Below, one piece after another: positions 1-64,000 of a stretch of DNA of 64,000 bases. Both the position numbers and the translations under genes were made by a program. The stretch is taken from NCBI GenBank assembly GCA_947476535.1, contig CANJRC010000004.1:1-64000 (forward strand). Reading direction: 5' to 3'. How positions within the stretch are numbered: position 1 is the first letter of the stretch; each line of letters begins with the position of its first letter. Under the pieces are notes generated by a model. That model saw only the letters and a program-made list of their open reading frames with translations. It had not been told where the DNA came from and made no database searches. The DNA comes from Betaproteobacteria bacterium. Lineage in GTDB: Bacteria > Pseudomonadota > Gammaproteobacteria > Burkholderiales > SG8-39.

Positions 1-309
1 AGCTACCGGCGCCATCGCTTCCTGCAGAAACTCACGCTCGAATTGCTGCCCAGCGAATACCTGCGCCGCAATGTCTACAACACGTTCCTCGAGGATCGCT
101 GCGGCATCCTCATGCGTGAACTCATCGGCGTGGACAAGCAGATGTGGTCATCGGACTACCCGCACGGCGACACCACCTGGCCCAATTCGCTGGCGCTCAA
201 TGCGAAACAGTTCGAAGGCGTGCCGGCCGATGAGGTGCGCCAGATGCTGGCCTTGAATGCGGCGCGGCTCTATCGGCTTCCCTCTGACGAATTAAAGGCC
301 GCTGCATGA
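1..309 (+). CDS. Amidohydrolase family 2, C-terminal part (cut by window edge)
   Basis: The frame is open from base 1 to the TGA at 307-309, so only the last 102 residues are seen and the start lies outside the window. The block WSSDYPHGD near the end matches WASDYPHGD in the full-length relative at 3854-4984. In the amidohydrolase-2 family (PF04909; relatives include ACMSD-type decarboxylases and hydratases) this block carries the last metal-site aspartate of the TIM barrel. Its stop overlaps the ATG of the CoA-transferase (ATGA), which indicates translational coupling in one operon. The substrate is unknown. Decarboxylation or hydrolysis of a small cyclic or aromatic acid is the family expectation, not something the sequence shows. 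Confidence 0.85.
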   Translation, partial: SYRRHRFLQKLTLELLPSEYLRRNVYNTFLEDRCGILMRELIGVDKQMWSSDYPHGDTTWPNSLALNAKQFEGVPADEVRQMLALNAARLYRLPSDELKAAA

Positions 310-1580
310 CAACCTCCCCACAAGTCAGCGGCCCCCTCGCCGGCGTGCGCGTGCTCGCGCTGGAGAACTACCTCGCCGGTAACCACGTCACCTTCATGCT
401 CGGCATGTTGGGCGCGGAGGTGATCAAGGTCGAGCACGGCGCTGGCGACACCATGCGTAATGTGGGCCCGTTCGTGTTCGGTGAGGATGGCGAGAAGCGC
501 AGCGCCGGCGAACTGCGCCTGATGATGAACAAGCGCAGCATCGTGCTCGATCTCGACCTGCCCGAAGGCCGCGACCTGCTGCTGCAACTGGTGGGCAAGG
601 TGGACGTGTTCTTCACCAACCAGAAGCCCGCCAGCATGCGCGCGCGCAACCTCGATTTCGACACCCTCAAGAAGCACAACCCGCGCATCATCTATTCGAC
701 CCTGTCGGGCTTCGGGCACGACGACGTGACGTCCTCGGGGCCATTTGGCGACTGGGTGGCGTTCGATGTCATCGCGCAGGGCCTCTCGGGCGTGATGTTC
801 CGCGCCTCCGCTGAGGGTGAAAATGCGGGCGACAAGCCGGGCTACAACGGCCTGCCGATTGGCGACGAGAACACCGCCATGCTCACCGTCATGGGCACGC
901 TGGCCGCCCTGTTCCGCCGCGAGCGCTCGGGCGAGGCGCAGCGCGTGGACGTGGCCATGCACGACGCCATGGTGTTCGCCAATGAGCAGGCCATCAATGC
1001 CTATTCGCTATTCGGCATCGACCACAAACGCGGCCGCTCGGCGACCAGCGCACCCTACGGTTCTTTTCGCACCGCCGACGGCTGGGTGAACGTCGGCGTC
1101 GGCGGCGACCCGGTGTGGCGGCGCTTCTGCAGGGCCACCGGACTCGAACACCTGGTGGACGACGCACGATTCCGCGGCTCGGCCGACCGCGTGAAGAACT
1201 GCATCGAGCTCGACGCGCTCGTCGAAGCGTGGACTGCCACCCGCACCTGGGAGGAAGTGGTGCGCGTGCTGCATGCCGAGACGGTGCCCGCGGCCCCGGT
1301 GTTCACCACGCCGCAGGCGATGGCGAGCCCGCAGGTGGCGGCGCGCGACATGCTGGTGACGGTGAACGACCCGGCCGTTGGCCCTCGCCGAGTCGTCGGC
1401 AACCCGATCAAGATCGCCGGGCTCGACAACACGCAGCCCGCGCCACCGCCGCGCCTGGGTGCGGACACCCGCGCCGTGCTGGGCGAGCTTCTGGGCCTGG
1501 ATGCTGCCGCTGTTGCCGCACTTGCGGCGCGCAAGGTCGTCGCGCTGGAAGCGCCGCCCGCAGGCAGGAAACCCAAGTAA
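306..1580 (+). CDS. CaiB/BaiF family CoA-transferase (family III)
   Basis: The product has 424 residues, the usual size of family III CoA-transferases, which move CoA between acyl groups through an aspartyl anhydride. The N-terminus (LAGVRVLALENYLAG, then AEVIKVEHGAGD) is the typical nucleotide-binding start of the family. The segment PIGDENTAM places the expected catalytic aspartate at about residue 187, and the usual R-x-G-x-AQRVDVAMHDA stretch follows. It overlaps the upstream amidohydrolase by 4 bases and is followed after 62 bases by a MaoC-like dehydratase. The pairing suggests activation of an acid to its CoA ester followed by hydration or dehydration. Acyl specificity cannot be read from sequence. 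Confidence 0.93.
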   Translation: MTTSPQVSGPLAGVRVLALENYLAGNHVTFMLGMLGAEVIKVEHGAGDTMRNVGPFVFGEDGEKRSAGELRLMMNKRSIVLDLDLPEGRDLLLQLVGKVDVFFTNQKPASMRARNLDFDTLKKHNPRIIYSTLSGFGHDDVTSSGPFGDWVAFDVIAQGLSGVMFRASAEGENAGDKPGYNGLPIGDENTAMLTVMGTLAALFRRERSGEAQRVDVAMHDAMVFANEQAINAYSLFGIDHKRGRSATSAPYGSFRTADGWVNVGVGGDPVWRRFCRATGLEHLVDDARFRGSADRVKNCIELDALVEAWTATRTWEEVVRVLHAETVPAAPVFTTPQAMASPQVAARDMLVTVNDPAVGPRRVVGNPIKIAGLDNTQPAPPPRLGADTRAVLGELLGLDAAAVAALAARKVVALEAPPAGRKPK

Positions 1581-1642
1581 TCAACGATCTTCTGCCGCCG
1601 CCTTCGCTGTGCGGCGCAGGCACCGCAACGCGAGGACCCACC

Positions 1643-2803
1643 ATGGCAGAGACACCGCAGGCGAGCACGAATTTCAGGTACTCCACCGGCATCCGCGACG
1701 AGGACATCGCCGAGGTGCGCGCCATGATCGGGCAGCCGTTGCGCATTCCGCAGTGGAACCTCGAGGCCTCCATCGACACCATCCGTCACTACGCCTTCGG
1801 CCTGGGCGACGACAACCCGCTGTGGTGCGACGAGGACTATGGCAGCCGCACGCAGTACGGCTCCGTTGTCGCGCCGCCGACCTTCCCCTACAGCATCTTC
1901 CCTGCCGGCATCGGCCCGGGCTTCCCCGGGCTGCAGGTGTTCCAGGCGGGCGGGCGCTGGGAGTTGAAGCGCTATATCCGGCCTGGTGAGCGCATCGTTC
2001 CTTCGGCCACGCTGGTTGACGTGAAGGAGGTCGAGGGTCGCCGCGCCGGCCGCATGATCCTGCTCATCGGCGAGACCATTTATCGCACCCGGGCGGGCGA
2101 GGAGGTGGCGCGCAATCTCTCGCGGCAGTTCCGCGTGGCCCGCAAGGGCACCGATACGAGAAGCGGCCTGAACTACGCACCGCGCAGCCAGGCCTGGACC
2201 GATGACGAGCTCGACTGCATGGAGGACGAGATCATTGCCTACCGGCGCCGTGGCGAGGTGCCGCGCTACTGGGAAGACACCCAGGTGGATGAAGTGCTGC
2301 CCCGGCGCATCAAGGGCCCGCTCGACATGCAGACGCTGATCGCCTACTACGCCGGAAACCTCGCCGGCGGCTTTTACCGCTCCACGGACATGCAGGTGCG
2401 CCACCGGCGCCTCGCGCTCACGCGCCCCGACCTCGTACCCAACTGCCGCCCGCCTGAAGCGCAGGCCGAGCGCGTCGCCTACGGGCAGGGGCACTTCGAT
2501 GGCAAGGTAGCGGCGGAAGTCGGCATGCCGGGCGTCTACGACAACGGCTGGATGCGCGTGGGCTGGGTGCAGCAGGTGGTCACCGATTGGATGGGCGACG
2601 AGGCCTTCCTCGAAGTGCTCGATACCACCACGCACCTGCCGAACATCGTCGGCGACATCGTGCGCTTTACCGGGCGCGTGACGGCCAAGCGCGAGGAGGG
2701 CGGGCGCAGCCTGGTGGACCTTGAGCTGCGCGGCGAGCGCCAGGACGGCGAACTGAGCATCAAGGGCACGGCGATCATTCGCCTGCCGCGCAAGTCGCAC
2801 TGA
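1643..2803 (+). CDS. MaoC/FAS1-like dehydratase with two hot-dog domains
   Basis: The product has 386 residues. The ATG at 1643 was chosen because a GAGG lies about 8 bases upstream and the protein similarity begins there; the frame stays open further upstream, across the CoA-transferase gene. The first half has the MaoC-type block YAFGLGDDNPLWCDEDY followed by VAPPTF. The second half (about residues 280-386, VGDIVRFTGRVTAKRE and on) looks like a second hot-dog fold. Such two-domain enzymes hydrate enoyl-CoA or dehydrate 3-hydroxyacyl-CoA esters, as in the mesaconyl-CoA hydratase and FAS1-like dehydratase groups. Its position directly after a CoA-transferase fits work on the CoA ester made there. 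The exact substrate is open. Confidence 0.8.
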   Translation: MAETPQASTNFRYSTGIRDEDIAEVRAMIGQPLRIPQWNLEASIDTIRHYAFGLGDDNPLWCDEDYGSRTQYGSVVAPPTFPYSIFPAGIGPGFPGLQVFQAGGRWELKRYIRPGERIVPSATLVDVKEVEGRRAGRMILLIGETIYRTRAGEEVARNLSRQFRVARKGTDTRSGLNYAPRSQAWTDDELDCMEDEIIAYRRRGEVPRYWEDTQVDEVLPRRIKGPLDMQTLIAYYAGNLAGGFYRSTDMQVRHRRLALTRPDLVPNCRPPEAQAERVAYGQGHFDGKVAAEVGMPGVYDNGWMRVGWVQQVVTDWMGDEAFLEVLDTTTHLPNIVGDIVRFTGRVTAKREEGGRSLVDLELRGERQDGELSIKGTAIIRLPRKSH

Positions 2804-2824
2804 ATTCACGAACGGGAGAAGCGC

Positions 2825-3829
2825 ATGAAAAATCTCACAGTTTCGGCAGTCTCGCTACGGCTGTTGTCCGTCGCAAATCTGCTCTGCGTGGCGCTCACGC
2901 TGGCAGGCCTTGCGCCGCCCGCCATGGCGCAGGAGTACCCCTTGCGCCCCATCACCATGATCTTCCCGTTCCCGCCGGGCGGTTCCGGCGACACCGCCTC
3001 GCGCGCCATCGCCGCCGACATGGCCAAGACGCTCAAGCAACCGGTGATCATCGAGAACCGCGCCGGCGGCGGCGGCATGCAGGGCGCGCTGGCGGTGTAA
3101 AATGGCAGGCCCGACGGTTACCTCGTCTCCTACCTGCACATCGGCATCGCCGTGATTCGACCGAGCGCCGATGCGAGCTTCGCCTTCGAGCCCGCCCGCG
3201 ATTACGCTCCGGTCGCGCTTACCTGGGAAGTGTGGTCCTCCATCGTCGCCAACCCCAACGCGCCGTTTCGCGACATGAAGGGGTTGATCGCCTATGCGCG
3301 CGCCAACCCCGGCAAGCTCAACATGGCGGTGGGCGGCGTGGGGTCGGTGGACCACGTCACTGGCAACCTTCTCAAGCAGGCGGCCGGCATCGACTTCCAG
3401 CTCATTCCGCACAATGGCGCGGCGCCCGCGACAGCGGCCGTGCTGGGCGGCCACATCGAGACCGCCATGCTCGCCATCAACCTCGAACCCCAGGCGGCCT
3501 CGGGCAAGCTCCTCCGCCTTGCCACCGCGTCGCCCAAGCGCCTAGCGGAAGCTCCCGAGTGGCCGACGGTGGCCGAATCCGGTGTGCCAGGCTTTGCCGG
3601 CGTCACCAGCTGGGTGGGCGTATTCGCCGCGCCCGGCACGCCGCGCGACATCATCATGAAGCTCAACGGCGCCATCAACGCGGCACTGAACGACCCGGCG
3701 ACGCGCGCCCGCGTACAGAACGTGGGCGCCCCCACCGGCGGCACGCCCGAGCAGGCGCTTGCCAAGGTGCACGAAGACCTTGCCAGCGCCGGGCCGGTCA
3801 TCCGCAAGCTGGGCCTCAAGTTCGAATAG
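2825..3829 (+). pseudogene. Bug/TctC-type periplasmic receptor interrupted by an in-frame TAA
   Basis: Two open stretches, 2825-3100 and 3152-3829, lie in the same frame and together match one tripartite-tricarboxylate-type receptor of about 334 residues. The protein runs from a signal peptide (ending near APPAMAQE) through FPFPPGGSGDTASRA and VIIENRAGGGG to DGYLVSYLH and the C-terminal KLGLKFE. The only break is TAA at 3098-3100, at the spot where relatives read V-A-x-A-x-PDGYT. A single substitution would explain it, since there is no frameshift. It is a young pseudogene, a read-through case or a base-call error. Because the codon is TAA, selenocysteine is excluded. It lies in the operon between the dehydratase and the amidohydrolase and would have fed this pathway. 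Confidence 0.8.
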
Positions 3830-3853
3830 CCCTGCAACCAACTGGAGACGAAC

Positions 3854-4984
3854 TTGGCACATGACTACGCCGTAATCGACGCCGATGCACATGTGCTGGA
3901 GCCCGGCGACCTGTGGTCGAACTATCTGGAAGATAAGTTCAAGGACAAGGCGCCGCGCCTCGTCACCCTGCCCGACGGGCGCGAAGTGTTCCGCGTGGAT
4001 GACTTTGTCACCGTGGATGTCGGCAAGTCCACCGCCAGCGCCTTCGCCTATTCAGGCGGCATCGGCATGCGCGAGGGCAACGGGCCCAAGGGCACTTCCT
4101 ACTACGATGGCGCGCCGGGCGGCTTCGACCCGCACAAGCGCATCCCGCACATGGACGCGGAGGGCATCGATGCGGCTTTCCTCTATCCGACGCTGGCGCT
4201 CTTCAACGGTGGCATTCGCGACGGCGCCATGGCCAGCGCCGCCTGCCGCGCCTACAACCGCTGGCTGGCCGATTATTGCAGCCTGTATCCGGATCGCCTC
4301 TTCGGCGTGGCCATGTTGCCCATGCAATCGGTGGAGGATGCGGTCGCCGAAATCGAGTTCGCTGCGAACACGCTCGGGTTTCGCGGCGGTTTCCTGCGTC
4401 CCAATCCTTACCTCAACCGCCCGCTGCATCACCCGGACAACTACCCGGTGTGGGCGGCCGCCCAGGCGCACGACTTCTCCATCGGCCTGCACGCCAACAG
4501 CTCCAAGGTCGGCATGGAGATCCTCGGTGAGAACCGCTTCACCGAGGGCTTTGCCGTCAAGCACTGCACCTTCCACGTGTTCGAGATGATGGCAGCCGTG
4601 GCGAGCTTCGTCATGTGCGGCATCTGCGAGCGCTACCCGAAGCTGCGCGTGGGTTTCCTCGAATCCAGCAGCGGCTGGGTGTCGGGCTTCATCGATCGCA
4701 TGGACCGGCACTACGACGACAAGGGCATGAACGACATGCAGCTCTCGGCGCGTCCGAGCGACATCTTCAAGCGCCAGTGCTTCATCGCCTTCGAGCCGGT
4801 GGAGAAGACCCTTGCGCTGGTGGCCGAGCACGTAGGGCGCACCAACGTGCTGTGGGCCAGCGACTACCCGCACGGGGATGGCTTCACCGATGCGCCCGGC
4901 CTGATCCGCAAGCTCGGGATGCCGCCGGATTTGCTCAAGGATGTCTTTGCCGCCGGTGCGAAACGGTTCTACAAGATGGGCTGA
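3854..4984 (+). CDS. Amidohydrolase family 2 (ACMSD-like TIM barrel)
   Basis: The product has 376 residues. The start is a TTG at 3854 with GGAG about 7 bases upstream, giving the N-terminus MAHDYAVIDADAHVLEP. The DADAH block stands where the first metal ligands of PF04909 enzymes lie. The middle has the family signature HMDAEGIDAAFLYPTLALF, and WASDYPHGD near residue 335 supplies the last metal-site Asp. It is the last gene of the left operon, 24 bases after the broken receptor. Relatives decarboxylate or hydrolyse carboxylated aromatic or heterocyclic compounds, but nothing here fixes the substrate. It resembles the products at 1-309 and 8379-9482 and is more distant from 43901-45238. Confidence 0.88.
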   Translation: MAHDYAVIDADAHVLEPGDLWSNYLEDKFKDKAPRLVTLPDGREVFRVDDFVTVDVGKSTASAFAYSGGIGMREGNGPKGTSYYDGAPGGFDPHKRIPHMDAEGIDAAFLYPTLALFNGGIRDGAMASAACRAYNRWLADYCSLYPDRLFGVAMLPMQSVEDAVAEIEFAANTLGFRGGFLRPNPYLNRPLHHPDNYPVWAAAQAHDFSIGLHANSSKVGMEILGENRFTEGFAVKHCTFHVFEMMAAVASFVMCGICERYPKLRVGFLESSSGWVSGFIDRMDRHYDDKGMNDMQLSARPSDIFKRQCFIAFEPVEKTLALVAEHVGRTNVLWASDYPHGDGFTDAPGLIRKLGMPPDLLKDVFAAGAKRFYKMG

Positions 4985-5179
4985 GGTGGTCCAGGCGTTT
5001 TGCGAGGCCGAATGTAAATCAGATGTCGGTGATATTAATTACCTTGTTTATTTACGATAGACGCGGTATTTAATCTGGAATTGATAATATATTCGGAAGA
5101 CCGGCGGCGTCCCTGAACTGAGTTTTCACGCATCTTCCCTACGCACCCGCGGCACGGCACATTTGACGGGGGGGTGCGC

Positions 5180-6271
5180 CTAGCCGAAATCCAAGTCCGG
5201 GTGGGCGGTTCTAGCGGATTCCGGGATGCCGGGCAGGTGGACCGCCCGCGTGCTTGGGTGACAGTCATTCAATCCGGTAAAACTCGGGATGACGACTGAC
5301 CAACCAGCGCCATGACCACCGGCCGTTGTCACAAGCACATGTTCAGGCGCCGCCGTGAGCATGCGGCCATCCGAACCCATGGGGGAAAAGTGCCGGCTCG
5401 CGCGGTCGACTTCAATCCCCGCGGCGCTCACATCGGCTTTGGTCACTTTGGACAACTCGCTCAATCGCCGGCTGATGTCGGAGGGCATCAAGCCACCGGA
5501 CGCAAGCACGTCGGCATGTTCGGGCCCCAGCACGATCATGTAGGCCGAGGCTCGGCCGGTGGTGTTCTTGGAGGGATCCTTCATGGCCGTCGCCAGCGTG
5601 TGCATCAGTTCATCGGGTGATGGGTTCCAACGATGCACGATCTGGCGCGGCGCACCGGCAGGCAGGACTGTCACCGTGGTGGTGTCGCTATGGAACCCAA
5701 GTTGCTCTCGCACCGACAGCCATGGTTTGGGTGGCACGCGCTCGGCAAAATGAAAGCTGTACTTCCCGCCATGCCCGAATGCGCTAGCATCGAGTTCCTG
5801 TGCGTTGGCCTTGAGCATGGCTGCCGCACCCAGGCGGATGGCGCGCCCGATGGTCGCGTTGGCCCGGTTACCAGGGCCGAGTGCTCCCCGGCCCGCATTC
5901 ATGCCGATGGACTCGGCATAGGGTCCGGATACGATCGCGGCAATGGCAGCGCCTCCCGTAGATGTCAGGGCCGAGTGCACATTCACCCGTTCGTCGAACA
6001 GCGCCTCCCATGTCGCGAGCACCACAGGAAAGTACGCGGGCTTGCAACCTGCCATCACCGCGCAGGCTGCTGCCTGCCAGACCTGTACAGAAAGATCTCG
6101 ACCGGACACCGTTCCGATCATTTCATCCGGACCGCGAATGCCTGTCGATACCATCGCATCGATTGCGGCGGGGGTTGCCGGAATGGCCGGCAAGCCATCC
6201 GACCATGGCTGCTCCCACAACGCATGGATGGCACTTTCGAACGACTCTGCAGTTACGACTTTGTGCGACAC
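5180..6271 (-). CDS. Stand-alone homologue of the C-terminal domain of the UGSC selenoprotein
   Basis: The product has 363 residues with no signal peptide or membrane segment. I do not recognise a named function. It aligns clearly with the C-terminal half of the selenoprotein at 11615-13384. Shared blocks are WSDGLP (here residues 23-28), VMAGC[KR]PxYxPV with a conserved Cys at 76, a VSG near residue 115, and RANA[TA]IGR at about 135. It lacks the UGSC domain itself. The start ATG at 6271 is the first in frame. It is transcribed away from the solute-binding protein at 6425, with a 10-bp tandem repeat in the shared upstream region. A role in the same process as the selenoprotein is an inference from homology and proximity. 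Confidence 0.75.
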   Translation of the reverse strand: MSHKVVTAESFESAIHALWEQPWSDGLPAIPATPAAIDAMVSTGIRGPDEMIGTVSGRDLSVQVWQAAACAVMAGCKPAYFPVVLATWEALFDERVNVHSALTSTGGAAIAAIVSGPYAESIGMNAGRGALGPGNRANATIGRAIRLGAAAMLKANAQELDASAFGHGGKYSFHFAERVPPKPWLSVREQLGFHSDTTTVTVLPAGAPRQIVHRWNPSPDELMHTLATAMKDPSKNTTGRASAYMIVLGPEHADVLASGGLMPSDISRRLSELSKVTKADVSAAGIEVDRASRHFSPMGSDGRMLTAAPEHVLVTTAGGHGAGWSVVIPSFTGLNDCHPSTRAVHLPGIPESARTAHPDLDFG

Positions 6272-6330
6272 TTGCGACCCCCATTGCCCTTATCAATTGC
6301 GGCACCCTTGCGGATATGTTATCAACAGCA

Positions 6331-6380
6331 CTCCGCAGCACTCCGCAGCACTCCGCAGCACTCCGCAGCACTCCGCAGCA
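6331..6380. repeat. Five perfect tandem copies of a 10-bp unit
   Basis: CTCCGCAGCA is repeated five times without a mismatch in the 153-base region between the divergent genes at 6271 (minus) and 6425 (plus). A part-copy (CAGCA) precedes the array and a degenerate one follows. The 10-bp period is close to one helical turn, so each copy would present the same face of the DNA. It could be a multi-site operator, part of a leader RNA, or simple slippage; sequence alone does not decide. Confidence 0.9.
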
Positions 6381-6424
6381 CACCCGCAGACAGCCACCGG
6401 TAGTCCGTCCACGAGGAGACAGTC

Positions 6425-7450
6425 ATGAATGCAACCCCGCTGCGCAGACGCCTGCCGTTCGCGCTAATCCTCCTGTCCTGCCTTTCAGCCTTCTCGCTTC
6501 CCACCATCGTCCGCGCCCAGGCCTGGGGTGCAATGACGGCCGCAGCGCAGAAGGAGGGCAAGGTCGTCGTCTACGGCAACATGCAGGCGCCGGTGGCGGC
6601 GAGAATCCGGGCCGACTTCGAGAAGGCATACCCCGGGATGAGCCTTGAATATACGCGCCTGGCGAGCGGCCCCATGATCGCCAAGCTCAATCAGGAGCGT
6701 TCCGTGGGCGTCGATGGTGCCGAAGTGGCCATCCTCACCGACCGCGGCTGGCTTGAGGATCGCGTCAAGGATGGTTCGCTGGCTGCGCTCGTTGGCCCGA
6801 ATGCCGCAACTTGGCCCAAGGCCAGCATGGTTTCGGGCAGCATTCCGGTGCTTTCACTGGAGACCATGGCCATCGTCTACAACCCGAACATGGTGAAGAC
6901 GCCGATCGCCGGTTACGCCGACCTGTTCAGGCCGGAACTCAAGGGCAAGATCACGACGGAAGAACTGGTCGCGCCTGTCATCGTGGCCTGGTACGAATGG
7001 GTGGAAAAGACCATGGGGGCCAACTATTTCACGCGACTGGCGGAGCTGCAGCCCGGCATTTACGGCAGCGCCACGGCAGGCGTTCAGTCTGTTGCAGCCG
7101 GAGAGTTTGCCGTCGCCACCGTGATCAACTCTGGCCTTGCGGTCCCGCTCCAGAAGCAGGGATTGCCCCTGCGGGTTGTCAACCCGACCCCGGCGTTCGG
7201 ATTTGCCTTCGTGGGTGGCGTCGTGAAATGGGCCAAGCGTCCGAACGCGGCTCAGCTGTTCATGGACTATCTGATGTCGGTTCGCGGCCAGACGGTGTGG
7301 AACGGGCAGGGCGACTCCGCAAGCCCGTTGCCCAATATCCCCGGGAGCCTCGATGCGAGGTCCATTGCGCCCTTCGACCCCATCCCGTACACGGATGATG
7401 TCGTGAAAGCCTATACCGTGAAGTGGAACGCGCTGTTCGGCAAGAAGTAG
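6425..7450 (+). CDS. Periplasmic extracellular solute-binding protein (family 1, iron-type fold)
   Basis: The product has 341 residues. A signal peptide is visible: arginines at 7-9, a hydrophobic stretch FALILLSCLSAFSL, and cleavage probably after VRAQA. The mature part starts with a segment ending GKVVVYG, the usual first strand of the ABC-type Fe3+/spermidine-like binding-protein fold, and later has LETMAIVYNPNMV. The start ATG has GAGGAGA about 9 bases upstream. An SDR gene follows 48 bases downstream. No permease or ATPase gene lies nearby, so the membrane partners must be encoded elsewhere. The ligand is not predictable; similar orphan binding proteins are common beside catabolic genes. 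Confidence 0.82.
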   Translation: MNATPLRRRLPFALILLSCLSAFSLPTIVRAQAWGAMTAAAQKEGKVVVYGNMQAPVAARIRADFEKAYPGMSLEYTRLASGPMIAKLNQERSVGVDGAEVAILTDRGWLEDRVKDGSLAALVGPNAATWPKASMVSGSIPVLSLETMAIVYNPNMVKTPIAGYADLFRPELKGKITTEELVAPVIVAWYEWVEKTMGANYFTRLAELQPGIYGSATAGVQSVAAGEFAVATVINSGLAVPLQKQGLPLRVVNPTPAFGFAFVGGVVKWAKRPNAAQLFMDYLMSVRGQTVWNGQGDSASPLPNIPGSLDARSIAPFDPIPYTDDVVKAYTVKWNALFGKK

Positions 7451-7498
7451 CATTGGAAGTATCACCGTGAAAACCGTATGCCAGGAGGAAGTCGTCTC

Positions 7499-8323
7499 AT
7501 GACGCAACGTGTCGCACTGATCACAGGATGCAGCAAGAAAGAAGGCCTTGGCGCCGCCACTGCGCGCCGACTGGCGCGCGCAGGCGTTGCCCTGGCCGTA
7601 ACCGACATCAACATGGAGGGTGCGCGGGGCACCTCGGAGAAGGACGCGCCGCCTGCCGGCAGCGGCATCGCGGCCCTGGTGGCTGAACTCAAGGGCATGG
7701 GTGCCCAGGCGGAGTACTTCCTCGGTGATGTATCGGTTGAAGCCGATGCCAATCGCCTGGTGGATGAGGCGGTCAAGCGCTTTGGCCGCCTCGACATCCT
7801 CGTCAACAACGCCGCGGCCCCGCACGGCAAGGAATTCAACGACATCGTCGAGGTGCCGCTGGATGCCTATGATCGCGTGATGAACGTGAATGCCCGCGGC
7901 TCATTCGCCATGATGAAGGCGGCCGTTCCCCACATGCGAAAAAACAAGTGGGGACGCATCGTCAATGTGTCTTCCATCGCCGGCAAGGCCGGCATCGCCA
8001 AGCAGGCCGTCTATGCCGGCTCGAAAGCAGCGCTTATCGGCATGACGCGCTGCCTGGCCATCGACCTCGGCCCGGACGGCATCACGGTGAACGCCGTCTG
8101 CCCGGGGAGCATGCAGACCAGCCGGGTGTTCTCCGATGCGCTGCGGCGCTGGGGTCCCGAACGCCTGCAGGAAGAGATGAAGAAAAAGGCGCATGCCATT
8201 CCGGTCGGCAACGTGGCGCTGCCCGAAGAGGTGGCGTCGGTCATTGCCTTCCTCTGTTCGGAGGAGGCCTCCCACGTCACCAGCCAGGCCATCAGCGTGG
8301 ACGGCGGCCGCCTGACGATTTGA
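7499..8323 (+). CDS. SDR family NAD(P)-dependent oxidoreductase
   Basis: The product has 274 residues. The ATG at 7499 is preferred over 7478 because AGGAGG lies 11 bases before it. The cofactor motif near the start is TGCSKKEGLGAATA, a longer variant of TGxxxGxG. NNAA follows near residue 105, then the catalytic S...YAGSK (Ser near 160, Tyr and Lys near 174-178), and the C-terminus ends with SVDGGRLTI. This is a classical SDR that oxidises or reduces a hydroxyl or keto group. It follows the solute-binding protein at 6425 and probably shares its transcript. It resembles the SDR at 21041-21868, which also has an insertion before the TGxxxGxG-proximal helix end. The substrate is unknown. Confidence 0.9.
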   Translation: MTQRVALITGCSKKEGLGAATARRLARAGVALAVTDINMEGARGTSEKDAPPAGSGIAALVAELKGMGAQAEYFLGDVSVEADANRLVDEAVKRFGRLDILVNNAAAPHGKEFNDIVEVPLDAYDRVMNVNARGSFAMMKAAVPHMRKNKWGRIVNVSSIAGKAGIAKQAVYAGSKAALIGMTRCLAIDLGPDGITVNAVCPGSMQTSRVFSDALRRWGPERLQEEMKKKAHAIPVGNVALPEEVASVIAFLCSEEASHVTSQAISVDGGRLTI

Positions 8324-8378
8324 TCGCCCCGTCGCATTTGTTGCAGTGTGGCGCCGCGGCGCGGGCGCGTGTTACCGA

Positions 8379-9482
8379 CTACAGCTTGTAGAAGTCGATT
8401 GCGCCCTGCGCGAGCACCGGATGGTGCAACGTTGCAGGCAGCTTGCTCTTGATCATCTGCGGGGCGCCAAGAAAGCCGTCATAGTGCGGGTAATCGGTGG
8501 CCCACAGGAGCTTGTTTTCGCCAAGCTGCCGCGCCGATGACTCGATGGTGTTCTCCACCGGCTCGAACGATATCCAGCATTGCCGCCTGAAGTAGTCGCT
8601 GGGGCGCATGGTGAGCTTGTTCTCGCTGAGGGTTTCGCTCTTGGAGTCGAAGTGGCGGTCCATGCGGTCAAGCCAGGGCGCCATCCAGCCACCGCCGCAC
8701 TCGAGGAACGCAAAGCGCACCGTCGGATGGCGCTCGCACACGCCGCCCCAGATGATGTTCAGCGCCGCGGCCATCATTTCCATGGTGTGGGACATGATGT
8801 GCTTTGAGGCGTAATCGAAGGAGCGGTCGACGCCTACCGCCTGCATGCCGCCCGTGCCCTCGTGAAACCCGATGGCCATGTCCAGCGCTGCCGCTTCACG
8901 CCAGACCGGCTCGTAAGCATGATCGGCAAGCAGCCGCCCGTTATACGGGTTGGGGCGCAGGAACCCCGTGCGCACGCCCAGCGTGTGGCGCGCAAATCGC
9001 ATCTCCGCCACGGCCGCTTCCGGCGATTGCATCGGCAGCATTGCCGCCGGGATCAGCCGCTCGGGATAGGGCTTGCAATAATCGACGATCCAGCGGTTGT
9101 AGGCGCGGCACACGGCTGCGGAAAAATCCGGGTCCTCGATCACTCCCGAGAACAGGCCCATGCTGGGGTACAGCACCGCCGCATCGATGCCCTCGAGGTC
9201 AAGGTCCTTGATGCGCTCATGCGGGTCGAACCCGCCGCGACGGCCATCGGCATAGGCCATCTTCTTGATCTCTTCGCGTGTCTTGCCGATGGCGCCGGCT
9301 CGCACCGACCCGTCCGGACTGCCCACCATCTTGCCATCGACGGAAAAGCGCTCCCGGCCATCCTTGTCGCGCATTACGCGCGGCGCCCGGTCGCGGAACT
9401 TCGGGTCGATGTAGCGCTCCCACAAATCCAGCGGTTCACAGACGTGTCCATCCGCATCGACGACGTTCAAGACCCTACCCAT
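8379..9482 (-). CDS. Amidohydrolase family 2
   Basis: The product has 367 residues, starting MGRVLNVVDADGHVCEP. The DADGH block replaces DADAH of the relative at 3854 and holds the metal-binding histidine. LEGIDAAVLYPSMGLF in the middle and WATDYPHYDG near residue 330 are family signatures. It ends with an abrupt FYKL. It is transcribed toward the SDR at 7499 (convergent, 55 bases between stops) and follows the cupin gene 150 bases upstream, possibly as one operon. It is metal-dependent and cytoplasmic by absence of a signal peptide. Decarboxylase, hydrolase or hydratase activity is possible. Confidence 0.88.
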   Translation of the reverse strand: MGRVLNVVDADGHVCEPLDLWERYIDPKFRDRAPRVMRDKDGRERFSVDGKMVGSPDGSVRAGAIGKTREEIKKMAYADGRRGGFDPHERIKDLDLEGIDAAVLYPSMGLFSGVIEDPDFSAAVCRAYNRWIVDYCKPYPERLIPAAMLPMQSPEAAVAEMRFARHTLGVRTGFLRPNPYNGRLLADHAYEPVWREAAALDMAIGFHEGTGGMQAVGVDRSFDYASKHIMSHTMEMMAAALNIIWGGVCERHPTVRFAFLECGGGWMAPWLDRMDRHFDSKSETLSENKLTMRPSDYFRRQCWISFEPVENTIESSARQLGENKLLWATDYPHYDGFLGAPQMIKSKLPATLHHPVLAQGAIDFYKL

Positions 9483-9632
9483 GTTTGCCCCTGATCTGGT
9501 TTTTACGGTTGAATGACCCTGCCCTCATAGAATTTCCATCGCTCAGTGGGGCGCCGAGATTGTAAAACCGCAGGCGATAGGCTGCACGGTGGCATCGCCA
9601 ACACGCATCGGGAGTGGACAATATCATTTCAC

Positions 9633-10469
9633 TCATACGATCTGCGGTAGCGTGATCATTAGCGCTTCCCAGCCGGGTTCCAGCGCCAGCGTCAAGGCTT
9701 CACCGCGATCGCTGTAGAGCGACGTGTGCGCGCCGCATTGCCGGCCCGAAATGCTGAAGTTTCCCTTCATCGTGAAGAAAAGGTTGCGCTCGCTGGCCGC
9801 GACTGGAAGCATCGCCGCCTGGGTCGCGCGATACATCACGGCCTGCACCTTGCGCTCGGTGAACATGGCGAGGAATTTTTCTTCCAATCCGGGCGTATCC
9901 GACTCGACCCAATGGAAGGCATCGGTTTCGAGCTTCACGGGTTCGGGGATGCGCGGCTTGATGTACTGGATCTTCCGCTGGAACACCTCTTCCCAGATGG
10001 CCTCGGCACCATCCTGATTGTGTTTCTTGCCGCTGGCGTCGGTCCACGTGTAGATGCCGCCCTTCAGCTCGCCCTTTTTCAGCAACGCCTCGCGCGCGAC
10101 GAAGAGCTGCTCCTGGCTGAGGTAGCCCTGGCCTGATGCGCCGCCATACTGCAGCAATAGCACCTCGGAAGTTGCGGGCGTCTCTTGCGGGCCGTAGTAG
10201 GCGCCTTCCGGGAAGTACACCAGGGACCCCGTCGATATCGACTTGCCGGGGTCGTACGTCATGGTGCTGTTGAGGCCGAAGCGCATCTGCTCCCAGTTGT
10301 GGCGGTGGCGAGGCGTGCCGTAGCCGGCAATGTGACGGTAGAGGTTGAGCTCGAAATTGTCCGGAGCGCCCTCCTGCCCCTTGGCGAGGTGCTTGCGCTG
10401 GATGCGGCCTTCGCGCTGGGTGGGTTTCTCTTCCCAGGCGTGTTTTGCGGACTCGGTGATCAGGGGCAT
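9633..10469 (-). CDS. Cupin-like protein of unknown function
   Basis: The product has 278 residues without signal peptide or membrane span. The first cupin motif is visible as G-TPRHRHNWEQMRFGL, where two His and a Glu form a probable metal site near residues 53-60, followed by PEGAYYGPQ. A second, weaker cupin half begins around residue 185. The start ATG at 10469 has GGAGA about 8 bases upstream. It lies between a Bug receptor (divergent) and the amidohydrolase at 8379 (same strand). Two-domain cupins in such loci are often dioxygenases or isomerases. I cannot assign one here. Confidence 0.65.
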   Translation of the reverse strand: MPLITESAKHAWEEKPTQREGRIQRKHLAKGQEGAPDNFELNLYRHIAGYGTPRHRHNWEQMRFGLNSTMTYDPGKSISTGSLVYFPEGAYYGPQETPATSEVLLLQYGGASGQGYLSQEQLFVAREALLKKGELKGGIYTWTDASGKKHNQDGAEAIWEEVFQRKIQYIKPRIPEPVKLETDAFHWVESDTPGLEEKFLAMFTERKVQAVMYRATQAAMLPVAASERNLFFTMKGNFSISGRQCGAHTSLYSDRGEALTLALEPGWEALMITLPQIV

Positions 10470-10584
10470 GCGGAATCTCCTCTTGCGTCAAATGCGACGG
10501 GCTAGTTAGTATCCCCAGTGTACTGGCAGGCCAAGTGCTGCCACAAGGTTTTCGAAGCACAGCATGAAAAGAGGAGGAATACGC

Positions 10585-11553
10585 TTGTCCCCAATGAGCA
10601 CCTTGCATGCGATCACCGTGGCCATCTTGTGCAGCGCTGTCGCGCAGGCGCATGCGCAGGCACCGGACTACCCGAACCGTCCCATTCGCATCATCGTTCC
10701 GTCCACGCCGGGCGGCTCGATTGACCTGTCCGCGCGAATCATCGGGAAGAAACTCGAAGAGCGATTCAGGAATCCGGTGGTCATCGAGAATCGTCCGGGT
10801 GGCAACACCATGGTGGGCTCGCTCCTCGTGGCCAACGCCACTGCAGATGGTTATACCCTGCTCGTGAATGCGCCTTCGTTCATCAGCAGTGCGCTCTACA
10901 AGGACCCGCCCTTCGATGTGCTGAAGGCCTTCGCGCCCGTGGGCCCGGTGTATGCAGGGCGGCCGCTGGTGTTCGTGATCAGCAGCGCGCTACCGGTGAA
11001 GTCGGTGCCCGAGTTCATCGCCTACGCCAAGGCCAATCCCGGCAAGCTGAACTACAGCACCGCGCAGGGCACCACCACGCTGTTGATGGAGGCCTTCAAG
11101 AACCTTGCCGGCATCGAGATCGCGCGCATCGAATACAAGGGCTCGTCACAGTCCATCTCGGCCCTGATGGCCAACGAAGTGCAGGCGAGCTTCAGCAACC
11201 CCACTACCGCGATCCAGCAGGCACATGCCGGGCGCGTGCGCATCATCGGCGTGGCGGGGGATAAGCGAATGGTCGACCTGCCTGATGTGCCCATCATGCA
11301 GGAAGTGGGTTTTCCAAAGCTGAAGGCCTCCATCCTGATGGCGGCGCTTGCGCCCACGGGCGTGTCACCAACGGTGACGGCTAAGCTCTATCCTGCGATC
11401 AAGGACGCCGTGGGCAGCCCGGAAATGGAAAAGGCCTTCGGCGATGCCGCGACGCCGCTATTAGTGGACAGCCCGGAGCTCAACCGGATGATTCGCGAGG
11501 AGATCGCGCTGTACCTTGATGTGGGGAAGATTGCGAATTACAAGCCGCAGTGA
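10585..11553 (+). CDS. Bug/TctC-type periplasmic substrate-binding receptor
   Basis: The product has about 322 residues. GAGGAGG at 10571-10577 sits 7 bases before an in-frame TTG at 10585, so I favour that start; ATG codons at 10564 and 10594 are alternatives. A signal peptide ends near AQAHAQAPDYP. Family blocks follow: VPSTPGGSIDLSARI, VIENRPGGNTMVG, DGYTLL, and AKANPGKLNY. These receptors bind carboxylates or aromatic acids for tripartite tricarboxylate transporters. No TctA or TctB gene is present in the window. It is transcribed toward the selenoprotein gene, with 61 bases between the stops. Confidence 0.9.
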   Translation: MSPMSTLHAITVAILCSAVAQAHAQAPDYPNRPIRIIVPSTPGGSIDLSARIIGKKLEERFRNPVVIENRPGGNTMVGSLLVANATADGYTLLVNAPSFISSALYKDPPFDVLKAFAPVGPVYAGRPLVFVISSALPVKSVPEFIAYAKANPGKLNYSTAQGTTTLLMEAFKNLAGIEIARIEYKGSSQSISALMANEVQASFSNPTTAIQQAHAGRVRIIGVAGDKRMVDLPDVPIMQEVGFPKLKASILMAALAPTGVSPTVTAKLYPAIKDAVGSPEMEKAFGDAATPLLVDSPELNRMIREEIALYLDVGKIANYKPQ

Positions 11554-11614
11554 TCGATGGCGATTGAGCATTCATTTGCGGGACTAGATTCGTGTGTCGT
11601 TTTATTTATATCTT

Positions 11615-13384
11615 TCACGCAAATATCCCTGATCTTTGGATACGCTCTCTCCATCGCTCGGGCATCTCTACGCGCTTTGCCGTCGGCGGCGCATGCTCAT
11701 GGTTGTTGATGTAGATGCGTGCCTGGTTGCGCTCCGGGTCGCCCGCCAGCACGATATTGGTCCACTCGGGCTTCAAGAGCATCGGCACCATTCGCTCCGG
11801 GTCGTCGGATTCAGCATACAGGGCCGGTGCGGCGCCGCGCTTGACGATGTCGGCGAGCTTCCATTCCTGGCCCATGGCGTGTAGCGGATAGTGCTCGAGC
11901 CACCGTGCCTTGTACTTGGCGTGCTCGAAGAGGTATTGGCGCACTTCCTTTTTTCCCCAACCGTGCTTTTTGAACCCTTCGGCGATGGCCGGGCTCATCT
12001 GCACCAGCGGGTGGTAGCGCGAGAACATCATGGCCGTGTAATTGAACGGCCCCGCCGTGCCCTGCAGGTATTCCACCAGCGGACCCATCATGGTCACCGG
12101 GTCGGTGCCGCCCATGTATACGGGTGAGCTGAGCGCCACCACGCTTTGCACCATCACTACGTTGTCGTCCATGCCGAATCCGAGATCCACGCGCACCGGG
12201 TCCCAGCCCAGCGCGCGCACGGCGGCTTCGTTCTCTCCCATCGCCATGTAGAAATTCGCGCCGATGCTGCCCTTGTCGGTGCTGCCCTGCCGGAAGCCCG
12301 CCACGTTGCGGATGTAGAGGCGCAGAAAGCGCCCGATCGCCGCATTGGCGCGCCGGCCGATGCGCATGTTGCCGGTGCCGGTGTTGAAGCCCAGCGCTTC
12401 CACGATCTCGCCGCTCACCACCGCCAGCGGCTCCCAGCCCGGCGTGCAGCCGGCGTCCTCCAGCTTGAAGGCCGGGTCGGCGATGGCCTCCACCATGGCC
12501 AATAGCACCGGCATGTATTCGGGGCGGCAGCCGGCCATGACGCCGTTCACGGCTACTGACCACACCGTGGCTTCGCGGAACTCCGGCGGCAGGATGCCGA
12601 TGACCTCGGCGGGATCGCGATTCGTCCAGGTGAGGAACTCGGCCACCGCGTCCAGCGTGGGCGGCACGAAGGGTAGGCCGTCCGACCATTCGCGTGCCTC
12701 GAAGTAGTCCTGCACCGCATTGAGCGTGCCGCTGAAGACGGTATCGCGCGTGTCGGGCTCGCCCGTTGGTGGCGATGCGGATGGCGATGCGGATTGCGTT
12801 GGTGCGGTGGCACCGGCATCCGATGTGAGAACGTCCACCACGCCGGGCAGCACCTTGTTCCACACCTTGTCGGCCAGTTCGTCCGATGAATCGAGCGGGA
12901 TGTTGCCGGGGTAGGGCACGATGCCCATGTCGGGTGCGCCCATGGCGCGCGCTGTGGCCTTGGCCTGGCTCATGAAGCCGCTGGCGATCACCGCCACGCC
13001 AGGCACGCCGGACTCTTCGGCGATTTTCGTGGCCCGCAACACGGCGGGCGTGCAGCTTCCTCAGGCGCCGACGCCGACGATGACGGCATCCAGCCGGGCC
13101 TCCTTCAGCCGCTGGGGCAGCGCGGCGAGCACTTCGCGCTCATCATGCCCGTGCACATTGCCGAAGTGCTCGTAGGACACGAAGGTGGAGCCCGGGTACT
13201 TCTCGGCGAGTCCTGCTTGTAGCAAGGGGAACATGTCATTGCCACGGAACATGTAGTCCCAGATGAAGCCGATGCGCTTGGCTGCATGGTCAGTCTCTCC
13301 GCTGCCGAAGCGCCGGTTCATGGCCATGTCCTTCACTGCGCGCCTCGCCAGCGGCCACAGTACGTCGTACTTCGGTTCACTCAT
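11615..13384 (-). CDS. UGSC-type selenoprotein fused to a second conserved domain
   Basis: Reading through one TGA at 13061-13063 joins two open stretches in the same frame into a 589-residue protein. The TGA is residue 108 and is followed by Gly-Ser-Cys, giving U-G-S-C. This redox-type motif is conserved in a family that, as I recall, NCBI names UGSC family (seleno)protein, in which Sec can be replaced by Cys. Residues 1-187 form that domain: strands before and after are VIVGVGA and GVPGVAVIASGF. Residues 188-213 are a Ser/Pro/Ala linker. Residues 214-589 match the stand-alone protein at 5180-6271, with WSDGLP at 233-238 and VMAGCRP with Cys286. Similarity continuing on both sides of the TGA argues against a nonsense mutation. 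The start ATG has AAGGGA upstream. Function is unknown. selA, selB, selC and selD are not in the window. Confidence 0.85.
13032..13049 (-). promoter_or_regulatory. Candidate bacterial SECIS hairpin
   Basis: On the coding strand GCCCGC and GCGGGC form six GC pairs around the loop CGUGUU. Seventeen bases separate the TGA from the first loop base, inside the range known for bacterial SECIS elements, and the loop carries a GU step of the kind SelB recognises in other bacteria. The stem does not extend cleanly further outward. Confidence 0.6.
13061..13063 (-). other. In-frame TGA predicted to encode selenocysteine
   Basis: This is the only stop codon in an otherwise open 590-codon frame. It is followed directly by GGA AGC TGC (Gly-Ser-Cys), so the product carries a U-x-x-C pair three residues apart. 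Confidence 0.85.
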
Positions 13385-13483
13385 GTTTTGTCCCTTGCGC
13401 GTGTCGGTTGCCGCGCAAAGACTACCAGCACTGCGCCCGGCCCGTCATAATGGCGTGGACATCACATCTTGGAGGAGGACGCT

Positions 13484-14401
13484 GTGCCCATCGAACCCGT
13501 ATCGCCCGAGTGTTCCCGCTTTGTCTCGCTCGACGAAGAAGTGCAATGGCTTGCCGACGGCGTCGGCGGCAAGAGCACCATCGCCGCTATTCCCTGGTGG
13601 CCTTCGGAAGGCCCGGTGTGGATCCAGGAAAGCGGTTACCTGTGTTTTTCGGACATTGGCAAGAGCCAGCGCATGAAGTGGGCGCCGGGCGAGGGCCTGT
13701 CGGTGCTGGCCACCAACACCAACCAGGCCAATGGCATGACGCGCGACCTCGAAGGCCGGTTGGTCATCTGCGAGCACCAGACGCAGCGCGTGGTGAGGAT
13801 CGAGCGCGACGGCAGTACCACCATCGTCGCCGATCGCTTCGAGGGCAAGCACTTCAACCGTCCCAATGACGTGGTGGTGAAGTCCGATGGCAGCATCTGG
13901 TTCACCGACCCGCTCATCCCGCCGTTCTATCCGGTGGAGATGGAATGGGCGGGCGTGTACCGCGTGTCGCCCGACCTGAAGACGGTGACGCTTGCCACCA
14001 AGGCAGTGCACGGCCCGAACGGGCTGTGTTTTTCACCCAGCGAGCAGATCCTGTACGTGAACGACTCGCGCCTGCAGCACATCCACGCCTTCGACGTGCA
14101 CGCCGATGGCAGCATCACGGGCGGACGCATCATCTGCCACCTCAAGGACGAGCGCCTCGGGAAACCGGACGGGATGAAATGTGACCTGGATGGCAACATT
14201 TACTGCACCGGTCCAGGAGGAGTATGGATTCTATCGCCAAATGGTCAGCATATAGGCACCATTTCCCTGGGCGGCGGCCGGCACGCCACCAACATCGGCT
14301 GGGGCGGCGGCGACTGGAAGACGCTGTTCATCACCTGCTACCACGAGATCGCCTGCATCCGCATGAAGATCCCGGGGGTGCCGGTGCCGCGACGAATCTA
14401 G
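13484..14401 (+). CDS. SMP-30/gluconolactonase family protein
   Basis: The product has 305 residues. GTG at 13484 is preferred because GGAGGAGG lies 5 bases upstream; a TTG at 13469 precedes that site. The beta-propeller metal ligands of SMP-30 lactonases are visible: Glu in SEGPVW, Asn in NRPNDVV, Asn in HGPNGLCF and Asp in YVNDSRL. The C-terminus ends PGVPVPRRI. These enzymes hydrolyse lactones of sugars or of ring-cleavage products. It is divergent from the selenoprotein gene with 99 bases between starts, so the two could share regulation. No signal peptide, so probably cytoplasmic. Confidence 0.85.
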   Translation: MPIEPVSPECSRFVSLDEEVQWLADGVGGKSTIAAIPWWPSEGPVWIQESGYLCFSDIGKSQRMKWAPGEGLSVLATNTNQANGMTRDLEGRLVICEHQTQRVVRIERDGSTTIVADRFEGKHFNRPNDVVVKSDGSIWFTDPLIPPFYPVEMEWAGVYRVSPDLKTVTLATKAVHGPNGLCFSPSEQILYVNDSRLQHIHAFDVHADGSITGGRIICHLKDERLGKPDGMKCDLDGNIYCTGPGGVWILSPNGQHIGTISLGGGRHATNIGWGGGDWKTLFITCYHEIACIRMKIPGVPVPRRI

Positions 14402-14443
14402 GAGCGACCCGAGGTCTCGCTGTCTGGCTGCCTTGCCGGAAAT

Positions 14444-16141
14444 CTACTTGGCAAGCGAGCCCCGCAGCAGCTTTCCCGGCAGGGCGCCGGTATGTTCCCC
14501 GTTCAAGAGCAGCACTTGCCCGGAGACGATGGTCGCGAGTATCCCCTGGCACTTCTGGGTCAGGCGAAGGCCGTTGCCCGGAAGGTCTCTCCTGACTTCC
14601 GGAAGCGAGGGCAGAATGCGTGCCGGGTCGAAGACGTTCAGGTCGGCGACCATGCCCACCCGAACCAGGCCGCGATCGTGGAACCCCCAGGCGCGGGCGG
14701 GGGCCAGCGTGATCATCCGAACGCCTTCCTCGAGGCTGAACAAGCCGCGTTCGCGCACCCAGTAGGCCAGCAGCGTCGTGGGGATGGAGGAATCCATGAT
14801 CTGGCTGACATGCGCGCCGGAGTCGGAGAAGGTCACCACCGTCTGCGGATGGCGCAGGATGGTCTCCACGTGCGCCATGTCGAGGTTGGAGACCGGTTGC
14901 TGGAAGAACTGGTTGAAATCCGTTTCCAAGGCGAGTTCGATCATTACCTCGACCGGATCCAGGCCGCGCGAGGCGGCAATGCTGGCGACCGTGGGGTTCC
15001 GGTCCGGTAGCGCAGTGCGGATGGCGTAGAGCCGCTCGTAATCCGGCGGGCGCGATTCGGCGCCGTAGCCTTTCGGGTAGGGGCCATGTCGGGCCGCTTG
15101 CACAAGTCGCGCGCGCAGGTCGCGATCGGCCAGCACCTTGCGTTGTTCGTCCAGCGGCAGCGCGCGCACCGGCTTCCATTCGTCCAGCATGTCGAAGGGC
15201 AGCCGGGTGCGGAACGACAGCAGGATGGATATGTCGCGGGCATGCGACTGGCCGAACATGCGCCCCCCCGCGGCCGCGGTGGCATCCAGCAGGTCCAGGC
15301 GCAATTTCCAGCCGCCTGGATTCTCGGGTGCGCTGATCAAGCCGAAGGTGACCGGGATGCCGCTGTCGACGGCAAGCGTCTTCAGGCGGTCGAGATTGCG
15401 CAGCTGATGCTCGGGTTCGTAGCCGCGGAAGTCTTCGGCCAACTCGAACAGTCCGCCACCCATGCGTCCCATGGTGCCAACCAATCGTTCGACTTCCGAC
15501 CACTCGGCGATGCGCGAGGCCACCGGCCGGTTGTCCATCATGAGGTGATGGCCGCGCGACGTGGAGAAGCCGATGGCGCCTGCCTTCAGAGCATCGGACA
15601 GCTCCGATTGCATGAGCGCAAGGTCATCCTCGGTTGCGGCCTGGTCGAAGGCACGCTCGCCCATGGCCCACGTGCGCAGGGCGGAGTGGCCGATATTCGC
15701 CGCGTAATTGATGCCGCGCGGCAGGCGGTCGAGCGCCTCTAGGTAGGAACGGAACCGGTCCCAGGTCCAGTCGATGCCCGCATCGATGGTCGCGGCCTTG
15801 ATGTCTTCAGCGCGCTCGAGGCTGCTGATGACGAACTGGCGCTGGTCCCGCCTTGCCGGTGCCAGCGTGAAGCCGCAGTTCCCCATGACCACCGAGGTGA
15901 CGCCATGCCAACAGCTGCTGGTGCCCAGCGGGTCCCAAAACACCTGGGCGTCCATGTGCGTGTGGCCATCGATGAAACCGGGGCTGACGACCTGCCCACC
16001 GGCATCAAACTCGCGATGCCCCCGTTCGTTGATGCGCCCGATCTTCGCGATGCGTTCACCGGCAATGGCGACATCGGCGCGATAGCGCGGCAGGCCAGTG
16101 CCATCGACGACGGTGCCGTTGCGGATGATCAGGTCGAACAA
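14444..16141 (-). CDS. N-acyl-D-amino-acid deacylase family amidohydrolase
   Basis: The product has 565 residues, the usual size of D-aminoacylases and related urease-superfamily enzymes. The N-terminus MFDLIIRNGTVVDGTG is the small beta-sandwich. PGFIDGHTHMDAQ near residue 57 holds the HxH zinc pair, and MGNCGFTLAP near residue 87 holds the Cys that bridges metal in D-aminoacylases. FSDSGAHVSQ near residue 445 gives the Asp of the active site. It is the last gene of a minus-strand operon after a TauD dioxygenase and an SDR, 41 bases downstream of the SDR. The true substrate may be an N-acyl compound or another amide or lactam. Confidence 0.85.
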   Translation of the reverse strand: MFDLIIRNGTVVDGTGLPRYRADVAIAGERIAKIGRINERGHREFDAGGQVVSPGFIDGHTHMDAQVFWDPLGTSSCWHGVTSVVMGNCGFTLAPARRDQRQFVISSLERAEDIKAATIDAGIDWTWDRFRSYLEALDRLPRGINYAANIGHSALRTWAMGERAFDQAATEDDLALMQSELSDALKAGAIGFSTSRGHHLMMDNRPVASRIAEWSEVERLVGTMGRMGGGLFELAEDFRGYEPEHQLRNLDRLKTLAVDSGIPVTFGLISAPENPGGWKLRLDLLDATAAAGGRMFGQSHARDISILLSFRTRLPFDMLDEWKPVRALPLDEQRKVLADRDLRARLVQAARHGPYPKGYGAESRPPDYERLYAIRTALPDRNPTVASIAASRGLDPVEVMIELALETDFNQFFQQPVSNLDMAHVETILRHPQTVVTFSDSGAHVSQIMDSSIPTTLLAYWVRERGLFSLEEGVRMITLAPARAWGFHDRGLVRVGMVADLNVFDPARILPSLPEVRRDLPGNGLRLTQKCQGILATIVSGQVLLLNGEHTGALPGKLLRGSLAK

Positions 16142-16182
16142 AGGAGGCTCATGCCAATGATGGAAGAGACGTGCTCACGAAT

Positions 16183-17001
16183 CTAGCGCAGCGCCGCGCC
16201 GCCATCGATCAATATGTCGATGCCAGTGATGTAGCGCGCTTCCTCCGATGCAAGAAAACGCACCGCGTTGCCGATGTCCCAGCCCGTGCCCTCGATGCCG
16301 AGCAGTGTGCCCTTGAGCCGCCGTTCACGCTCGGCGGTCTGGCGCTTGTTACGCTCGGCATCGGTCTCGGGCGTGTTGTGCTTGTTGGCGAGGCCCATGG
16401 GCGTGGCCACCATGCCGGGGAGGATGCAGTTGGCGCGGATGCTGTCGGCACCGTGGTCGACCGCAAGGCTCCTGGTGAAGGCGATGATGGCGCCCTTTGA
16501 AGTGGCGTAGGCGTTGTTGCCGGCACTCGGGTACATGCCGCCGAAGCTGCTGATGTTGATGATGGAGCCGCCGCCGGATTTCTTCATCTCGGGGACGGCG
16601 TACTTGCACATGAGCATCATGCTCTGCACGTTGACGGTGAATACGCGCATCCATTCCTCGGGGGGGAGGTCAACCACCGAGGTGCGGATTCTCGCGCTCA
16701 CGCCGACATTGTTGACCAGGATGTCGAGCCGTCCGCCAAGGAGGTTCACCGCCTGCTTCACGGCGACGCGGCAGTCCTCCGGCTTGGTGACGTCGATGGG
16801 AGCCCCCACCGCGCCCGAGCCCTTCTCCGCGGCGATCATGTCGAGGGTTTCCTGTGCTGCCGCCGGGTTCTGGTCTACCACCAGCACCTTGGCGCCGCTT
16901 CGCGCAAGGAGGATCGCCGCTGCGCGGCCATTGCCTATGCCGGGAGCACTGGAGCCCGCGCCGGTGACGAGGGCGGTCTTGCCTTTGAGTCGATCGTCCA
17001 T
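16183..17001 (-). CDS. SDR family NAD(P)-dependent oxidoreductase
   Basis: The product has 272 residues from the ATG at 17001 (MDDRLKGKTALVTG); the frame extends upstream to 17082 but would then overlap the dioxygenase gene. The cofactor motif is TGAGSSAPGIGNG, longer than the usual TGxxxGxG. NNVG follows near residue 97, then the catalytic Ser near INISSFG and YATSK. The C-terminus IDILIDGGAAL is typical. It sits 34 bases after the TauD dioxygenase and before the D-aminoacylase, all on the minus strand. It oxidises or reduces a secondary alcohol or ketone; substrate unknown. Confidence 0.9.
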   Translation of the reverse strand: MDDRLKGKTALVTGAGSSAPGIGNGRAAAILLARSGAKVLVVDQNPAAAQETLDMIAAEKGSGAVGAPIDVTKPEDCRVAVKQAVNLLGGRLDILVNNVGVSARIRTSVVDLPPEEWMRVFTVNVQSMMLMCKYAVPEMKKSGGGSIINISSFGGMYPSAGNNAYATSKGAIIAFTRSLAVDHGADSIRANCILPGMVATPMGLANKHNTPETDAERNKRQTAERERRLKGTLLGIEGTGWDIGNAVRFLASEEARYITGIDILIDGGAALR

Positions 17002-17035
17002 GGTGGTCAACCCTATGTCGGCAACGCGTTGCTGT

Positions 17036-17941
17036 TCATGCAGGCGGGCTTCTGCCGATCCACTCCGGCTTGCCCTTGACAACGACGCGTCGCAATACGC
17101 GCCGGTGGGCGCCCAGGTCGAAATTCTGGATGGCGCGGTGTATCAGGCAACGGTTGTCCCAGAACACCAAGTCTCCCTGGCGCCATTTGTGCGTGTGGAT
17201 GAATTGGGGCTGGGTGGCGTGGTCGGTGAGGGTCTTGAGCAGGGCCTGTCCCTCGTCGAGCGGCATGTCGAGAATGCGCGAGCAATACATCCCGATATAC
17301 AGGCTCTTCTCGCCCGTATCCGGGTGCACCCTGATGAGCGGGTGAACGACGGGGGGCGACTTGAGCCTTTCCTCTTCGGTCGGCGGGCGCCCGGTGATGG
17401 TCTCGCGCATGTAGCCCCAGCTGTGCTCGACGTGCAGCCCATCGATTCTCGCCTTCGTGCCTGCGTCGAGTGCTGCATAGGCGCGCGTCAGGTCTGCAAA
17501 TTCGGTGTCGCCACCTTCGGGCGGGACTTCCACGGCGTAGAGCATGGTGAGCAGCGAAGGGACGGCCTCGTGCGCCTTGTCCGAGTGCCAGAAGTAGTTT
17601 TCGTAGACTGCGGGTTTTCTCGACGGCTTGCCCTCGGCATCGAGGTTGGTGATGCCGTGCACCACCGAGAAGACATTGCCGGTCGCATCGCGGTTCTTGT
17701 GGTTCTCGATATGGCCGAACCGGCTGGCGAACTCATAAATATGCTGGTCGGTCATCTTCTGATCGCGGATGAACAGCAGATGGTGGTGCGTGAACGCATC
17801 GAGAACGGCTGGCATCTGTCGAGAGACGTCGGTCGATGCATCGATGCCGCACAGTTCCGCGCCCAACGGCGGCCCGCAGGCAATGACCTCCATATGTGGG
17901 GTCCTGGCAGATGCGGGACCTGCCTCTGGATTTGCGCTCAT
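17036..17941 (-). CDS. TauD/TfdA family 2-oxoglutarate/Fe(II) dioxygenase
   Basis: The product has 301 residues from the ATG at 17941, which has GGGAGG 9 bases upstream; an upstream ATG at 17956 is possible. The iron ligands are visible as HSD (FWHSDKAHE near residue 110) and a distal His in DNRCLIHRAI near residue 270. Arginines in HRRVLRR would bind 2-oxoglutarate. The enzyme hydroxylates its substrate with release of succinate and CO2, as in taurine or 2,4-D cleavage. It leads the operon with the SDR and D-aminoacylase. A second family member, at 33410, is clearly different in sequence, so the two probably act on different compounds. Confidence 0.9.
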   Translation of the reverse strand: MSANPEAGPASARTPHMEVIACGPPLGAELCGIDASTDVSRQMPAVLDAFTHHHLLFIRDQKMTDQHIYEFASRFGHIENHKNRDATGNVFSVVHGITNLDAEGKPSRKPAVYENYFWHSDKAHEAVPSLLTMLYAVEVPPEGGDTEFADLTRAYAALDAGTKARIDGLHVEHSWGYMRETITGRPPTEEERLKSPPVVHPLIRVHPDTGEKSLYIGMYCSRILDMPLDEGQALLKTLTDHATQPQFIHTHKWRQGDLVFWDNRCLIHRAIQNFDLGAHRRVLRRVVVKGKPEWIGRSPPA

Positions 17942-18121
17942 GGTCTTTCCTCCCATTATTGGTCTGGAAGCATTTACTCTGGTCCGAGAATACCGCCCCA
18001 GCCTTCTTTTGACAGATTAATATGGCCGCTGGGGTGGGACAAGCGCTTTCTGTCGGGACTCGTGGTAATTCGAATCGCGACGATGAATGCACTCAACGGA
18101 ATAGTTCAAGGGGAGTGAGCA

Positions 18122-19033
18122 ATGATTGTCGGCTTTGTGGGATTGGGAGCGATGGGGGGCGCCATTGCATCGAGGTTGGTCGCGGGCGGCCAGCGCATGG
18201 TGGTGCACGACAAGTCGCCGGAACGGGCGAAGCTGTTCGAGGGCAAGGCGCAGATTGTCGACTCGTCTCGCGCGGTGGCCGATGCGGCCGATGTGGTATT
18301 CACGTGCCTCACGTCCCCGCAGACTTACGAGGAGGCCGTATTCGGCCCGCAGGGCATCATCGGCGGCTCGAAGATCAGAACCTACATCCACGCCGGAACC
18401 AGCGAATCCTCGCTGCTCGAGCGTCTGGAAACGGCATTCGCTGCCCAGGGTGTCGACGTGCTGGATGCGCCGGTAACGGGTGGCCTTGCACGGGGCGTGA
18501 ATGGCACGTTGACGGTCATGGTTGCCGGCAAGCGCAAGGTGTTCGACGACATGATGCCGCTGTTTCGTAACTACGGCACCAAGGTAGTCCATGTGAGTGA
18601 CCGGGTCGGTGCCGCGCAGCGACTCAAGCACGTCAACAGCATGCTCTCGGCGGCCAATCTTGCCATTGCCTGCGAGGCACTGCTGGTAGCCCACAAGGCG
18701 GGGCTGTCGCTGGAAGCGACGCTGGATGTGCTCAACAACGGCACGGGGCAGAGCATCGCCACGCTGGACAAGATCCCGAAGCAGGTGTTCACGCGCGCGT
18801 TCAACCACGGCGGTGCCATCGAGCTCATGATCAAGGACATCCGCGCGTTCATCGGCGCGGCGCATGATTTCGATGTCCCGGCGCCGATGTGCGAGGCGGT
18901 GGTGAGCGCATTCGTGAAAGCGGCGGACGAGCTGGGTGGCAAGGTGGATGTCACCGCTGTCATGCGCTCGATCGAGCGGGCAGCCGGGTTCGAGCTGCCT
19001 GTGGTGGAACCCGGCGCAACTACTCCGGCTTGA
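18122..19033 (+). CDS. NAD(P)-dependent 3-hydroxyisobutyrate dehydrogenase-family oxidoreductase
   Basis: The product has 303 residues. The start has GGGGAG 7 bases upstream. The N-terminus IVGFVGLGAMGGAIA is the GxGxxG Rossmann motif. DAPVTGGLARG near residue 118 is the substrate-binding signature, and Lys in RLKHVNSML near residue 169 is the expected catalytic lysine. The family oxidises beta-hydroxyacids such as 3-hydroxyisobutyrate, tartronate semialdehyde or gamma-hydroxybutyrate derivatives. Its 3' end overlaps the stop of the convergent Bug receptor by 14 bases (19020-19033). Confidence 0.9.
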   Translation: MIVGFVGLGAMGGAIASRLVAGGQRMVVHDKSPERAKLFEGKAQIVDSSRAVADAADVVFTCLTSPQTYEEAVFGPQGIIGGSKIRTYIHAGTSESSLLERLETAFAAQGVDVLDAPVTGGLARGVNGTLTVMVAGKRKVFDDMMPLFRNYGTKVVHVSDRVGAAQRLKHVNSMLSAANLAIACEALLVAHKAGLSLEATLDVLNNGTGQSIATLDKIPKQVFTRAFNHGGAIELMIKDIRAFIGAAHDFDVPAPMCEAVVSAFVKAADELGGKVDVTAVMRSIERAAGFELPVVEPGATTPA

Positions 19034-19982
19034 CACCCATTTTCTTGGCGATGTCGGCATAAAGCGCTGCTTCTTCGGCGAGCTTCTTGGCTGCGGACTC
19101 CTGGGTATCGCCCACCGGCTCGCCTGCAAGCTTGGCGAACCCATCCTTTAGAGCCTGTGTCTGTAGTGCCCGCACAGCGGCGCTGTGCAGTTTGTCTAAG
19201 GCGGCGCGTGGCGTTTCGGACCGGATGTTGAGCGTGTATTCGGGGTCTCGGATCTGGGCCACGCCCAATTCCTTGAACAGCGGTAGATCCGGAAATTTCG
19301 CCACGCGCTTATCGCCGCTGACCCCGACGGGGCGAATGGCATCCTTGAAGGTCTGGATATTCGCTTCAGTGGTGATGACGAGCTGGATCTGGTTGGATAC
19401 GACGGCCTGGATCAGGGGACCTGCTCCGGAGAATGGAACGTGCACGATGTCCAGTCCGAATTGGCGGATGACCGACTCGATGACCATCTGGATCGACAGG
19501 TTGTTCGAACCATAATTGAGCTTGCCAGGGTTCGCCTTGGCATAGGAAACCATCTGGTTGAAGGTGGTCCACGGCTGATTGATGGGCGTGACGAGAAAAG
19601 CCTTGATCCCGAATACCGTCGTGATCGGCGGCAGGTCCTTGAGCGGATCGAATTTCAGGTTCTTCACTTGGACCGGCAGGCTTGCCAGCGGCGACACGTA
19701 GGTGATGACCGTGGTGTATCCGTCAGCCGGGGAATTCATCACGTGATCGAGGGCAATCAACTGATTGCCTCCCGGTTTTGGTTCGACGATGATGGGTTGT
19801 CCGAGGAACTTGGTCATTTCCTGGCCGAGCAAGCGGGCGGCAAGATCGGCGATGCTGCCAGCTGAATTGGCCACGACGATCCGGACGGGTTTTGCCGGGA
19901 ATTCCTGGGCGAGCGCGGGTGCGCCAAAGCCAAGCAGCGATGTCCCCAATATTGCGACCTTGAACCAATTATGTGCGCTCAT
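19020..19982 (-). CDS. Bug/TctC-type receptor, copy 2 of a tandem pair
   Basis: The product has 320 residues with a signal peptide ending ALAQEFPAKP. The start ATG has GAGGAG 7 bases upstream. It is highly similar over its whole length to the neighbour at 20026-20988, which has the same length. Both share ANSAGSIADLAAR in place of the usual P-G-G-x-x-D block, IVEPKPGGNQLI, ADGYTT and ANPGKLNYGSNNLS. The SAGSIAD variation in the ligand loop sets this pair apart from the other four receptors in the window. It lies 43 bases downstream of its copy and overlaps the convergent dehydrogenase by 14 bases. The membrane components TctA and TctB are not nearby. Confidence 0.92.
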   Translation of the reverse strand: MSAHNWFKVAILGTSLLGFGAPALAQEFPAKPVRIVVANSAGSIADLAARLLGQEMTKFLGQPIIVEPKPGGNQLIALDHVMNSPADGYTTVITYVSPLASLPVQVKNLKFDPLKDLPPITTVFGIKAFLVTPINQPWTTFNQMVSYAKANPGKLNYGSNNLSIQMVIESVIRQFGLDIVHVPFSGAGPLIQAVVSNQIQLVITTEANIQTFKDAIRPVGVSGDKRVAKFPDLPLFKELGVAQIRDPEYTLNIRSETPRAALDKLHSAAVRALQTQALKDGFAKLAGEPVGDTQESAAKKLAEEAALYADIAKKMGVKPE

Positions 19983-20025
19983 ATCAGTTCTCCTCGGAAC
20001 GGAAATCTGCCACCGGCAGACTGTG

Positions 20026-20988
20026 CTACTCCGGCTTGATGCCCATCTTCTTGGCCATGTCGGCGTACAAGGCAGCTTCTTCCAACAGCTTCTTGTAAGC
20101 GGACTCGGGCGTGTCCCCGACCGTGTCCATGCTCATTTTCGCCAGCCCGTCCTTGACCGCCTGGGTTCGCAAGGCCTGGATGGCGGCGTTGTACAGCTTG
20201 TCGACCACCGGTTTAGGCGCCTCGGTTCGGATGTTCAGGGTGTATTCCGGGTCCCGAATCTGCGCCAGCCCCAGCTCCTTGAAGGTCGGGACATCGGGGT
20301 ATTTCGCGAGGCGCGCCTCGCCGCTTACCGCCACCGGTCGGATGGCTTCCTTGAACGTCTGAAGGTTGGAGTCATTGGTGATGACCAGCTGGATCTGGCT
20401 CGTCGCCACCGCCTGGATCAGCGGGCCGGCGCCCGAGAAGGGAACGTGAACGATGTCCATCCCCAGTTGCCTGATGGCCGATTCGATCACCATCTGGATG
20501 GACAGGTTGTTCGAACCATAATTGAGCTTGCCGGGATTGGCCTTCGCGTACGCCACCATCTGGTTGAAGTTCGACCAGGGCTGCTTGATGGGCGTGACGA
20601 AGAACGCCTTGATGCCGAAGACGGTAGTGATGGGCTTGAGGTCCTTGAGCGGATCGAATTTTAGGTTCTTTACCTGGACCGGAAGGCTGGCAAGCGGGGA
20701 CACATACGTGAAAATGGTGGTGTAGCCGTCGGCCGGGGCGTTCATCACGTACTCAAGGCCGATGAGCTGGTTTCCTCCGGGCTTGGGCTCGACGATCACG
20801 GTCTGGCCGAGGAACTTGGTCATCTCCTGGCTGAGAACCCGCGCCGCAAGGTCGGCAATGCTGCCTGCCGAATTGGCTACGACAATCCGCACCGGTTTTG
20901 CCGGAAATTCCTGCGCGATGGCCGTGGTGCCGAGCATCAAAGTCCCTGCCCCCAACATTGCCAAGCCACTCAACAGTCGTGCCTTCAT
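20026..20988 (-). CDS. Bug/TctC-type receptor, copy 1 of a tandem pair
   Basis: The product has 320 residues with a signal peptide ending TAIAQEFPAKP and GGGAGG 8 bases before the ATG. It is near-identical in layout to the receptor at 19020-19982, with most substitutions in the signal peptide and in the region of residues 210-300. The tandem arrangement, equal length and matching blocks indicate gene duplication. Both follow an SDR gene at 21041 and probably form one transcript. The periplasmic receptor probably binds a carboxylate; the altered loop SAGSIAD may change the ligand. Confidence 0.92.
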   Translation of the reverse strand: MKARLLSGLAMLGAGTLMLGTTAIAQEFPAKPVRIVVANSAGSIADLAARVLSQEMTKFLGQTVIVEPKPGGNQLIGLEYVMNAPADGYTTIFTYVSPLASLPVQVKNLKFDPLKDLKPITTVFGIKAFFVTPIKQPWSNFNQMVAYAKANPGKLNYGSNNLSIQMVIESAIRQLGMDIVHVPFSGAGPLIQAVATSQIQLVITNDSNLQTFKEAIRPVAVSGEARLAKYPDVPTFKELGLAQIRDPEYTLNIRTEAPKPVVDKLYNAAIQALRTQAVKDGLAKMSMDTVGDTPESAYKKLLEEAALYADMAKKMGIKPE

Positions 20989-21040
20989 TGCGCGCCTCCC
21001 TTCAAATTGTATTTCCCTGCGATCCTCGGCGCGTGATTCG

Positions 21041-21868
21041 CTACCACCAGCCGCCGTCCACTCCCAATGCCTGTCCTGTCACGAATGCTGCCGCATCCGA
21101 CGCCAGGAATGCGATGACGCCTGCAACATCCTCCGGTGTCCCGAGCCTGCCGATCGGTACTGCTTTCGCCCGCTCGGCGATTGCGGCCGCCTGGTCGCCG
21201 CCGAATTCGCGCTGGTTAGTGCTTGTCGCGCGCGAGGTGAGTATCGGTCCGGGCATGATCGCATTGATCGTGATTCCGCTGTCGCCTAGATCGATGGCCA
21301 GCGCCTTGGTCAATCCGACCACGGCGGCCTTCGATGCCACGTAGGCGGTGCGACGCGGGCTTCCGCGCCCGACCGCCTTGGACGACAGGTTGATGATGCG
21401 GCCCCACTGCTGTTTGCGCATCCAGGGGATCGCTGCCTTGCACATCAGGAACGGCCCCCTGGCATTCACCGCCATGACGTAATCCCATGCCTCGACCGGA
21501 ACGTTTTCGATGTCGTTGCGATCGGCGCCGTGAGGCGCAGCGGCATTGTTGACCAGCACGTCGAGGCGCCCGTATCGACGGGTGGTTTCCTCCACCATGC
21601 GCCGTGCATCGGCCTCGACGCTGACGTCGCCGACGACTGCTGATGCCTTGCCCCCGCTGCGCGAAATCTCCTCGACCAGGCTCTCCAGTCCCCGCCAGCC
21701 CTGTCCGGTTGGGCCGGCAATGTCATGCTGATTGGCGGCGCCGGTGGCGGTGATATCGGCGGCAACCACCGTGAACCCTGCGGCGGCCAAGGCCAGCGCC
21801 GTCGATCTTCCAATGCCAATCTGCTTGCCGCAGCCTGTGACCAGGGCGACCCGATTCGTGTTCTGCAT
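21041..21868 (-). CDS. SDR family NAD(P)-dependent oxidoreductase
   Basis: The product has 275 residues. The cofactor motif is GCGKQIGIGRSTA near residue 12, NNAA follows near residue 108, and the catalytic residues are in INLSSKA and YVASK. The C-terminus ends LGVDGGWW. Ordering and an insertion around residues 45-60 resemble the SDR at 7499-8323, so the two may be paralogues. It is the first gene of the operon with the tandem Bug receptors, 52 bases apart. The substrate is not known. Confidence 0.9.
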   Translation of the reverse strand: MQNTNRVALVTGCGKQIGIGRSTALALAAAGFTVVAADITATGAANQHDIAGPTGQGWRGLESLVEEISRSGGKASAVVGDVSVEADARRMVEETTRRYGRLDVLVNNAAAPHGADRNDIENVPVEAWDYVMAVNARGPFLMCKAAIPWMRKQQWGRIINLSSKAVGRGSPRRTAYVASKAAVVGLTKALAIDLGDSGITINAIMPGPILTSRATSTNQREFGGDQAAAIAERAKAVPIGRLGTPEDVAGVIAFLASDAAAFVTGQALGVDGGWW

Positions 21869-22090
21869 GCCAATTCTCGAGGAAGATGCGTTGTGGTGGC
21901 CGGTAGGCCAGGAGCGACCAACCCAGTTTAGACAGAATCAATCCGATGAGCAATGAAACAAGCGTGGCTGTGGCCAAGAGGGGTATTGGCGACCATACGC
22001 TTTCGTCAGGATCATGTCCCAGGGGCTGCTATTGCGGGCGGGGCGTCGTACTATTGGGCATTGATCGTGCACCGCGGTTCGGGAGGGGAG

Positions 22091-22816
22091 ATGGACGCAG
22101 TACAGCAGGATGAACTCAATAAACAGGACCTGGTAACGGCCAATCATATCCTGGCTCACCAGGGAATCCTCGATGCCTTTGGGCATGTCAGCGTGCGCTC
22201 CGTGGTGAACCCCGGCCGCTATTTCATGTCGCGGTCCAGCGCCCCTGCCATGGTCGCGCCGGACGACGTGATGGAATTCGACCTCGACGGCAATCCGCTG
22301 GATGCGCGCGGCCGCAAGGTCTATGCCGAGCGTTGCATTCATAGTGAGATCTTCAAGGCCCGCGCGGACGTCAATGCCGTCGTCCACAGCCACTCGCCCA
22401 TGGTCATACCGTTCAGCGTTACGCAAACCGCCTTGCAGCCCGTCTGTCACATGGCCTCATTCCTGCGCAAGCCGGTGCCGGTATTCGAGATCCGCGATGT
22501 CGAGGGCGACAATAATTCGCTGCTCATCGTCAAGGGGCCCACTGGTGCGGCGTTGGCAAAAACCCTGGGGGATAGTTCAGTCGTTCTGATGCGCGGGCAT
22601 GGCAATGCCGTCGTTGCCGGCAATTTGAGAATGGCGGTATTTCGGGCGATCTATACGGAACTGAATGCGCGAATCCAGTCTGACGCGCTGCGGCTTGGCA
22701 AGGTCAATTACCTGACGTTGCAGGAGGCCGTCAACTTCCAGGCCGCCTTCGAGGGTTCGGATGCGAACCTGCTCCGCCCGTGGGAGATGTGGGTACGCGA
22801 ATTGGAGAAGGCGTGA
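22091..22816 (+). CDS. Class II aldolase/adducin family protein
   Basis: The product has 241 residues. ATG at 22091 is chosen because GGAGGGGAG lies directly upstream, although the frame is open from 21953. Zinc ligands of the family are visible as HSHSP near residue 100 and a later His in MRGHGNAV near residue 165; the HSEIF block near 90 holds the usual glutamate. Members split or decarboxylate phosphorylated or carboxylated sugar acids (fuculose-1-phosphate aldolase, 3-oxo-tetronate-type decarboxylases). It begins a plus-strand operon with a D-2-hydroxyacid dehydrogenase and a SnoaL-like protein. Confidence 0.88.
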   Translation: MDAVQQDELNKQDLVTANHILAHQGILDAFGHVSVRSVVNPGRYFMSRSSAPAMVAPDDVMEFDLDGNPLDARGRKVYAERCIHSEIFKARADVNAVVHSHSPMVIPFSVTQTALQPVCHMASFLRKPVPVFEIRDVEGDNNSLLIVKGPTGAALAKTLGDSSVVLMRGHGNAVVAGNLRMAVFRAIYTELNARIQSDALRLGKVNYLTLQEAVNFQAAFEGSDANLLRPWEMWVRELEKA

Positions 22817-22862
22817 CGATCGCCGACGTTCAGCCACCGCAACGATAGAGACGATCCTGAAT

Positions 22863-23936
22863 ATGCCGAAAAGCGTCGCGATACTCGATGAAGACCATGT
22901 GGTCGGACTTGTCCATCAGTTGATGAAGGGTGACCGTTCCGCCGCCGAGCCAGCGCTGAAGGCATTTTTTGCCCCCGAGGTTTGCGACATGGATGCGCTG
23001 TGGTCGCTCGCCGCGGGCCTCACCGAGGCCGATGGTGTGCGTCTGGTCAAGTGCAAGCGCCCCGAGGATGCCATCGGGTCCGACGTGCTGTTGTTTCGCC
23101 GCGGACAGGTCACGCGCGAGATGATGGAATCGAATCCCGCGCTGGTGCTGGTGCAGCGCTGGGGTGAGCGCTCGGACATGATCGATTGCGCTGCGGCGAA
23201 ATCGAGAGGCGTATGGGTGTCGTGCCTTCAGCGACCCATGTTGCACTATGTGGCGGAGCATGTGCTCCTGCTGGCCCTCACGCTGCTGAAGAAGCTTGTC
23301 GCAAGCGATCGTGCGGTAAGGGACGCGCCCGCGGCCGGTGCACCGGCCGCTGAAGGTCAAATGCGCTACAACTGGCCTGGTATTCCGGGAGTCAATGGTC
23401 TTTACGGCAAGACGATCGGCATTATCGGCATGGGGGAGATCGGCTCCCTGGCATGTCAAAAGGCACGTGCGCTTGGCATGAGGGTGCTTTATTTCAATCG
23501 CACTCGGCTGCCAGAAGCTTACGAGGCCGCGTGCGGGGTCGAGTACCGGACCTTGGACGAACTGCTCGAGGAGTCCGATATTGTTTCCCTGCACGCGACA
23601 TTCCACGCAGGCGGGGAAAAACTTATCGATGCGGAGCGCCTTGCGCGCATGAAACGGGGAGCCATCTTTATCAACACGGGGCGGGGACAGCTGGTCGACG
23701 AGGCTGCGTTGTTCAGTGCCTTGCGGTCAGGGGCGCTGGCAGGGGCAGGCCTGGACGTGCACGGGCGCGAACCACGGCATCAGGGCGACCCTCTGTTCAC
23801 GCTGGACAACGTGATACTGACTCCGCACCTGGCGGGCGGATCGCGCCTGGGCACCGTGATGGAGATCAGGTGCATCCTGGAGAACGTCCGCGCAGCCTTC
23901 GATCACAGGCCGCCGGTTCATTGTCGCGTGGCTTGA
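22863..23936 (+). CDS. D-2-hydroxyacid dehydrogenase
   Basis: The product has 357 residues from the ATG at 22863, 46 bases after the aldolase; no strong ribosome site is visible. The NAD motif GIIGMGEIGSLA lies near residue 186. INTGRGQLVDE, then GLDVHGREP, and LTPHLAGGS with the catalytic His near residue 325 are all standard for the family. A stretch rich in Ala and Gly (about residues 155-165) forms a loop before the Rossmann domain. The enzyme interconverts 2-keto and D-2-hydroxy acids, which fits reduction or oxidation of an aldolase product in the same operon. Confidence 0.9.
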   Translation: MPKSVAILDEDHVVGLVHQLMKGDRSAAEPALKAFFAPEVCDMDALWSLAAGLTEADGVRLVKCKRPEDAIGSDVLLFRRGQVTREMMESNPALVLVQRWGERSDMIDCAAAKSRGVWVSCLQRPMLHYVAEHVLLLALTLLKKLVASDRAVRDAPAAGAPAAEGQMRYNWPGIPGVNGLYGKTIGIIGMGEIGSLACQKARALGMRVLYFNRTRLPEAYEAACGVEYRTLDELLEESDIVSLHATFHAGGEKLIDAERLARMKRGAIFINTGRGQLVDEAALFSALRSGALAGAGLDVHGREPRHQGDPLFTLDNVILTPHLAGGSRLGTVMEIRCILENVRAAFDHRPPVHCRVA

Positions 23937-23984
23937 GTGGCGGGTCAACGAGACTGCTTGCGACGATTTGAGAGGGGGAATGAA

Positions 23985-24497
23985 ATGAGCGTGGACGGGG
24001 GAAAAGATCTCGATGAAATGCGGGCGCAATTGCGCATCCTGGCGGACCGTGCCGAAATTGCGGACATCATGACCCGGTATTCTCGCGGTATCCGGAAGAA
24101 CGACAGCAAGCTGGTAGCGTCCTGCTTCACTCAGGACGCCAGGCTCGAGTCGAATGGGCAGAAGCTGGTGGGTGCCGCGGCGATCGAGACCTACTACACG
24201 GAGTGGTTTGCCGCGACCTCCAGTGGCGGTGGGGGATTCGGGATGCAGCGCATCATGAGCACCCCGTATCTGGCCAATGATGCGGAAATTCGAATCAGCG
24301 GCGATACGGCAACGGCGGAGAGCTCGGGGCTCGCCGTTCATGCCGGCAAGCGCGACGACTCGGGGCTGCTCGTTGTCCGCGGGGCCTTTTATATCGACGA
24401 ATTTGTCCGCACGAGCGACGGTTGGCGGATCAGCAAGCGATTCCACGGAAACAATTGGGTCTCCGAATTTCCTGCCCGGATCCTTTCATCGCAATAG
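23985..24497 (+). CDS. SnoaL-like/NTF2-fold protein
   Basis: The product has 170 residues; the ATG at 23985 has GAGGGGGA 6 bases upstream. The N-terminal helix LADRAEIADIMTRYSRGI and the later FVRTSDGWRISKRF are typical of the SnoaL-4 group of cone-shaped NTF2-fold proteins, which include dehydratases, isomerases and ring-hydroxylating small subunits. It closes the operon with the class II aldolase and D-2-hydroxyacid dehydrogenase. Its catalytic role, if any, is unknown. Confidence 0.8.
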   Translation: MSVDGGKDLDEMRAQLRILADRAEIADIMTRYSRGIRKNDSKLVASCFTQDARLESNGQKLVGAAAIETYYTEWFAATSSGGGGFGMQRIMSTPYLANDAEIRISGDTATAESSGLAVHAGKRDDSGLLVVRGAFYIDEFVRTSDGWRISKRFHGNNWVSEFPARILSSQ

Positions 24498-24637
24498 CGT
24501 TCCAGCCCTTGGATCGGATCTTGACCCTCATCCCGGTTGTTCCTTGATCTGACGGCGCGCAGGAGGGCCGGCGCACTCACGGTCAGGCGACCTTTACGCT
24601 CAATTGCGGTCAGGTCAGCGTGAGGACGAGGTGATAA

Positions 24638-25600
24638 CTATTCCGCGGTGATCTTCGCCGCTCGCACGATGGCGCCCCACTTGGTGTTTTCCGTCTTGAT
24701 GAACGCCCCGAACTGCTCCGGTGTTCCGCCCCCCAGCTCGTTGCCCTGGCTGAGCACGCGGTCACGGAACTCGGGCATGGCGAGCACCTTGTTCATATCG
24801 GCATTCAAACGGGCGATGATTGCGGCGGGCGTGCCCTTGGGGGCAACGGCGCCCTGCCAGTTGAGCACCTCGAAGCCGGGGACCCCGGCCTCTTCCATGG
24901 TGACGAGGTCGGGCGCGAGCGCCAGGCGCTTCTTGCTGGTGATGGCGAGCGCACGCGTCTTGCCTGCCTGCATGTTGGGCATGGCGGCGTACATCTGCTC
25001 GAACATCATGTCCACGCGCCCGGCAAGCAGGTCCACGGCCGCGGGCGCGCCCCCCTTGTAGGGAATGTGGACCAGATCGATCTTGGCGAGCGACTTCAAC
25101 AATTCGGCCGAGAGCTGGTGGCTGCCGCCCAGGCCGCCTGAGGCGAAGGTGATCTTTCCCGGAGAGGTCTTGGCTGCGGCAATGATATCTTTCACGCTCT
25201 TGAAGGGCGATGCCTGATTCACCATCAACACCAGCGGGCCGCGTTCGATCAGCATCACGGGCATCAGGTCGCTGAGCGGATCGAAGGGAATGGTTTTCAT
25301 CATGGCCTGGTTGACCGCCAGCGGGGCGAAGCTGCCCATGCCGATGACATGGCCGTCAGGTTTGGCCTTGGCAATCATGTCAGTTGCGATATTGCCGCCG
25401 GCGCCAGCGCGGTTCTCCACCACCACGGGTTGGCCCAGCAGCGGCGCCACATAGCGTGCCATCTCTCGCGAGCGCAGGTCCGCATTGCCGCCCGGCGCAT
25501 AGCCGACAAACCAGGTGATGGGTTTATTGGGGTAGCTAGCCTGTGCTAAGGCGCCAGATGAGGCGGTAAGCAGCAAGGCGAAGGCAAGGAATCTGCGCAT
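24638..25600 (-). CDS. Bug/TctC-type periplasmic substrate-binding receptor
   Basis: The product has 320 residues from the ATG at 25600, which has GGAGA 5 bases upstream; the frame extends to 25645. A signal peptide ends SGALAQASYP. Family blocks are GYAPGGNADLRSRE, VVVENRAGAGGN, KPDGHVIG and a C-terminal KTENTKWG. It stands alone: the gene to the left is convergent and the one to the right divergent. Ligand unknown. Confidence 0.92.
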   Translation of the reverse strand: MRRFLAFALLLTASSGALAQASYPNKPITWFVGYAPGGNADLRSREMARYVAPLLGQPVVVENRAGAGGNIATDMIAKAKPDGHVIGMGSFAPLAVNQAMMKTIPFDPLSDLMPVMLIERGPLVLMVNQASPFKSVKDIIAAAKTSPGKITFASGGLGGSHQLSAELLKSLAKIDLVHIPYKGGAPAAVDLLAGRVDMMFEQMYAAMPNMQAGKTRALAITSKKRLALAPDLVTMEEAGVPGFEVLNWQGAVAPKGTPAAIIARLNADMNKVLAMPEFRDRVLSQGNELGGGTPEQFGAFIKTENTKWGAIVRAAKITAE

Positions 25601-25881
25601 GACGATCTCCCTGAATGTTGTAATTTTCCGATAGCAGCCCGACACGGATGGCCGACAGTATAGTGCGCCGCGGAGAATCGGAGGGCCGGAATAACGTGCG
25701 CGCTACTCTATTTAGGGTCACGGCATTCACGGGATCCGGGTGATTGAATTGCAGGATCCCGGGGCGGAATTCGCAGATCGGGTATATCGATGTGGACATT
25801 TCTGTTGAGCGTATATGATAGTTTCGAAGTGCCCGCGGAACAATAATTATTGCGACCAGACAGTTGTAGAAAGCACTCATT

Positions 25882-26661
25882 TTGAAAACTATTGCGACTC
25901 CGCTGGCTTTCTTCGTTGCATTCACTACCACCGCAACTGTACTTGCGGAGGAGCGGGTGATCCTGCCAAGCCGCCCGGGTGTGGAGACGCGATGCATTTA
26001 CCAATCGGTTACCCAACCCGTCGCCCAAGCGATTCTGTTTGAGGGGGGGGTAATGGCATGCCTGGCGGAAGCAATGCAGGTTTTTTAGATACTAGCCGCA
26101 CCGTGTTTTCCGATCTGAATATCTCGTATGCCATGTTCGCCCCGTCTTCGGATCATGCGAGTGGTCTGCGCGATGCCCCCCCGCACAACGGCCAGCAGCT
26201 ATCGCGTTAGCGAGGATCACATCCGCGACGTGGAGCCGATCATTGCCTGGTTGCGACAGAAAAGTCCTTCGCCGATATGGCTGGTTGGTGTGAGCGCAGG
26301 CACTATATCGGTTGGCTGGGTGGGAACCCGGGTGCGGGAGCCGGTGGATGGATTGGTTTTCTCATCCGGCATTTTTCGCGGGACAAATCGTGTCGGGACA
26401 CTTGGCCTGCAGAACATCCGCGTGCCAACCATGGTCACGCATCACAAGAAATATGGGTGCAAGTTTGACCCGCCGGATATGGTGCAGGTGTTCACGAAGT
26501 TCCTTCCGGCCGAGACCAAACGGGAAATCCAGCTTTTCGACGGTGGTGGAAATCGGGGGGGCGATCCTTGCCATCAGGGAACATTTCATACTTACTACGG
26601 CATCGAGCGTGAAGTGGCCTCTGCGATCGTGGCCTTCATCAAAGACAACAGTCGCCGCTAA
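25882..26661 (+). pseudogene. Alpha/beta-hydrolase with two compensating frameshifts
   Basis: A secreted alpha/beta-hydrolase can be followed through three frames. Frame 1 from 25882 gives a signal peptide (VLAEERVILPSR) up to ILFEGG. The reading then moves frame at an eight-G run (26043-26050) to give NGMPGGSNAG and FAPSSDHASGLRDA. At a seven-C run (26176-26182) it moves back to the original frame for YRVSEDHIRDVEPIIAWL and the nucleophile motif GVSAG. Adding one G and removing one C restores an open frame of about 259 residues. Both breaks are in homopolymers, so base-call error is as likely as real decay. No substrate is suggested. Confidence 0.7.
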
Positions 26662-26775
26662 ACCCCGGGAGCGTTGGCGAAGCGGGGACCCGCAACGGGA
26701 TTGAGCCCGACCAATTTGTGGCAGCTGGCGCAAGTGGTGCGTCACCGCGCGCCTAAAGCAGGGCAAAATGGCACG

Positions 26776-27738
26776 GTGCTCGACGTACTCGCCGTTACCT
26801 TTCCCTTCTTCGCGTTGGTGCTGGCGGGCTTCATTGCCGTTCGACGCGCCATGTTGCCGTTGCCGGCGATTCCCGGCCTCAACGCCTTCGTGCTGTTCTT
26901 CGCCCTGCCCTGCATGCTGTTTCGCTTCGGCGCGGGTACGCCGATCACGCAGTTGCTCGACCCTGGAGTCTTTGGCGTTTACCTGATCTGCGCGCTGATC
27001 ATGGTTGGCTTCACCTTTGCCACCACGCTGAGCCAGCGCGTCGATGCCAACAATGCGGCCTTCGGCGCGTTGACGGCGGCGTTCCCGAACACCGGCTACA
27101 TGGGCGTGCCGCTATTCATCGCGCTGTTTGGCGCGCGGGCCTCGGGGCCGGCCATTGTGACCATCGTAGTCGACCTTGTGATCACCAGCTCGCTGTGCAT
27201 TGCCCTGTCACGCCTGGGGCGCGTGGATGGTGGCGACGCCCGCAGTGCGGGCGAAGCGGCACGCAAGGCCCTTTACGGCGTCGTCGTCAACCCGCTGCCC
27301 TGGGCGATACTCCTCGGTGCTGCTTTCTCGGCGTTCGATCTTTCGCTCCCCAAGCCCCTCATGGCCACCATCGGCCTGCTCGCCGACGCGGCATCCCCGG
27401 TGGCCTTGTTCACCATCGGAACGGTGCTCGCGCGCTCGCAGATGAACAGCGCCGACGCGACGCCGCTCGCCGACTACGTGCCGGTGGCGCTGAAAAAGCT
27501 GATCCTGCATCCCCTGCTGGTGCTGTTGTTGGGTAGCGCGGCCATTCAGCTCGGCGTGCCGCTCGACCGTTTTGCGCTCACCGTCATCGTGCTGGTCGCC
27601 GCGTTGCCCAGCGCGAGCAATGTGGTGATGCTCGCCGAGCGTTACGGGGCCGATGGCGGGCGCATTGCGCGGGTGATCCTGGTGTCGACAACGCTGGCCT
27701 TCGTCACGTTTTCGGGGGCGGTAGTGCTGTTGTCCTAG
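26776..27738 (+). CDS. AEC family transporter (auxin efflux carrier-like)
   Basis: The product has 320 residues from a GTG at 26776 (VLDVLAVTFPFFALVLAGF), which gives the normal family length; the frame is open from 26674. Ten hydrophobic segments in two groups of five are visible, with the conserved AFPNTGYMGVP near residue 100 and PSASNVVMLAERYG near residue 280. AEC carriers move small organic anions such as malate or malonate across the inner membrane. The gene follows the broken hydrolase after about 114 bases. Start choice is uncertain because no strong ribosome site is visible. Confidence 0.85.
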   Translation: MLDVLAVTFPFFALVLAGFIAVRRAMLPLPAIPGLNAFVLFFALPCMLFRFGAGTPITQLLDPGVFGVYLICALIMVGFTFATTLSQRVDANNAAFGALTAAFPNTGYMGVPLFIALFGARASGPAIVTIVVDLVITSSLCIALSRLGRVDGGDARSAGEAARKALYGVVVNPLPWAILLGAAFSAFDLSLPKPLMATIGLLADAASPVALFTIGTVLARSQMNSADATPLADYVPVALKKLILHPLLVLLLGSAAIQLGVPLDRFALTVIVLVAALPSASNVVMLAERYGADGGRIARVILVSTTLAFVTFSGAVVLLS

Positions 27739-27966
27739 GCTTGGCGATGTGAACCATGCATTGCACAGGTTTGGCAGTATTTATTGCTTGAATATCCTAT
27801 ATGAATGTATCGATAGTGAAATGTGGCAGTATTATATGTTCTACCTTCTGAGCAGAATCGTCATCTATCGCGGGCCAGGCGGCGATGCGCCGGCGACAGA
27901 TAGTTTCCTCAGGCGCGTCAAAACCGGTCAGACTCCGGTGTCATCAACCCACGTGATCGGAACATC

Positions 27967-28101
27967 ATGAGCCACTCCAAACTGGTGCGCAGCCGGCGCA
28001 AGAAGCAGCGGACCGAGAAAGACCTCGCAGGCATCGCCAAGCGGGCCAAGAAACTGAAGAATACGGCTGCGGCCGGCGCGAAGGCACCTGCAGCAGCCTG
28101 A
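27967..28101 (+). CDS. Small very basic protein, 44 residues
   Basis: ATG at 27967 opens a short frame MSHSKLVRSRRKKQRTEKD and on, ending in an Ala-rich tail at the TGA 28099-28101. Roughly a third of the residues are Lys or Arg, clustered in the first 33 positions, as in a small nucleic-acid-binding protein. Codon use is strongly GC-rich at third positions, unlike the AT-rich stretch just upstream. I recall short proteins of this type in Burkholderiales but cannot name a family or function. Confidence 0.5.
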   Translation: MSHSKLVRSRRKKQRTEKDLAGIAKRAKKLKNTAAAGAKAPAAA

Positions 28102-28159
28102 TTGAGCGCGCCTGCCGAGCGCTCCCGGCGCGGGCTGCAAACGCGGCTACGAGACGGTC

Positions 28160-28930
28160 TTAGGCCTTGCTCGTATAGCTGACGCCCTGCATTTCCGCCA
28201 GCGACTTCAGTCGCGAGCCCGGGCGATCCGAGGGTTTCGGCATTTGCAGCATCAGCACTTCGGCGCCCTGCGGACCTGCCTGCAGTGTCGGTGTCGCATC
28301 GCCATTCTTCACATTGATCAATGTCCGTGGCGGATATGCCTTGCCGCCGGCCATGACGGCTCCGCTGCACACGAGGTAGTACTGGCAGCCGGCAACTGTC
28401 GGCTCGCCCTCGGCACTGGCATTCGCGCCCAGGCGCAAGCCCATTACCTTGACGCCGTCAACTGCATCCGAGAGCAACGTCTCGCGCGTGGATTGTTGCG
28501 CCGCCGGCAGCGCTTTGCCGGTTTCGAACTGGCCATACAGGTTGCGCCCCGGTTTTCCGACGATCTTGTTACGGGCAGCCGGCATGGGGAAAAACCCCGT
28601 CGTGCAGGCGGCGCGAATGGTGAAGAATTCAATGCCGTCCCTGCCGCCGATGATCGGCCCGTAGGGGGTGTAGGCATCGGCATAGTGAAAGGCGACCGGG
28701 CCGATCGCATCGGGCCCCATGCGTCCGCTGCCGCCCACAACCACCTGGAACTCGTCGATGTCGTGGAAATGCGGGAGGATAGTCGAGCCTTCGTCGGGCA
28801 TTTCCACGAGGAAGGCCTGTGGGCCTTCGTGGATGCTTTTTACCCGCCCGTAGTAATGGCGGACGGTGGACTTGTAGGTGTCCGTGCCTGATGGCATCGG
28901 TTCGGATTGGTCGTAGCTCACGATTTGCAT
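28160..28930 (-). CDS. Cupin-like protein of unknown function
   Basis: The product has 256 residues from the ATG at 28930, with GGAGAG 4 bases upstream; the frame is open to 28993. A cupin metal site is seen in ILPHFHDIDEFQVVVGGSG near residue 54 (two His and Glu). A PYGP near residue 95 closes the first barrel, and a weaker second half follows. It is convergent with the small basic gene on the left and divergent from rdgC on the right. The layout resembles the cupin at 9633-10469 only in general fold. No enzyme activity can be assigned. Confidence 0.65.
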   Translation of the reverse strand: MQIVSYDQSEPMPSGTDTYKSTVRHYYGRVKSIHEGPQAFLVEMPDEGSTILPHFHDIDEFQVVVGGSGRMGPDAIGPVAFHYADAYTPYGPIIGGRDGIEFFTIRAACTTGFFPMPAARNKIVGKPGRNLYGQFETGKALPAAQQSTRETLLSDAVDGVKVMGLRLGANASAEGEPTVAGCQYYLVCSGAVMAGGKAYPPRTLINVKNGDATPTLQAGPQGAEVLMLQMPKPSDRPGSRLKSLAEMQGVSYTSKA

Positions 28931-29119
28931 GGGACTCTCCGTGGTTGTGGCCTGTGGCGGAATGATAGTCCGGACCGGCGGCTGGCGCAGCATCGCCGCG
29001 CCGAATAGTCACGGTGGGGCCAGCATAGTCCGTATAATCCGTCGCTTTTTCGGCCCGATGATTCTGCCCTTCATTTATTCAGCAGCCCAACGCGCAATGG
29101 GCCGATTGGCGAAAGACAC

Positions 29120-30022
29120 ATGCTCCTCAAGAATCTCATCATCTACCGACTTGCAAAGAAGTGGTCGCTGAAGTCGGACGACCTGGAAAAGAAACTCGAA
29201 GCCCAGGCATTGCAACCCTGCGGCAGCTTCGAGATGGAAAGCCGGGGCTGGCTGCCGCCGCAAGGCGAGCATCGCCTGGTTTATACGCAGGCTCACCACT
29301 GGTTGTTGATGCTGGGCGTCGAGCAGAAGCTGTTGCCGGCCTCGGTCATCCGACAAGCCGCGAAGGATCGGGCCACGCAAATCACCGCGCAGCTCGGCCG
29401 CCCGGTCGGCCGCAAGCAGATGCGCGATCTGCGCGACCAGGTCACCAACGAGTTGCTGCCGCGCGCGCTATCCAAGCGCGCTTCCACGCGCGCATGGATC
29501 GACACCAAGGGCCGCTGGCTGGTGGTGGACGCCGGCGCCGACAAGAAGGCCGAGGAATTCGTCGATGCGCTGCGACGTGCCGAAGAGGACTTTCCCTGCA
29601 AGCGCCTGGAGACGGAACGCTCGCCTGGTTCGGCCATGACCAGGTGGCTCGCCTCAGGCAATCCGCCGGCTGGCTTCACCATCGACCAGGACCTCGAGCT
29701 GCAGTCGGTCGACCTCGCCAAATCCACCATCCGTTACACGCGCCACTCGCTGGAGGGCAAAGAAATCCGCGACCATATCGCGAGCGGCAAGACGGTGATT
29801 CGCCTGGGCATGACCTGGAAAGACAAGATCACCTTCGTGCTCACCGACGAGCTGCACGTCAAGCGGGTGAACTTCGTGGACATCATCCGCGACGAGACGG
29901 GTGAGGAGGCCGATGACGCGGATGAGCAGTTCGACATCGATTTCGCATTGATGACGGGGGAGCTGTCGCTGTTTCTCGACGATCTCGCGGAAGCGCTGGA
30001 CGGGGAGAAGGCGAAGGACTAG
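29120..30022 (+). CDS. rdgC: Recombination-associated protein RdgC
   Basis: The product has 300 residues, the standard length. The N-terminus LLKNLIIYRLAKKW followed by FEMESRGWLPP is the recognised RdgC start. RdgC forms a ring-shaped dimer that coats duplex DNA and limits RecA loading. The gene stands alone; its last 4 bases overlap the stop of the convergent GST gene. It is a core gene inside an otherwise accessory stretch. Confidence 0.95.
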   Translation: MLLKNLIIYRLAKKWSLKSDDLEKKLEAQALQPCGSFEMESRGWLPPQGEHRLVYTQAHHWLLMLGVEQKLLPASVIRQAAKDRATQITAQLGRPVGRKQMRDLRDQVTNELLPRALSKRASTRAWIDTKGRWLVVDAGADKKAEEFVDALRRAEEDFPCKRLETERSPGSAMTRWLASGNPPAGFTIDQDLELQSVDLAKSTIRYTRHSLEGKEIRDHIASGKTVIRLGMTWKDKITFVLTDELHVKRVNFVDIIRDETGEEADDADEQFDIDFALMTGELSLFLDDLAEALDGEKAKD

Positions 30023-30627
30023 CCGCGCGGGGCAGTGGCGGTCATCGCTGCGCGCTGCGAGAAGCCGGCGAACCAGTCCGCGGCTTTCGGCGCCTGGCTG
30101 CGCCAATTCATGTCGGAGAATCGAAAGTCGAGATAGCCCAGGGCGCAGCCGATCGCCAACGTTCCGATGTCCACCCGATCGGGCAGGGATTCGGCGATTC
30201 CCTCCACCCACTCCACGCCTGAGCGGATCTTTTTGAGCTGGCTGCTGCTCCAGTCGGGCCAGCGCAGGGTTTCCGGTCTGAGCGTGGCCTCATAGCGCGC
30301 GAGCAGTGCGGCGCCGAGTATGCCGTCAGCCGCAGCATGTTCGGTGAGGCGCGCCCAGCGTTCGCGGCCAGATTTCGGGAACAGCTTGCCGCCGAAGGTC
30401 GCGTCGAGGTACTCGCAGATCACGACGCTGTCGAACAGGACGGTGCCATCGCCGCAGAAGAAGGTGGGTACTTGCCCGGTCGGATTGCTCTTGACGATGT
30501 TGGCGTCTCGATTGATCGCGTGCGCCGCATTGGGGAGTTTCTCGATGCGGTCTGCAATACCCAGTTCATGGGCCACCGCCATGCACTTGCGTACGTAGGG
30601 TGACGAGGTTGAGAAAAATATCTTCAT
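30019..30627 (-). CDS. Glutathione S-transferase family protein
   Basis: The product has 202 residues. The thioredoxin-like N-domain starts MKIFFSTSSPYVRKC, with the active Ser or Tyr in SPYVRK, and GQVPTFF and LFDSVVICEYLD are glutathione-binding signatures (cis-Pro near 51, Asp-Ser near 66). The all-helical C-domain follows. It is the last gene of a minus-strand operon (TauD, FAH, FAD dehydrogenase, GST). In such settings GSTs open or isomerise ring-cleavage products or detoxify them; FAH hydrolase in the same operon fits a maleylacetoacetate-like step, but that is inference. Confidence 0.9.
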   Translation of the reverse strand: MKIFFSTSSPYVRKCMAVAHELGIADRIEKLPNAAHAINRDANIVKSNPTGQVPTFFCGDGTVLFDSVVICEYLDATFGGKLFPKSGRERWARLTEHAAADGILGAALLARYEATLRPETLRWPDWSSSQLKKIRSGVEWVEGIAESLPDRVDIGTLAIGCALGYLDFRFSDMNWRSQAPKAADWFAGFSQRAAMTATAPRG

Positions 30628-30693
30628 GGTTTGCGGCCTTTCGTCGTTGATCGTATGGGTTGATTTTGACTGGGTATGGCGAAGTTTGTTGGG

Positions 30694-32451
30694 TCAGGAT
30701 GCTGGGGTGGTGGCCGGAGGCATTGTGTTGCGTATCTCCTCGACACCTACCGCGCCATGCGCCATGTGCATTGCCGACACCCAGCCGAAGGTCAGGGCGG
30801 GGCCGAGGGAAACGCCGGCGGCCGGATAGGCGCCTCCGGTCAGGGATTGCATGTCGGCTCCCGCGATATACAGGCCGCGGATGGGTTTGCCATCCTCGTC
30901 CAGGGCGCGAGCGAACTCATCCGTGTCGATGCCCCATGCTGTTCCGACATCCCCCGGATAAACAAGGACCGCATAGAACGGCGCCTGTGCTACCGGCCCA
31001 AGGCAGGGATTGGGGGAGTGGCTGGCATCCCCGAGGAAACGGTTGTAGGCGATACCGCCCTTGTTGAATTCGGGATCGGTCCCGATTCGGGCGTAGTCGT
31101 TGAATCGCGAGATCGTGGCGGCGAGTTCGGTGGGCGGGACTTTCAAGCGTTCGGCGAGTTCCGCAATCGAGCCCGCCCGCGTCAGATAGCCGTTGCGAAC
31201 GAGGTGTTCGAGCGGTCTTCCCCCGGGCAGGGCCAGGCCGAGCCCCCAGCGCCGGATGAAGGTGCTGTCGCAGATGAGTGCTGCGGGAATCGTTGGAACG
31301 CTGCGGTGCGACCGGTACATGCCTTCGACGAAATCATGGTACGAGGACGACTCGTTGACGAAGCGCTTGCCGGCCGAATTGACGGCCAGCAAACCGGGCT
31401 TGGCGCGGTCCCAGATCAGGTGGGGATAGCGATGCAGGCTGCCGTCCTCGCGCCTGAGCACAGACACCGGCGCCCAGTACGCCACGCTCGCGGGCGTCTT
31501 GCCCATGCGCGCGCCCGCGCGCCGAGCCAGGCTGATGCCGTCGCCCTGGCTGCCTTCGGCCATCATCGAATACGGCCCGGTGGGTTTCGGAAAGTATTGT
31601 TCGCGCATCGTCGCGTCCTGCGCGAAGCCGCCCGTGGCGATGACTACGCCGCGTTGCGCGCGCACATTGAGCGAGCGGCCGGCGCGTTCGATGCGCACGC
31701 CATTGACAGCACTTTCGCTGTTGTCGGTTGTTCTGATCAGTTCGCGGGCTGGCGCATCCAGCCAGTACTCGATCTCGCGGTCCAGCAGGCTGAGGAAGAG
31801 CTGCGCTGCGAGCGAATTGCCGAGGAGAAGCCGTGTTCCGCGGTGATAGCCGCACAGCCTGTCGGACCAATACCGCAACACCAGCCGCATGCCGTGCTTC
31901 CAGGATGCGAACGAGCGTGTGACAGCCAGCAGGTGGCGTACGTCTGCGAGATTGACCATCATGCCACCCAGCACCATGAAATCGCGGATGGGGTCGCGCA
32001 GTAGCGCAAAGCGCGCCCCTAGCAGGCGTCCGTCGAATTCCACGGGATCAACGCTACGGCCGCCCAGCGCCGCGCCTTCGAGTTCGGGATAGTAGTCGGG
32101 CGAGTATGTCCGGGCGTTGACCTTGAGACGCGTGCGTTGGGTCAGGTCGTCGAGGGCGCGCGGGCCGCAGCGAAGGAATTGCCCGATCAGGACTTCTGAC
32201 GCCGCCATTCCGGCCGTATTGTGCAGGTAGGCGCGGATTTTCTCCGGGGTGTCGGGATGGCCCGCCGTCTCCGAGAGGGAATTGAGCGGGATCCACATGG
32301 CACCGCCCGACACCGCGGTCGTCCCGCCGATGCGCGAGGTCTTCTCCACCACCAGCACCGAGAGACCTTCAAGGCTGGCGGTCAGCGCCGCCGCCATGCC
32401 GGCCGCGCCGCTGCCGATCACCACGACGTCGAACTCGTGATCCCATTTCAT
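30694..32451 (-). CDS. FAD-dependent oxidoreductase, 3-ketosteroid dehydrogenase-like
   Basis: The product has 585 residues. The N-terminus DVVVIGSGAAGMAAA is the FAD-binding GxGxxG motif. It is followed by VVEKTSRIGGTTAVSGG and WIPLN, typical of the succinate dehydrogenase/3-ketosteroid-delta1-dehydrogenase group. A second FAD-contact block lies near the end (IRGLYIAGADMQ, then PAAGVSLGPAL). The enzyme would desaturate a ketone-bearing ring or reduce an enone. It lies in an operon with FAH hydrolase and GST. A steroid substrate is not shown; the group also includes many uncharacterised enzymes. Confidence 0.88.
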   Translation of the reverse strand: MKWDHEFDVVVIGSGAAGMAAALTASLEGLSVLVVEKTSRIGGTTAVSGGAMWIPLNSLSETAGHPDTPEKIRAYLHNTAGMAASEVLIGQFLRCGPRALDDLTQRTRLKVNARTYSPDYYPELEGAALGGRSVDPVEFDGRLLGARFALLRDPIRDFMVLGGMMVNLADVRHLLAVTRSFASWKHGMRLVLRYWSDRLCGYHRGTRLLLGNSLAAQLFLSLLDREIEYWLDAPARELIRTTDNSESAVNGVRIERAGRSLNVRAQRGVVIATGGFAQDATMREQYFPKPTGPYSMMAEGSQGDGISLARRAGARMGKTPASVAYWAPVSVLRREDGSLHRYPHLIWDRAKPGLLAVNSAGKRFVNESSSYHDFVEGMYRSHRSVPTIPAALICDSTFIRRWGLGLALPGGRPLEHLVRNGYLTRAGSIAELAERLKVPPTELAATISRFNDYARIGTDPEFNKGGIAYNRFLGDASHSPNPCLGPVAQAPFYAVLVYPGDVGTAWGIDTDEFARALDEDGKPIRGLYIAGADMQSLTGGAYPAAGVSLGPALTFGWVSAMHMAHGAVGVEEIRNTMPPATTPAS

Positions 32452-32490
32452 GGGCGGGCCCGAGGCCGATGGTCCCGCGAGCCGGACGGC

Positions 32491-33366
32491 CTAGGACTTC
32501 TTCTCGGCGCGCACGGCGACTTCCATCCGGCCGATGGACTCGATCTCGGCGAGCATCATGTCTCCGGGCGCGATGCGCGATGCGCCCTTCGGGTTTCCCG
32601 TCATGAAGATGTCGCCAGGGTAAAGCGTCATGACGCTGGAGGCGAATTCGATCATGCTGGGAACGTCCAGGACCATGCGGCTGGTGGTCTCGTCCTGGCG
32701 CAGCTCCCCGTTCAGCCAGAGCCGGATATCCAGGTTGTTCGGCTGGGTGATTTCTTCCCGCGTGACCACCCACGGACCGAGCACGCCAAAGGTGTCGAAG
32801 GACTTGTTGTAGCTCGGTGTTTCATCCCCTCGCATGGTGATGTCCATGCCGATCGAGTAACCAAGGATGTAATCGAAGGCGCGCTCCTTGGGGATGTTGG
32901 TGCCCTTCTTGCCGATGATGATCGCGAGCTCCGTCTCGTGCACGGTCAGGCGCTCCGTGTTGCGCAGCTCGACGCCTTCCGAGGCGCCGACGAGCGCGCT
33001 GGTCGCCTTGATAAACATCCCGTGTTCGCGCGGCTGCTTCTTGGTGGCGGCAACGTGCTCCGGGTAATTGGCGACACCCAGCAGGATCTTGTTCGGGTTG
33101 GCAACAGGGCTGAGCAGGCGAACCTTGGCGAGCGGTATTGCGGGCGACTTGTCGGCCAGGTCTTCCATGCGCGGCCGCAGCGTCGCGAAGTTGGCGATCA
33201 CCTGGTCTTCCCGCGGGAAGGGCCAGCGCAATGCCGGCAGGGCGTCGAGGACCGCGGTGACATCGTGGATGCCGTCGCCGCGGACGACGCCAAGGCGGCT
33301 CGCATCCGCGGTAAGCCGGGCATCGCCAGGATGGATTGGGTCGGCAAAGAAGCGGCAGAATCTCAC
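32491..33366 (-). CDS. Fumarylacetoacetate hydrolase family protein
   Basis: The product has 291 residues from a GTG at 33366 with GAGGAG 7 bases upstream (MRFCRFFADP); the frame extends to 33486 but would overlap the TauD gene. The metal site is formed by HETELAIIIG (His-x-Glu-x-Glu type) near residue 138 and Asp in GYSIGMDIT near residue 165. GDIFMTGNPKG and PGDMMLAEIESIG close the domain. The family cleaves C-C bonds in acylpyruvates and related diketo acids or isomerises them, typical of ring-cleavage pathways. It lies between TauD and FAD dehydrogenase genes in one operon. Confidence 0.9.
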   Translation of the reverse strand: MRFCRFFADPIHPGDARLTADASRLGVVRGDGIHDVTAVLDALPALRWPFPREDQVIANFATLRPRMEDLADKSPAIPLAKVRLLSPVANPNKILLGVANYPEHVAATKKQPREHGMFIKATSALVGASEGVELRNTERLTVHETELAIIIGKKGTNIPKERAFDYILGYSIGMDITMRGDETPSYNKSFDTFGVLGPWVVTREEITQPNNLDIRLWLNGELRQDETTSRMVLDVPSMIEFASSVMTLYPGDIFMTGNPKGASRIAPGDMMLAEIESIGRMEVAVRAEKKS

Positions 33367-33409
33367 GTTATCTCCTCGGGTTGCATGTTGTTTCGGGGCT
33401 CCGCCTTGC

Positions 33410-34300
33410 CTAGAAAGGTACGGTGCCCTCAATGGTGGTTCGGTGCATGAGACGGCGCTGTGGCAGCTGGTAGTCGCCGAGCGCATTGTGGATCGCGGAG
33501 CAGTTGTCCCAGAGGATGAAGTCGCCCACCCTCCAGCTGTGCCGGTAGACGAAGCGCGGCTGGGTCATGTGCTCGCGCAGCATGTCGAGAAGTTCGTCCG
33601 CCTCGGTTTCCGGCATGCCCACGATGCCGACTGACAGCGGCCCGCTGACGTATAGGCACTTGCGCCCCGTGCGCGGGTGGGTGCGTACCAGTGGGTGAAT
33701 GACGTCCGGAACGCTGTCCTTGTTCTTTTCCCTTTCGGCCTGCGTCTTCTTCCCGCCGTCGCCCATCTCCTGGCGCGCCTTGCGTTCGGTGAAAATCCGA
33801 TAGCTGTTGAGCACTTTCAGTCCATCGATCCGGCGCTGGGTCTCCTCGGGCAGCGCATCGTAGGCGGCGGAGGTGCTGGCGAACAGGGTGTCGCCCAACG
33901 CGACACCAGCCGCATCGTGCGGCACTTCGAGCGCATAGAGGGCCGAGCCGCGTGGTGGACACTCGACAAAGGCCATGTCGCTGTGCCAGTTGCGACCCGC
34001 ATCGGCCATGCCGATCGGCCTGCCATTCTCGATGATGTTGGACACGACGAAAATCTCCGGAAATCCCGGAAGGAGGAAGGTGTCGATGAGAAACTTTTCC
34101 AGGCTTCCGAAGCGACGACTGAAGTCCGCCTGTTGGTGGGGTGTCAGTTTCTGGTCCCGGAACAGGACTACCCCGTACTGGTCGAAGGTTCTTTCGATTT
34201 CAGTGAAAGTCGCATCATTCAGGTCCTTGGACAGGTCGACGCCCAGGATCTCGTGGCCCAGCGGTGCATTGGCGTAGCGAAGTGTCAGTGTCATTGTCAT
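33410..34300 (-). CDS. TauD/TfdA family 2-oxoglutarate/Fe(II) dioxygenase
   Basis: The product has 296 residues. Iron ligands are HSD in NWHSDMAFVE near residue 108 and His in CSAIHNALGDY near residue 270; Arg in LMHRTTIEG would bind 2-oxoglutarate. The N-terminal block APLGHEILGVDLSKDL is standard. It leads the operon TauD-FAH-FAD dehydrogenase-GST and is divergent from a Bug receptor at 34558. Hydroxylation followed by oxidation and C-C cleavage is a plausible sequence for this operon. Confidence 0.9.
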   Translation of the reverse strand: MTMTLTLRYANAPLGHEILGVDLSKDLNDATFTEIERTFDQYGVVLFRDQKLTPHQQADFSRRFGSLEKFLIDTFLLPGFPEIFVVSNIIENGRPIGMADAGRNWHSDMAFVECPPRGSALYALEVPHDAAGVALGDTLFASTSAAYDALPEETQRRIDGLKVLNSYRIFTERKARQEMGDGGKKTQAEREKNKDSVPDVIHPLVRTHPRTGRKCLYVSGPLSVGIVGMPETEADELLDMLREHMTQPRFVYRHSWRVGDFILWDNCSAIHNALGDYQLPQRRLMHRTTIEGTVPF

Positions 34301-34462
34301 TGTGAATCCCGATGCACGAGGCCTGTCTCACGGGTCGGTTGTCGAGTTACGTCGCAACCATTTGGGGGCTCTCTAATTCGAAGTATACCCAACCCTTCCG
34401 TCCAGGTTGCTGCAACTGTCGTCTTTAAGTGGATTGAGCGCATGTGTATCCGGGATGACTGT

Positions 34463-34490
34463 TTGTGGCGAATATAGAGGGTTGTATACT
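34463..34490 (+). promoter_or_regulatory. Candidate sigma-70 promoter for the Bug receptor
   Basis: TTGTGG and TATACT are separated by 16 bases, ending 67 bases before the ATG at 34558. This is the best promoter-like pair I saw in this intergenic region; it is unproven. Confidence 0.4.
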
Positions 34491-34557
34491 GGCGCACTAC
34501 GGACCGCCCAATTCGCTCAGTGCGTGGTTGGGGGCGCCTTACACCTAGGAGGAATGT

Positions 34558-35550
34558 ATGACCAAAGCAATGATGGTGGCTGCACGAAATCTGCTCAAGG
34601 CGGCAGGAACGGCTGCAGGTTTGTTGGTGACCTGCTTTGTGGTCGGAGCGCAGGCCCAGGAAAACTACCCAAGCCGCAAGAACGTGACACTCATCGTCAC
34701 CTATTCTTCTGGTGCGACGGACACCACGGCGCGGATGTTCGTGCCGTACTTTTCGGAAAAGCTCGGGCAGAAGGTGGTGGTCGAAAACGTGCCTGGCGCC
34801 TCGGGGAACCTTGGGTACGCTGCGGGCATGCGCGCAGCGCCGGACGGCTACACCATCGTCTTTGCGGTGCAGGGCCTGGCCAGCAACCCCGCCTTGTTCG
34901 GTGACGCGCCCTACGATCCGATCAAGTCCTTCGTGCCGGTGACGGTGGTGGCAAATCTCTACCAGATGCTCGTTGCCTCGCCAGCGGTGCCTTTCAACAA
35001 TGTCACTGAGCTCATCGCGCTGGCACGCAAGCGCCCGGGCGAGCTGACCTACGCGGAGACGGGCGGTTCGGCCCGGTTTGCGATGGAAGTGCTGATTGGC
35101 ATGGCGGGCAACATGAAGCTCACCAACGTCACCTTCAAAGGCGGCGGGGAGTCACTGAATGCGGTGCTGGGCGGGCATGTCAACATGCTGTGGGATTCCG
35201 TGTCCCAGATGGGCTCCCATGTCCAGGCCGGAAGGCTCAAGCCGATCGCTTGGGCCGGCGCAAAGCGCAACAAGCAGTTCCCCAACGTGCCGACTATTGG
35301 CGAGTCCGTTCCGGGCTATGAGTACGGCGGCTGGTTCGGCCTGATCGTTCCAGCCGGCACTCCGCGCCCGATCGTGGACCGCATTCGCACTGCGGCCGTT
35401 GCTGCACTGCAGGTACCTGAACTCCAGCGCAAGCTCGAGGAGGGCGGCAACGATGTGGTCGGCAGCAGTTCCGAGGAGTTCGCCGCGCTGATCCAGAAGG
35501 AAGTCGTTCGCTACCAGCAACTCACCAAGCAAATGGGAATTTCTCGCTAA
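34558..35550 (+). CDS. Bug/TctC-type periplasmic substrate-binding receptor
   Basis: The product has 330 residues with a perfect AGGAGGA 4 bases before the ATG. A signal peptide ends VVGAQAQENYPSRK. The ligand loop reads TYSSGATDTTARM, without the usual P-G-G, followed by VVVENVPGASGNLG and APDGYTIV. It is flanked by divergent and convergent genes and so is a single transcript, probably from the promoter-like site at 34463. Ligand unknown; the neighbouring TauD operon is a candidate partner. Confidence 0.92.
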   Translation: MTKAMMVAARNLLKAAGTAAGLLVTCFVVGAQAQENYPSRKNVTLIVTYSSGATDTTARMFVPYFSEKLGQKVVVENVPGASGNLGYAAGMRAAPDGYTIVFAVQGLASNPALFGDAPYDPIKSFVPVTVVANLYQMLVASPAVPFNNVTELIALARKRPGELTYAETGGSARFAMEVLIGMAGNMKLTNVTFKGGGESLNAVLGGHVNMLWDSVSQMGSHVQAGRLKPIAWAGAKRNKQFPNVPTIGESVPGYEYGGWFGLIVPAGTPRPIVDRIRTAAVAALQVPELQRKLEEGGNDVVGSSSEEFAALIQKEVVRYQQLTKQMGISR

Positions 35551-35618
35551 GCGCGCAGCAGACGTCGCCTCCAGGGGGGGCAGCTGACGGTAAATGCGGG
35601 TAGTGAGTCGGTGACCCG

Positions 35619-36890
35619 CTACAGCTTGCTGAACCGGATCGGCACGCTCGAATAAATTTCGTAGTGCGTGCCGGGGTCGCGCACCAGCGGGCGCTCAGTG
35701 TCCAGTTCCATGCCGGCGCCGTAGAAGCGGCGTGATATGGACACCAGCGTGCCGTCCACGCCCACCTTGCCCATCGGGTTGCGGCTCCCTGTGACAAGCG
35801 GGCGACCCGGGCAGGTATGCGCTCCGGCGCCGAAGGCGATGCCCCAAGGTGGCGTGTCTTCCGGTTGCACGCGTCGCGGGTTGAACTCGTCGGCGTGCTC
35901 GCCAAAGCGCGCATCCATGTTGGCAGGAACGAAATACATGGCCACGGACTCGCCCGCGCGAATGGTGCGTCCGCTGGAGAGGGTGACATTTTCGGAGGCG
36001 ACCCGGATGCGCGCTGGCGGGGCCACGGTGAGGCGAAGCGATTCGAAGGCCGCTCGGCACAGGAACTCGGAGTCGGTGTCAATCAACGCGCGATCTTCCG
36101 GGTGCCTCTGTAACCAGCGCTCGAGCCTGAGTGCAAGCGAGATGAACCCGTTGGCGGTGGTCTGTGTGGAGCCGGTAATGAAGCCGTTGACTTCGCGCAG
36201 GAGCAGCATGTCGTCACTTTTCCAGGTGTCCTCGCGGTGGACGGTCATGAGGGTGAGCATGTCGGTGGCCAGCGCGTTGATGGCGTCGGGACTGTCGCCC
36301 CTGTCACGCGCCTCGGCAATGAGTTTTTTCCTGCGATCAAGGGAAGGGGTGAAGAATTCGCGCTGGAATTCGTCGCGCGCGGCGTGGCCACGCGCGAGTA
36401 CCGCATCCTTGTCGTCCAGGCTCCAGTCGACAGTCTGCCCGGCGGTGATGGTGCGCACCTGGCGGATGAAGCGCTGTGTTGCTTCAGCTGATTCAAGCCC
36501 GTCGATGCCGACCAGCGCCGCGGCCACGCGGTGCAGGCACACCTGGATGAGCGGTGCGAGATCGGTGCGCACTACGCCATCCGCGCCGCGACGGACGGCG
36601 GCTTCCTCGGCAAGGCAGCGCTCGACAACGGGTACGAGGTGACGGTCGCGATAGCCCGCTACCGCATCGTCGTCGAGCAGGCGCGCGAGGATGCGGCGGC
36701 GTGCGAGGTGCTCCTCGCCATCGATCATGAAGGTGGTGTCCTTCAACAGGCTTTGGCGCGCGATCCTGTGCCCGCCTTGCAGGAACTTTCGCGAGCGCAG
36801 TACCTCACCGATTTCGTCGAAATCGGTGAGCTGAACCATGCCGGCCACGGCTTCGGCCAGCATTGCGTCGGCAGCGGCCTTCTGGTTCAT
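35619..36890 (-). CDS. Cytochrome P450
   Basis: The product has 423 residues, a soluble class I bacterial P450. The heme-thiolate motif FGAGAHTCPGR lies near residue 350 with Cys as the iron ligand. The ExxR pair is ESLR near residue 288. The I-helix segment GFITGSTQTTANG near residue 235 has Gly-Ser where A-G-x-D/E-T is usual, so the acid-alcohol pair is altered. The start ATG has AGAGG 7 bases upstream. No ferredoxin or reductase gene is adjacent. It is the last gene of a long minus-strand run that includes EamA exporters, HMG-CoA lyase and an enoyl-CoA hydratase. Substrate unknown. Confidence 0.93.
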   Translation of the reverse strand: MNQKAAADAMLAEAVAGMVQLTDFDEIGEVLRSRKFLQGGHRIARQSLLKDTTFMIDGEEHLARRRILARLLDDDAVAGYRDRHLVPVVERCLAEEAAVRRGADGVVRTDLAPLIQVCLHRVAAALVGIDGLESAEATQRFIRQVRTITAGQTVDWSLDDKDAVLARGHAARDEFQREFFTPSLDRRKKLIAEARDRGDSPDAINALATDMLTLMTVHREDTWKSDDMLLLREVNGFITGSTQTTANGFISLALRLERWLQRHPEDRALIDTDSEFLCRAAFESLRLTVAPPARIRVASENVTLSSGRTIRAGESVAMYFVPANMDARFGEHADEFNPRRVQPEDTPPWGIAFGAGAHTCPGRPLVTGSRNPMGKVGVDGTLVSISRRFYGAGMELDTERPLVRDPGTHYEIYSSVPIRFSKL

Positions 36891-37004
36891 GCGAGCCTCT
36901 GTTGATATCAGTAATGGGTTGAATTCGGTCAGGTTGCGCCATTATCCGCGCCGCCTCTTGCCTGCGCAGAAAATTCAAAGGGTGTCGGGTGCGGTGCAGT
37001 CCGG

Positions 37005-37937
37005 TCAGGCACCTGCCAGGGCCGTGCGCAGGCGGGCGAGGGGGCGCCCGTCGATGGCCGCAAGGCCCAATCCTATCAACGTTATGCCGAACCCCTGTTG
37101 CACGGTGAAGGTTTCGTCGAGGATGAATACGCCGAGCAGGAGTGCGCTGATTGGCGCGAGAAAGGTCACGATGATGCCGTTGGTTGCGCCGACGGACTTG
37201 AGGATGGCGAAATACAGCAGCGGGGTGATGCCGGTGCTGAGGACCGACAGGGCCAGGACGGCAACGATCGGCAGCGTTCCGGGCATGGGCAGCGACCAGG
37301 GCTGGTCGACGATGAGCGCCATCGGCAGGCTGAGGACTGCGGCGCCTGTCACTTGCCCAGCAGCGGTAACCATCGAGGGCTGGTTGCGAAACCGGCGCGC
37401 GTAGACTGCCGCCAGACCATAAGAGAACGCGCCGCAGAGCACTGCGACCTGCGCAACGACTTGATCGCCCAGGCCGCGTAGTGCTTCTATACCGACCATC
37501 ACGGAGACCCCGGCCATGCCCAGCAGCACCCCCACGAACTTGGGCACCGTCAGGCGCTCGTCGCGTGTCGCGTAGTGCGCCACGACAACGGCAAACAGGG
37601 GGGCCGTGGTATTGAAGATTGCGGCAAGCCCGCTGGCGATCTGCTTCTGGCCCCAGGTGACCAAGCAGAATGGCAGGAACAGGTTCAGGAAACCCAGGAT
37701 GAACATTTCGCGCCAGAGCTTGAACGGCAGGATAAAACTGTAGCCGCGCGCGCTGACATAGGCGAGCAGCAGCACCGATCCGATGATCAGGCGAATTGAT
37801 ACCACGGTGATGGGCGGCAGGCCGCGCAGCGCCAGCGCGTTAAAGAAATAGGAGCCGCCCCACAGGATTGCGAGCGACAGCATCAGCGTCCAGTCGAGCA
37901 GACCCGGACGCGGGTAGGCCTGGTCGTTCAACGCCAA
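37005..37937 (-). CDS. EamA (DMT) family transporter
   Basis: The product has 310 residues with about ten hydrophobic segments in two EamA repeats. The first helix reads LDWTLMLSLAILWGGSYFFNALALRGLPP, and GMAGVSVMVGIEALRG and LGVFILDE are conserved in all five EamA proteins of this window. The start appears to be a TTG at 37937; no strong ribosome site is visible. These proteins exchange or export metabolites, often amino acids, across the inner membrane. It lies between HMG-CoA lyase and P450 genes and is separated from the four-gene EamA array by two catabolic genes. Confidence 0.88.
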   Translation of the reverse strand: MALNDQAYPRPGLLDWTLMLSLAILWGGSYFFNALALRGLPPITVVSIRLIIGSVLLLAYVSARGYSFILPFKLWREMFILGFLNLFLPFCLVTWGQKQIASGLAAIFNTTAPLFAVVVAHYATRDERLTVPKFVGVLLGMAGVSVMVGIEALRGLGDQVVAQVAVLCGAFSYGLAAVYARRFRNQPSMVTAAGQVTGAAVLSLPMALIVDQPWSLPMPGTLPIVAVLALSVLSTGITPLLYFAILKSVGATNGIIVTFLAPISALLLGVFILDETFTVQQGFGITLIGLGLAAIDGRPLARLRTALAGA

Positions 37938-37971
37938 AGGCCGATCGGTATTGCGTGCCTCGGTGCTTGCC

Positions 37972-38886
37972 TCATGCAGCCGCTGCGACCTGCCGGGCAG
38001 CCATGGCCTGCGCTACCCGCGAATTGGGCGCCCGACCGAGCGCTTCGCAGATGAATTGTCCGGCTGCGAACACCTTGTCGATGTCCACGCCGGTGTGGAT
38101 TCCCATGCCGTTGAGCATGTAGAGCACGTCTTCCGTGGCAACGTTGCCGCTCGCCCCCTTCGCGTAAGGGCAGCCACCCAGGCCCGCCACCGAACTGTCA
38201 ATCGTTGCGATGCCCGCTTGCATGGCCGCGTAGATGTTGGCCAGGGCCTGGCCCCAGGTGTCGTGGGTGTGCAGCGCAAGGCGTTCGACCGGAACATGGT
38301 GGGCTACCGCAGCGATCATCGTCTGCACTTTGCCCGGCGTCCCCACGCCGATGGTGTCGCCGAGAGAAATTTCATAGCAACCCATGGCATCCAGCGCCTT
38401 GGCAATGTCGGCCACGGCTTGCGGGGAAACTTCGCCTTCATAAGGGCAACCGACTGCGCAGGAGATATAGCCGCGAATGCGCATCTTGTTCGCCCGGGCG
38501 AGTTCGACCACTGGGCGGAATCGCTCCAGGCTCTCGGCGATGCTGCAATTGATATTGCGCTGGCTGAAACGTTCGGTGGCCGCGGCGAACACCGCAATTT
38601 CATCTACTCCCGAGGCCAGTGCCGCCTCCATGCCCTTGATGTTCGGCATCAGCACCGGGTAGGCGACGCCCGGTTTGCGCCGCAGGCCCCTCATCACGTC
38701 GGCGTGATCGGCCATCTGCGGCACCCATTTGGGTGAGACGAAGGCTGTGGCTTCCACGCTGGGCAGGCCTGCATCGGCAAGGCGGTGGATCAGTTCGAGT
38801 TTGACAGCCGTTGGCACGGCACGGGCTTCGTTTTGAAGTCCATCGCGCGGGCCCACTTCGACGATGCGCATGCTCTTGGGTAGGTT
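37972..38886 (-). CDS. mvaB: Hydroxymethylglutaryl-CoA lyase
   Basis: The product has 304 residues from the ATG at 38886, which has GGAGA 6 bases upstream. VEVGPRDGLQNE near residue 12 is the DRE-TIM metallolyase signature. GLGGCPYAKGASGNVATED near residue 235 carries the family Cys. The enzyme splits HMG-CoA into acetoacetate and acetyl-CoA, the last step of leucine and acyclic-terpene breakdown. It lies 5 bases after an enoyl-CoA hydratase that could be the methylglutaconyl-CoA hydratase of the same route. The other genes of that route (isovaleryl-CoA dehydrogenase, methylcrotonyl-CoA carboxylase) are not in the window. Confidence 0.92.
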   Translation of the reverse strand, partial: NLPKSMRIVEVGPRDGLQNEARAVPTAVKLELIHRLADAGLPSVEATAFVSPKWVPQMADHADVMRGLRRKPGVAYPVLMPNIKGMEAALASGVDEIAVFAAATERFSQRNINCSIAESLERFRPVVELARANKMRIRGYISCAVGCPYEGEVSPQAVADIAKALDAMGCYEISLGDTIGVGTPGKVQTMIAAVAHHVPVERLALHTHDTWGQALANIYAAMQAGIATIDSSVAGLGGCPYAKGASGNVATEDVLYMLNGMGIHTGVDIDKVFAAGQFICEALGRAPNSRVAQAMAARQVAAAA

Positions 38887-38891
38887 CATGG

Positions 38892-39704
38892 TTATTCTCC
38901 GGGTGTCTTGGGCTTTGCCCGTGGCAGCCAATTCGGGCGGCGCTTTTCGAGGAATGAGCGCACGCCTTCCTTGCCTTCGGCAGATGCACGTGCCGTGGCG
39001 ATGCGAGAAGCGGTATCGGCGATCAGCGTGGCATCGAGCGGGCTGCGCGCGACATCGGCGATCAACTGCTTGGAAGCCGATAGCGCGCCCGGACCGCCTT
39101 GGACCAGTTGGGCCGCCAGGTGTGCGACGCGCTCATCGAGCGCGTCTGGCGCCACGGTCTCGTGGATCAGGCCGATCCGAAGCGCTTCCGCGGCATCGAA
39201 GGCTTCGGCGGTGAGGAAGTAGCGTCGCGCTGCCCGCTCGCCGATGGCATTGATGACATAGGGACTGATGGTGGCCGGTGTCAGGCCGATGCGCACCTCG
39301 GACAGGCGGAACTGCGCATCCGTCGATGCGATGGCGATGTCGCAGGCACAGATCAGCCCCATGCCGCCGGCGAACGCCGGCCCCTGCACTCGGGCAATGG
39401 TGGGTTTGGGCAGGGTATATAGCCGGTGCAGCATTCCAGCCAATACCTCAGCGTCGGCGCGGTTCTCCTCGAACCCGAAGCCTGCCATTTTCTTCATCCA
39501 GTTGAGGTCGGCGCCGGCGCAAAACGCCGTGCCGCGCCCGGCGAGAACAACGGCGCGCACTCGCTCATCGGCGGCCACTGCGACGAAGGACGCATCGAGT
39601 TCGGCGATGGTGGTTTCGTTGAAGGCATTGCGCACGTCCGGGCGGTTGAGCCACAGCGTCGCGACGCCACCGACAACATCGATTTCAAGCGTTTGCGGGT
39701 TCAT
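38892..39704 (-). CDS. Enoyl-CoA hydratase/isomerase, possibly methylglutaconyl-CoA hydratase
   Basis: The product has 270 residues. The oxyanion-hole segments AGRGTAFCAGADLNWM near residue 55 and IARVQGPAFAGGMGLICACD near residue 105 are crotonase signatures. AGADLNWM with a Trp-Met is common in methylglutaconyl-CoA hydratases, and the next gene encodes HMG-CoA lyase, the following step of leucine breakdown. The specific name therefore rests mainly on context. No strong ribosome site is visible before the ATG. Confidence 0.85.
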   Translation of the reverse strand: MNPQTLEIDVVGGVATLWLNRPDVRNAFNETTIAELDASFVAVAADERVRAVVLAGRGTAFCAGADLNWMKKMAGFGFEENRADAEVLAGMLHRLYTLPKPTIARVQGPAFAGGMGLICACDIAIASTDAQFRLSEVRIGLTPATISPYVINAIGERAARRYFLTAEAFDAAEALRIGLIHETVAPDALDERVAHLAAQLVQGGPGALSASKQLIADVARSPLDATLIADTASRIATARASAEGKEGVRSFLEKRRPNWLPRAKPKTPGE

Positions 39705-39769
39705 CCGTAAATTTTCTCACAGTCGCAAGGGTGCTGAGGGCGATGAGTTAATCGTTAGGCCCCAACGGA

Positions 39770-40747
39770 TCAACATTTTGGAGACCGGTCAAAACCGGCG
39801 AGCCGGAATATCCGCCCGTCAATGGCGGCCAGGCCAACGCAGATCAGCGCCATTCCGCCGAACTGGCGCGGTTCGATGACTTCGTCTAGCACCAGCATGC
39901 CGAGCAGCAGTGCGCTGATGGGAATCAGGAATGTCACCAGCATCAGGTTGGTGGCGCCGGCCACGGCAAGAATGCGGAAATACAGGTAATAGGAGATGGC
40001 CGTGCAGAAAACAACCAGTCCCAGCATCGCGCCCCAGGTGATTGCGCCTGGCATGGCGAGGTTCCACGGGTGATCGATGACGAGGGCGAAGGGCGCCATG
40101 ATGAAGGCGCAGCAAATCATCGGGCCCGTGGCGGCAACCATGGGTGGCAGCCCCGAGAGGCGACGGCTGACGATGCTGGCGCAGGCATAGGACAACGCTG
40201 CAAAGAGAATGGCCACCTGCGCCAGCACGTGCAGGCCGAGCCCGCGTAGCGCATCGATGCCGACCATGACCGTAACGCCCGCGATGCCGAAGGCGATGCC
40301 GATGAGCTTGGGAACCGACATGCGCTCATCGCGAGTTGCATAGTGCGCGACCAGCACGGTGAACAACGGCGAGGTGGCGTTGAGGATGGAAGCCAGGCCA
40401 CTGGCGATCTGCGTTTGGCCGTAGGAGATGAGGGTGAAGGGAATCAGGCTGTTCATTGTGCCGATCAGGGCGAAATTCGCCCACACTGAAAGCTGGTGTT
40501 TCATGGACTGGCCGGACATCCGGACGATGAGGTAAAGGAATACTCCCGCAAGCACCGAGCGCACCCACACCAGGGTGAAAGGTGGCAATTCGCGCAGCGC
40601 CACCTTGTTGAAGAAGAAGGAGGATCCCCAGACTGCGGCGAGAGCGATCAGCAGTACCCATTCGAATGCGCCCATGCGGTAGTGGCGCCGGCTGACGGGG
40701 GGCGCGGTGGTCGTGCTCGCGGATGTGCTGTTTGCGACTGCCTTCAT
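39770..40747 (-). CDS. EamA (DMT) family transporter, array member 4
   Basis: The product has 325 residues with two EamA repeats and about ten membrane segments. The N-terminal motif MGAFEWVLLIALAAVWGSSFFFNKVALRELPP is shared with its neighbours. Its ATG overlaps the stop of the previous array member by 4 bases. It is the last of four consecutive paralogues on the minus strand, followed after 65 bases by the enoyl-CoA hydratase. Probably a metabolite exporter; substrate unknown. Confidence 0.88.
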   Translation of the reverse strand: MKAVANSTSASTTTAPPVSRRHYRMGAFEWVLLIALAAVWGSSFFFNKVALRELPPFTLVWVRSVLAGVFLYLIVRMSGQSMKHQLSVWANFALIGTMNSLIPFTLISYGQTQIASGLASILNATSPLFTVLVAHYATRDERMSVPKLIGIAFGIAGVTVMVGIDALRGLGLHVLAQVAILFAALSYACASIVSRRLSGLPPMVAATGPMICCAFIMAPFALVIDHPWNLAMPGAITWGAMLGLVVFCTAISYYLYFRILAVAGATNLMLVTFLIPISALLLGMLVLDEVIEPRQFGGMALICVGLAAIDGRIFRLAGFDRSPKC

Positions 40748-41679
40748 GCACCCGCCACGCGAGCGCGCAACCAGGTCAGTATGCGACCGTCGATGGCGGC
40801 CAGGCCCGCTGCAATCATGAGCATGCCGGCCATGTGGCGCGGTTCGACGGACTCACCGACAAACAAGACGCCAAGCAGGATCGCGCTCACCGGTGTCAGC
40901 AGGTTGACCAGGATGACATTGGTGGAACCCACGCTGGCCAGAAGCCGGAAATACAGCACATAGGAAATGCCGGAACCGATGACGGCAAGACCCGCAATCG
41001 ACCACCAGGTCGCGGCGCCCGGCATCGCGAGTTCCCAGGGGTGGTCGTGGAAGAGCGCGAGCGGAATCATCAGGAGCATCGACGTGGCTGCCTGCCCTGC
41101 CGCCGAGACCACCGGGGGGATGTCCTTCAGGCGGCGCCCGATGATGCCCGCGGTGGCCATGGCCGCCGCCGACACCAGCACTGCGAGTTGCGCCGTGACA
41201 TGGTCGCCGATGCCGCGCAACGCATCGGGCCCCATGATGACGGCGACGCCAGCCACGCCCGCGAGTACGCCCGCGACTTTGCGACGGGTCAGTTTTTCGT
41301 CATGCGTGAACACATGCGCGAGAACGACGATGAACAGCGGCGCGGAAGCCGCAAGAATGGCGGCGAGTCCAGCGGAGATGTATGTCTGGCCGTAAGTGGT
41401 GAAGTTGAAGGTCACGAAATTGTTGACCAGCCCCATCATGGCGATGCCGCGCCATGCGCGCCAGGACTGGCGCATCGAGTGGCCGAAGGCGTGGACCATG
41501 AGAACGAGAAAGGCAGTGGCGAGGATGAGGCGCATGCATACCAGCGAGAAGTGGGGCAGTTCGCGCAGCGCAATCTTGTTGAAGAGAAACGATGAACCCC
41601 ACAGCGCGCCGAGCAGGATCATGGTCGACCACTCCAGTGCGCTCATGTGCGATGCGCGGGGGGCATGCGGGCGTGTCAT
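40744..41679 (-). CDS. EamA (DMT) family transporter, array member 3
   Basis: The product has 311 residues. MSALEWSTMILLGALWGSSF opens the first of two EamA repeats; the second repeat ends with VLFVGESVEPRHMAG, a block found in all array members. It lies 6 bases after array member 2 and overlaps member 4 by 4 bases, so it is co-translated with it. Membrane protein with about ten segments; substrate unknown. Confidence 0.88.
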   Translation of the reverse strand: MTRPHAPRASHMSALEWSTMILLGALWGSSFLFNKIALRELPHFSLVCMRLILATAFLVLMVHAFGHSMRQSWRAWRGIAMMGLVNNFVTFNFTTYGQTYISAGLAAILAASAPLFIVVLAHVFTHDEKLTRRKVAGVLAGVAGVAVIMGPDALRGIGDHVTAQLAVLVSAAAMATAGIIGRRLKDIPPVVSAAGQAATSMLLMIPLALFHDHPWELAMPGAATWWSIAGLAVIGSGISYVLYFRLLASVGSTNVILVNLLTPVSAILLGVLFVGESVEPRHMAGMLMIAAGLAAIDGRILTWLRARVAGA

Positions 41680-41685
41680 CGTGGC

Positions 41686-42636
41686 TTATCCGGCCCGCGC
41701 ACCGGGCAGTCGGGTGCCAATCCAGGCTATGATCCGTCCGTCGATGGCGGCAAGGCCGATGGCGATCAGCGCCATGCCCGCCACCTGGCGCGGCTCGATG
41801 ATTTCGGCGAGGAAGAAGGTACCCAGTAGCAGTGCCGTGACGGGATTGAGGAAGGTCACCAGCAGCAGGTTGGTGGCGCCGGAGGTCGCCAGCAAGCGGT
41901 AGTAGATGGTGTATCCCAGCGCCGTGCCGCCGAGCGCGATACCCGCCACAGCGAGCCAGGTCACGACGCCCGGCATTGGCAGTTGCCAGGGGTGGTCGGT
42001 GAGGAGCGCGAGCGGCAGGAGGAACAGCGTTGTCCAGGCAGCCTGTCCGGTGGCCGAAAGCAGCGGCGGCACCTCTTTGAGGCTGCGTCCGAACACGCCG
42101 GCCATGGCCATGGACATGGCCGCCAGCACCAGCGCCAATTCACCCAGCAGCGCCGGGCGGATGCCTTGCAGCGCGCTGGGGCCGATGATCACTGCGACGC
42201 CGGCGATGCCGGTCAGCACGCCGGCGATCTTGAGCGCGCTCATGCGCTCATCGCGCAGGAAGTAGTGCGCGAAGATGACCGTGAACATGGGTGCGGAGGC
42301 ATTGAGTACCGCGGCGAGCCCGCTGGTGATCTGCGTCTGGCCCCAGGCGTTCAGGGAATGCGGCACCAGGCTGTTCAGCAGGCCCATGATGGCGAAGCTG
42401 CGCCACACCCGCCATGGCTGCGCCAGAGAGTGCCCCAGCGCCATGGTCACGGCGACCAGCGCGGTGGTGGTGATGATCATGCGCAGGCATACCAGCGTGA
42501 ACGGCGGTAATTCGCGCAGGGCGAGCTGGATGAGGTTGAATGAGCCGCCCCACAGGAAGCTGAGCAGGATCAACAGGCCCCATTCCAGCGGGCCCATGGT
42601 AAAGCGGCCTATTCGTGAGGTTGTGGGCGTGCTCAT
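41686..42636 (-). CDS. EamA (DMT) family transporter, array member 2
   Basis: The product has 316 residues from the ATG at 42636, which overlaps the stop of array member 1 by 4 bases. The frame happens to stay open a further 720 bases upstream but that part is antisense-free overlap with another gene and is not used. TMGPLEWGLLILLSFLWGGSF starts the first repeat, and GTFFLAEIIEPRQVAG ends the second. About ten membrane segments. Confidence 0.88.
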   Translation of the reverse strand: MSTPTTSRIGRFTMGPLEWGLLILLSFLWGGSFNLIQLALRELPPFTLVCLRMIITTTALVAVTMALGHSLAQPWRVWRSFAIMGLLNSLVPHSLNAWGQTQITSGLAAVLNASAPMFTVIFAHYFLRDERMSALKIAGVLTGIAGVAVIIGPSALQGIRPALLGELALVLAAMSMAMAGVFGRSLKEVPPLLSATGQAAWTTLFLLPLALLTDHPWQLPMPGVVTWLAVAGIALGGTALGYTIYYRLLATSGATNLLLVTFLNPVTALLLGTFFLAEIIEPRQVAGMALIAIGLAAIDGRIIAWIGTRLPGARAG

Positions 42637-43643
42637 CGTGCTGCGGGTCCGCCGCGCCAGGCACGCGAACGCAACCAGGCCAGCGGCCGGCCGTCGATGA
42701 CCGTCAGGCCGGTGCCGATCAGCATCATGCCTGCGACCTGGCGCATGTCGATTATTTCGTCGAGGAATGCCGCGCCCATCAACAGTGCGCTCACTGGAAT
42801 GGTGAGTGTGACCAGCGAGAGATTGGTCGCCCCCGCATTGGCGAGCAGGCGAAAGTAGATGAGGTATGCGAACACGGTGCCAAGGATGGCCAGGGAGATC
42901 ACCATGATCCACGTGGTTTGTCCGGGGAGTGCGCGGGTCCACGGCTGCTCGAAGACGATGGCCAGCGGCAGTGAAAAGACTGCAGCGCAAATGCACTGGC
43001 CGGTCGCGGATACTGCGGTCGGCACGGCGTGCAGCCGACGCCCGAAAATGCCGGCCAGCGCGAGCGTCATGGCGGTGCCTAGCAGGGAACATTGGGCCAG
43101 CATGTCCAGGCGCGCGCCGCGCAAGGCATCGAATCCCATGATAACGGCAACGCCCGCGATGCCCAGTAGCACGCCGGCAATCTTGCGCCCGGTCATCTTC
43201 TCGTCGCGAGTGAGGAAATGCGCGAAGATCACCCCGAACAAGGGCGTGCTGGCGGTGATGATGGAAGCGAGGCCGCTGGGTAGTTGCACCTGGCCCCAAG
43301 CGGTAAACGTATAGGGCATGAGCACATTGAGCAGCCCCATGCCGGCGAATCCCTTCCACGCCGAGCGCGGCTGGCGGATCGTGGCGCCGCTGGCCTTCAG
43401 GTACGCGAGCAGCAATAGCGAAGTCAGCGTGAGACGCAGAAAGATCAGGGTGAATGGCGGCAGCTCACGCAGCGCTACCTTGTTCAGCACGAATGACGTG
43501 CCCCATAAGACCCCCAGCGTGAACAGCAGAGTCCATTCAAGAAGCCCCATGGTGAGTCGGGGCAGGGAGGCGATGCTTTGCATGGTGGGAAGCCCGGCAT
43601 TGTGAGGCTTGCCCGGCAGCGAGTCCATCGGGATTTCGCGCAT
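42633..43643 (-). CDS. EamA (DMT) family transporter, array member 1
   Basis: The product has 336 residues, the first in transcription order of the four-gene array. The N-terminal extension MREIPMDSLPGK precedes TMGLLEWTLLFTLGVLWGTSF. Starts at 43643, 43628 or 43551 (MGLLEW) are possible, as no clear ribosome site is seen. A decayed copy of this gene's 5' part lies 3.2 kb away at 46577-46752. Two EamA repeats and about ten membrane segments; substrate unknown. Confidence 0.87.
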   Translation of the reverse strand: MREIPMDSLPGKPHNAGLPTMQSIASLPRLTMGLLEWTLLFTLGVLWGTSFVLNKVALRELPPFTLIFLRLTLTSLLLLAYLKASGATIRQPRSAWKGFAGMGLLNVLMPYTFTAWGQVQLPSGLASIITASTPLFGVIFAHFLTRDEKMTGRKIAGVLLGIAGVAVIMGFDALRGARLDMLAQCSLLGTAMTLALAGIFGRRLHAVPTAVSATGQCICAAVFSLPLAIVFEQPWTRALPGQTTWIMVISLAILGTVFAYLIYFRLLANAGATNLSLVTLTIPVSALLMGAAFLDEIIDMRQVAGMMLIGTGLTVIDGRPLAWLRSRAWRGGPAAR

Positions 43644-43900
43644 GTCTTTGCTTTTTTTGCAGTAGGGGGCATTTGCTTCCGGTTATCGGCCTATTCGTTG
43701 GCGTTACCGTGACTGCCTTGGAGGCAATACGCCGCCCGGAAAGTGATCGTGCGTCAGGTCCGGACGTACTGTGTACTTAAACCAGCCTGAGAATAGGTCT
43801 GCCCACGTCGACATTGCAATCGGCCGGGTGCCGGCGCAAGATACTCGGCGTTGAGTCAATTCAAAAGCGACTTATTGTAGTTAACGAAGAGGAGAAGATT

Positions 43901-45238
43901 ATGCGCATGGAAGACATGATCATCGTAAGTGTTGACGATCACATATGCGAGCCACCCGGTTTCCTCCATCCCCATCTTGACCGGAAGTACCATGCGAGGG
44001 CGCCAAAATGCAATCGGGATGCGAATGGCAAGGATATATGGGTGTTCCCGGAAGGTTCGGTGGGCCTCATGAACGTCGCGATCAATGCGGTTGTCGGCCG
44101 CCCTCGGGAAGAGCTGGGCTGGGAGCCGAATAGTTACGATCAGATTCGGCGGGGATGCATTGACCCGAAAGCGCGCGTCGGAGACCTGAGTGCGAATGGA
44201 ATTCTAGCCTCGGTCAATTTCCCAAATACATTTGGCTTTGTTCTCGAAGCCTTCCAGAATCTGAAGGATAAGCAGTTCGCGCTCGCGTTGATCCGCGCAT
44301 ACAACGACTACCACCTCGATGAATGGGTCGCGCAATATCCCACCCGTTTTATTCCTCTTTCGATCCTGCCGTTGTGGGATATGCAGTTGGCAGTGAAAGA
44401 GTTAAAGCGCACCGTGGCAAAAGGAATAAAAACGGTGAGCTTTCCGTCGCTGCCAACGCAAATCGGGCTACCCAGTATCCATGATGGCTACTGGAAACCC
44501 CTTTTCGATGCAATCGCGGACGAGGGGCTGCCGATATCGGTACACATTGGCGGCGGCGGCGGCAGCGAGCATGTGTCTCCGGACAGCCCGTTTGGCGCAT
44601 GGCTCAACAAGGTTGCGCTCTCGTCGATGACAGTCGCATCTGAGTGGCTTTGGTCAACACTACCTTTTGATTATCCGAATCTGAAGGTTGTCCTTTCGGA
44701 AGGGGGCATCGGTTGGCTCCCGTATTTCCTTGAGCGGGCAGACCTGATACAAAAGAATCACCCTTGGCTCCGAAAGAATTGGCACGGCAAGCGACCCAGC
44801 GACGTATTTCGAGAGCACTTCGTTAGCTGCTTCATACAGGATATCGGAGGTGTCGAGGCGCGCCACGAAATAGGGATTGATATCATTACCTTCGAAAATG
44901 ATTACCCGCACGCAGATGTCACGTGGCCATATACACCTGAGCAACTCTGGAATGGAGAGTTCAAGAAAGGTGCTGTCTCCGACGAGGACATCAACAAGAT
45001 CACGCACCAGAACGCACTCAAAATTTTCAACTTCGATCCATTTTCAAAGGTTGCGAGGGCGGAGTGCACAGTGGGTGCCTTGCGTGCGCAGGCAAAAGAT
45101 GTGGACTTAACCGTTGTAAGCCGCGGTGGCATCCCTCCCTCTGATGACCCGCACAAGGTTGTCACGGCAAGCGACGTGATTAAGCAATTCTCGTTCGCAC
45201 CAATCACCGCAAAAGCAGGGGAAGAGAAAGTGGCGTAG
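43901..45238 (+). CDS. Amidohydrolase family 2, longer type
   Basis: The product has 445 residues from the ATG at 43901 with GAGGAG 6 bases upstream (MRMEDMIIVSVDDHICEP). The metal-binding block is DDHICEP, then SVHIGGGGGSEH in the barrel, and ENDYPHADVTWP near residue 340 with the last Asp. It is about 70 residues longer than the other amidohydrolases here, with a C-terminal tail ending ITAKAGEEKVA. Base composition is clearly more AT-rich than in the flanking genes, with codons such as ATA and TTA in use, which suggests a different origin. A LivJ-type receptor gene follows 69 bases later. Confidence 0.88.
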   Translation: MRMEDMIIVSVDDHICEPPGFLHPHLDRKYHARAPKCNRDANGKDIWVFPEGSVGLMNVAINAVVGRPREELGWEPNSYDQIRRGCIDPKARVGDLSANGILASVNFPNTFGFVLEAFQNLKDKQFALALIRAYNDYHLDEWVAQYPTRFIPLSILPLWDMQLAVKELKRTVAKGIKTVSFPSLPTQIGLPSIHDGYWKPLFDAIADEGLPISVHIGGGGGSEHVSPDSPFGAWLNKVALSSMTVASEWLWSTLPFDYPNLKVVLSEGGIGWLPYFLERADLIQKNHPWLRKNWHGKRPSDVFREHFVSCFIQDIGGVEARHEIGIDIITFENDYPHADVTWPYTPEQLWNGEFKKGAVSDEDINKITHQNALKIFNFDPFSKVARAECTVGALRAQAKDVDLTVVSRGGIPPSDDPHKVVTASDVIKQFSFAPITAKAGEEKVA

Positions 45239-45307
45239 CAATTGCACCTTATTTATCTCTCCACTTGGGAGAGGTCGGATAGCAACAGCCTTACAACGGA
45301 GGGAAAC

Positions 45308-46510
45308 ATGCAATTCATAGATGCGACCGTACGCGCCGCCTTGATTGGTTTGGCTACAGCCATCACGCTGTCCTTTGGCACAGGCACTACACTCGCCCAA
45401 CAAAGTCCGGGCGTCACCGACAAGGAAGTCAAGTTTGGCGCCTGGATTCCGTTGACCGGCGCCATTGCGGTTAACGGAGTTCCGCAACGTGCGGGTACCG
45501 AGGCGTATCTGAACATGATCAACGATCGCGGAGGCATCAAGGGCCGGAGGCTAAGCGTTGTGATTGATGACAATGCCTACAATCCGCAACGCACGGTCGC
45601 CGCCGCGCGAAAGCTCATCACACGCGACGAGGTGTTTGCGATCCTGGTACCCAACGGAACGGCTCAGTCGGCCGCTGCATTCGACTATGTTTTGGGGGAA
45701 GCGAGAGTTCCCTTGCTGAATATTTATGGAGGGGCCGCCGAATGGTATTCGCCACCACGCGCAAACCTATACGGGACCCTCGCTCCGCTGGAGCATCAGG
45801 CGCGCACGCTAGGACGCTGGGCAGGTAAGGACGGTCACAAGAAGGTCATCGTGGTTCATTCGGCTATTTCCATCTATGAAGGCGTTGCGAAAATGATTGC
45901 GCCGGCAATGAAGGCGGTGCGGCCCGATGCAGATGTCGAGCTCTACCCCACCAAATTCGATACTGCGGACTACGCCCCCATTGCGCTCGACATCGCCCGC
46001 AAGAAACCCGACGCGCTGGTATTTATCCTGGCGCAAGGAGAGATCATTCGCATCTCGAAGGAGCTGGCCTCTCAGGGATTCAAGTCCGAGAATTACACTT
46101 GGGCTCCATCGGTAGCTAACGGATTGCTGGAACTTGGCGGGCCGGTTGTCAACGGACTTAAATCAGTGTCTTGGACGCTGCCACTTACCCCAGATACGCC
46201 CGCGATTAAGGAATATCGAGATGCGCTGGCCAAGTATTTCCCGAGCGAGAAACCAGACTATATTTCGTTTACTAGTTTTGGACTGACGAAAATTGTTGTT
46301 GAAGCGCTCCGTCGCATCGATGGACCTATAACTCGAGAGGCGCTTACGCGTTCAATGGAAAGCCTCAAGAACTACGAGACAGGTATCGTCCCGGCGGTTA
46401 CTTTCGGGGCAGACCGCCACTTGGGTGGTACAAGTCTGCAGCGAGTCGTGGTTCAGTCTGGAAATTGGGTCGGCGTCGGTGCGCCTGTCGACAGTGAAAA
46501 GGATTGGTAG
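45308..46510 (+). CDS. ABC transporter periplasmic substrate-binding protein (LivJ type)
   Basis: The product has 400 residues from the ATG at 45308, with GGAGGG upstream. A signal peptide ends TTLAQQSPG. VKFGAWIPLTGAIAVNG begins the type I periplasmic fold, followed by AYLNMINDRGGIKG, the standard branched-chain amino-acid receptor block. It belongs to the same AT-richer cassette as the amidohydrolase and ends at a strong terminator. No permease or ATPase gene is adjacent. Related orphan receptors bind aromatic or short-chain acids as well as amino acids. Confidence 0.9.
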   Translation: MQFIDATVRAALIGLATAITLSFGTGTTLAQQSPGVTDKEVKFGAWIPLTGAIAVNGVPQRAGTEAYLNMINDRGGIKGRRLSVVIDDNAYNPQRTVAAARKLITRDEVFAILVPNGTAQSAAAFDYVLGEARVPLLNIYGGAAEWYSPPRANLYGTLAPLEHQARTLGRWAGKDGHKKVIVVHSAISIYEGVAKMIAPAMKAVRPDADVELYPTKFDTADYAPIALDIARKKPDALVFILAQGEIIRISKELASQGFKSENYTWAPSVANGLLELGGPVVNGLKSVSWTLPLTPDTPAIKEYRDALAKYFPSEKPDYISFTSFGLTKIVVEALRRIDGPITREALTRSMESLKNYETGIVPAVTFGADRHLGGTSLQRVVVQSGNWVGVGAPVDSEKDW

Positions 46511-46534
46511 TTTTATACGTCAAGTCACCCGTTG

Positions 46535-46568
46535 AAAACGAAGGCCGCGCTAAGCGGCCTTCGTTTTT
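46535..46568 (+). terminator. Strong intrinsic terminator
   Basis: A perfect 14-bp stem (46535-46548 with 46554-46567), a 5-base loop GCTAA and a run of T on the right arm lie 25 bases after the LivJ-type receptor stop. The A-rich left arm makes it potentially active on both strands. Confidence 0.9.
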
Positions 46569-46576
46569 GTAGTGAG

Positions 46577-46752
46577 CATTCAGTGCAGCAAGGATAAGTG
46601 GGATTCTGTGGAGGTGCAGGAAGATCAGGGTGAATGGCGGCAGCTTCTTCAGGGTCACTTTGTTCAGCACGCATGACGTGCCCCACAAGTCCCCAGCCTG
46701 AACAGCAGAGTCCATTCATGAAGCGCCAAATCAAGTCGGGGGCAGGCAGGTG
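46577..46752 (-). pseudogene. Decayed 5' fragment of an EamA gene
   Basis: This stretch aligns base by base with 43396-43572 inside EamA array member 1. In the 60 bases from 46621 against 43441, 51 are identical by my count. A one-base deletion near 46690 then breaks the frame, while matching continues as HEWTLLF against LEWTLLF. Only the first helix and the following turn (LPPFTLIFL) remain. Both copies have the same orientation, so they form direct repeats around the amidohydrolase/LivJ cassette. The remaining part of the 318-base gap 46511-46828 holds the terminator and nothing else I can support. Confidence 0.75.
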
Positions 46753-46828
46753 TCTGCTGTGGCCACTAGGCGTTCTGTTACTGTTTGCGTTACGGAAGAT
46801 TCCTCCAATCAATTGTGAAACTCGATAG

Positions 46829-47998
46829 GTGAAGGTCATACTCGTGGTTGCGCTGGCGGCGCTTTGCTCCACCAGCGTGTTCGGCAGCCGTGTGGTCGTG
46901 TCTATTTCCGCCATTCATCTCGGCGCCTCACCCGCGGTCGTTGGCAGCATCATGTCGCTTTACTTCCTGCCGCCGGTGGTGCTCAGCATGTTCCTTGGGC
47001 GACTGGTTGATCGCTCGGGACTTGCCGTGCCGATGGCATTGGTCGCCGTCCTGCTTGCCGTGGGTCATGTGTTGCCCGCTGCTTACCCATCTTTGTGGGC
47101 GCTGGCCATTTCGGCGGGTTGTACCGGGACAGCCTTTGTCGGGGCAGTGATTGCACTAAGCAGCGGAGCGGCATTCTCGGGTCGCCCGGAAGACCGGGCG
47201 GCGAATTTCAGCTGGTTTACGCTTGGAACGGGAGCCGGTGTTGGCACGGGGTCCTTCTTGTCGGGGTTTGCACTGGAAAAGCTGGGCGACGCCGGTGCGT
47301 CGCTATCGCTTGGCGTTTGGCCCTTGGCCATGCTCTTGTTGATCGCGCTAGGCGGTCGGCTCCTGCCCGTGGTGACGGCCGCATCGTCGCAGGTTGCGTC
47401 AATGAGAGTGTCTGTTCCTGGAAGGCTCCCGTGGCTTGGACTGCTTCGCGACGCACGCCTTCGCGCAGCGCTACTCGCCAGTGTGATGGGGCCGACCGGC
47501 TACGAGGTTTATCTGTTCGTGATGCCGGTGCATGGCACGCGCATCGGCCTTTCCCCATCCACCATCGGGAGCATGCTCGGGGCCAGCGCCGTGGCGATTG
47601 TCATCGTTCGAATTGCGCTGCCGTTCCTGGTGCGCCGGATGCGTGAGTGGACCCTGATGATGCTGTTATTCTTGGCGTTGAGTGTGTCCTATCTGTTGTT
47701 TTCTGTGGTCACGCAACCATGGATCTTCTTCGCGATCAGCATCGTGATGGGCGTTGCCCAGGGGCTTGGCCAGCCGGTCATGATGTCGATGTACTTTGCA
47801 GCATCGCCGGAAGGGCGCAAAGGCGAGGCGGCTGGCGTGCGTGGCATCGTGCAGAACAGCTTCAGCGCGTCCTCGCCACTGTTGATTGGGGGCCTGGGCG
47901 CCATATTGGGCCTTGGCGCAGTGCTGGTGGCAGCATCTGCAGTCTACGCGTGGGGCGGCTGGTACGCGCTACAGAAACGCAGGACTTGGGACCTCTGA
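46829..47998 (+). CDS. MFS transporter
   Basis: The product has 389 residues and about twelve hydrophobic segments. GTG at 46829 follows a TAG directly, so it is the earliest possible start. The loop between helices 2 and 3, FLGRLVDRSGLAVPM, is the major-facilitator signature, and the two halves each hold six segments with VRRMREWTLMM after helix 7. No substrate can be assigned; sugar or drug efflux is the common role of proteins of this size. It marks the right limit of the accessory region. Confidence 0.85.
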   Translation: MKVILVVALAALCSTSVFGSRVVVSISAIHLGASPAVVGSIMSLYFLPPVVLSMFLGRLVDRSGLAVPMALVAVLLAVGHVLPAAYPSLWALAISAGCTGTAFVGAVIALSSGAAFSGRPEDRAANFSWFTLGTGAGVGTGSFLSGFALEKLGDAGASLSLGVWPLAMLLLIALGGRLLPVVTAASSQVASMRVSVPGRLPWLGLLRDARLRAALLASVMGPTGYEVYLFVMPVHGTRIGLSPSTIGSMLGASAVAIVIVRIALPFLVRRMREWTLMMLLFLALSVSYLLFSVVTQPWIFFAISIVMGVAQGLGQPVMMSMYFAASPEGRKGEAAGVRGIVQNSFSASSPLLIGGLGAILGLGAVLVAASAVYAWGGWYALQKRRTWDL

Positions 47999-48016
47999 TC
48001 CAGGATTACTGATGTT

Positions 48017-48781
48017 TCATTGGCGCTGCTGGCCGCGGTCTGCGCAGGCAGTGCAGACCGAATCGCGTGCCAGGCGCACGCTGCGCCAGCTGGCATCGAG
48101 CGCATCAAACATCACCAATCGCCCCGACAGCGTTTCACCGATGCCGATGAGCAACTTGAGCGCTTCGGCGGCTTGCACGGTGCCTACCATGCCCGTGAGC
48201 GGCGCGAACACGCCCATGACGGCGCAGCGGGTCTCCTCCAGCGTGGCATTCTCCGGGAACAGGCAGGCATAACAGGGGCTGTCGTCGCGACGTAGGTCGA
48301 AGACGGTGATCTGCGCATCGAATCGGATCGCCGCGCCGGACACCAATGCTTTGCGATGCCGGACACAGGCTCGGTTCACGGCGTGCCGCGTGGCGAAATT
48401 GTCGGAGCAGTCGAGGACCACGTCGGCTGTCGCGACTTCGCGCTCGAGGGCTTCACCTTCGAGGCGCATGTGCAGCGGGACGATGCGTGTTTCCGGGTTC
48501 AGCCGCGTCAAGGTGTCGCGACCGGACTCAACCTTGGGGCGGCCCACGGCATCGGTGCCGTGCATCACCTGGCGTTGCAGGTTGGTGAGGTCGACCGCAT
48601 CGCCATCGGCCAGCGCAATCGTGCCTACGCCGGCTGCAGCAAGATACATTGCCGCCGGTGAGCCCAGCCCACCGGCGCCTATGATCAGCGCGCGCGAATC
48701 AAGCAGCTTTTGCTGCCCCTCGACGCCGATCTCGGTGAGCAGGATGTGGCGCGAGTAGCGCAGCAATTGCCCGTCGTTCAT
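48017..48781 (-). CDS. moeB: MoeB/ThiF family adenylyltransferase
   Basis: The product has 254 residues, the normal MoeB size. RYSRHILLTEIGVEGQQKL is the family start. GAGGLGSP near residue 35 binds ATP, and CSDNFATRHAVN near residue 131 is the adenylation signature. Two CxxC pairs (CYAC near 175, CTAC near the end) form the zinc site. MoeB adenylates the C-terminal Gly of MoaD for sulfur transfer in molybdopterin synthesis; ThiF does the same for ThiS. The sequence cannot separate the two roles. It follows ctpA on the minus strand with 164 bases between. Confidence 0.9.
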   Translation of the reverse strand: MNDGQLLRYSRHILLTEIGVEGQQKLLDSRALIIGAGGLGSPAAMYLAAAGVGTIALADGDAVDLTNLQRQVMHGTDAVGRPKVESGRDTLTRLNPETRIVPLHMRLEGEALEREVATADVVLDCSDNFATRHAVNRACVRHRKALVSGAAIRFDAQITVFDLRRDDSPCYACLFPENATLEETRCAVMGVFAPLTGMVGTVQAAEALKLLIGIGETLSGRLVMFDALDASWRSVRLARDSVCTACADRGQQRQ

Positions 48782-48945
48782 CGAATCGGTTCAGCAGTTC
48801 TTGAAATTGCGTGAAGGGCGGGCATTGCTGGTGACTCTCTACGCGAACTGCAACTTTACACACCCCGCCGATTGAGCCGCACGAAAGCGCCGGCTCCCAT
48901 CGGCGGACATCAAGCGGCGTGCCTCAGACAGCGCGTCCGCGTTGA

Positions 48946-50388
48946 TCAGTTCTTGGTTGGCGTTTCGACCGGTGCCTGCGCGCTCTGCTGTTGCGGTGTC
49001 AGCTTCACCGGCAGGCCCTTGAGGCGATTGATCGCCTGCTGGAAAACGAAGTCCTTCTCCGATGCAAACTCCATCGGCGTGAACGGTTTCGCGTCTTCGT
49101 CTGCAGGCTTGGCAGCCGGTTTGGCGGGCGCAGGGGTGGCCTTGGTGGCGACTTCACCCGCCTTGCCTTCCGGATTGGCCAGATGCTTGTCTAGGTCCGC
49201 TTCGCGCAATCCGATGGTCGGGCTAGCCGGGTCCTCGATGATGAGATCCGGCACGATGCCCTTGGCCTGAATCGAGCGACCGCTGGGCGTGTAGTAGCGC
49301 GCGGTCGTGAGCTTGATCGCGGTGTTGTTTCCCAGCGGCATGATGGTCTGCACCGAGCCCTTGCCGAAGGTTTGTGTGCCGATCACCGTGGCGCGTTTGT
49401 GGTCCTGCAGGGCGCCGGCGACGATTTCCGATGCGGAGGCCGAGCCGCCATTGACCAGCACGACCATCGGCACGCTCTTTACGGCCGCCGGCAGGCTTTT
49501 CAGGTAGTCCTCGCCGCGGCCGCGCAGGTAATCTTCGGGCGTGGCGAGGAACTTGCGCCGTGCGTCATCGGTGCGTCCGTCTGTCGATACCACGAGCGTC
49601 TTGGCGGGGAGGAACGCAGCAGAGATGCCAACAGCCCCGTTGAGTAGCCCACCCGGGTCATTGCGCAGGTCCAGCACTAGGCCCTTGAGTGGGCCTTGTT
49701 TGTAGAGGTTGTTGATGTGTCGCACCATCGTCTCGCCGGTGTGTTCCTGGAACTGCGACACGCGCACCCAACCGTAGCCCGGCTCGACCAGTTTCGACTT
49801 CACGCTTTGCACCTGGATAATCTCGCGTACCAGGGTGATTTCCAATGGCTTGGGTTCGCCCTTCCTCACGATGGTGAGCTTGATCGAGGTCTTGGGCTTG
49901 CCGCGCATGCGCTTGACCGCGTCGTTGAGCGTCATGCCCTTGACCGGCGTCTCGTCGAGTTTGACGATCAGGTCGTTGGGCTTCAGGCCGGCGCGAAACG
50001 CGGGCGAGTCCTCGATCGGCGAGACCACCTTGACGAAGCCGTCCTCCATGCTGACTTCGATGCCCAGGCCGCCGAACTCGCCCTGCGTTCCGACCTGAAG
50101 TTCCTTGAACGCTTCCTGGTCGAGATAGGCCGAATGCGGATCGAGGTCAGTCAGCATGCCGTTGATGGCGCCGGTGATGAGCTTCTTGTCCTCGACGGGC
50201 TCGACGTAGCCGGACTTGATGGCGCCAAACACTTCGGCGAACGAACGCAAGTCTTCTATCGGCAGCGGGAGGCGCGATACGTCTCGCTGCGCGACCGCCG
50301 AGAAATTCAGCGACAGCGCCACACCGGCGACGACGCCGATGAGGACGAGCACGATCTGTTTCACTTTGGTACCCATGGTGGTACGCAT
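48946..50388 (-). CDS. ctpA: S41 family carboxyl-terminal processing peptidase
   Basis: The product has 480 residues from the ATG at 50388 (MRTTMGTKVKQIVL). One membrane anchor or signal helix lies at about residues 9-32. A PDZ domain follows (FGGLGIEVSMEDG, then IEDSPAFRAGLKPND), and the Ser-Lys pair is seen in NGGSASASE and TFGKGSVQ. The C-terminal tail is Ala/Pro/Lys-rich and probably disordered. Periplasmic Ctp proteases cut C-terminal tails and regulate murein hydrolases. This fits the next gene upstream, envC, whose stop lies 110 bases before this start, both on the minus strand. Confidence 0.92.
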   Translation of the reverse strand: MRTTMGTKVKQIVLVLIGVVAGVALSLNFSAVAQRDVSRLPLPIEDLRSFAEVFGAIKSGYVEPVEDKKLITGAINGMLTDLDPHSAYLDQEAFKELQVGTQGEFGGLGIEVSMEDGFVKVVSPIEDSPAFRAGLKPNDLIVKLDETPVKGMTLNDAVKRMRGKPKTSIKLTIVRKGEPKPLEITLVREIIQVQSVKSKLVEPGYGWVRVSQFQEHTGETMVRHINNLYKQGPLKGLVLDLRNDPGGLLNGAVGISAAFLPAKTLVVSTDGRTDDARRKFLATPEDYLRGRGEDYLKSLPAAVKSVPMVVLVNGGSASASEIVAGALQDHKRATVIGTQTFGKGSVQTIMPLGNNTAIKLTTARYYTPSGRSIQAKGIVPDLIIEDPASPTIGLREADLDKHLANPEGKAGEVATKATPAPAKPAAKPADEDAKPFTPMEFASEKDFVFQQAINRLKGLPVKLTPQQQSAQAPVETPTKN

Positions 50389-50498
50389 TGCCTCATCTCC
50401 AGTGCCGGTCGCCCAGCGTGTTTGTGCAGCAAATACACGGCTAATATTTTGCCGCGGTGTTTCCCTGCAGTCTCGTCGGATCTTCAGACGATGCAGAA

Positions 50499-51818
50499 CT
50501 ATTTCAAAGCTACCCATTTCAGGGGATCGAATGGCCGTCCTTCGTGGCGGGCTTCAAAGTATAAACCTGATTCTGTGCTCCCACCGCTGGCGCCAGTCGT
50601 GGCGACCGCATCGCCGGAGCGCACCTGGTCGCCTACCTGCTTCAGCACCGCTTCATTGTTCCCGTAAATGGTCAGATAACCTTCCCCATGGTCGAGGATC
50701 AGGAGGTTGCCGAAGCCGCGCATCCACTCCGCGAAGACCACCCGTCCGGAGGCGACGGCCCGGACTTCCTGTCCAGATGCCGCGCGTATGAACAGGCCTT
50801 TCCAGGACGGCCCGCCATCGGGCCGAGCGCGGCCGAAGCGGCCTGTCAGTTCCCCGCGGACCGGCAGGCGCAGGCTGCCCTTGAGGGCGGCGAAAGACCG
50901 CGTTATGCCCTGCTCGGGTCCTTGGGGAGGCGGTAAGGCGTCGTTACGCGGTTTGCGCGGGATGCCCCTGGGGCTGGTACGGGATTTCTGAGCCTCCTCG
51001 GCAATGACCTTGCCGATCTCCTCGATGAGTCGGGTCAGACGGGATTCGTCGCGTTCCAGGCCGCGCACCTGGCGGCGTTGCTCCCGAAGGCGCGCAGACA
51101 CCTTGTCGAGCACGCCGCGGCGCGCAGTGTGTTCTCGGGCCAGGCGATTGCGCTCCGTTTTCTGGCTTGCCTCGATGCGCCTCAGATCGGCGTTCTTTCC
51201 CCGGGTCTCTTCCTGCAGTTCCTTGATTCGGTCAAGGGCGGTGCGAAGTGTCTGAACGAGTTCTGCCTGCGCCTTCGTAATGAAGCCGTAGTAATACAGT
51301 TCGCGCGAGGTCTGGTTCGGGTCTGTGCCAGACAGCAGCAGTTTCAGATAGTCGGCCTCCCCGTTCAGGTACCGGACCGACAGCAACCGACCGATCGTTT
51401 CCTGTCGGCGGGCCAATTCTGTATCGATGCGACGCGTTTCGCCGTTCAATTGCGCGAGTTCCGCCTGGGCCGCTTGTCGTTCCAGCGCGAGGTTGTGCAA
51501 CTGGCGATTGGCTTCCGAGATGGCTTGTTCGGACTCGCGCAGCGCGTCGCGCGCTTCGGTGCGGGTTTCTTCGTTTCCCGCGATCGCTGTCCTGAGGCGC
51601 TCAATGCGGCTGCGTAACTGACGCAGGTCTCCTGGGTCAGTGGGGGGTGTCGGCTGGGCGGCGCGGCCTGATGCCGGGAAGGCAAGGAAGACTGCTGCAG
51701 CAAGGCAGGCCAACATTGCTCGCGCGAAGTAAAACCTCGGCACAGGACTCGCGCAGGTGAGCCAGCCGCGAGAATGCTGCCTCGCTGTCGCGACGGAGTC
51801 ACCGTCGCGAGGCATCAT
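50499..51818 (-). CDS. envC: Murein hydrolase activator EnvC (LytM-fold, coiled coil)
   Basis: The product has up to 439 residues. The annotated ATG overlaps the gpmA stop (TGATG); the signal peptide MLACLAAAVFLAF would start at 51716, so that is an alternative start. A long coiled coil runs over about residues 60-270. The C-terminal LytM domain has KGLFIRAASGQEVRAVASG and LDHGEGYLTIYGNN. The catalytic positions are replaced (K-G-L-F for H-x-x-x-D, YFEARHEG for HxH), as in EnvC, which activates the amidases AmiA and AmiB at the division septum rather than cutting peptidoglycan itself. Confidence 0.9.
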   Translation of the reverse strand: MMPRDGDSVATARQHSRGWLTCASPVPRFYFARAMLACLAAAVFLAFPASGRAAQPTPPTDPGDLRQLRSRIERLRTAIAGNEETRTEARDALRESEQAISEANRQLHNLALERQAAQAELAQLNGETRRIDTELARRQETIGRLLSVRYLNGEADYLKLLLSGTDPNQTSRELYYYGFITKAQAELVQTLRTALDRIKELQEETRGKNADLRRIEASQKTERNRLAREHTARRGVLDKVSARLREQRRQVRGLERDESRLTRLIEEIGKVIAEEAQKSRTSPRGIPRKPRNDALPPPQGPEQGITRSFAALKGSLRLPVRGELTGRFGRARPDGGPSWKGLFIRAASGQEVRAVASGRVVFAEWMRGFGNLLILDHGEGYLTIYGNNEAVLKQVGDQVRSGDAVATTGASGGSTESGLYFEARHEGRPFDPLKWVALK

Positions 51819-52564
51819 CAGCGGGCCTTCCCCTGGTTGGCCACCGCAGCGGCGGCGGCGGCGGCGGCGGCGGCGTCGCCCAGATAGTAGTTGCGGATGG
51901 GCCGCAGGCTTGCGTCCAATTCATAGACCAGCGGGATGCCGGTGGGAATGTTGAGCCCTACGATCTCCTGGTCGCTGATATTGTCCAGGTACTTGACCAG
52001 CGCCCGCAGTGAATTGCCGTGGGCGGCTACGATGACGCGTTTGCCCTCGCGCACCGTAGGGGCAATCACATTACTCCAGTACGGCACGAAACGCGCCACG
52101 GTGTCCTTGAGGCACTCCGTGAGTGGCAATTCCCCTGCCGCCAGCAGGTTATAGCGCGGATCGCTTCCCGAATGGCGTGGGTCGTCCCGCGTGAGTGGCG
52201 GCGGCGGAGTGTCATAGCTGCGGCGCCAGGCGAGCACTTGGTCATCGCCGAATTTAGCCGCCGTTTCAGCCTTGTTGAGTCCCTGCAGCGCTCCGTAATG
52301 GCGTTCGTTCAGCCGCCAGGAATGTTGGATGGGGATCCACATGCGATCCATTTCTTCCAGCGTAAGCCAGAGGGTCTTGATGGCGCGCTTGAGCACCGAG
52401 GTATAGGCGAGGTCGAAATCGAAGCCCTCTGCCTTGAGCAGGCGTCCCGCCTGGCGTGCCTCATCGCGCCCCTGGTCGGTGAGATCGACGTCGGTCCATC
52501 CGGTGAAGCGGTTTTCCTTGTTCCACACGGATTCGCCGTGTCGCAACAGCACGATGCGGTGCAT
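51818..52564 (-). CDS. gpmA: 2,3-bisphosphoglycerate-dependent phosphoglycerate mutase
   Basis: The product has 248 residues. [10 protein letters not shown] near residue 7 holds the phospho-acceptor His, [10 protein letters not shown] near residue 88 and [11 protein letters not shown] near residue 183 complete the active site. It interconverts 3- and 2-phosphoglycerate in glycolysis and gluconeogenesis. The C-terminus carries ten consecutive alanines, eight coded by GCC, which is an unusual tail for this enzyme and could vary by slippage. Its stop overlaps the start of envC, and its start faces the ArsR regulator with 92 bases between. Confidence 0.95.
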
Positions 52565-52656
52565 GATTTGGGTTTTTTGCGATGCGTTATCAGGGGCCCG
52601 TATAATAGCCGATTAACCCATTGGACCGGACGCGCCGCCGGCGCGGATACCTTCTC

Positions 52657-52992
52657 GTGAACACCGCATCGCAAGACATATTTTCCCTGATAGGCCGGTC
52701 TGGGCAGATCGAGCTCGCGGCACACGCCATGAAGGCGATTGCGCATCCGCTGCGCCTGAAGATTCTCTGCGTGCTGGGCGAGCAGGAAGTCAATGTGCAG
52801 GACATTGTCGATGCGGTGGGGACATCGCAAAGCAACATTTCGCAGCATCTCGCGATCCTGCGCGACAAGGAAATCGTCAATTGGCGTAAGGACGGAAACC
52901 GGGTGTTCTACAAGGTGGCTGACGGGCGCACCTTGACCCTGATCGGCATGATGCGCGAAGTATTTTGCGGCGAAGAGTCAGACCGGGCCTGA
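52657..52992 (+). CDS. ArsR-family repressor with two cysteines, persulfide-sensor spacing
   Basis: The product has 111 residues from GTG at 52657; a TTG at 52621 is possible. The winged helix-turn-helix is seen as AHPLRLKIL, then TSQSNISQHLAILRDKEIV. Cysteines lie at 38 (LKILC) and 104 (EVFC), 66 residues apart. The two sensing cysteines of SqrR (41 and 107) and BigR (42 and 108) have the same spacing, and those proteins form a tetrasulfide bridge with hydrogen persulfide. The next gene is a rhodanese, a sulfur transferase. A sulfide-responsive repressor is therefore likely but inferred. Confidence 0.85.
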   Translation: MNTASQDIFSLIGRSGQIELAAHAMKAIAHPLRLKILCVLGEQEVNVQDIVDAVGTSQSNISQHLAILRDKEIVNWRKDGNRVFYKVADGRTLTLIGMMREVFCGEESDRA

Positions 52993-53017
52993 ACTGGCGC
53001 GTAACGCGGGAAAACTA

Positions 53018-53434
53018 ATGAATATCTCGAAATTCCTCCTCGACAACATCTACATCGTCGCGGTCGCGGTGATCAGCGGCGGCATGCTGGTGTGGCCAAT
53101 GCTCAAGCGAGGTGCAGGAGGCCCCTCAATCGACACGCTGCAGGCAACCTTGCTCATGAACCAGCAGAATGCCACGGTGATCGATGTGCGCGAACAGACT
53201 GAATTCGAAGCGGGCCACATTCTCAATTCACGCAATATTCCGCTTTCCCAGGTTGAGGCCCGAGCGGGCGAAGTGAAAAAGAACAAGAACCTTCCTGTCA
53301 TCGTCTACTGCGCGAGCGGCGTTAAATCAGCAGCGGCCGTGGCGGCCTTGAAGAAAAGCGGCTACGAGCAAGTGTTCAACCTTGCCGGAGGCATCGCCGC
53401 GTGGCGTCAGGCAGGACTGCCGACGGAAAAGTGA
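53018..53434 (+). CDS. Membrane-anchored rhodanese-like protein
   Basis: The product has 138 residues. One membrane helix lies at about residues 10-30 (IYIVAVAVISGGMLVW), after which the rhodanese domain runs to the end. The active-site loop is CASGVKS with Cys near residue 96, and NLAGGIAAW closes the domain. It transfers sulfane sulfur or senses persulfide. It lies 25 bases after the ArsR regulator and 2 bases before grxC, so all three are probably co-transcribed. Confidence 0.92.
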   Translation: MNISKFLLDNIYIVAVAVISGGMLVWPMLKRGAGGPSIDTLQATLLMNQQNATVIDVREQTEFEAGHILNSRNIPLSQVEARAGEVKKNKNLPVIVYCASGVKSAAAVAALKKSGYEQVFNLAGGIAAWRQAGLPTEK

Positions 53435-53436
53435 TC

Positions 53437-53697
53437 ATGGCTAAAGTCGTCATGTACTCCACTGCGGTCTGCCCGTACTGTGTGCGGGCGGAGCGGTTGC
53501 TGGCGTCCAAGGGTGTTGCAGAGATCGAGAAGGTGCGCGTCGACCTGGATCCGATCAGGCGCCAGGAGATGATGGACAAGACTGGACGGCGCACGGTGCC
53601 ACAAATCTGGATTGGCGAGACCCACGTCGGCGGCTGCGACGAACTGTATGCCCTTGACAGGAGCGGCAAGCTGGATCCGCTGCTTAATGCCTCTTGA
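53437..53697 (+). CDS. grxC: Glutaredoxin 3
   Basis: The product has 86 residues, the usual size. The redox centre CPYC lies near residue 12, TVPQIWIG provides the cis-Pro near residue 53 and GGCDEL binds glutathione. It reduces protein disulfides using glutathione. The ATG at 53437 begins 2 bases after the rhodanese stop. The order rhodanese-grxC-secB is typical for betaproteobacteria. Confidence 0.95.
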   Translation: MAKVVMYSTAVCPYCVRAERLLASKGVAEIEKVRVDLDPIRRQEMMDKTGRRTVPQIWIGETHVGGCDELYALDRSGKLDPLLNAS

Positions 53698-53757
53698 TCC
53701 GGGTCGGGCGGCCCCCTGCCACGACTGCGCCCGCACAATGAATTTCTGATTGGAGCC

Positions 53758-54228
53758 ATGATGAGCGAAGCGCAACAGCCGGTTTTTAGCATCGAGAAGA
53801 TCTACGTCAAGGACCTTTCCTTGGAGGTGCCCAATGCGCCGCAGGTGTTCCTGCAGGCTGAGGCTCCACAGCTTGAAGTGCAGCTGTCCAATGCATCGCA
53901 GAGCATTGACGGCGTGCTGTTCGAGTCCTCGGTTTCGGTCACCGTGACGGCAAAAGTCGGAGACAAGACCTTGTTTCTCGTCGAGGCAGTGCAGGCCGGA
54001 ATTTTCCAGATCCGCGGCATTCCGGAGGGCGAACTGCCGGCGGTGTTGGGCATCGTCTGCCCGAATGTGCTATTCCCATATGCCCGGGAAGCGGTCTCGG
54101 ATATCGTCAATCGCGCCGGGTTCCCGCCGGTGTTGCTCGCGCCGGTGAATTTCGAGGCGATCTACCAGCAGCAGATGGCGGGCGCGGCACAGTCGGATGC
54201 CGGTCCGCGCATCGAGATCGCGCACTGA
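53758..54228 (+). CDS. secB: Protein-export chaperone SecB
   Basis: The product has 156 residues (ATG at 53758 or 53761). FSIEKIYVKDLSLEVPNAP and LLIVxxxQAGIF-like segments (here LFLVEAVQAGIFQI) plus CPNVLFPYAREAVSD and GFPPVLLAPVNF are the standard SecB blocks. It holds preproteins unfolded in the cytosol and hands them to SecA. GGAGCC lies just upstream of the start. Confidence 0.97.
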   Translation: MMSEAQQPVFSIEKIYVKDLSLEVPNAPQVFLQAEAPQLEVQLSNASQSIDGVLFESSVSVTVTAKVGDKTLFLVEAVQAGIFQIRGIPEGELPAVLGIVCPNVLFPYAREAVSDIVNRAGFPPVLLAPVNFEAIYQQQMAGAAQSDAGPRIEIAH

Positions 54229-54239
54229 TCGACGGTCCG

Positions 54240-54686
54240 ATGCGACGCTTGTTCGTTGCCATTCACTTGGCGCTTGCATCAGCCGGCGCCGCCAGCGCCT
54301 TTGCCGCCGACCTTCGTTCGGTGTCGGAGCGCTTTGCCGTCCTCTACGATGCGCCTTCGATCAGGGCAAAGAAAGTGTACGTGGTCGGGCAGGACTACCC
54401 GGTCGAGATCGTGGTGAACCTGGACAACTGGGTCAAGGTGCGCGATGTCAGCGGCGAATTGACCTGGATCGAAAAGAAGTCGCTGTCCGAAAAGCGCACG
54501 TTGATCGTCACCGTGGCGATGGCCGACGTGAGGCAGGCGGCCGATGAGAAGTCGGCATTGGTGTTTCAGGCCCGTGAGGGCGTGATTTTCGAGTTGTCTG
54601 AAATTGGCAGCACGGGATGGGTCCGGGTGCGCCACCGCGATGGCCAGAGCGGCTACGTCAACAGCAAGCAGGTCTGGGGTCTTTAG
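54240..54686 (+). CDS. Secreted SH3-domain protein
   Basis: The product has 148 residues with a signal peptide (FVAIHLALASAGAASAFA). Two bacterial SH3-like repeats follow, seen in SERFAVLYDAPSIRAKKVYVV and WVKVRDVSGELTWIEKKSL, then a second set ending WVRVRHRDGQSGYVNSKQVWGL. Such proteins bind cell-wall peptides in the periplasm. It lies 11 bases after secB and 39 before gpsA in one operon, the usual order in this class. The precise role is unknown. Confidence 0.85.
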   Translation: MRRLFVAIHLALASAGAASAFAADLRSVSERFAVLYDAPSIRAKKVYVVGQDYPVEIVVNLDNWVKVRDVSGELTWIEKKSLSEKRTLIVTVAMADVRQAADEKSALVFQAREGVIFELSEIGSTGWVRVRHRDGQSGYVNSKQVWGL

Positions 54687-54725
54687 GCCGCGGGCTCATC
54701 GACTGCCGGCCAGGCGAATATCCCG

Positions 54726-55706
54726 ATGAACATTGCCATTCTGGGTGCAGGTGCATGGGGCACTGCGCTTGCCGTCTCGCTCTCGAGCAGCCATCGATTG
54801 GCCCTGTGGGCGCGCGACCCCGAATTGGCCCGAACACTGGTGGGCGAGCGCCTTAACAGCCGGTACCTGCCGGAAATCGAATTGCCTCCAGCGGTCGAGC
54901 CGACCGGGGATTTTGCTCATGCGGTGGCAGATGCCGCGCTGCTCATTGTGGCGACGCCCATGTCCGGCCTGCGCGAGACCTTGCGCCGAGTGAAATCAAT
55001 CGATGTCCCGGTGGTGTGGGCGTGCAAAGGCTTCGAAGCGGACTCGGCGACTTTGCCGCACCGGATGGCAGCAGCCGAACTGGGGGCTGCGCGCGTGTGC
55101 GGCGTGTTGTCCGGCCCTAGCTTTGCGCAGGAAGTGGCTCGCGGGCAACCCACGGCACTGACGTTGGCTTCCTCAGATGCCATTTTTGCTCGCGAGACCG
55201 CCCGCGCGCTGCATCACTCACGCCTGCGAATCTATTACAGCACGGATGTCGTCGGGGTCGAGGTTGGCGGCGCGGTAAAAAACGTCATGGCCATTGCCAC
55301 CGGCATCTGCGACGGCTTGAATTTGGGGCTCAATGCGCGAGCCGCGTTGATTACGCGCGGGTTGGCTGAGATCACGCGTCTCGGCATGCGTCTTGGCGGA
55401 GCTGCGGAAACCTTCATGGGCCTGACGGGGGCGGGGGACTTGATTCTGACCTGTACCGGGGACCTGTCGCGTAATCGCCGCGTGGGCTTGATGCTGGCCG
55501 GCGGCAAGAGCCTGGACCACATCCTGGTCGAACTCGGTCACGTCGCCGAAGGCGTGCACTCGGCTCGGGCGGTGCAACGACTCGCGCGAGAGACCGGCGT
55601 GGACATGCCGATCACGGATGGTGTGTGTTCGGTGCTGTTCGGCGGCGTGAGCGCGCGAGACGCGGTCGGGCAATTGCTGTCGCGAGACCCCAGGAGCGAA
55701 TCCTGA
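54726..55706 (+). CDS. gpsA: Glycerol-3-phosphate dehydrogenase [NAD(P)+]
   Basis: The product has 326 residues. The N-terminus [16 protein letters not shown] is the GxGxxG motif typical of GpsA. VWACKGFE near residue 96, the catalytic Lys in [13 protein letters not shown] near residue 183, and [12 protein letters not shown] near residue 237 are signature blocks. It makes sn-glycerol 3-phosphate for phospholipids from dihydroxyacetone phosphate. It ends the plus-strand operon that starts at the ArsR regulator. Confidence 0.97.
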
Positions 55707-55728
55707 TTGTACTTTTGGGGTAACAATT

Positions 55729-55792
55729 ACTGACAGAAAAATTCAAGGGTGCTCGTCACCCCTGTAAAAATATATAAATCACTGACAGAAAA
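55729..55792. repeat. Pair of 12-base direct repeats flanking a hairpin
   Basis: ACTGACAGAAAA occurs at 55729-55740 and again at 55781-55792 in the 130-base gap between gpsA and trmL. The region between is AT-rich apart from the hairpin. The role is unknown. Confidence 0.8.
55747..55761. terminator. Weak hairpin between the convergent gpsA and trmL genes
   Basis: GGGTG and CACCC form a 5-bp stem around CTCGT. On the minus strand it is followed by TTGAATTTTT, so it could end trmL transcripts; on the plus strand no T-run follows directly. It sits between two copies of ACTGACAGAAAA. Confidence 0.4.
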
Positions 55793-55836
55793 TTGATGCC
55801 GCGTCCCACATTAGCCTGGCCCAGCCGTATTGATAT

Positions 55837-56301
55837 TCAGGTGCCGCGCTCGAAGCCCAGCTGTCGCCAGGCTTCGTAGACGACGACAGCAACGGCATTG
55901 GATAGGTTCAGGCTGCGGCTGTCGGCCAGCATGGGCAGCCGCAATTGGTGGATTTGCGGAAATTCTGCCAGCACCGGCTCAGGCAACCCCCGCGTCTCAG
56001 GACCGAAGACCAACACGTCGTCTCGAGCGAAGCGACATTCCGTATAACGGTGCGCGGCACGTGTTGTCACGGCAAGCAGACGCCGCCCCTCGAAATGTGC
56101 CCTGCAGGCGTTCCAGTCCGCATGGACCGTCGCGTCTTCCATGCCGCCGTAATCCAGGCCCGCGCGACGCGCGGCACGATCGGACAGGCGAAACCCCAAC
56201 GGGCGTACGAGGTGAAGCCGACAGCCGGTGTTGGCTGACAGGCGCAGGATATTGCCCGTGTTGGGCGGTATCTCGGGCTCGTAGAGGACGATATCAAACA
56301 T
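55837..56301 (-). CDS. trmL: tRNA (cytidine(34)-2'-O)-methyltransferase
   Basis: The product has 154 residues, the standard TrmL length. [20 protein letters not shown] is the N-terminal signature of SPOUT methyltransferases of this type. [10 protein letters not shown] near residue 95 and [14 protein letters not shown] near residue 130 form the knotted S-adenosylmethionine site. It methylates the wobble base of tRNA-Leu. It is convergent with gpsA. Confidence 0.95.
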
Positions 56302-56436
56302 GGGCGGACGGGGGGGGTGGTGTAAATGTCACCCTGTGTGCCAACGACGGCAGGCAGGTTAGGGTAGCCCCGATTGTCCCATGCGGTCCCGCACAGTTCC
56401 CTGATGAGCCCGGATCGGGGGCGAAGTGGCGTTTGG

Positions 56437-57171
56437 CTAGTCGCGTGGCCAGGTGCGCGCCACAACCCAATTCTCGACATGGATGGCACCGACGCGCTTG
56501 AGGGCGGCGGCCAGTGCATTGAGCGTTGCTCCGGATGTCATCACGTCATCGACGATGGCGACCGATTTTCCCTCGAGTGACGTGCTGCAATCAAAGGCGC
56601 CCCGGACATTGGCCCTGCGGCGCATGAGCGGCAGGTCTGCCTGGGCCGGTGTGTCGCGCAATCGCTGTGCGGCCTGGCACGTGAACGCAAGCGCCAGTTC
56701 GTGTGCCGTGCGCCGACCGATTTCCACCGACTGGTTGAATCCGCGCTGTGCAAGGCGCCGTGCATGGAGCGGCATCGGAATGACGAGATCGATAGCGATG
56801 CCGGACGTTCTTCGCGATTTCACCGATTCGGCGAGTTTTCCTGCAAGTAAGGCGGCGAGCGGCAGCTGGTTGCGATGTTTCAGCGCGAGGATCAGTCGAT
56901 CCGCGGGGAATTCATAACGCAGCGCAGCGTGGGTCGCGTCGTAGCTCGGAGCGCGCCTGATGCAGCGTCCGCAGACCTGCCCCAACGGGCTCGGCATGGC
57001 GCAGCGGGGGCAGTGCGCCGGCGGCAGCCGTTCCAGTGACTGCTCACAGGAATGGCAAAGGGCTGAATCGAAACTCGGAGCGCCGCATAAGTGGCAGTCT
57101 TGCGGGAGCACCTTGTTTGCGATCGAGTGCATAAGTTTATTGCAACTGTCGAATATATTAGAACTAGTCAT
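56437..57171 (-). CDS. comF: ComF family protein (phosphoribosyltransferase fold)
   Basis: The product has 244 residues. The N-terminal zinc cluster is visible as CHLCG, CHSCE, CPRC and CGRC (residues about 27-72). The PRPP loop is VAIVDDVMTSGATLNA near residue 205. ComF is needed for uptake of transforming DNA in competent bacteria; in most proteobacteria its role is less clear. Start codons at 57171 or 57132 are possible and neither has a good ribosome site. It lies on the minus strand after trmL in the same orientation. Confidence 0.92.
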   Translation of the reverse strand: MTSSNIFDSCNKLMHSIANKVLPQDCHLCGAPSFDSALCHSCEQSLERLPPAHCPRCAMPSPLGQVCGRCIRRAPSYDATHAALRYEFPADRLILALKHRNQLPLAALLAGKLAESVKSRRTSGIAIDLVIPMPLHARRLAQRGFNQSVEIGRRTAHELALAFTCQAAQRLRDTPAQADLPLMRRRANVRGAFDCSTSLEGKSVAIVDDVMTSGATLNALAAALKRVGAIHVENWVVARTWPRD

Positions 57172-57286
57172 TTGACATTAATGCTTGGGGGCAGGGATCA
57201 TTGAGAACGCTGGTCGAGTAGGTATTGACCGCAGCAATGTTGGCGATGAACAACGGCAAACAGCTGGCTCGACGATTGGGAACCCC

Positions 57287-58582
57287 ATGATTCAAAAGGT
57301 TATTCTTCTTGCGCGGCTGGCCGTGTTCATGCTTCCCGCCCTGGCAGTGGCGGCCGGACAACCGGCCGCCGAGACTATTCGACTGGCATTCATAGACCCT
57401 TTGAGCGGCCCGTTTGCCAATGCCGGTGAATCCAGCCTGAGGCATTTCCGCACCGCCATTGAGGCAATCAACGACTTGGGCGCCTCCGGGGTGCACAAGT
57501 CGCAGGCGGGCCCGGCAGCCTACCGTTTCGCAGTCACAGGGTTCGACAACAAGGCGTCGGCACAAGACTCGCTGACCCAGTTGCGGCTAGCGATCGATCA
57601 GGGGTATCGCATTATCATCCAGGGGCAGAGTTCTGCCGCTGCCTTGGCCTTGTCCGACGCCATCAGCAAGCACAATGCGCGCGAACCTTCACGCCAGGTG
57701 TTATTCCTCAACTATGCGGCCCTTGATCCGGACCTTACCAACAACCAGTGTTCGTTCTGGCATTTCCGATTCGACGCCAACTCCGACATGCGCGTTGAAG
57801 TGATGGCGAAGGTGCTGGAGCAGGCGCAGGCGGTGAAGGCGGTGTACGTGATCGGCCAGAATTATTCCTTTGGGCAGCAGGTGTCCCGGGCGGTACGTGA
57901 AGTGCTGGCCCGCAGGCGTCCCGATATTCGCATCGTGGGCGATGAATTGCACCCGTTGGGGCAGGTCAAGGACTTCGCGCCCTATGTGGCGAAGATTCGC
58001 GCCTCCGGGGCGGACACCGTGATTACTGGAAACTGGGGCAACGACCTCTCCTTGCTGGTAAAGGCGGCGCGCGAGTCGGCATTGGACGTGGATTTCTACA
58101 CTTTTTACGCGGGCTCGCTGGGTGCGGTGAGCGCGATCGGCGATGCCGGTGTCGGTCGCGTAAAACAGGTCACCGAGTGGCATTCCAACGTTCCCTCTCG
58201 CGAGATCGATGACTACGCCAGGAGATACAAGGCACGTTGGGGCGAGGACTTGTTTTTCTTTCGCGTGCAAACGCTGTTGGGTATGCTGTCAGAGGCCCTG
58301 GCCAAGGCGCGCTCGACGGAACCGGCGAGGATCGCTCTGGTGCTGGAAGGCATGCGCTATCGCACGGCGCTCGGGGAGGTCGAAATGCGGGCAGCCGACC
58401 ACCAGCTGTTGCAGCCGTTGTTCGTATCCACGCTGGTCCGCTCGGCAGCGCGCGGCGGTGACAAGGCGGTGCGCTACGATGTGGAGAACACCGGGCTGGG
58501 TTTTCGCACTGATGCGCGCGTGGAATCGTTCGTGAGTGCGCAGCCGACGTCCTGCCAGATGCGGCGGCCGGCACTCCAGTGA
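57287..58582 (+). CDS. Orphan periplasmic substrate-binding protein (LivJ-like)
   Basis: The product has 431 residues from the ATG at 57287; the frame is open from 57185. A signal peptide (LLARLAVFMLPALAVAAG) precedes IRLAFIDPLSGPFANAGE, the start of the type I periplasmic fold. IVGDELHPLGQVKDFAPYVAKIRASGADTV-like text is seen near residue 220-240, typical of amino-acid receptors. No transporter gene is adjacent. It sits between comF and bioC, which are usually close neighbours in related genomes, so it may be an insertion into a conserved block. The ligand is unknown. Confidence 0.87.
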   Translation: MIQKVILLARLAVFMLPALAVAAGQPAAETIRLAFIDPLSGPFANAGESSLRHFRTAIEAINDLGASGVHKSQAGPAAYRFAVTGFDNKASAQDSLTQLRLAIDQGYRIIIQGQSSAAALALSDAISKHNAREPSRQVLFLNYAALDPDLTNNQCSFWHFRFDANSDMRVEVMAKVLEQAQAVKAVYVIGQNYSFGQQVSRAVREVLARRRPDIRIVGDELHPLGQVKDFAPYVAKIRASGADTVITGNWGNDLSLLVKAARESALDVDFYTFYAGSLGAVSAIGDAGVGRVKQVTEWHSNVPSREIDDYARRYKARWGEDLFFFRVQTLLGMLSEALAKARSTEPARIALVLEGMRYRTALGEVEMRAADHQLLQPLFVSTLVRSAARGGDKAVRYDVENTGLGFRTDARVESFVSAQPTSCQMRRPALQ

Positions 58583-58641
58583 AGCCGGTGCCGCGCCTGA
58601 CGGCGCAGCGCGAGGCGGGGAAGTGAACACGTCCGGATAGA

Positions 58642-59583
58642 ATGCCGGGGATGTCGGATATACATTCCTCGGTAAACACTGAATACGCAGCCGATTGGCT
58701 GGACGTGCCAGCGGCGCGCCGCCGATTCGAGCGTGCCGCAGCCAGCACGGCAGGCGTGGATGCACTGGCGCGGGAGATCGAGCGGCGCATGGCCGAACGG
58801 CTCGAACTCATCCGCATTGCTCCTGATTCGATTCTCGATGCCGGCTGCGGGCTCGGCGCAGGCAGCGCGATGCTGCGCAAGCGCTATCCACAGGCCCGCG
58901 TCATTGGCGTAGATAGCGCGTGCCGTGTGCTGCGCCAGGCGGTCCTTTCCCGTTCTTTTCGCACGCGGGTTCGACAGTTTTTTTCGGACGGCGCGCCCCT
59001 CAGTATTTGCGGTGACATTTGCGACTTGCCCCTGACCACGGGAACCATTTCGATGGCATGGTCGAATCTCGCGTTGGCCTGGACGCCGGAACCGATGCGC
59101 GCGTTTGGCGAAGTCGCTCGGGTGCTAGCACCCGGCGGGCTGCTGATGTTTTCCAGTTACGGGCCAGACACGCTGAAGGAGTTGCGCGCCGCGTTTGCAA
59201 ATGCCGACGCGAGCGCGCACGTGCATCCTTTCATCGACATGCATGACTTGGGCGACATGCTAGTTGCCAGCGGGTTCGTGACGCCGGTGATGGACATGGA
59301 AACCGTGACGCTGACTTATGCAAGCTTCGAAGGGTTGTCGCGAGACTTGCGCTTGTCTGGACAGTCCAATGCGGCGCGCGACCGCGCTCGTGGCATGCTG
59401 GGTCGAGGCCGATTTTCACGCATGCGTGCAGCTTACGAGGCAGCGCGCAAGGACGGCCGCCTTCCGGCAACGATCGAAGTGATTTACGGCCACGCATGGC
59501 GTGGCGAGCCGCGTGTCGCCAAGGATGGTCGCGCCATCATCCAATTGAAGATGCCCGTGAGGCGCAGCCTCAAGCAACGCTGA
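58642..59583 (+). CDS. bioC: BioC-like S-adenosylmethionine-dependent methyltransferase
   Basis: The product has 313 residues (ATG at 58642 or 58651). The SAM site ILDAGCGLGAG lies near residue 65, VIGVDSA near residue 90, and LALAWTPEP with LAPGGLLMFSSYGPDTLKELR is typical of BioC-type malonyl-ACP methyltransferases. BioC starts biotin synthesis by methylating malonyl-ACP. The location before coxB is usual in betaproteobacteria. The specific substrate is inferred by family resemblance. Confidence 0.85.
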   Translation: MPGMSDIHSSVNTEYAADWLDVPAARRRFERAAASTAGVDALAREIERRMAERLELIRIAPDSILDAGCGLGAGSAMLRKRYPQARVIGVDSACRVLRQAVLSRSFRTRVRQFFSDGAPLSICGDICDLPLTTGTISMAWSNLALAWTPEPMRAFGEVARVLAPGGLLMFSSYGPDTLKELRAAFANADASAHVHPFIDMHDLGDMLVASGFVTPVMDMETVTLTYASFEGLSRDLRLSGQSNAARDRARGMLGRGRFSRMRAAYEAARKDGRLPATIEVIYGHAWRGEPRVAKDGRAIIQLKMPVRRSLKQR

Positions 59584-59896
59584 CTTGAGAGCGGTTCTCA
59601 GCTTGATTTAACTCGGTTTTTTCATTGCTTCGGCTTGCCGCGACGGTGCTTAGTGTGTTAATTTAGCACGGCTTTTTTGCCACTTCCTGCAGGCACATTC
59701 CCTCCGCGTAGCGCATTGCGAGAGCCCATTGACACAGACCGCTTGCGGCCGGGCTCCAGTCGGTTTTGCGCCACGCGCAGGCAGTTTGCGGGGAGGCGGC
59801 TGCAGTATTTATTGGACGCGATAAGCGGCGTTTAACACGAGGCCCGGCGACTGGCTGCGGGGCTGGCGAACCAGTTTTGGAAATGGTGAGGACAAG
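59584..59896. other. 313-base gap between bioC and coxB
   Basis: The left half is AT-richer (59590-59680) and holds a weak inverted repeat GTGCT/AGCAC at about 59646-59669 followed by a run of six T, possibly a terminator for bioC. The right half is GC-rich with no clear motif apart from AGGA ahead of coxB. The cytochrome oxidase promoter probably lies here, but I could not identify it. The long minus-strand frame that crosses this gap has no family match and is a shadow of coxB. Confidence 0.4.
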
Positions 59897-61024
59897 ATGA
59901 TGAAAAAAATCGGGGGAATGGCAGGCGCAATGCTGCTCTCGCTCTATGCGGGCGCATCTTCGGCCGCCTGGCAGCTCAACCTGACGACCGGTGCGACCAA
60001 GTCCACCCAGGTGATCTACGACCTGCACAACCTGATGATGTGGATCATCCTCGTCATATTCGTTGGTGTGTTTGGCGTCATGTTCTACTCGGTGTATGCC
60101 CATCGCAAGTCGGTGGGTCACAAGGCCGACCAGTTCCACGAGAACACGACGGTAGAGCTGATCTGGACCATCGTTCCGTTCTTCATCCTCATCGCGATGG
60201 CGTGGCCGGCGACCAAGGCATTGATCGACCTCCGCGATACTTCCAATCCTGACATGACCGTCAAGGTGACCGGCTACCAGTGGAAATGGGGCTATGACTA
60301 TCTGAAGGGAGAGGGCGAGGGAATCAGTTTCGTTTCCCAGTTGTCGACCCCCCAGGCGCAGATCTATGGGACGGAGACGAAGGGCGAGAACTACCTGTTG
60401 GAGACGGACAGGCACCTGGTGGTCCCTGTCGGGAAGAAAATTCGTGTCCTGACAACGGCCAGTGACGTCATTCATGCTTGGAACGTCCCGGCATTCGGGG
60501 TCAAGCAAGATGCAATTCCCGGATTCGTTCGCGATACCTGGTTTCGCGCCGAGAAGGAAGGCATCTATCGTGGACAATGTGCGGAGCTGTGCGGCAAGGA
60601 CCACGGGTTCATGCCCATCGTTGTCGAAGTCGTTTCGGCGGAGAAGTTCAGCGCCTGGACGGGCGAGCAGAAGAAGGCGATGGCGGCGGCAGCTGATGAT
60701 CCGGACAAGAAATGGGAACTGGCCGATCTCAAGGCGCGGGGTGAAAAGGTATACGCGGCCAATTGTGTGGCCTGCCATCAGGCCAACGGTCAGGGCATCA
60801 AGGGCACATTTCCCGCGCTCGACGGCGGCAAGATCACGACCGGCCCAGTCAAAGGACACATTGATCAGGTGTTGAACGGCAAGGCCGGCACTGCCATGGC
60901 GGCATTTGGCAAGCAGTTGTCGGACACCGAGATTGCAGCGGTCGTCACCTATGAGCGCAACAGCTGGGGCAACAAGACCGGCACGGTTGTGCAGCCCTCG
61001 GATGTCAAGGCGGCGCGCAAGTAA
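59897..61024 (+). CDS. coxB: Cytochrome c oxidase subunit II with fused cytochrome c domain
   Basis: The product has 375 residues. A signal peptide ends near ASSAAWQ, two membrane helices follow (about 45-68 and 88-108). The CuA site is seen in HAWNVPAFG and CAELCGKDHGFM (about residues 195-240). A C-terminal cytochrome c domain carries CVACH near residue 293 with a later Met ligand in TAMAAFG. The fused cytochrome is typical of caa3/aa3-type oxidases of proteobacteria. It receives electrons from cytochrome c and passes them to coxA, 33 bases downstream. Confidence 0.97.
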   Translation: MMKKIGGMAGAMLLSLYAGASSAAWQLNLTTGATKSTQVIYDLHNLMMWIILVIFVGVFGVMFYSVYAHRKSVGHKADQFHENTTVELIWTIVPFFILIAMAWPATKALIDLRDTSNPDMTVKVTGYQWKWGYDYLKGEGEGISFVSQLSTPQAQIYGTETKGENYLLETDRHLVVPVGKKIRVLTTASDVIHAWNVPAFGVKQDAIPGFVRDTWFRAEKEGIYRGQCAELCGKDHGFMPIVVEVVSAEKFSAWTGEQKKAMAAAADDPDKKWELADLKARGEKVYAANCVACHQANGQGIKGTFPALDGGKITTGPVKGHIDQVLNGKAGTAMAAFGKQLSDTEIAAVVTYERNSWGNKTGTVVQPSDVKAARK

Positions 61025-61057
61025 GCGCAGTCACGGATAAAGATTCAGGAGAACACT

Positions 61058-62668
61058 ATGAGCGCAGCCCTCGACACCCACGGCAAGGCCCACGACGGGC
61101 ACGATGATCACGGCGATCACGGCCACCACACGCCGACCGGCTTCATGCGCTGGGTCACCACGACCAACCACAAGGACATTGGCACGATGTACCTGTGGTT
61201 CAGTTTCGCCATGTTCCTCTTCGGCGGAGCGATGGCCATGATTATCCGTGCGGAATTGTTTCAGCCCGGCATGCAGATCGTCACGCCGGAGTTCTTTAAT
61301 TCGATGACGACTTATCACGGCTTGGTCATGGTGTTCGGCGCCATCATGCCGGCCTTCGTCGGCTTCGCGAACTGGCAGATTCCTATGATGATCGGCGCGC
61401 CCGACATGGCGTTCCCGCGCATGAACAACTGGAGCTTCTGGCTGTTGCCGCCGGCCGCAATCCTGCTAGTTGCGTCCTTTCTCGTGCCCGGCGGCGGCGC
61501 CGGTGTGGGCTGGACCATGTATGCCCCGCTGACGACGCAGATGGGCCCGGGCATGGATCTCACCATCTTCGCCGTGCACATTCTTGGGATGAGCTCCATC
61601 ATGGGCTCGATCAACATTATTACCACCATCCTCAACCTGCGCGCGCCGGGGATGACCTTGATGAAGATGCCGCTCTTCGTCTGGACCTGGCTGATTACGG
61701 CCTACCTGCTGGTGGCCTCGATGCCGGTGCTTGCCGGTGCGGTCACCATGACCCTGACCGATCGCCATTTCGGCACTTCGTTCTTCAATGCGGCCGGGGG
61801 CGGCGATCCTGTCCTGTACCAGCACATCTTCTGGTTCTTCGGCCATCCTGAGGTGTACATCATTGCCATTCCGGCATTCGGCGTCGTTTCGCAGGTCATC
61901 CCGGCGTTCTCGCGCAAGCCGCTGTTCGGCTATGCATCGATGGTGTACGCCACATCGTCGATCGCCATCCTGTCATTCATGGTCTGGGCACACCACATGT
62001 ACGTCGTTGGCATGCCGGTCGCGGGGCAACTCTACTTCATGTATGCCACCATGCTGATTGCCGTACCCACCGGCGTAAAGGTGTTCAACTGGGTGGCAAC
62101 CATGTGGAAAGGCTCGCTGACATTCGAGACGCCGATGTTGTTTGCGCTCGGATTCCTGTTCCTGTTTACGCTGGGGGGGTTCACTGGCCTAGTCCTGGCC
62201 ATGACGGTAGTCGACGTGCAGCTTCAGGATACGTACTACGTGGTTGCGCACTTCCATTATGTGATGGTCGCCGGCGCGCTCTTCTCGGCATTTGCCGGCG
62301 TGTACTTCTGGTTCCCCAAGTGGACCGGCAAGATGTATGACGAGACGCTGGGTAAGTGGCATTTCTGGTTGTCCATCATCTTTTTCAACGTGACTTTCTT
62401 CGTGCAGCACTTCCTTGGCCTTGCGGGCATGCCGCGTCGGATTCCGGACTACGCTCTACAGTTCACCGAGTTCAACCAGATTTCCTCGATCGGTGCATTC
62501 GGCTTCGGTTTGTCGCAGGTATTCTTCCTCTACATCATCATCAAGGCAATTCGCAGTGGTGAGAAGGCACCCCAGCTTCCGTGGGATGGTGCTGATACGC
62601 TGGAGTGGACGCACCTGCCCACCCCGGCCCCGTATCACACATTCGAAAATCCGCCGACGGTGAAGTAG
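61058..62668 (+). CDS. coxA: Cytochrome c oxidase subunit I
   Basis: The product has 536 residues with twelve membrane helices. A His/Asp-rich cytosolic N-terminus (GHDDHGDHGHH) precedes WVTTTNHKDIGTMYL, the family start. The heme a ligand His is in MTTYHGLVMVF; the CuB site is seen in HPEVYIIAIPAFG, then HHMYVVGM, and VVAHFHYVM. This is the catalytic core that reduces oxygen to water and pumps protons. GGAG is visible 11 bases before the ATG. Confidence 0.98.
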   Translation: MSAALDTHGKAHDGHDDHGDHGHHTPTGFMRWVTTTNHKDIGTMYLWFSFAMFLFGGAMAMIIRAELFQPGMQIVTPEFFNSMTTYHGLVMVFGAIMPAFVGFANWQIPMMIGAPDMAFPRMNNWSFWLLPPAAILLVASFLVPGGGAGVGWTMYAPLTTQMGPGMDLTIFAVHILGMSSIMGSINIITTILNLRAPGMTLMKMPLFVWTWLITAYLLVASMPVLAGAVTMTLTDRHFGTSFFNAAGGGDPVLYQHIFWFFGHPEVYIIAIPAFGVVSQVIPAFSRKPLFGYASMVYATSSIAILSFMVWAHHMYVVGMPVAGQLYFMYATMLIAVPTGVKVFNWVATMWKGSLTFETPMLFALGFLFLFTLGGFTGLVLAMTVVDVQLQDTYYVVAHFHYVMVAGALFSAFAGVYFWFPKWTGKMYDETLGKWHFWLSIIFFNVTFFVQHFLGLAGMPRRIPDYALQFTEFNQISSIGAFGFGLSQVFFLYIIIKAIRSGEKAPQLPWDGADTLEWTHLPTPAPYHTFENPPTVK

Positions 62669-62689
62669 CCGGGAACTGGAATCAGTATC

Positions 62690-62797
62690 GTGGATGACGC
62701 CCGCAAACGCGCCAACCTGCGTCTCGGCCTGTTGCTGGGAGCGCTCGCGCTGGCGTCGTTCCTTGGGTTTCTCGCCAAAATGTATCTTTCGCGATGA
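62690..62797 (+). CDS. Cytochrome oxidase small assembly protein
   Basis: This 35-residue protein starts with GTG at 62690 and ends at the TGA overlapping the ctaG ATG (ATGA). It consists of a basic head (DDARKRANLR) and one membrane helix (LGLLLGALALASFLGFLA), as in the short proteins that sit between coxA and ctaG in betaproteobacteria. It probably assists oxidase assembly; evidence is position and hydropathy. Confidence 0.75.
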   Translation: MDDARKRANLRLGLLLGALALASFLGFLAKMYLSR

Positions 62798-63345
62798 GCG
62801 CGGCTGACGCAATCGTCAACGCCAATCGGCTGCTGCTGCGCAAATTGCTTGTCGTCAGTGTGCTGATGTTCGGCTTCGCGTTCGCGCTCGTGCCCTTCTA
62901 CGAGAAGATCTGCGAAGTCGCCGGGCTGCGCGATATCTTCCGATCGGATGAGGTTGCGGCAAAGAACACACAGGTCGACATGTCGCGTTCGGTATTGGTA
63001 GAGTTCGATTCGAACACGCAACGCCTTGCATGGACGTTCCGCCCGCTTGCCTTAGGACTGGCGGCACATCCGGGCGCGGTGATGCAGGTGGAGTACGAGG
63101 TGCGCAATACGCTGGATCGTCCGGTTACCGGCCAGGCGGTGCCTAGTTACGGGCCGCAGCGTGCCGCGCAGTATTTCAGGAAGCTGGAGTGCTTCTGCTT
63201 CCAGCAACAGACGCTGGCGCCGGGTGAAGTCAGGCGGATGCCGGTGGTGTTCGTGATCGATCCGGACCTGCCAAAAGACATTGGAACGATCACGTTGTCG
63301 TACACTTTTTTCGAAGTGGCTGGAACGCAGAAGCGGCCCGGCTAG
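62794..63345 (+). CDS. ctaG: Cytochrome c oxidase copper-assembly protein CtaG/Cox11
   Basis: The product has 183 residues. One N-terminal membrane helix (VVSVLMFGFAFALVPFYEKICEVAGL) precedes a periplasmic immunoglobulin-like domain. The copper-binding motif CFCFQQQTL lies near residue 132. CtaG delivers copper to the CuB site of subunit I. It overlaps the small assembly gene by 4 bases. Confidence 0.96.
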   Translation: MSAADAIVNANRLLLRKLLVVSVLMFGFAFALVPFYEKICEVAGLRDIFRSDEVAAKNTQVDMSRSVLVEFDSNTQRLAWTFRPLALGLAAHPGAVMQVEYEVRNTLDRPVTGQAVPSYGPQRAAQYFRKLECFCFQQQTLAPGEVRRMPVVFVIDPDLPKDIGTITLSYTFFEVAGTQKRPG

Positions 63346-63348
63346 GTT

Positions 63349-63564
63349 GTGAAAGAGAAAGAAAAGCGCAAGGCCACGCCAGCTGCAATCGCCAAGACCG
63401 TGTTGTCGGCGTTTCTCGGAATACGAAAGCGTGGGGACCATGATGAGGAGACGGTCCAGCTGTCGCCGGTGCAAATCGGGGTGGCAGCTGTTGTTGCAGG
63501 ACTCTGTTTTGTGGGCGGGTTGATTCTCCTGGTGAGGTTCATCCTGGGTAGGGCGATGGGTTGA
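63349..63564 (+). CDS. DUF2970 domain protein
   Basis: The product has 71 residues from a GTG 3 bases after the ctaG stop. A Lys-rich head is followed by AKTVLSAFLGIRKR and a C-terminal membrane helix (IGVAAVVAGLCFVGGLILLVRF). DUF2970 proteins occur regularly between ctaG and coxC in betaproteobacteria and are thought to be linked to the oxidase; no activity is known. Confidence 0.88.
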   Translation: MKEKEKRKATPAAIAKTVLSAFLGIRKRGDHDEETVQLSPVQIGVAAVVAGLCFVGGLILLVRFILGRAMG

Positions 63565-63651
63565 GGTGGAGTTCCAACCGGTGAGATCCGGTGACTCCGA
63601 TGAGAAATATCAGCAGGTGACAGATCAAGTGCATCCAGAGGGAGAACAAGC

Positions 63652-64000
63652 ATGAGCAACGCGACGCCAACGCATAATTATTACCTGCCAGAGCCGGCCG
63701 CATATCCGGTCATCGGTTCAGTAGGCATCCTGCTGCTGTTGGGCGGTTTTGCCATGTGGTTTAATGAAGTGGCTCTGGGCCCGTGGTCCAGCCTTGCAGG
63801 CCTCCTCGTGCTCATCTACATGATGGTGCTCTGGTTTGGCAAGGTCATCGGAGAGTCTGAGGCGGGGCTGTACACAAAGCGCGTGGACGTCTCCTATCGC
63901 TGGTCCATGAGCTGGTTCATCTTTTCCGAGGTCATGTTCTTCGCAGGCTTCTTCGGAGCCCTTTTCTATGCGCGGCTGTACTCAGTTCCGGAATTGAGCT
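63652..64000 (+). CDS. coxC: Cytochrome c oxidase subunit III, N-terminal part (cut by window edge)
   Basis: The ATG at 63652, with GGGAGAA 7 bases upstream, opens a frame that continues past the window. The 116 residues seen begin MSNATPTHNYYLPEP and include three membrane helices, with RWSMSWFIFSEVMFFAGFFGA containing the conserved Ser-Glu of subunit III. It stabilises the core and helps proton uptake. Confidence 0.95.
   Translation, partial: MSNATPTHNYYLPEPAAYPVIGSVGILLLLGGFAMWFNEVALGPWSSLAGLLVLIYMMVLWFGKVIGESEAGLYTKRVDVSYRWSMSWFIFSEVMFFAGFFGALFYARLYSVPELS

Follow-up and report, generated by a model that had tools for sequence, protein, structure and literature searches.

Organization of the locus

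The window, that is, the whole stretch of 64,000 nucleotides analyzed here, belongs to a 4.1-Mb metagenome-assembled genome (MAG) of a freshwater bacterium, distributed over 204 contigs and 87% complete, the closest named relatives of which are betaproteobacterial MAGs. On the minus strand of the window, positions 11615-13384 form a single frame of 589 codons that ends in a TGA stop and is interrupted solely by another TGA, at positions 13061-13063. An earlier note on this DNA had proposed that two minus-strand ORFs share a frame broken only by this codon, and both points are borne out by the sequence: the ORFs of 107 aa (13061-13384) and 475 aa (11615-13042) are in the same frame, and from the ATG at 13384 onwards no other stop interrupts this frame until the terminal one. 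The codons directly 3' of the TGA are GGA AGC TGC, the Gly-Ser-Cys of the earlier description, and the TGA-GGA-AGC-TGC string corresponds to the UGSC motif, which homologues carry with Cys in place of selenocysteine (Sec). The hairpin reported to begin 11 nt past the TGA is present as a GCCCGC/GCGGGC stem (13032-13049), and protein similarity does extend to both sides of the codon, since the Pfam UGSC family (PF24696) matches residues 8-187 of the joined protein with 83.1 bits, well above its gathering cut-off of 25 bits, versus 21.8 and 30.3 bits for the two halves. The locus very probably encodes one protein of 589 aa in which UGA108 is decoded as Sec. UGSC forms the N-terminal domain of this protein, and a second domain, here termed D2, makes up the C-terminal part, approximately residues 205-589. 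The features of the locus are as follows:

11615..13384, minus strand: predicted complete selenoprotein CDS, 589 aa, U108 (single open frame if the TGA is Sec; PF24696 match across the join)
13391..13396, minus strand: putative Shine-Dalgarno-like AAGGGA, 6 nt upstream of the ATG at 13384-13382 (from the sequence)
12824..13363, minus strand: UGSC domain, residues 8-187 (PF24696 match; coordinates of the match in the host genome)
13061..13063, minus strand: in-frame UGA, predicted Sec108 of the UGSC motif (sequence; Cys or Sec at the equivalent position of homologues)
13032..13049, minus strand: putative SECIS hairpin GCCCGC-CGUGUU-GCGGGC, 11 nt past the UGA (sequence; position-fixed test; pair counts)
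12722..12823, minus strand: linker between UGSC and D2, in part of low complexity and rich in Ser, Pro and Ala (sequence; low pLDDT over residues 189-238)
11669..12721, minus strand: D2 domain, partner of the 'Unknown_1' type (no Pfam, NCBIfam or PDB match; AlphaFold pLDDT 69, pTM 0.78)
5180..6271, minus strand: stand-alone D2 paralogue, with no UGSC partner found within the window (sequence comparison)

The last of these, about 30% identical to the D2 domain of the read-through protein, agrees with the previous observation that the second domain also occurs alone nearby. Elsewhere in the window, a gene for a TctC receptor (2825-3829, plus strand) carries an in-frame TAA at 3098-3100, which marks it as a pseudogene or a sequence error, unlike the TGA case.

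Probable decoding of the UGA codon as Sec

Of selA, selB, selC and selD, which the earlier note had named as genes to look for in the host, three are present. A selB gene (423.6 bits) and a partial selA (358 bits), cut by the contig end, both lie on contig C203, and selD (237.7 bits) is located on contig C1, but selC was not found in the 87%-complete host MAG (G000). Since selC, detected in seven relatives, lies downstream of selA wherever the match is good, its counterpart in the host would sit beyond the contig end that truncates selA. SelD forms part of a 755-aa protein (L166 2113-4377, minus strand), a size that would suit the known Ndh-SelD fusion, and a divergent UGSC gene with a UGNC motif (L113 3977-4471, minus strand; G004:C54) lies about 1 kb from selC and near selA.

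Cysteine at the position of residue 108, also anticipated in the earlier note, was found in homologues from beta- and alphaproteobacteria and from haloarchaea. The motifs at this site are DCGSC in genome G038, Roseovarius and haloarchaea, MCGSC in Variovorax SRS16, ACGSC in V. boronicumulans and HCSTC in genomes G020, G024 and G026. The TGA itself recurs at the Sec site of a 94%-identical gene (L024) and of most other UGSC genes, in several genera. Of the 22 UGSC matches in the host genome, 18 contain exactly one TGA, the site being identical in the copies examined, while Sec and Cys are both absent from three (contigs C16, C43 and C119) and the remaining one breaks off ahead of the site.

Folding energy alone did not set the window sequence apart from its synonymous recodings (p = 0.24), and this energy-only test was replaced by a position-fixed stem test with synonymous recoding as the null. 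With its position fixed, the window hairpin is stronger than 98.9% of recodings (p = 0.011), and 63 of 84 distinct TGA sequences reach p <= 0.05; in most of the 84, a stem places its loop at about nucleotide 24, counting from the U of UGA. In the commoner (larger) register, which comprises 23 sequences, 96.9% of cells are paired and 24 are double-changed, changes on both sides occur in six of seven pairs, and covariation amounts to 0.475 versus at most 0.152 for slid partners. The stem in the window's own register is 94% paired and shows little variation, with GC/GU/AU exchange at one pair. Cys homologues, used as a SECIS-negative control, provide only a partial contrast, because several retain a similar stem, which indicates that the protein sequence itself favours one. 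A search of the hairpin region against Rfam gave no score near a gathering cut-off.

Taken together, the sel genes, the Cys homologues, the conserved TGA and the hairpin evidence make Sec decoding very probable, and we assign the window gene to the selenoproteins with high confidence on these comparative grounds. This supports the reading of the earlier note, and none of the findings that it had named as contradicting that reading was encountered. The competing reading, in which translation truly ends at the TGA and the locus is a pair of genes or the result of a nonsense mutation or a faulty assembly, might appeal to the MAG origin of the sequence, to the TAA in the unrelated TctC gene of the same window and to the selC gene not seen in the host MAG. 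It is nevertheless highly improbable, given the identical TGA in the 94%-identical gene and in most UGSC genes across several genera, the Cys replacements at the Sec site, the SECIS covariation and the sel genes that are present; conservation, as judged from sequence comparison, refutes it in practice.

Automatic annotation had been predicted to split or truncate such genes, and instances of both were encountered: in Paracoccus ferrooxidans a UGSC gene appears in the annotation as two ORFs, and for the copy on a plasmid of Acidovorax sp. T1 the RefSeq annotation stops after the first 96 aa. Some UGSC genes are still overlooked or split by annotation pipelines. On the Paracoccus ferrooxidans plasmid (L137 7357-7926 and 12329-14104), UGSC is split at the TGA, and the D2 gene is followed, some 3 kb further downstream, by selB.

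The UGSC domain and its relation to PrdB

In addition to PF24696, the read-through protein matches NF041046, 'UGSC family (seleno)protein', with 57.8 bits (E 1.2e-15), below the curated equivalog cut-off of 125 bits, and by this score the window gene appears as a divergent fused subfamily relative to NF041046. Since 2008 UGSC has counted among the major selenoprotein families in metagenomes from aquatic sources. Any novelty read into the earlier note is unsupported. The UGSC family and, very probably, the present fusion had been described before: UGSC selenoproteins and a UGSC/'Unknown_1' fusion appear in Fig. S1A of the 2008 study by Zhang and Gladyshev (PMC2398784), and D2 is probably the 'Unknown_1' of that figure. 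A literature search of freely accessible main texts returned no report of a large UGSC expansion, of a relation to PrdB or of an association with D2, TrxB or TctC. The points new here are the PrdB relation, D2 as a near-constant partner, the TctC and TrxB-like neighbours, the paralogue expansion and the paralogues free of both Sec and Cys.

When a profile of 49 UGSC domains was compared with one of 13 PrdB-like proteins, hhalign gave a probability of 95.5 (E 1.5e-8) with the Sec/Cys columns superposed, over an alignable stretch of about 70 columns. The corresponding family models score far below their cut-offs, with 16.3 bits versus 300 for TIGR04483 (PrdB; E 0.005) and 13.8 versus 602 for TIGR01917. 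By the hhalign match, the UGSC domain is a remote relative of the part of D-proline reductase PrdB that bears the catalytic Sec. One of the 13 PrdB-like proteins is encoded by the host itself and has its TGA at the aligned site; this gene (L167 3439-4032, minus strand; G000:C8:16438-17031), with the motif PVUPRC, represents a second host selenoprotein family and adjoins a TctC receptor gene and genes resembling hydantoinase A/B subunits.

In an AlphaFold model of the full-length protein, built from the window protein and six helper sequences taken from the window and from other loci, the UGSC region (residues 31-194) is predicted to be Rossmann-like, with pLDDT of about 70-85, and U108 comes after a strand (100-106) and before a helix (111-124). 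The solved structures matching this model are generic alpha/beta folds, and no thioredoxin is found among the best 50 listed. The model thus disagrees with the thioredoxin-like fold put forward in 2008 (PMC2398784), although the fold match is not decisive. Neither the whole protein nor the profiles of UGSC and D2 found a meaningful relative when searched by sequence against the PDB.

The D2 domain

UGSC and D2 occur together, either fused or adjacent, in nearly all loci examined. Fifty D2 members were scanned without any Pfam or NCBIfam match, including any resemblance to the GrdE/PrdA families; D2 does not resemble PrdB either, and a profile search found no PDB relative by sequence. Its conserved positions include DGLP, PT, AG(C)xP, ANxxIGR, E and W, and the Cys among them is not universal, as some members have Gly or Ala at its position. 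The full-length AlphaFold model is poor over D2, whereas a model of D2 alone, built from only six sequences, is better (mean pLDDT 69.3, pTM 0.78). The best structural match of the latter in Foldseek/VIA comparisons was class I fumarase (Z 5.1; Foldseek rank 1, E 0.047), a likeness that was rejected because this Z value lies within the range of noise and unrelated folds. An in-frame TGA in another D2 gene (L117 3611-4618, minus strand) was considered as a Sec codon and also rejected, as it sits at a conserved Trp; it is probably a nonsense change or an error.

Paralogues, distribution and gene neighbourhood

The host genome contains 22 UGSC and 22 D2 matches. In four pairs the UGSC domains share 91-100% identity, which may reflect strain variation or recent duplication; allowing for these pairs and for the truncated copy, which probably continues one of their members, we estimate some 17-18 distinct UGSC genes. 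Congeners present 1, 7, 8, 14, 25 and 34 UGSC matches, almost all with a TGA in the congener with 34, and a genome from another family of the order presents 19, but in a broad sample of the class only five of 369 other genomes had any. The 22 matches in one MAG and 34 in a congener contrast with the 33 UGSC genes that a survey from 2016 (PMC5029168) recorded in 26 of more than 5,200 organisms. The genus carries an unusually large UGSC set, probably for the reductive breakdown of many small imported compounds. Searches of viral contigs revealed no relative and searches of E. coli genomes no match.

Five UGSC-D2 copies lack both Sec and Cys: three host paralogues, one congener copy and one Vibrio copy. 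They correspond to L043 3012-3521, L044 3777-4298, L045 2579-3100 and L118 4883-5380 (all minus strand) and to L165 5347-7032, on a plasmid of Vibrio europaeus; the site sequences across these loci are DAGVTQ, DQGVTQ, GAGGEGA and ADMGTS, which a redox model leaves unexplained. Because these paralogues keep both UGSC and D2, D2 may have a chemistry of its own.

Thirty of the 91 genes directly neighbouring UGSC encode TctC receptors, and eight encode Pyr_redox_2 flavoproteins. The TctC enrichment is given without a p-value since TctC genes are very abundant in these genomes, with at least 105 copies in the host. Seven betaproteobacterial loci (L094, L095, L102, L104, L106, L108 and L119) have a gene for a TrxB-like protein with a CxxC motif near UGSC-D2, as do annotated plasmids of Variovorax SRS16, Roseovarius THAF8, Haloterrigena and V. 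boronicumulans; none was found near the window locus. The Acidovorax sp. T1 copy is a fused, TGA-containing UGSC-D2 gene near IS1071 on an IncP conjugative plasmid (L159 7392-9000), and the Vibrio copy adjoins aconitase X genes.

Proposed function and alternatives

A redox function of UGSC-D2 is suggested by the U-x-x-C arrangement, and the PrdB relation and TrxB-like neighbours lend it support. By analogy with D-proline reductase PrdB and glycine reductase GrdB, we consider it close to an even chance that UGSC-D2 works as a reductase of that kind. In the proposed mechanism, a small acid or amide would be held between UGSC and D2, and Sec108, in the loop between strand and helix of the alpha/beta domain, would attack an activated carbon (C-N, C-S or C-halogen). 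The leaving group would then depart, Cys111 of the U-x-x-C motif would resolve the intermediate, and NAD(P)H would regenerate the Sec/Cys pair through a TrxB-like flavoprotein, dedicated to this purpose in some operons. The many paralogues, often encoded beside TctC/Bug solute receptors, would each serve a different substrate. The model as a whole, a Sec-decoded UGSC-D2 protein acting as a PrdB/GrdB-like reductase with substrate-diversified paralogues, is moderately favoured, in spite of several observations that weigh against it: the selC gene not found in the incomplete host MAG, a PrdB relation that is remote, covers about 70 columns and falls far below the NCBIfam cut-off, a D2 that resembles neither PrdB nor, in Pfam scans, any GrdE/PrdA family, five copies free of Sec and Cys that do not fit simply, no TrxB-like gene found near the window locus, and the small covariation in the hairpin register of the window.

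It is less likely, though worth weighing, that UGSC is an ordinary thiol/selenol-disulfide or peroxide redox protein with D2 as an accessory redox domain. The U-x-x-C motif and the TrxB-like neighbours would suit such a role, as would the thioredoxin-like fold suggested in 2008 and the statement, in the same source, that most selenoproteins without known function are thiol oxidoreductases (PMC2398784). The predicted Rossmann-like alpha/beta fold, with no thioredoxin among the best 50 solved structures, argues against it, as do PrdB being the nearest detected family, a D2 Cys that is Gly or Ala in some members, and the large set of paralogues beside solute receptors, which suggests substrate-specific enzymes. 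Rather unlikely, finally, is a scheme in which D2 is the main enzyme, for instance a lyase or hydratase of small acids, and UGSC binds the substrate or protects or activates D2, with Sec in an auxiliary role. Both domains are kept in the paralogues without Sec or Cys, solo D2 exists, the Vibrio copy lies beside aconitase X genes and D2 bears a weak likeness to class I fumarase, but the fold scores lie within the range seen for unrelated folds, and most members by far have retained Sec or Cys, costly as it is. Returning to the PrdB/GrdB-like reductase, a wider generalization is possible, if somewhat short of probable: UGSC-D2 may constitute a large, substrate-diversified and plasmid-mobile class for Sec-dependent reductive carbon-heteroatom cleavage, with electrons from TrxB-like proteins and substrates delivered by TctC, that is, an aerobic counterpart of the Stickland reductases combining a PrdB/GrdB-type Sec domain with a previously undescribed partner. 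Were these indeed reductive cleavage enzymes, they would offer a rich source of enzymes for breaking down compounds substituted with nitrogen, sulfur or halogen. The placement with PrdB/GrdB, the near-obligate partner domain and the likely electron donor make UGSC function directly testable.

Comparison with known systems

The window gene shares with the UGSC family and the Unknown_1 fusion, as depicted in the 2008 material cited above (PMC2398784), a Sec in the UGSC motif, a bacterial SECIS-type hairpin, an occurrence in aquatic bacteria and a conserved second domain that is also found solo. It departs from NF041046 in scoring less than half of that family's cut-off, and the data presented here favour a relation to PrdB/GrdB over the thioredoxin-like fold proposed for UGSC in that study. 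With PrdB and GrdB (TIGR04483, TIGR01917) it has in common the Sec/Cys at the aligned position, the UxxC motif, the alpha/beta region and TrxB-type electron donor genes near some loci, but UGSC stands far below the family cut-offs, aligns over a short stretch only and has D2 in the place of a detected GrdE/PrdA-like partner. UGSC genes also lie in what we take to be aerobic-type catabolic loci, unlike those of PrdB/GrdB. The FarB/FarE system, whose proposed fluoroacetate-reducing enzyme is a GrdB-like selenoprotein (PMC10838667), differs in domain architecture and organisms, but it offers a model for Sec-dependent reductive carbon-heteroatom cleavage within the GrdB superfamily by substrate-diversified paralogues.
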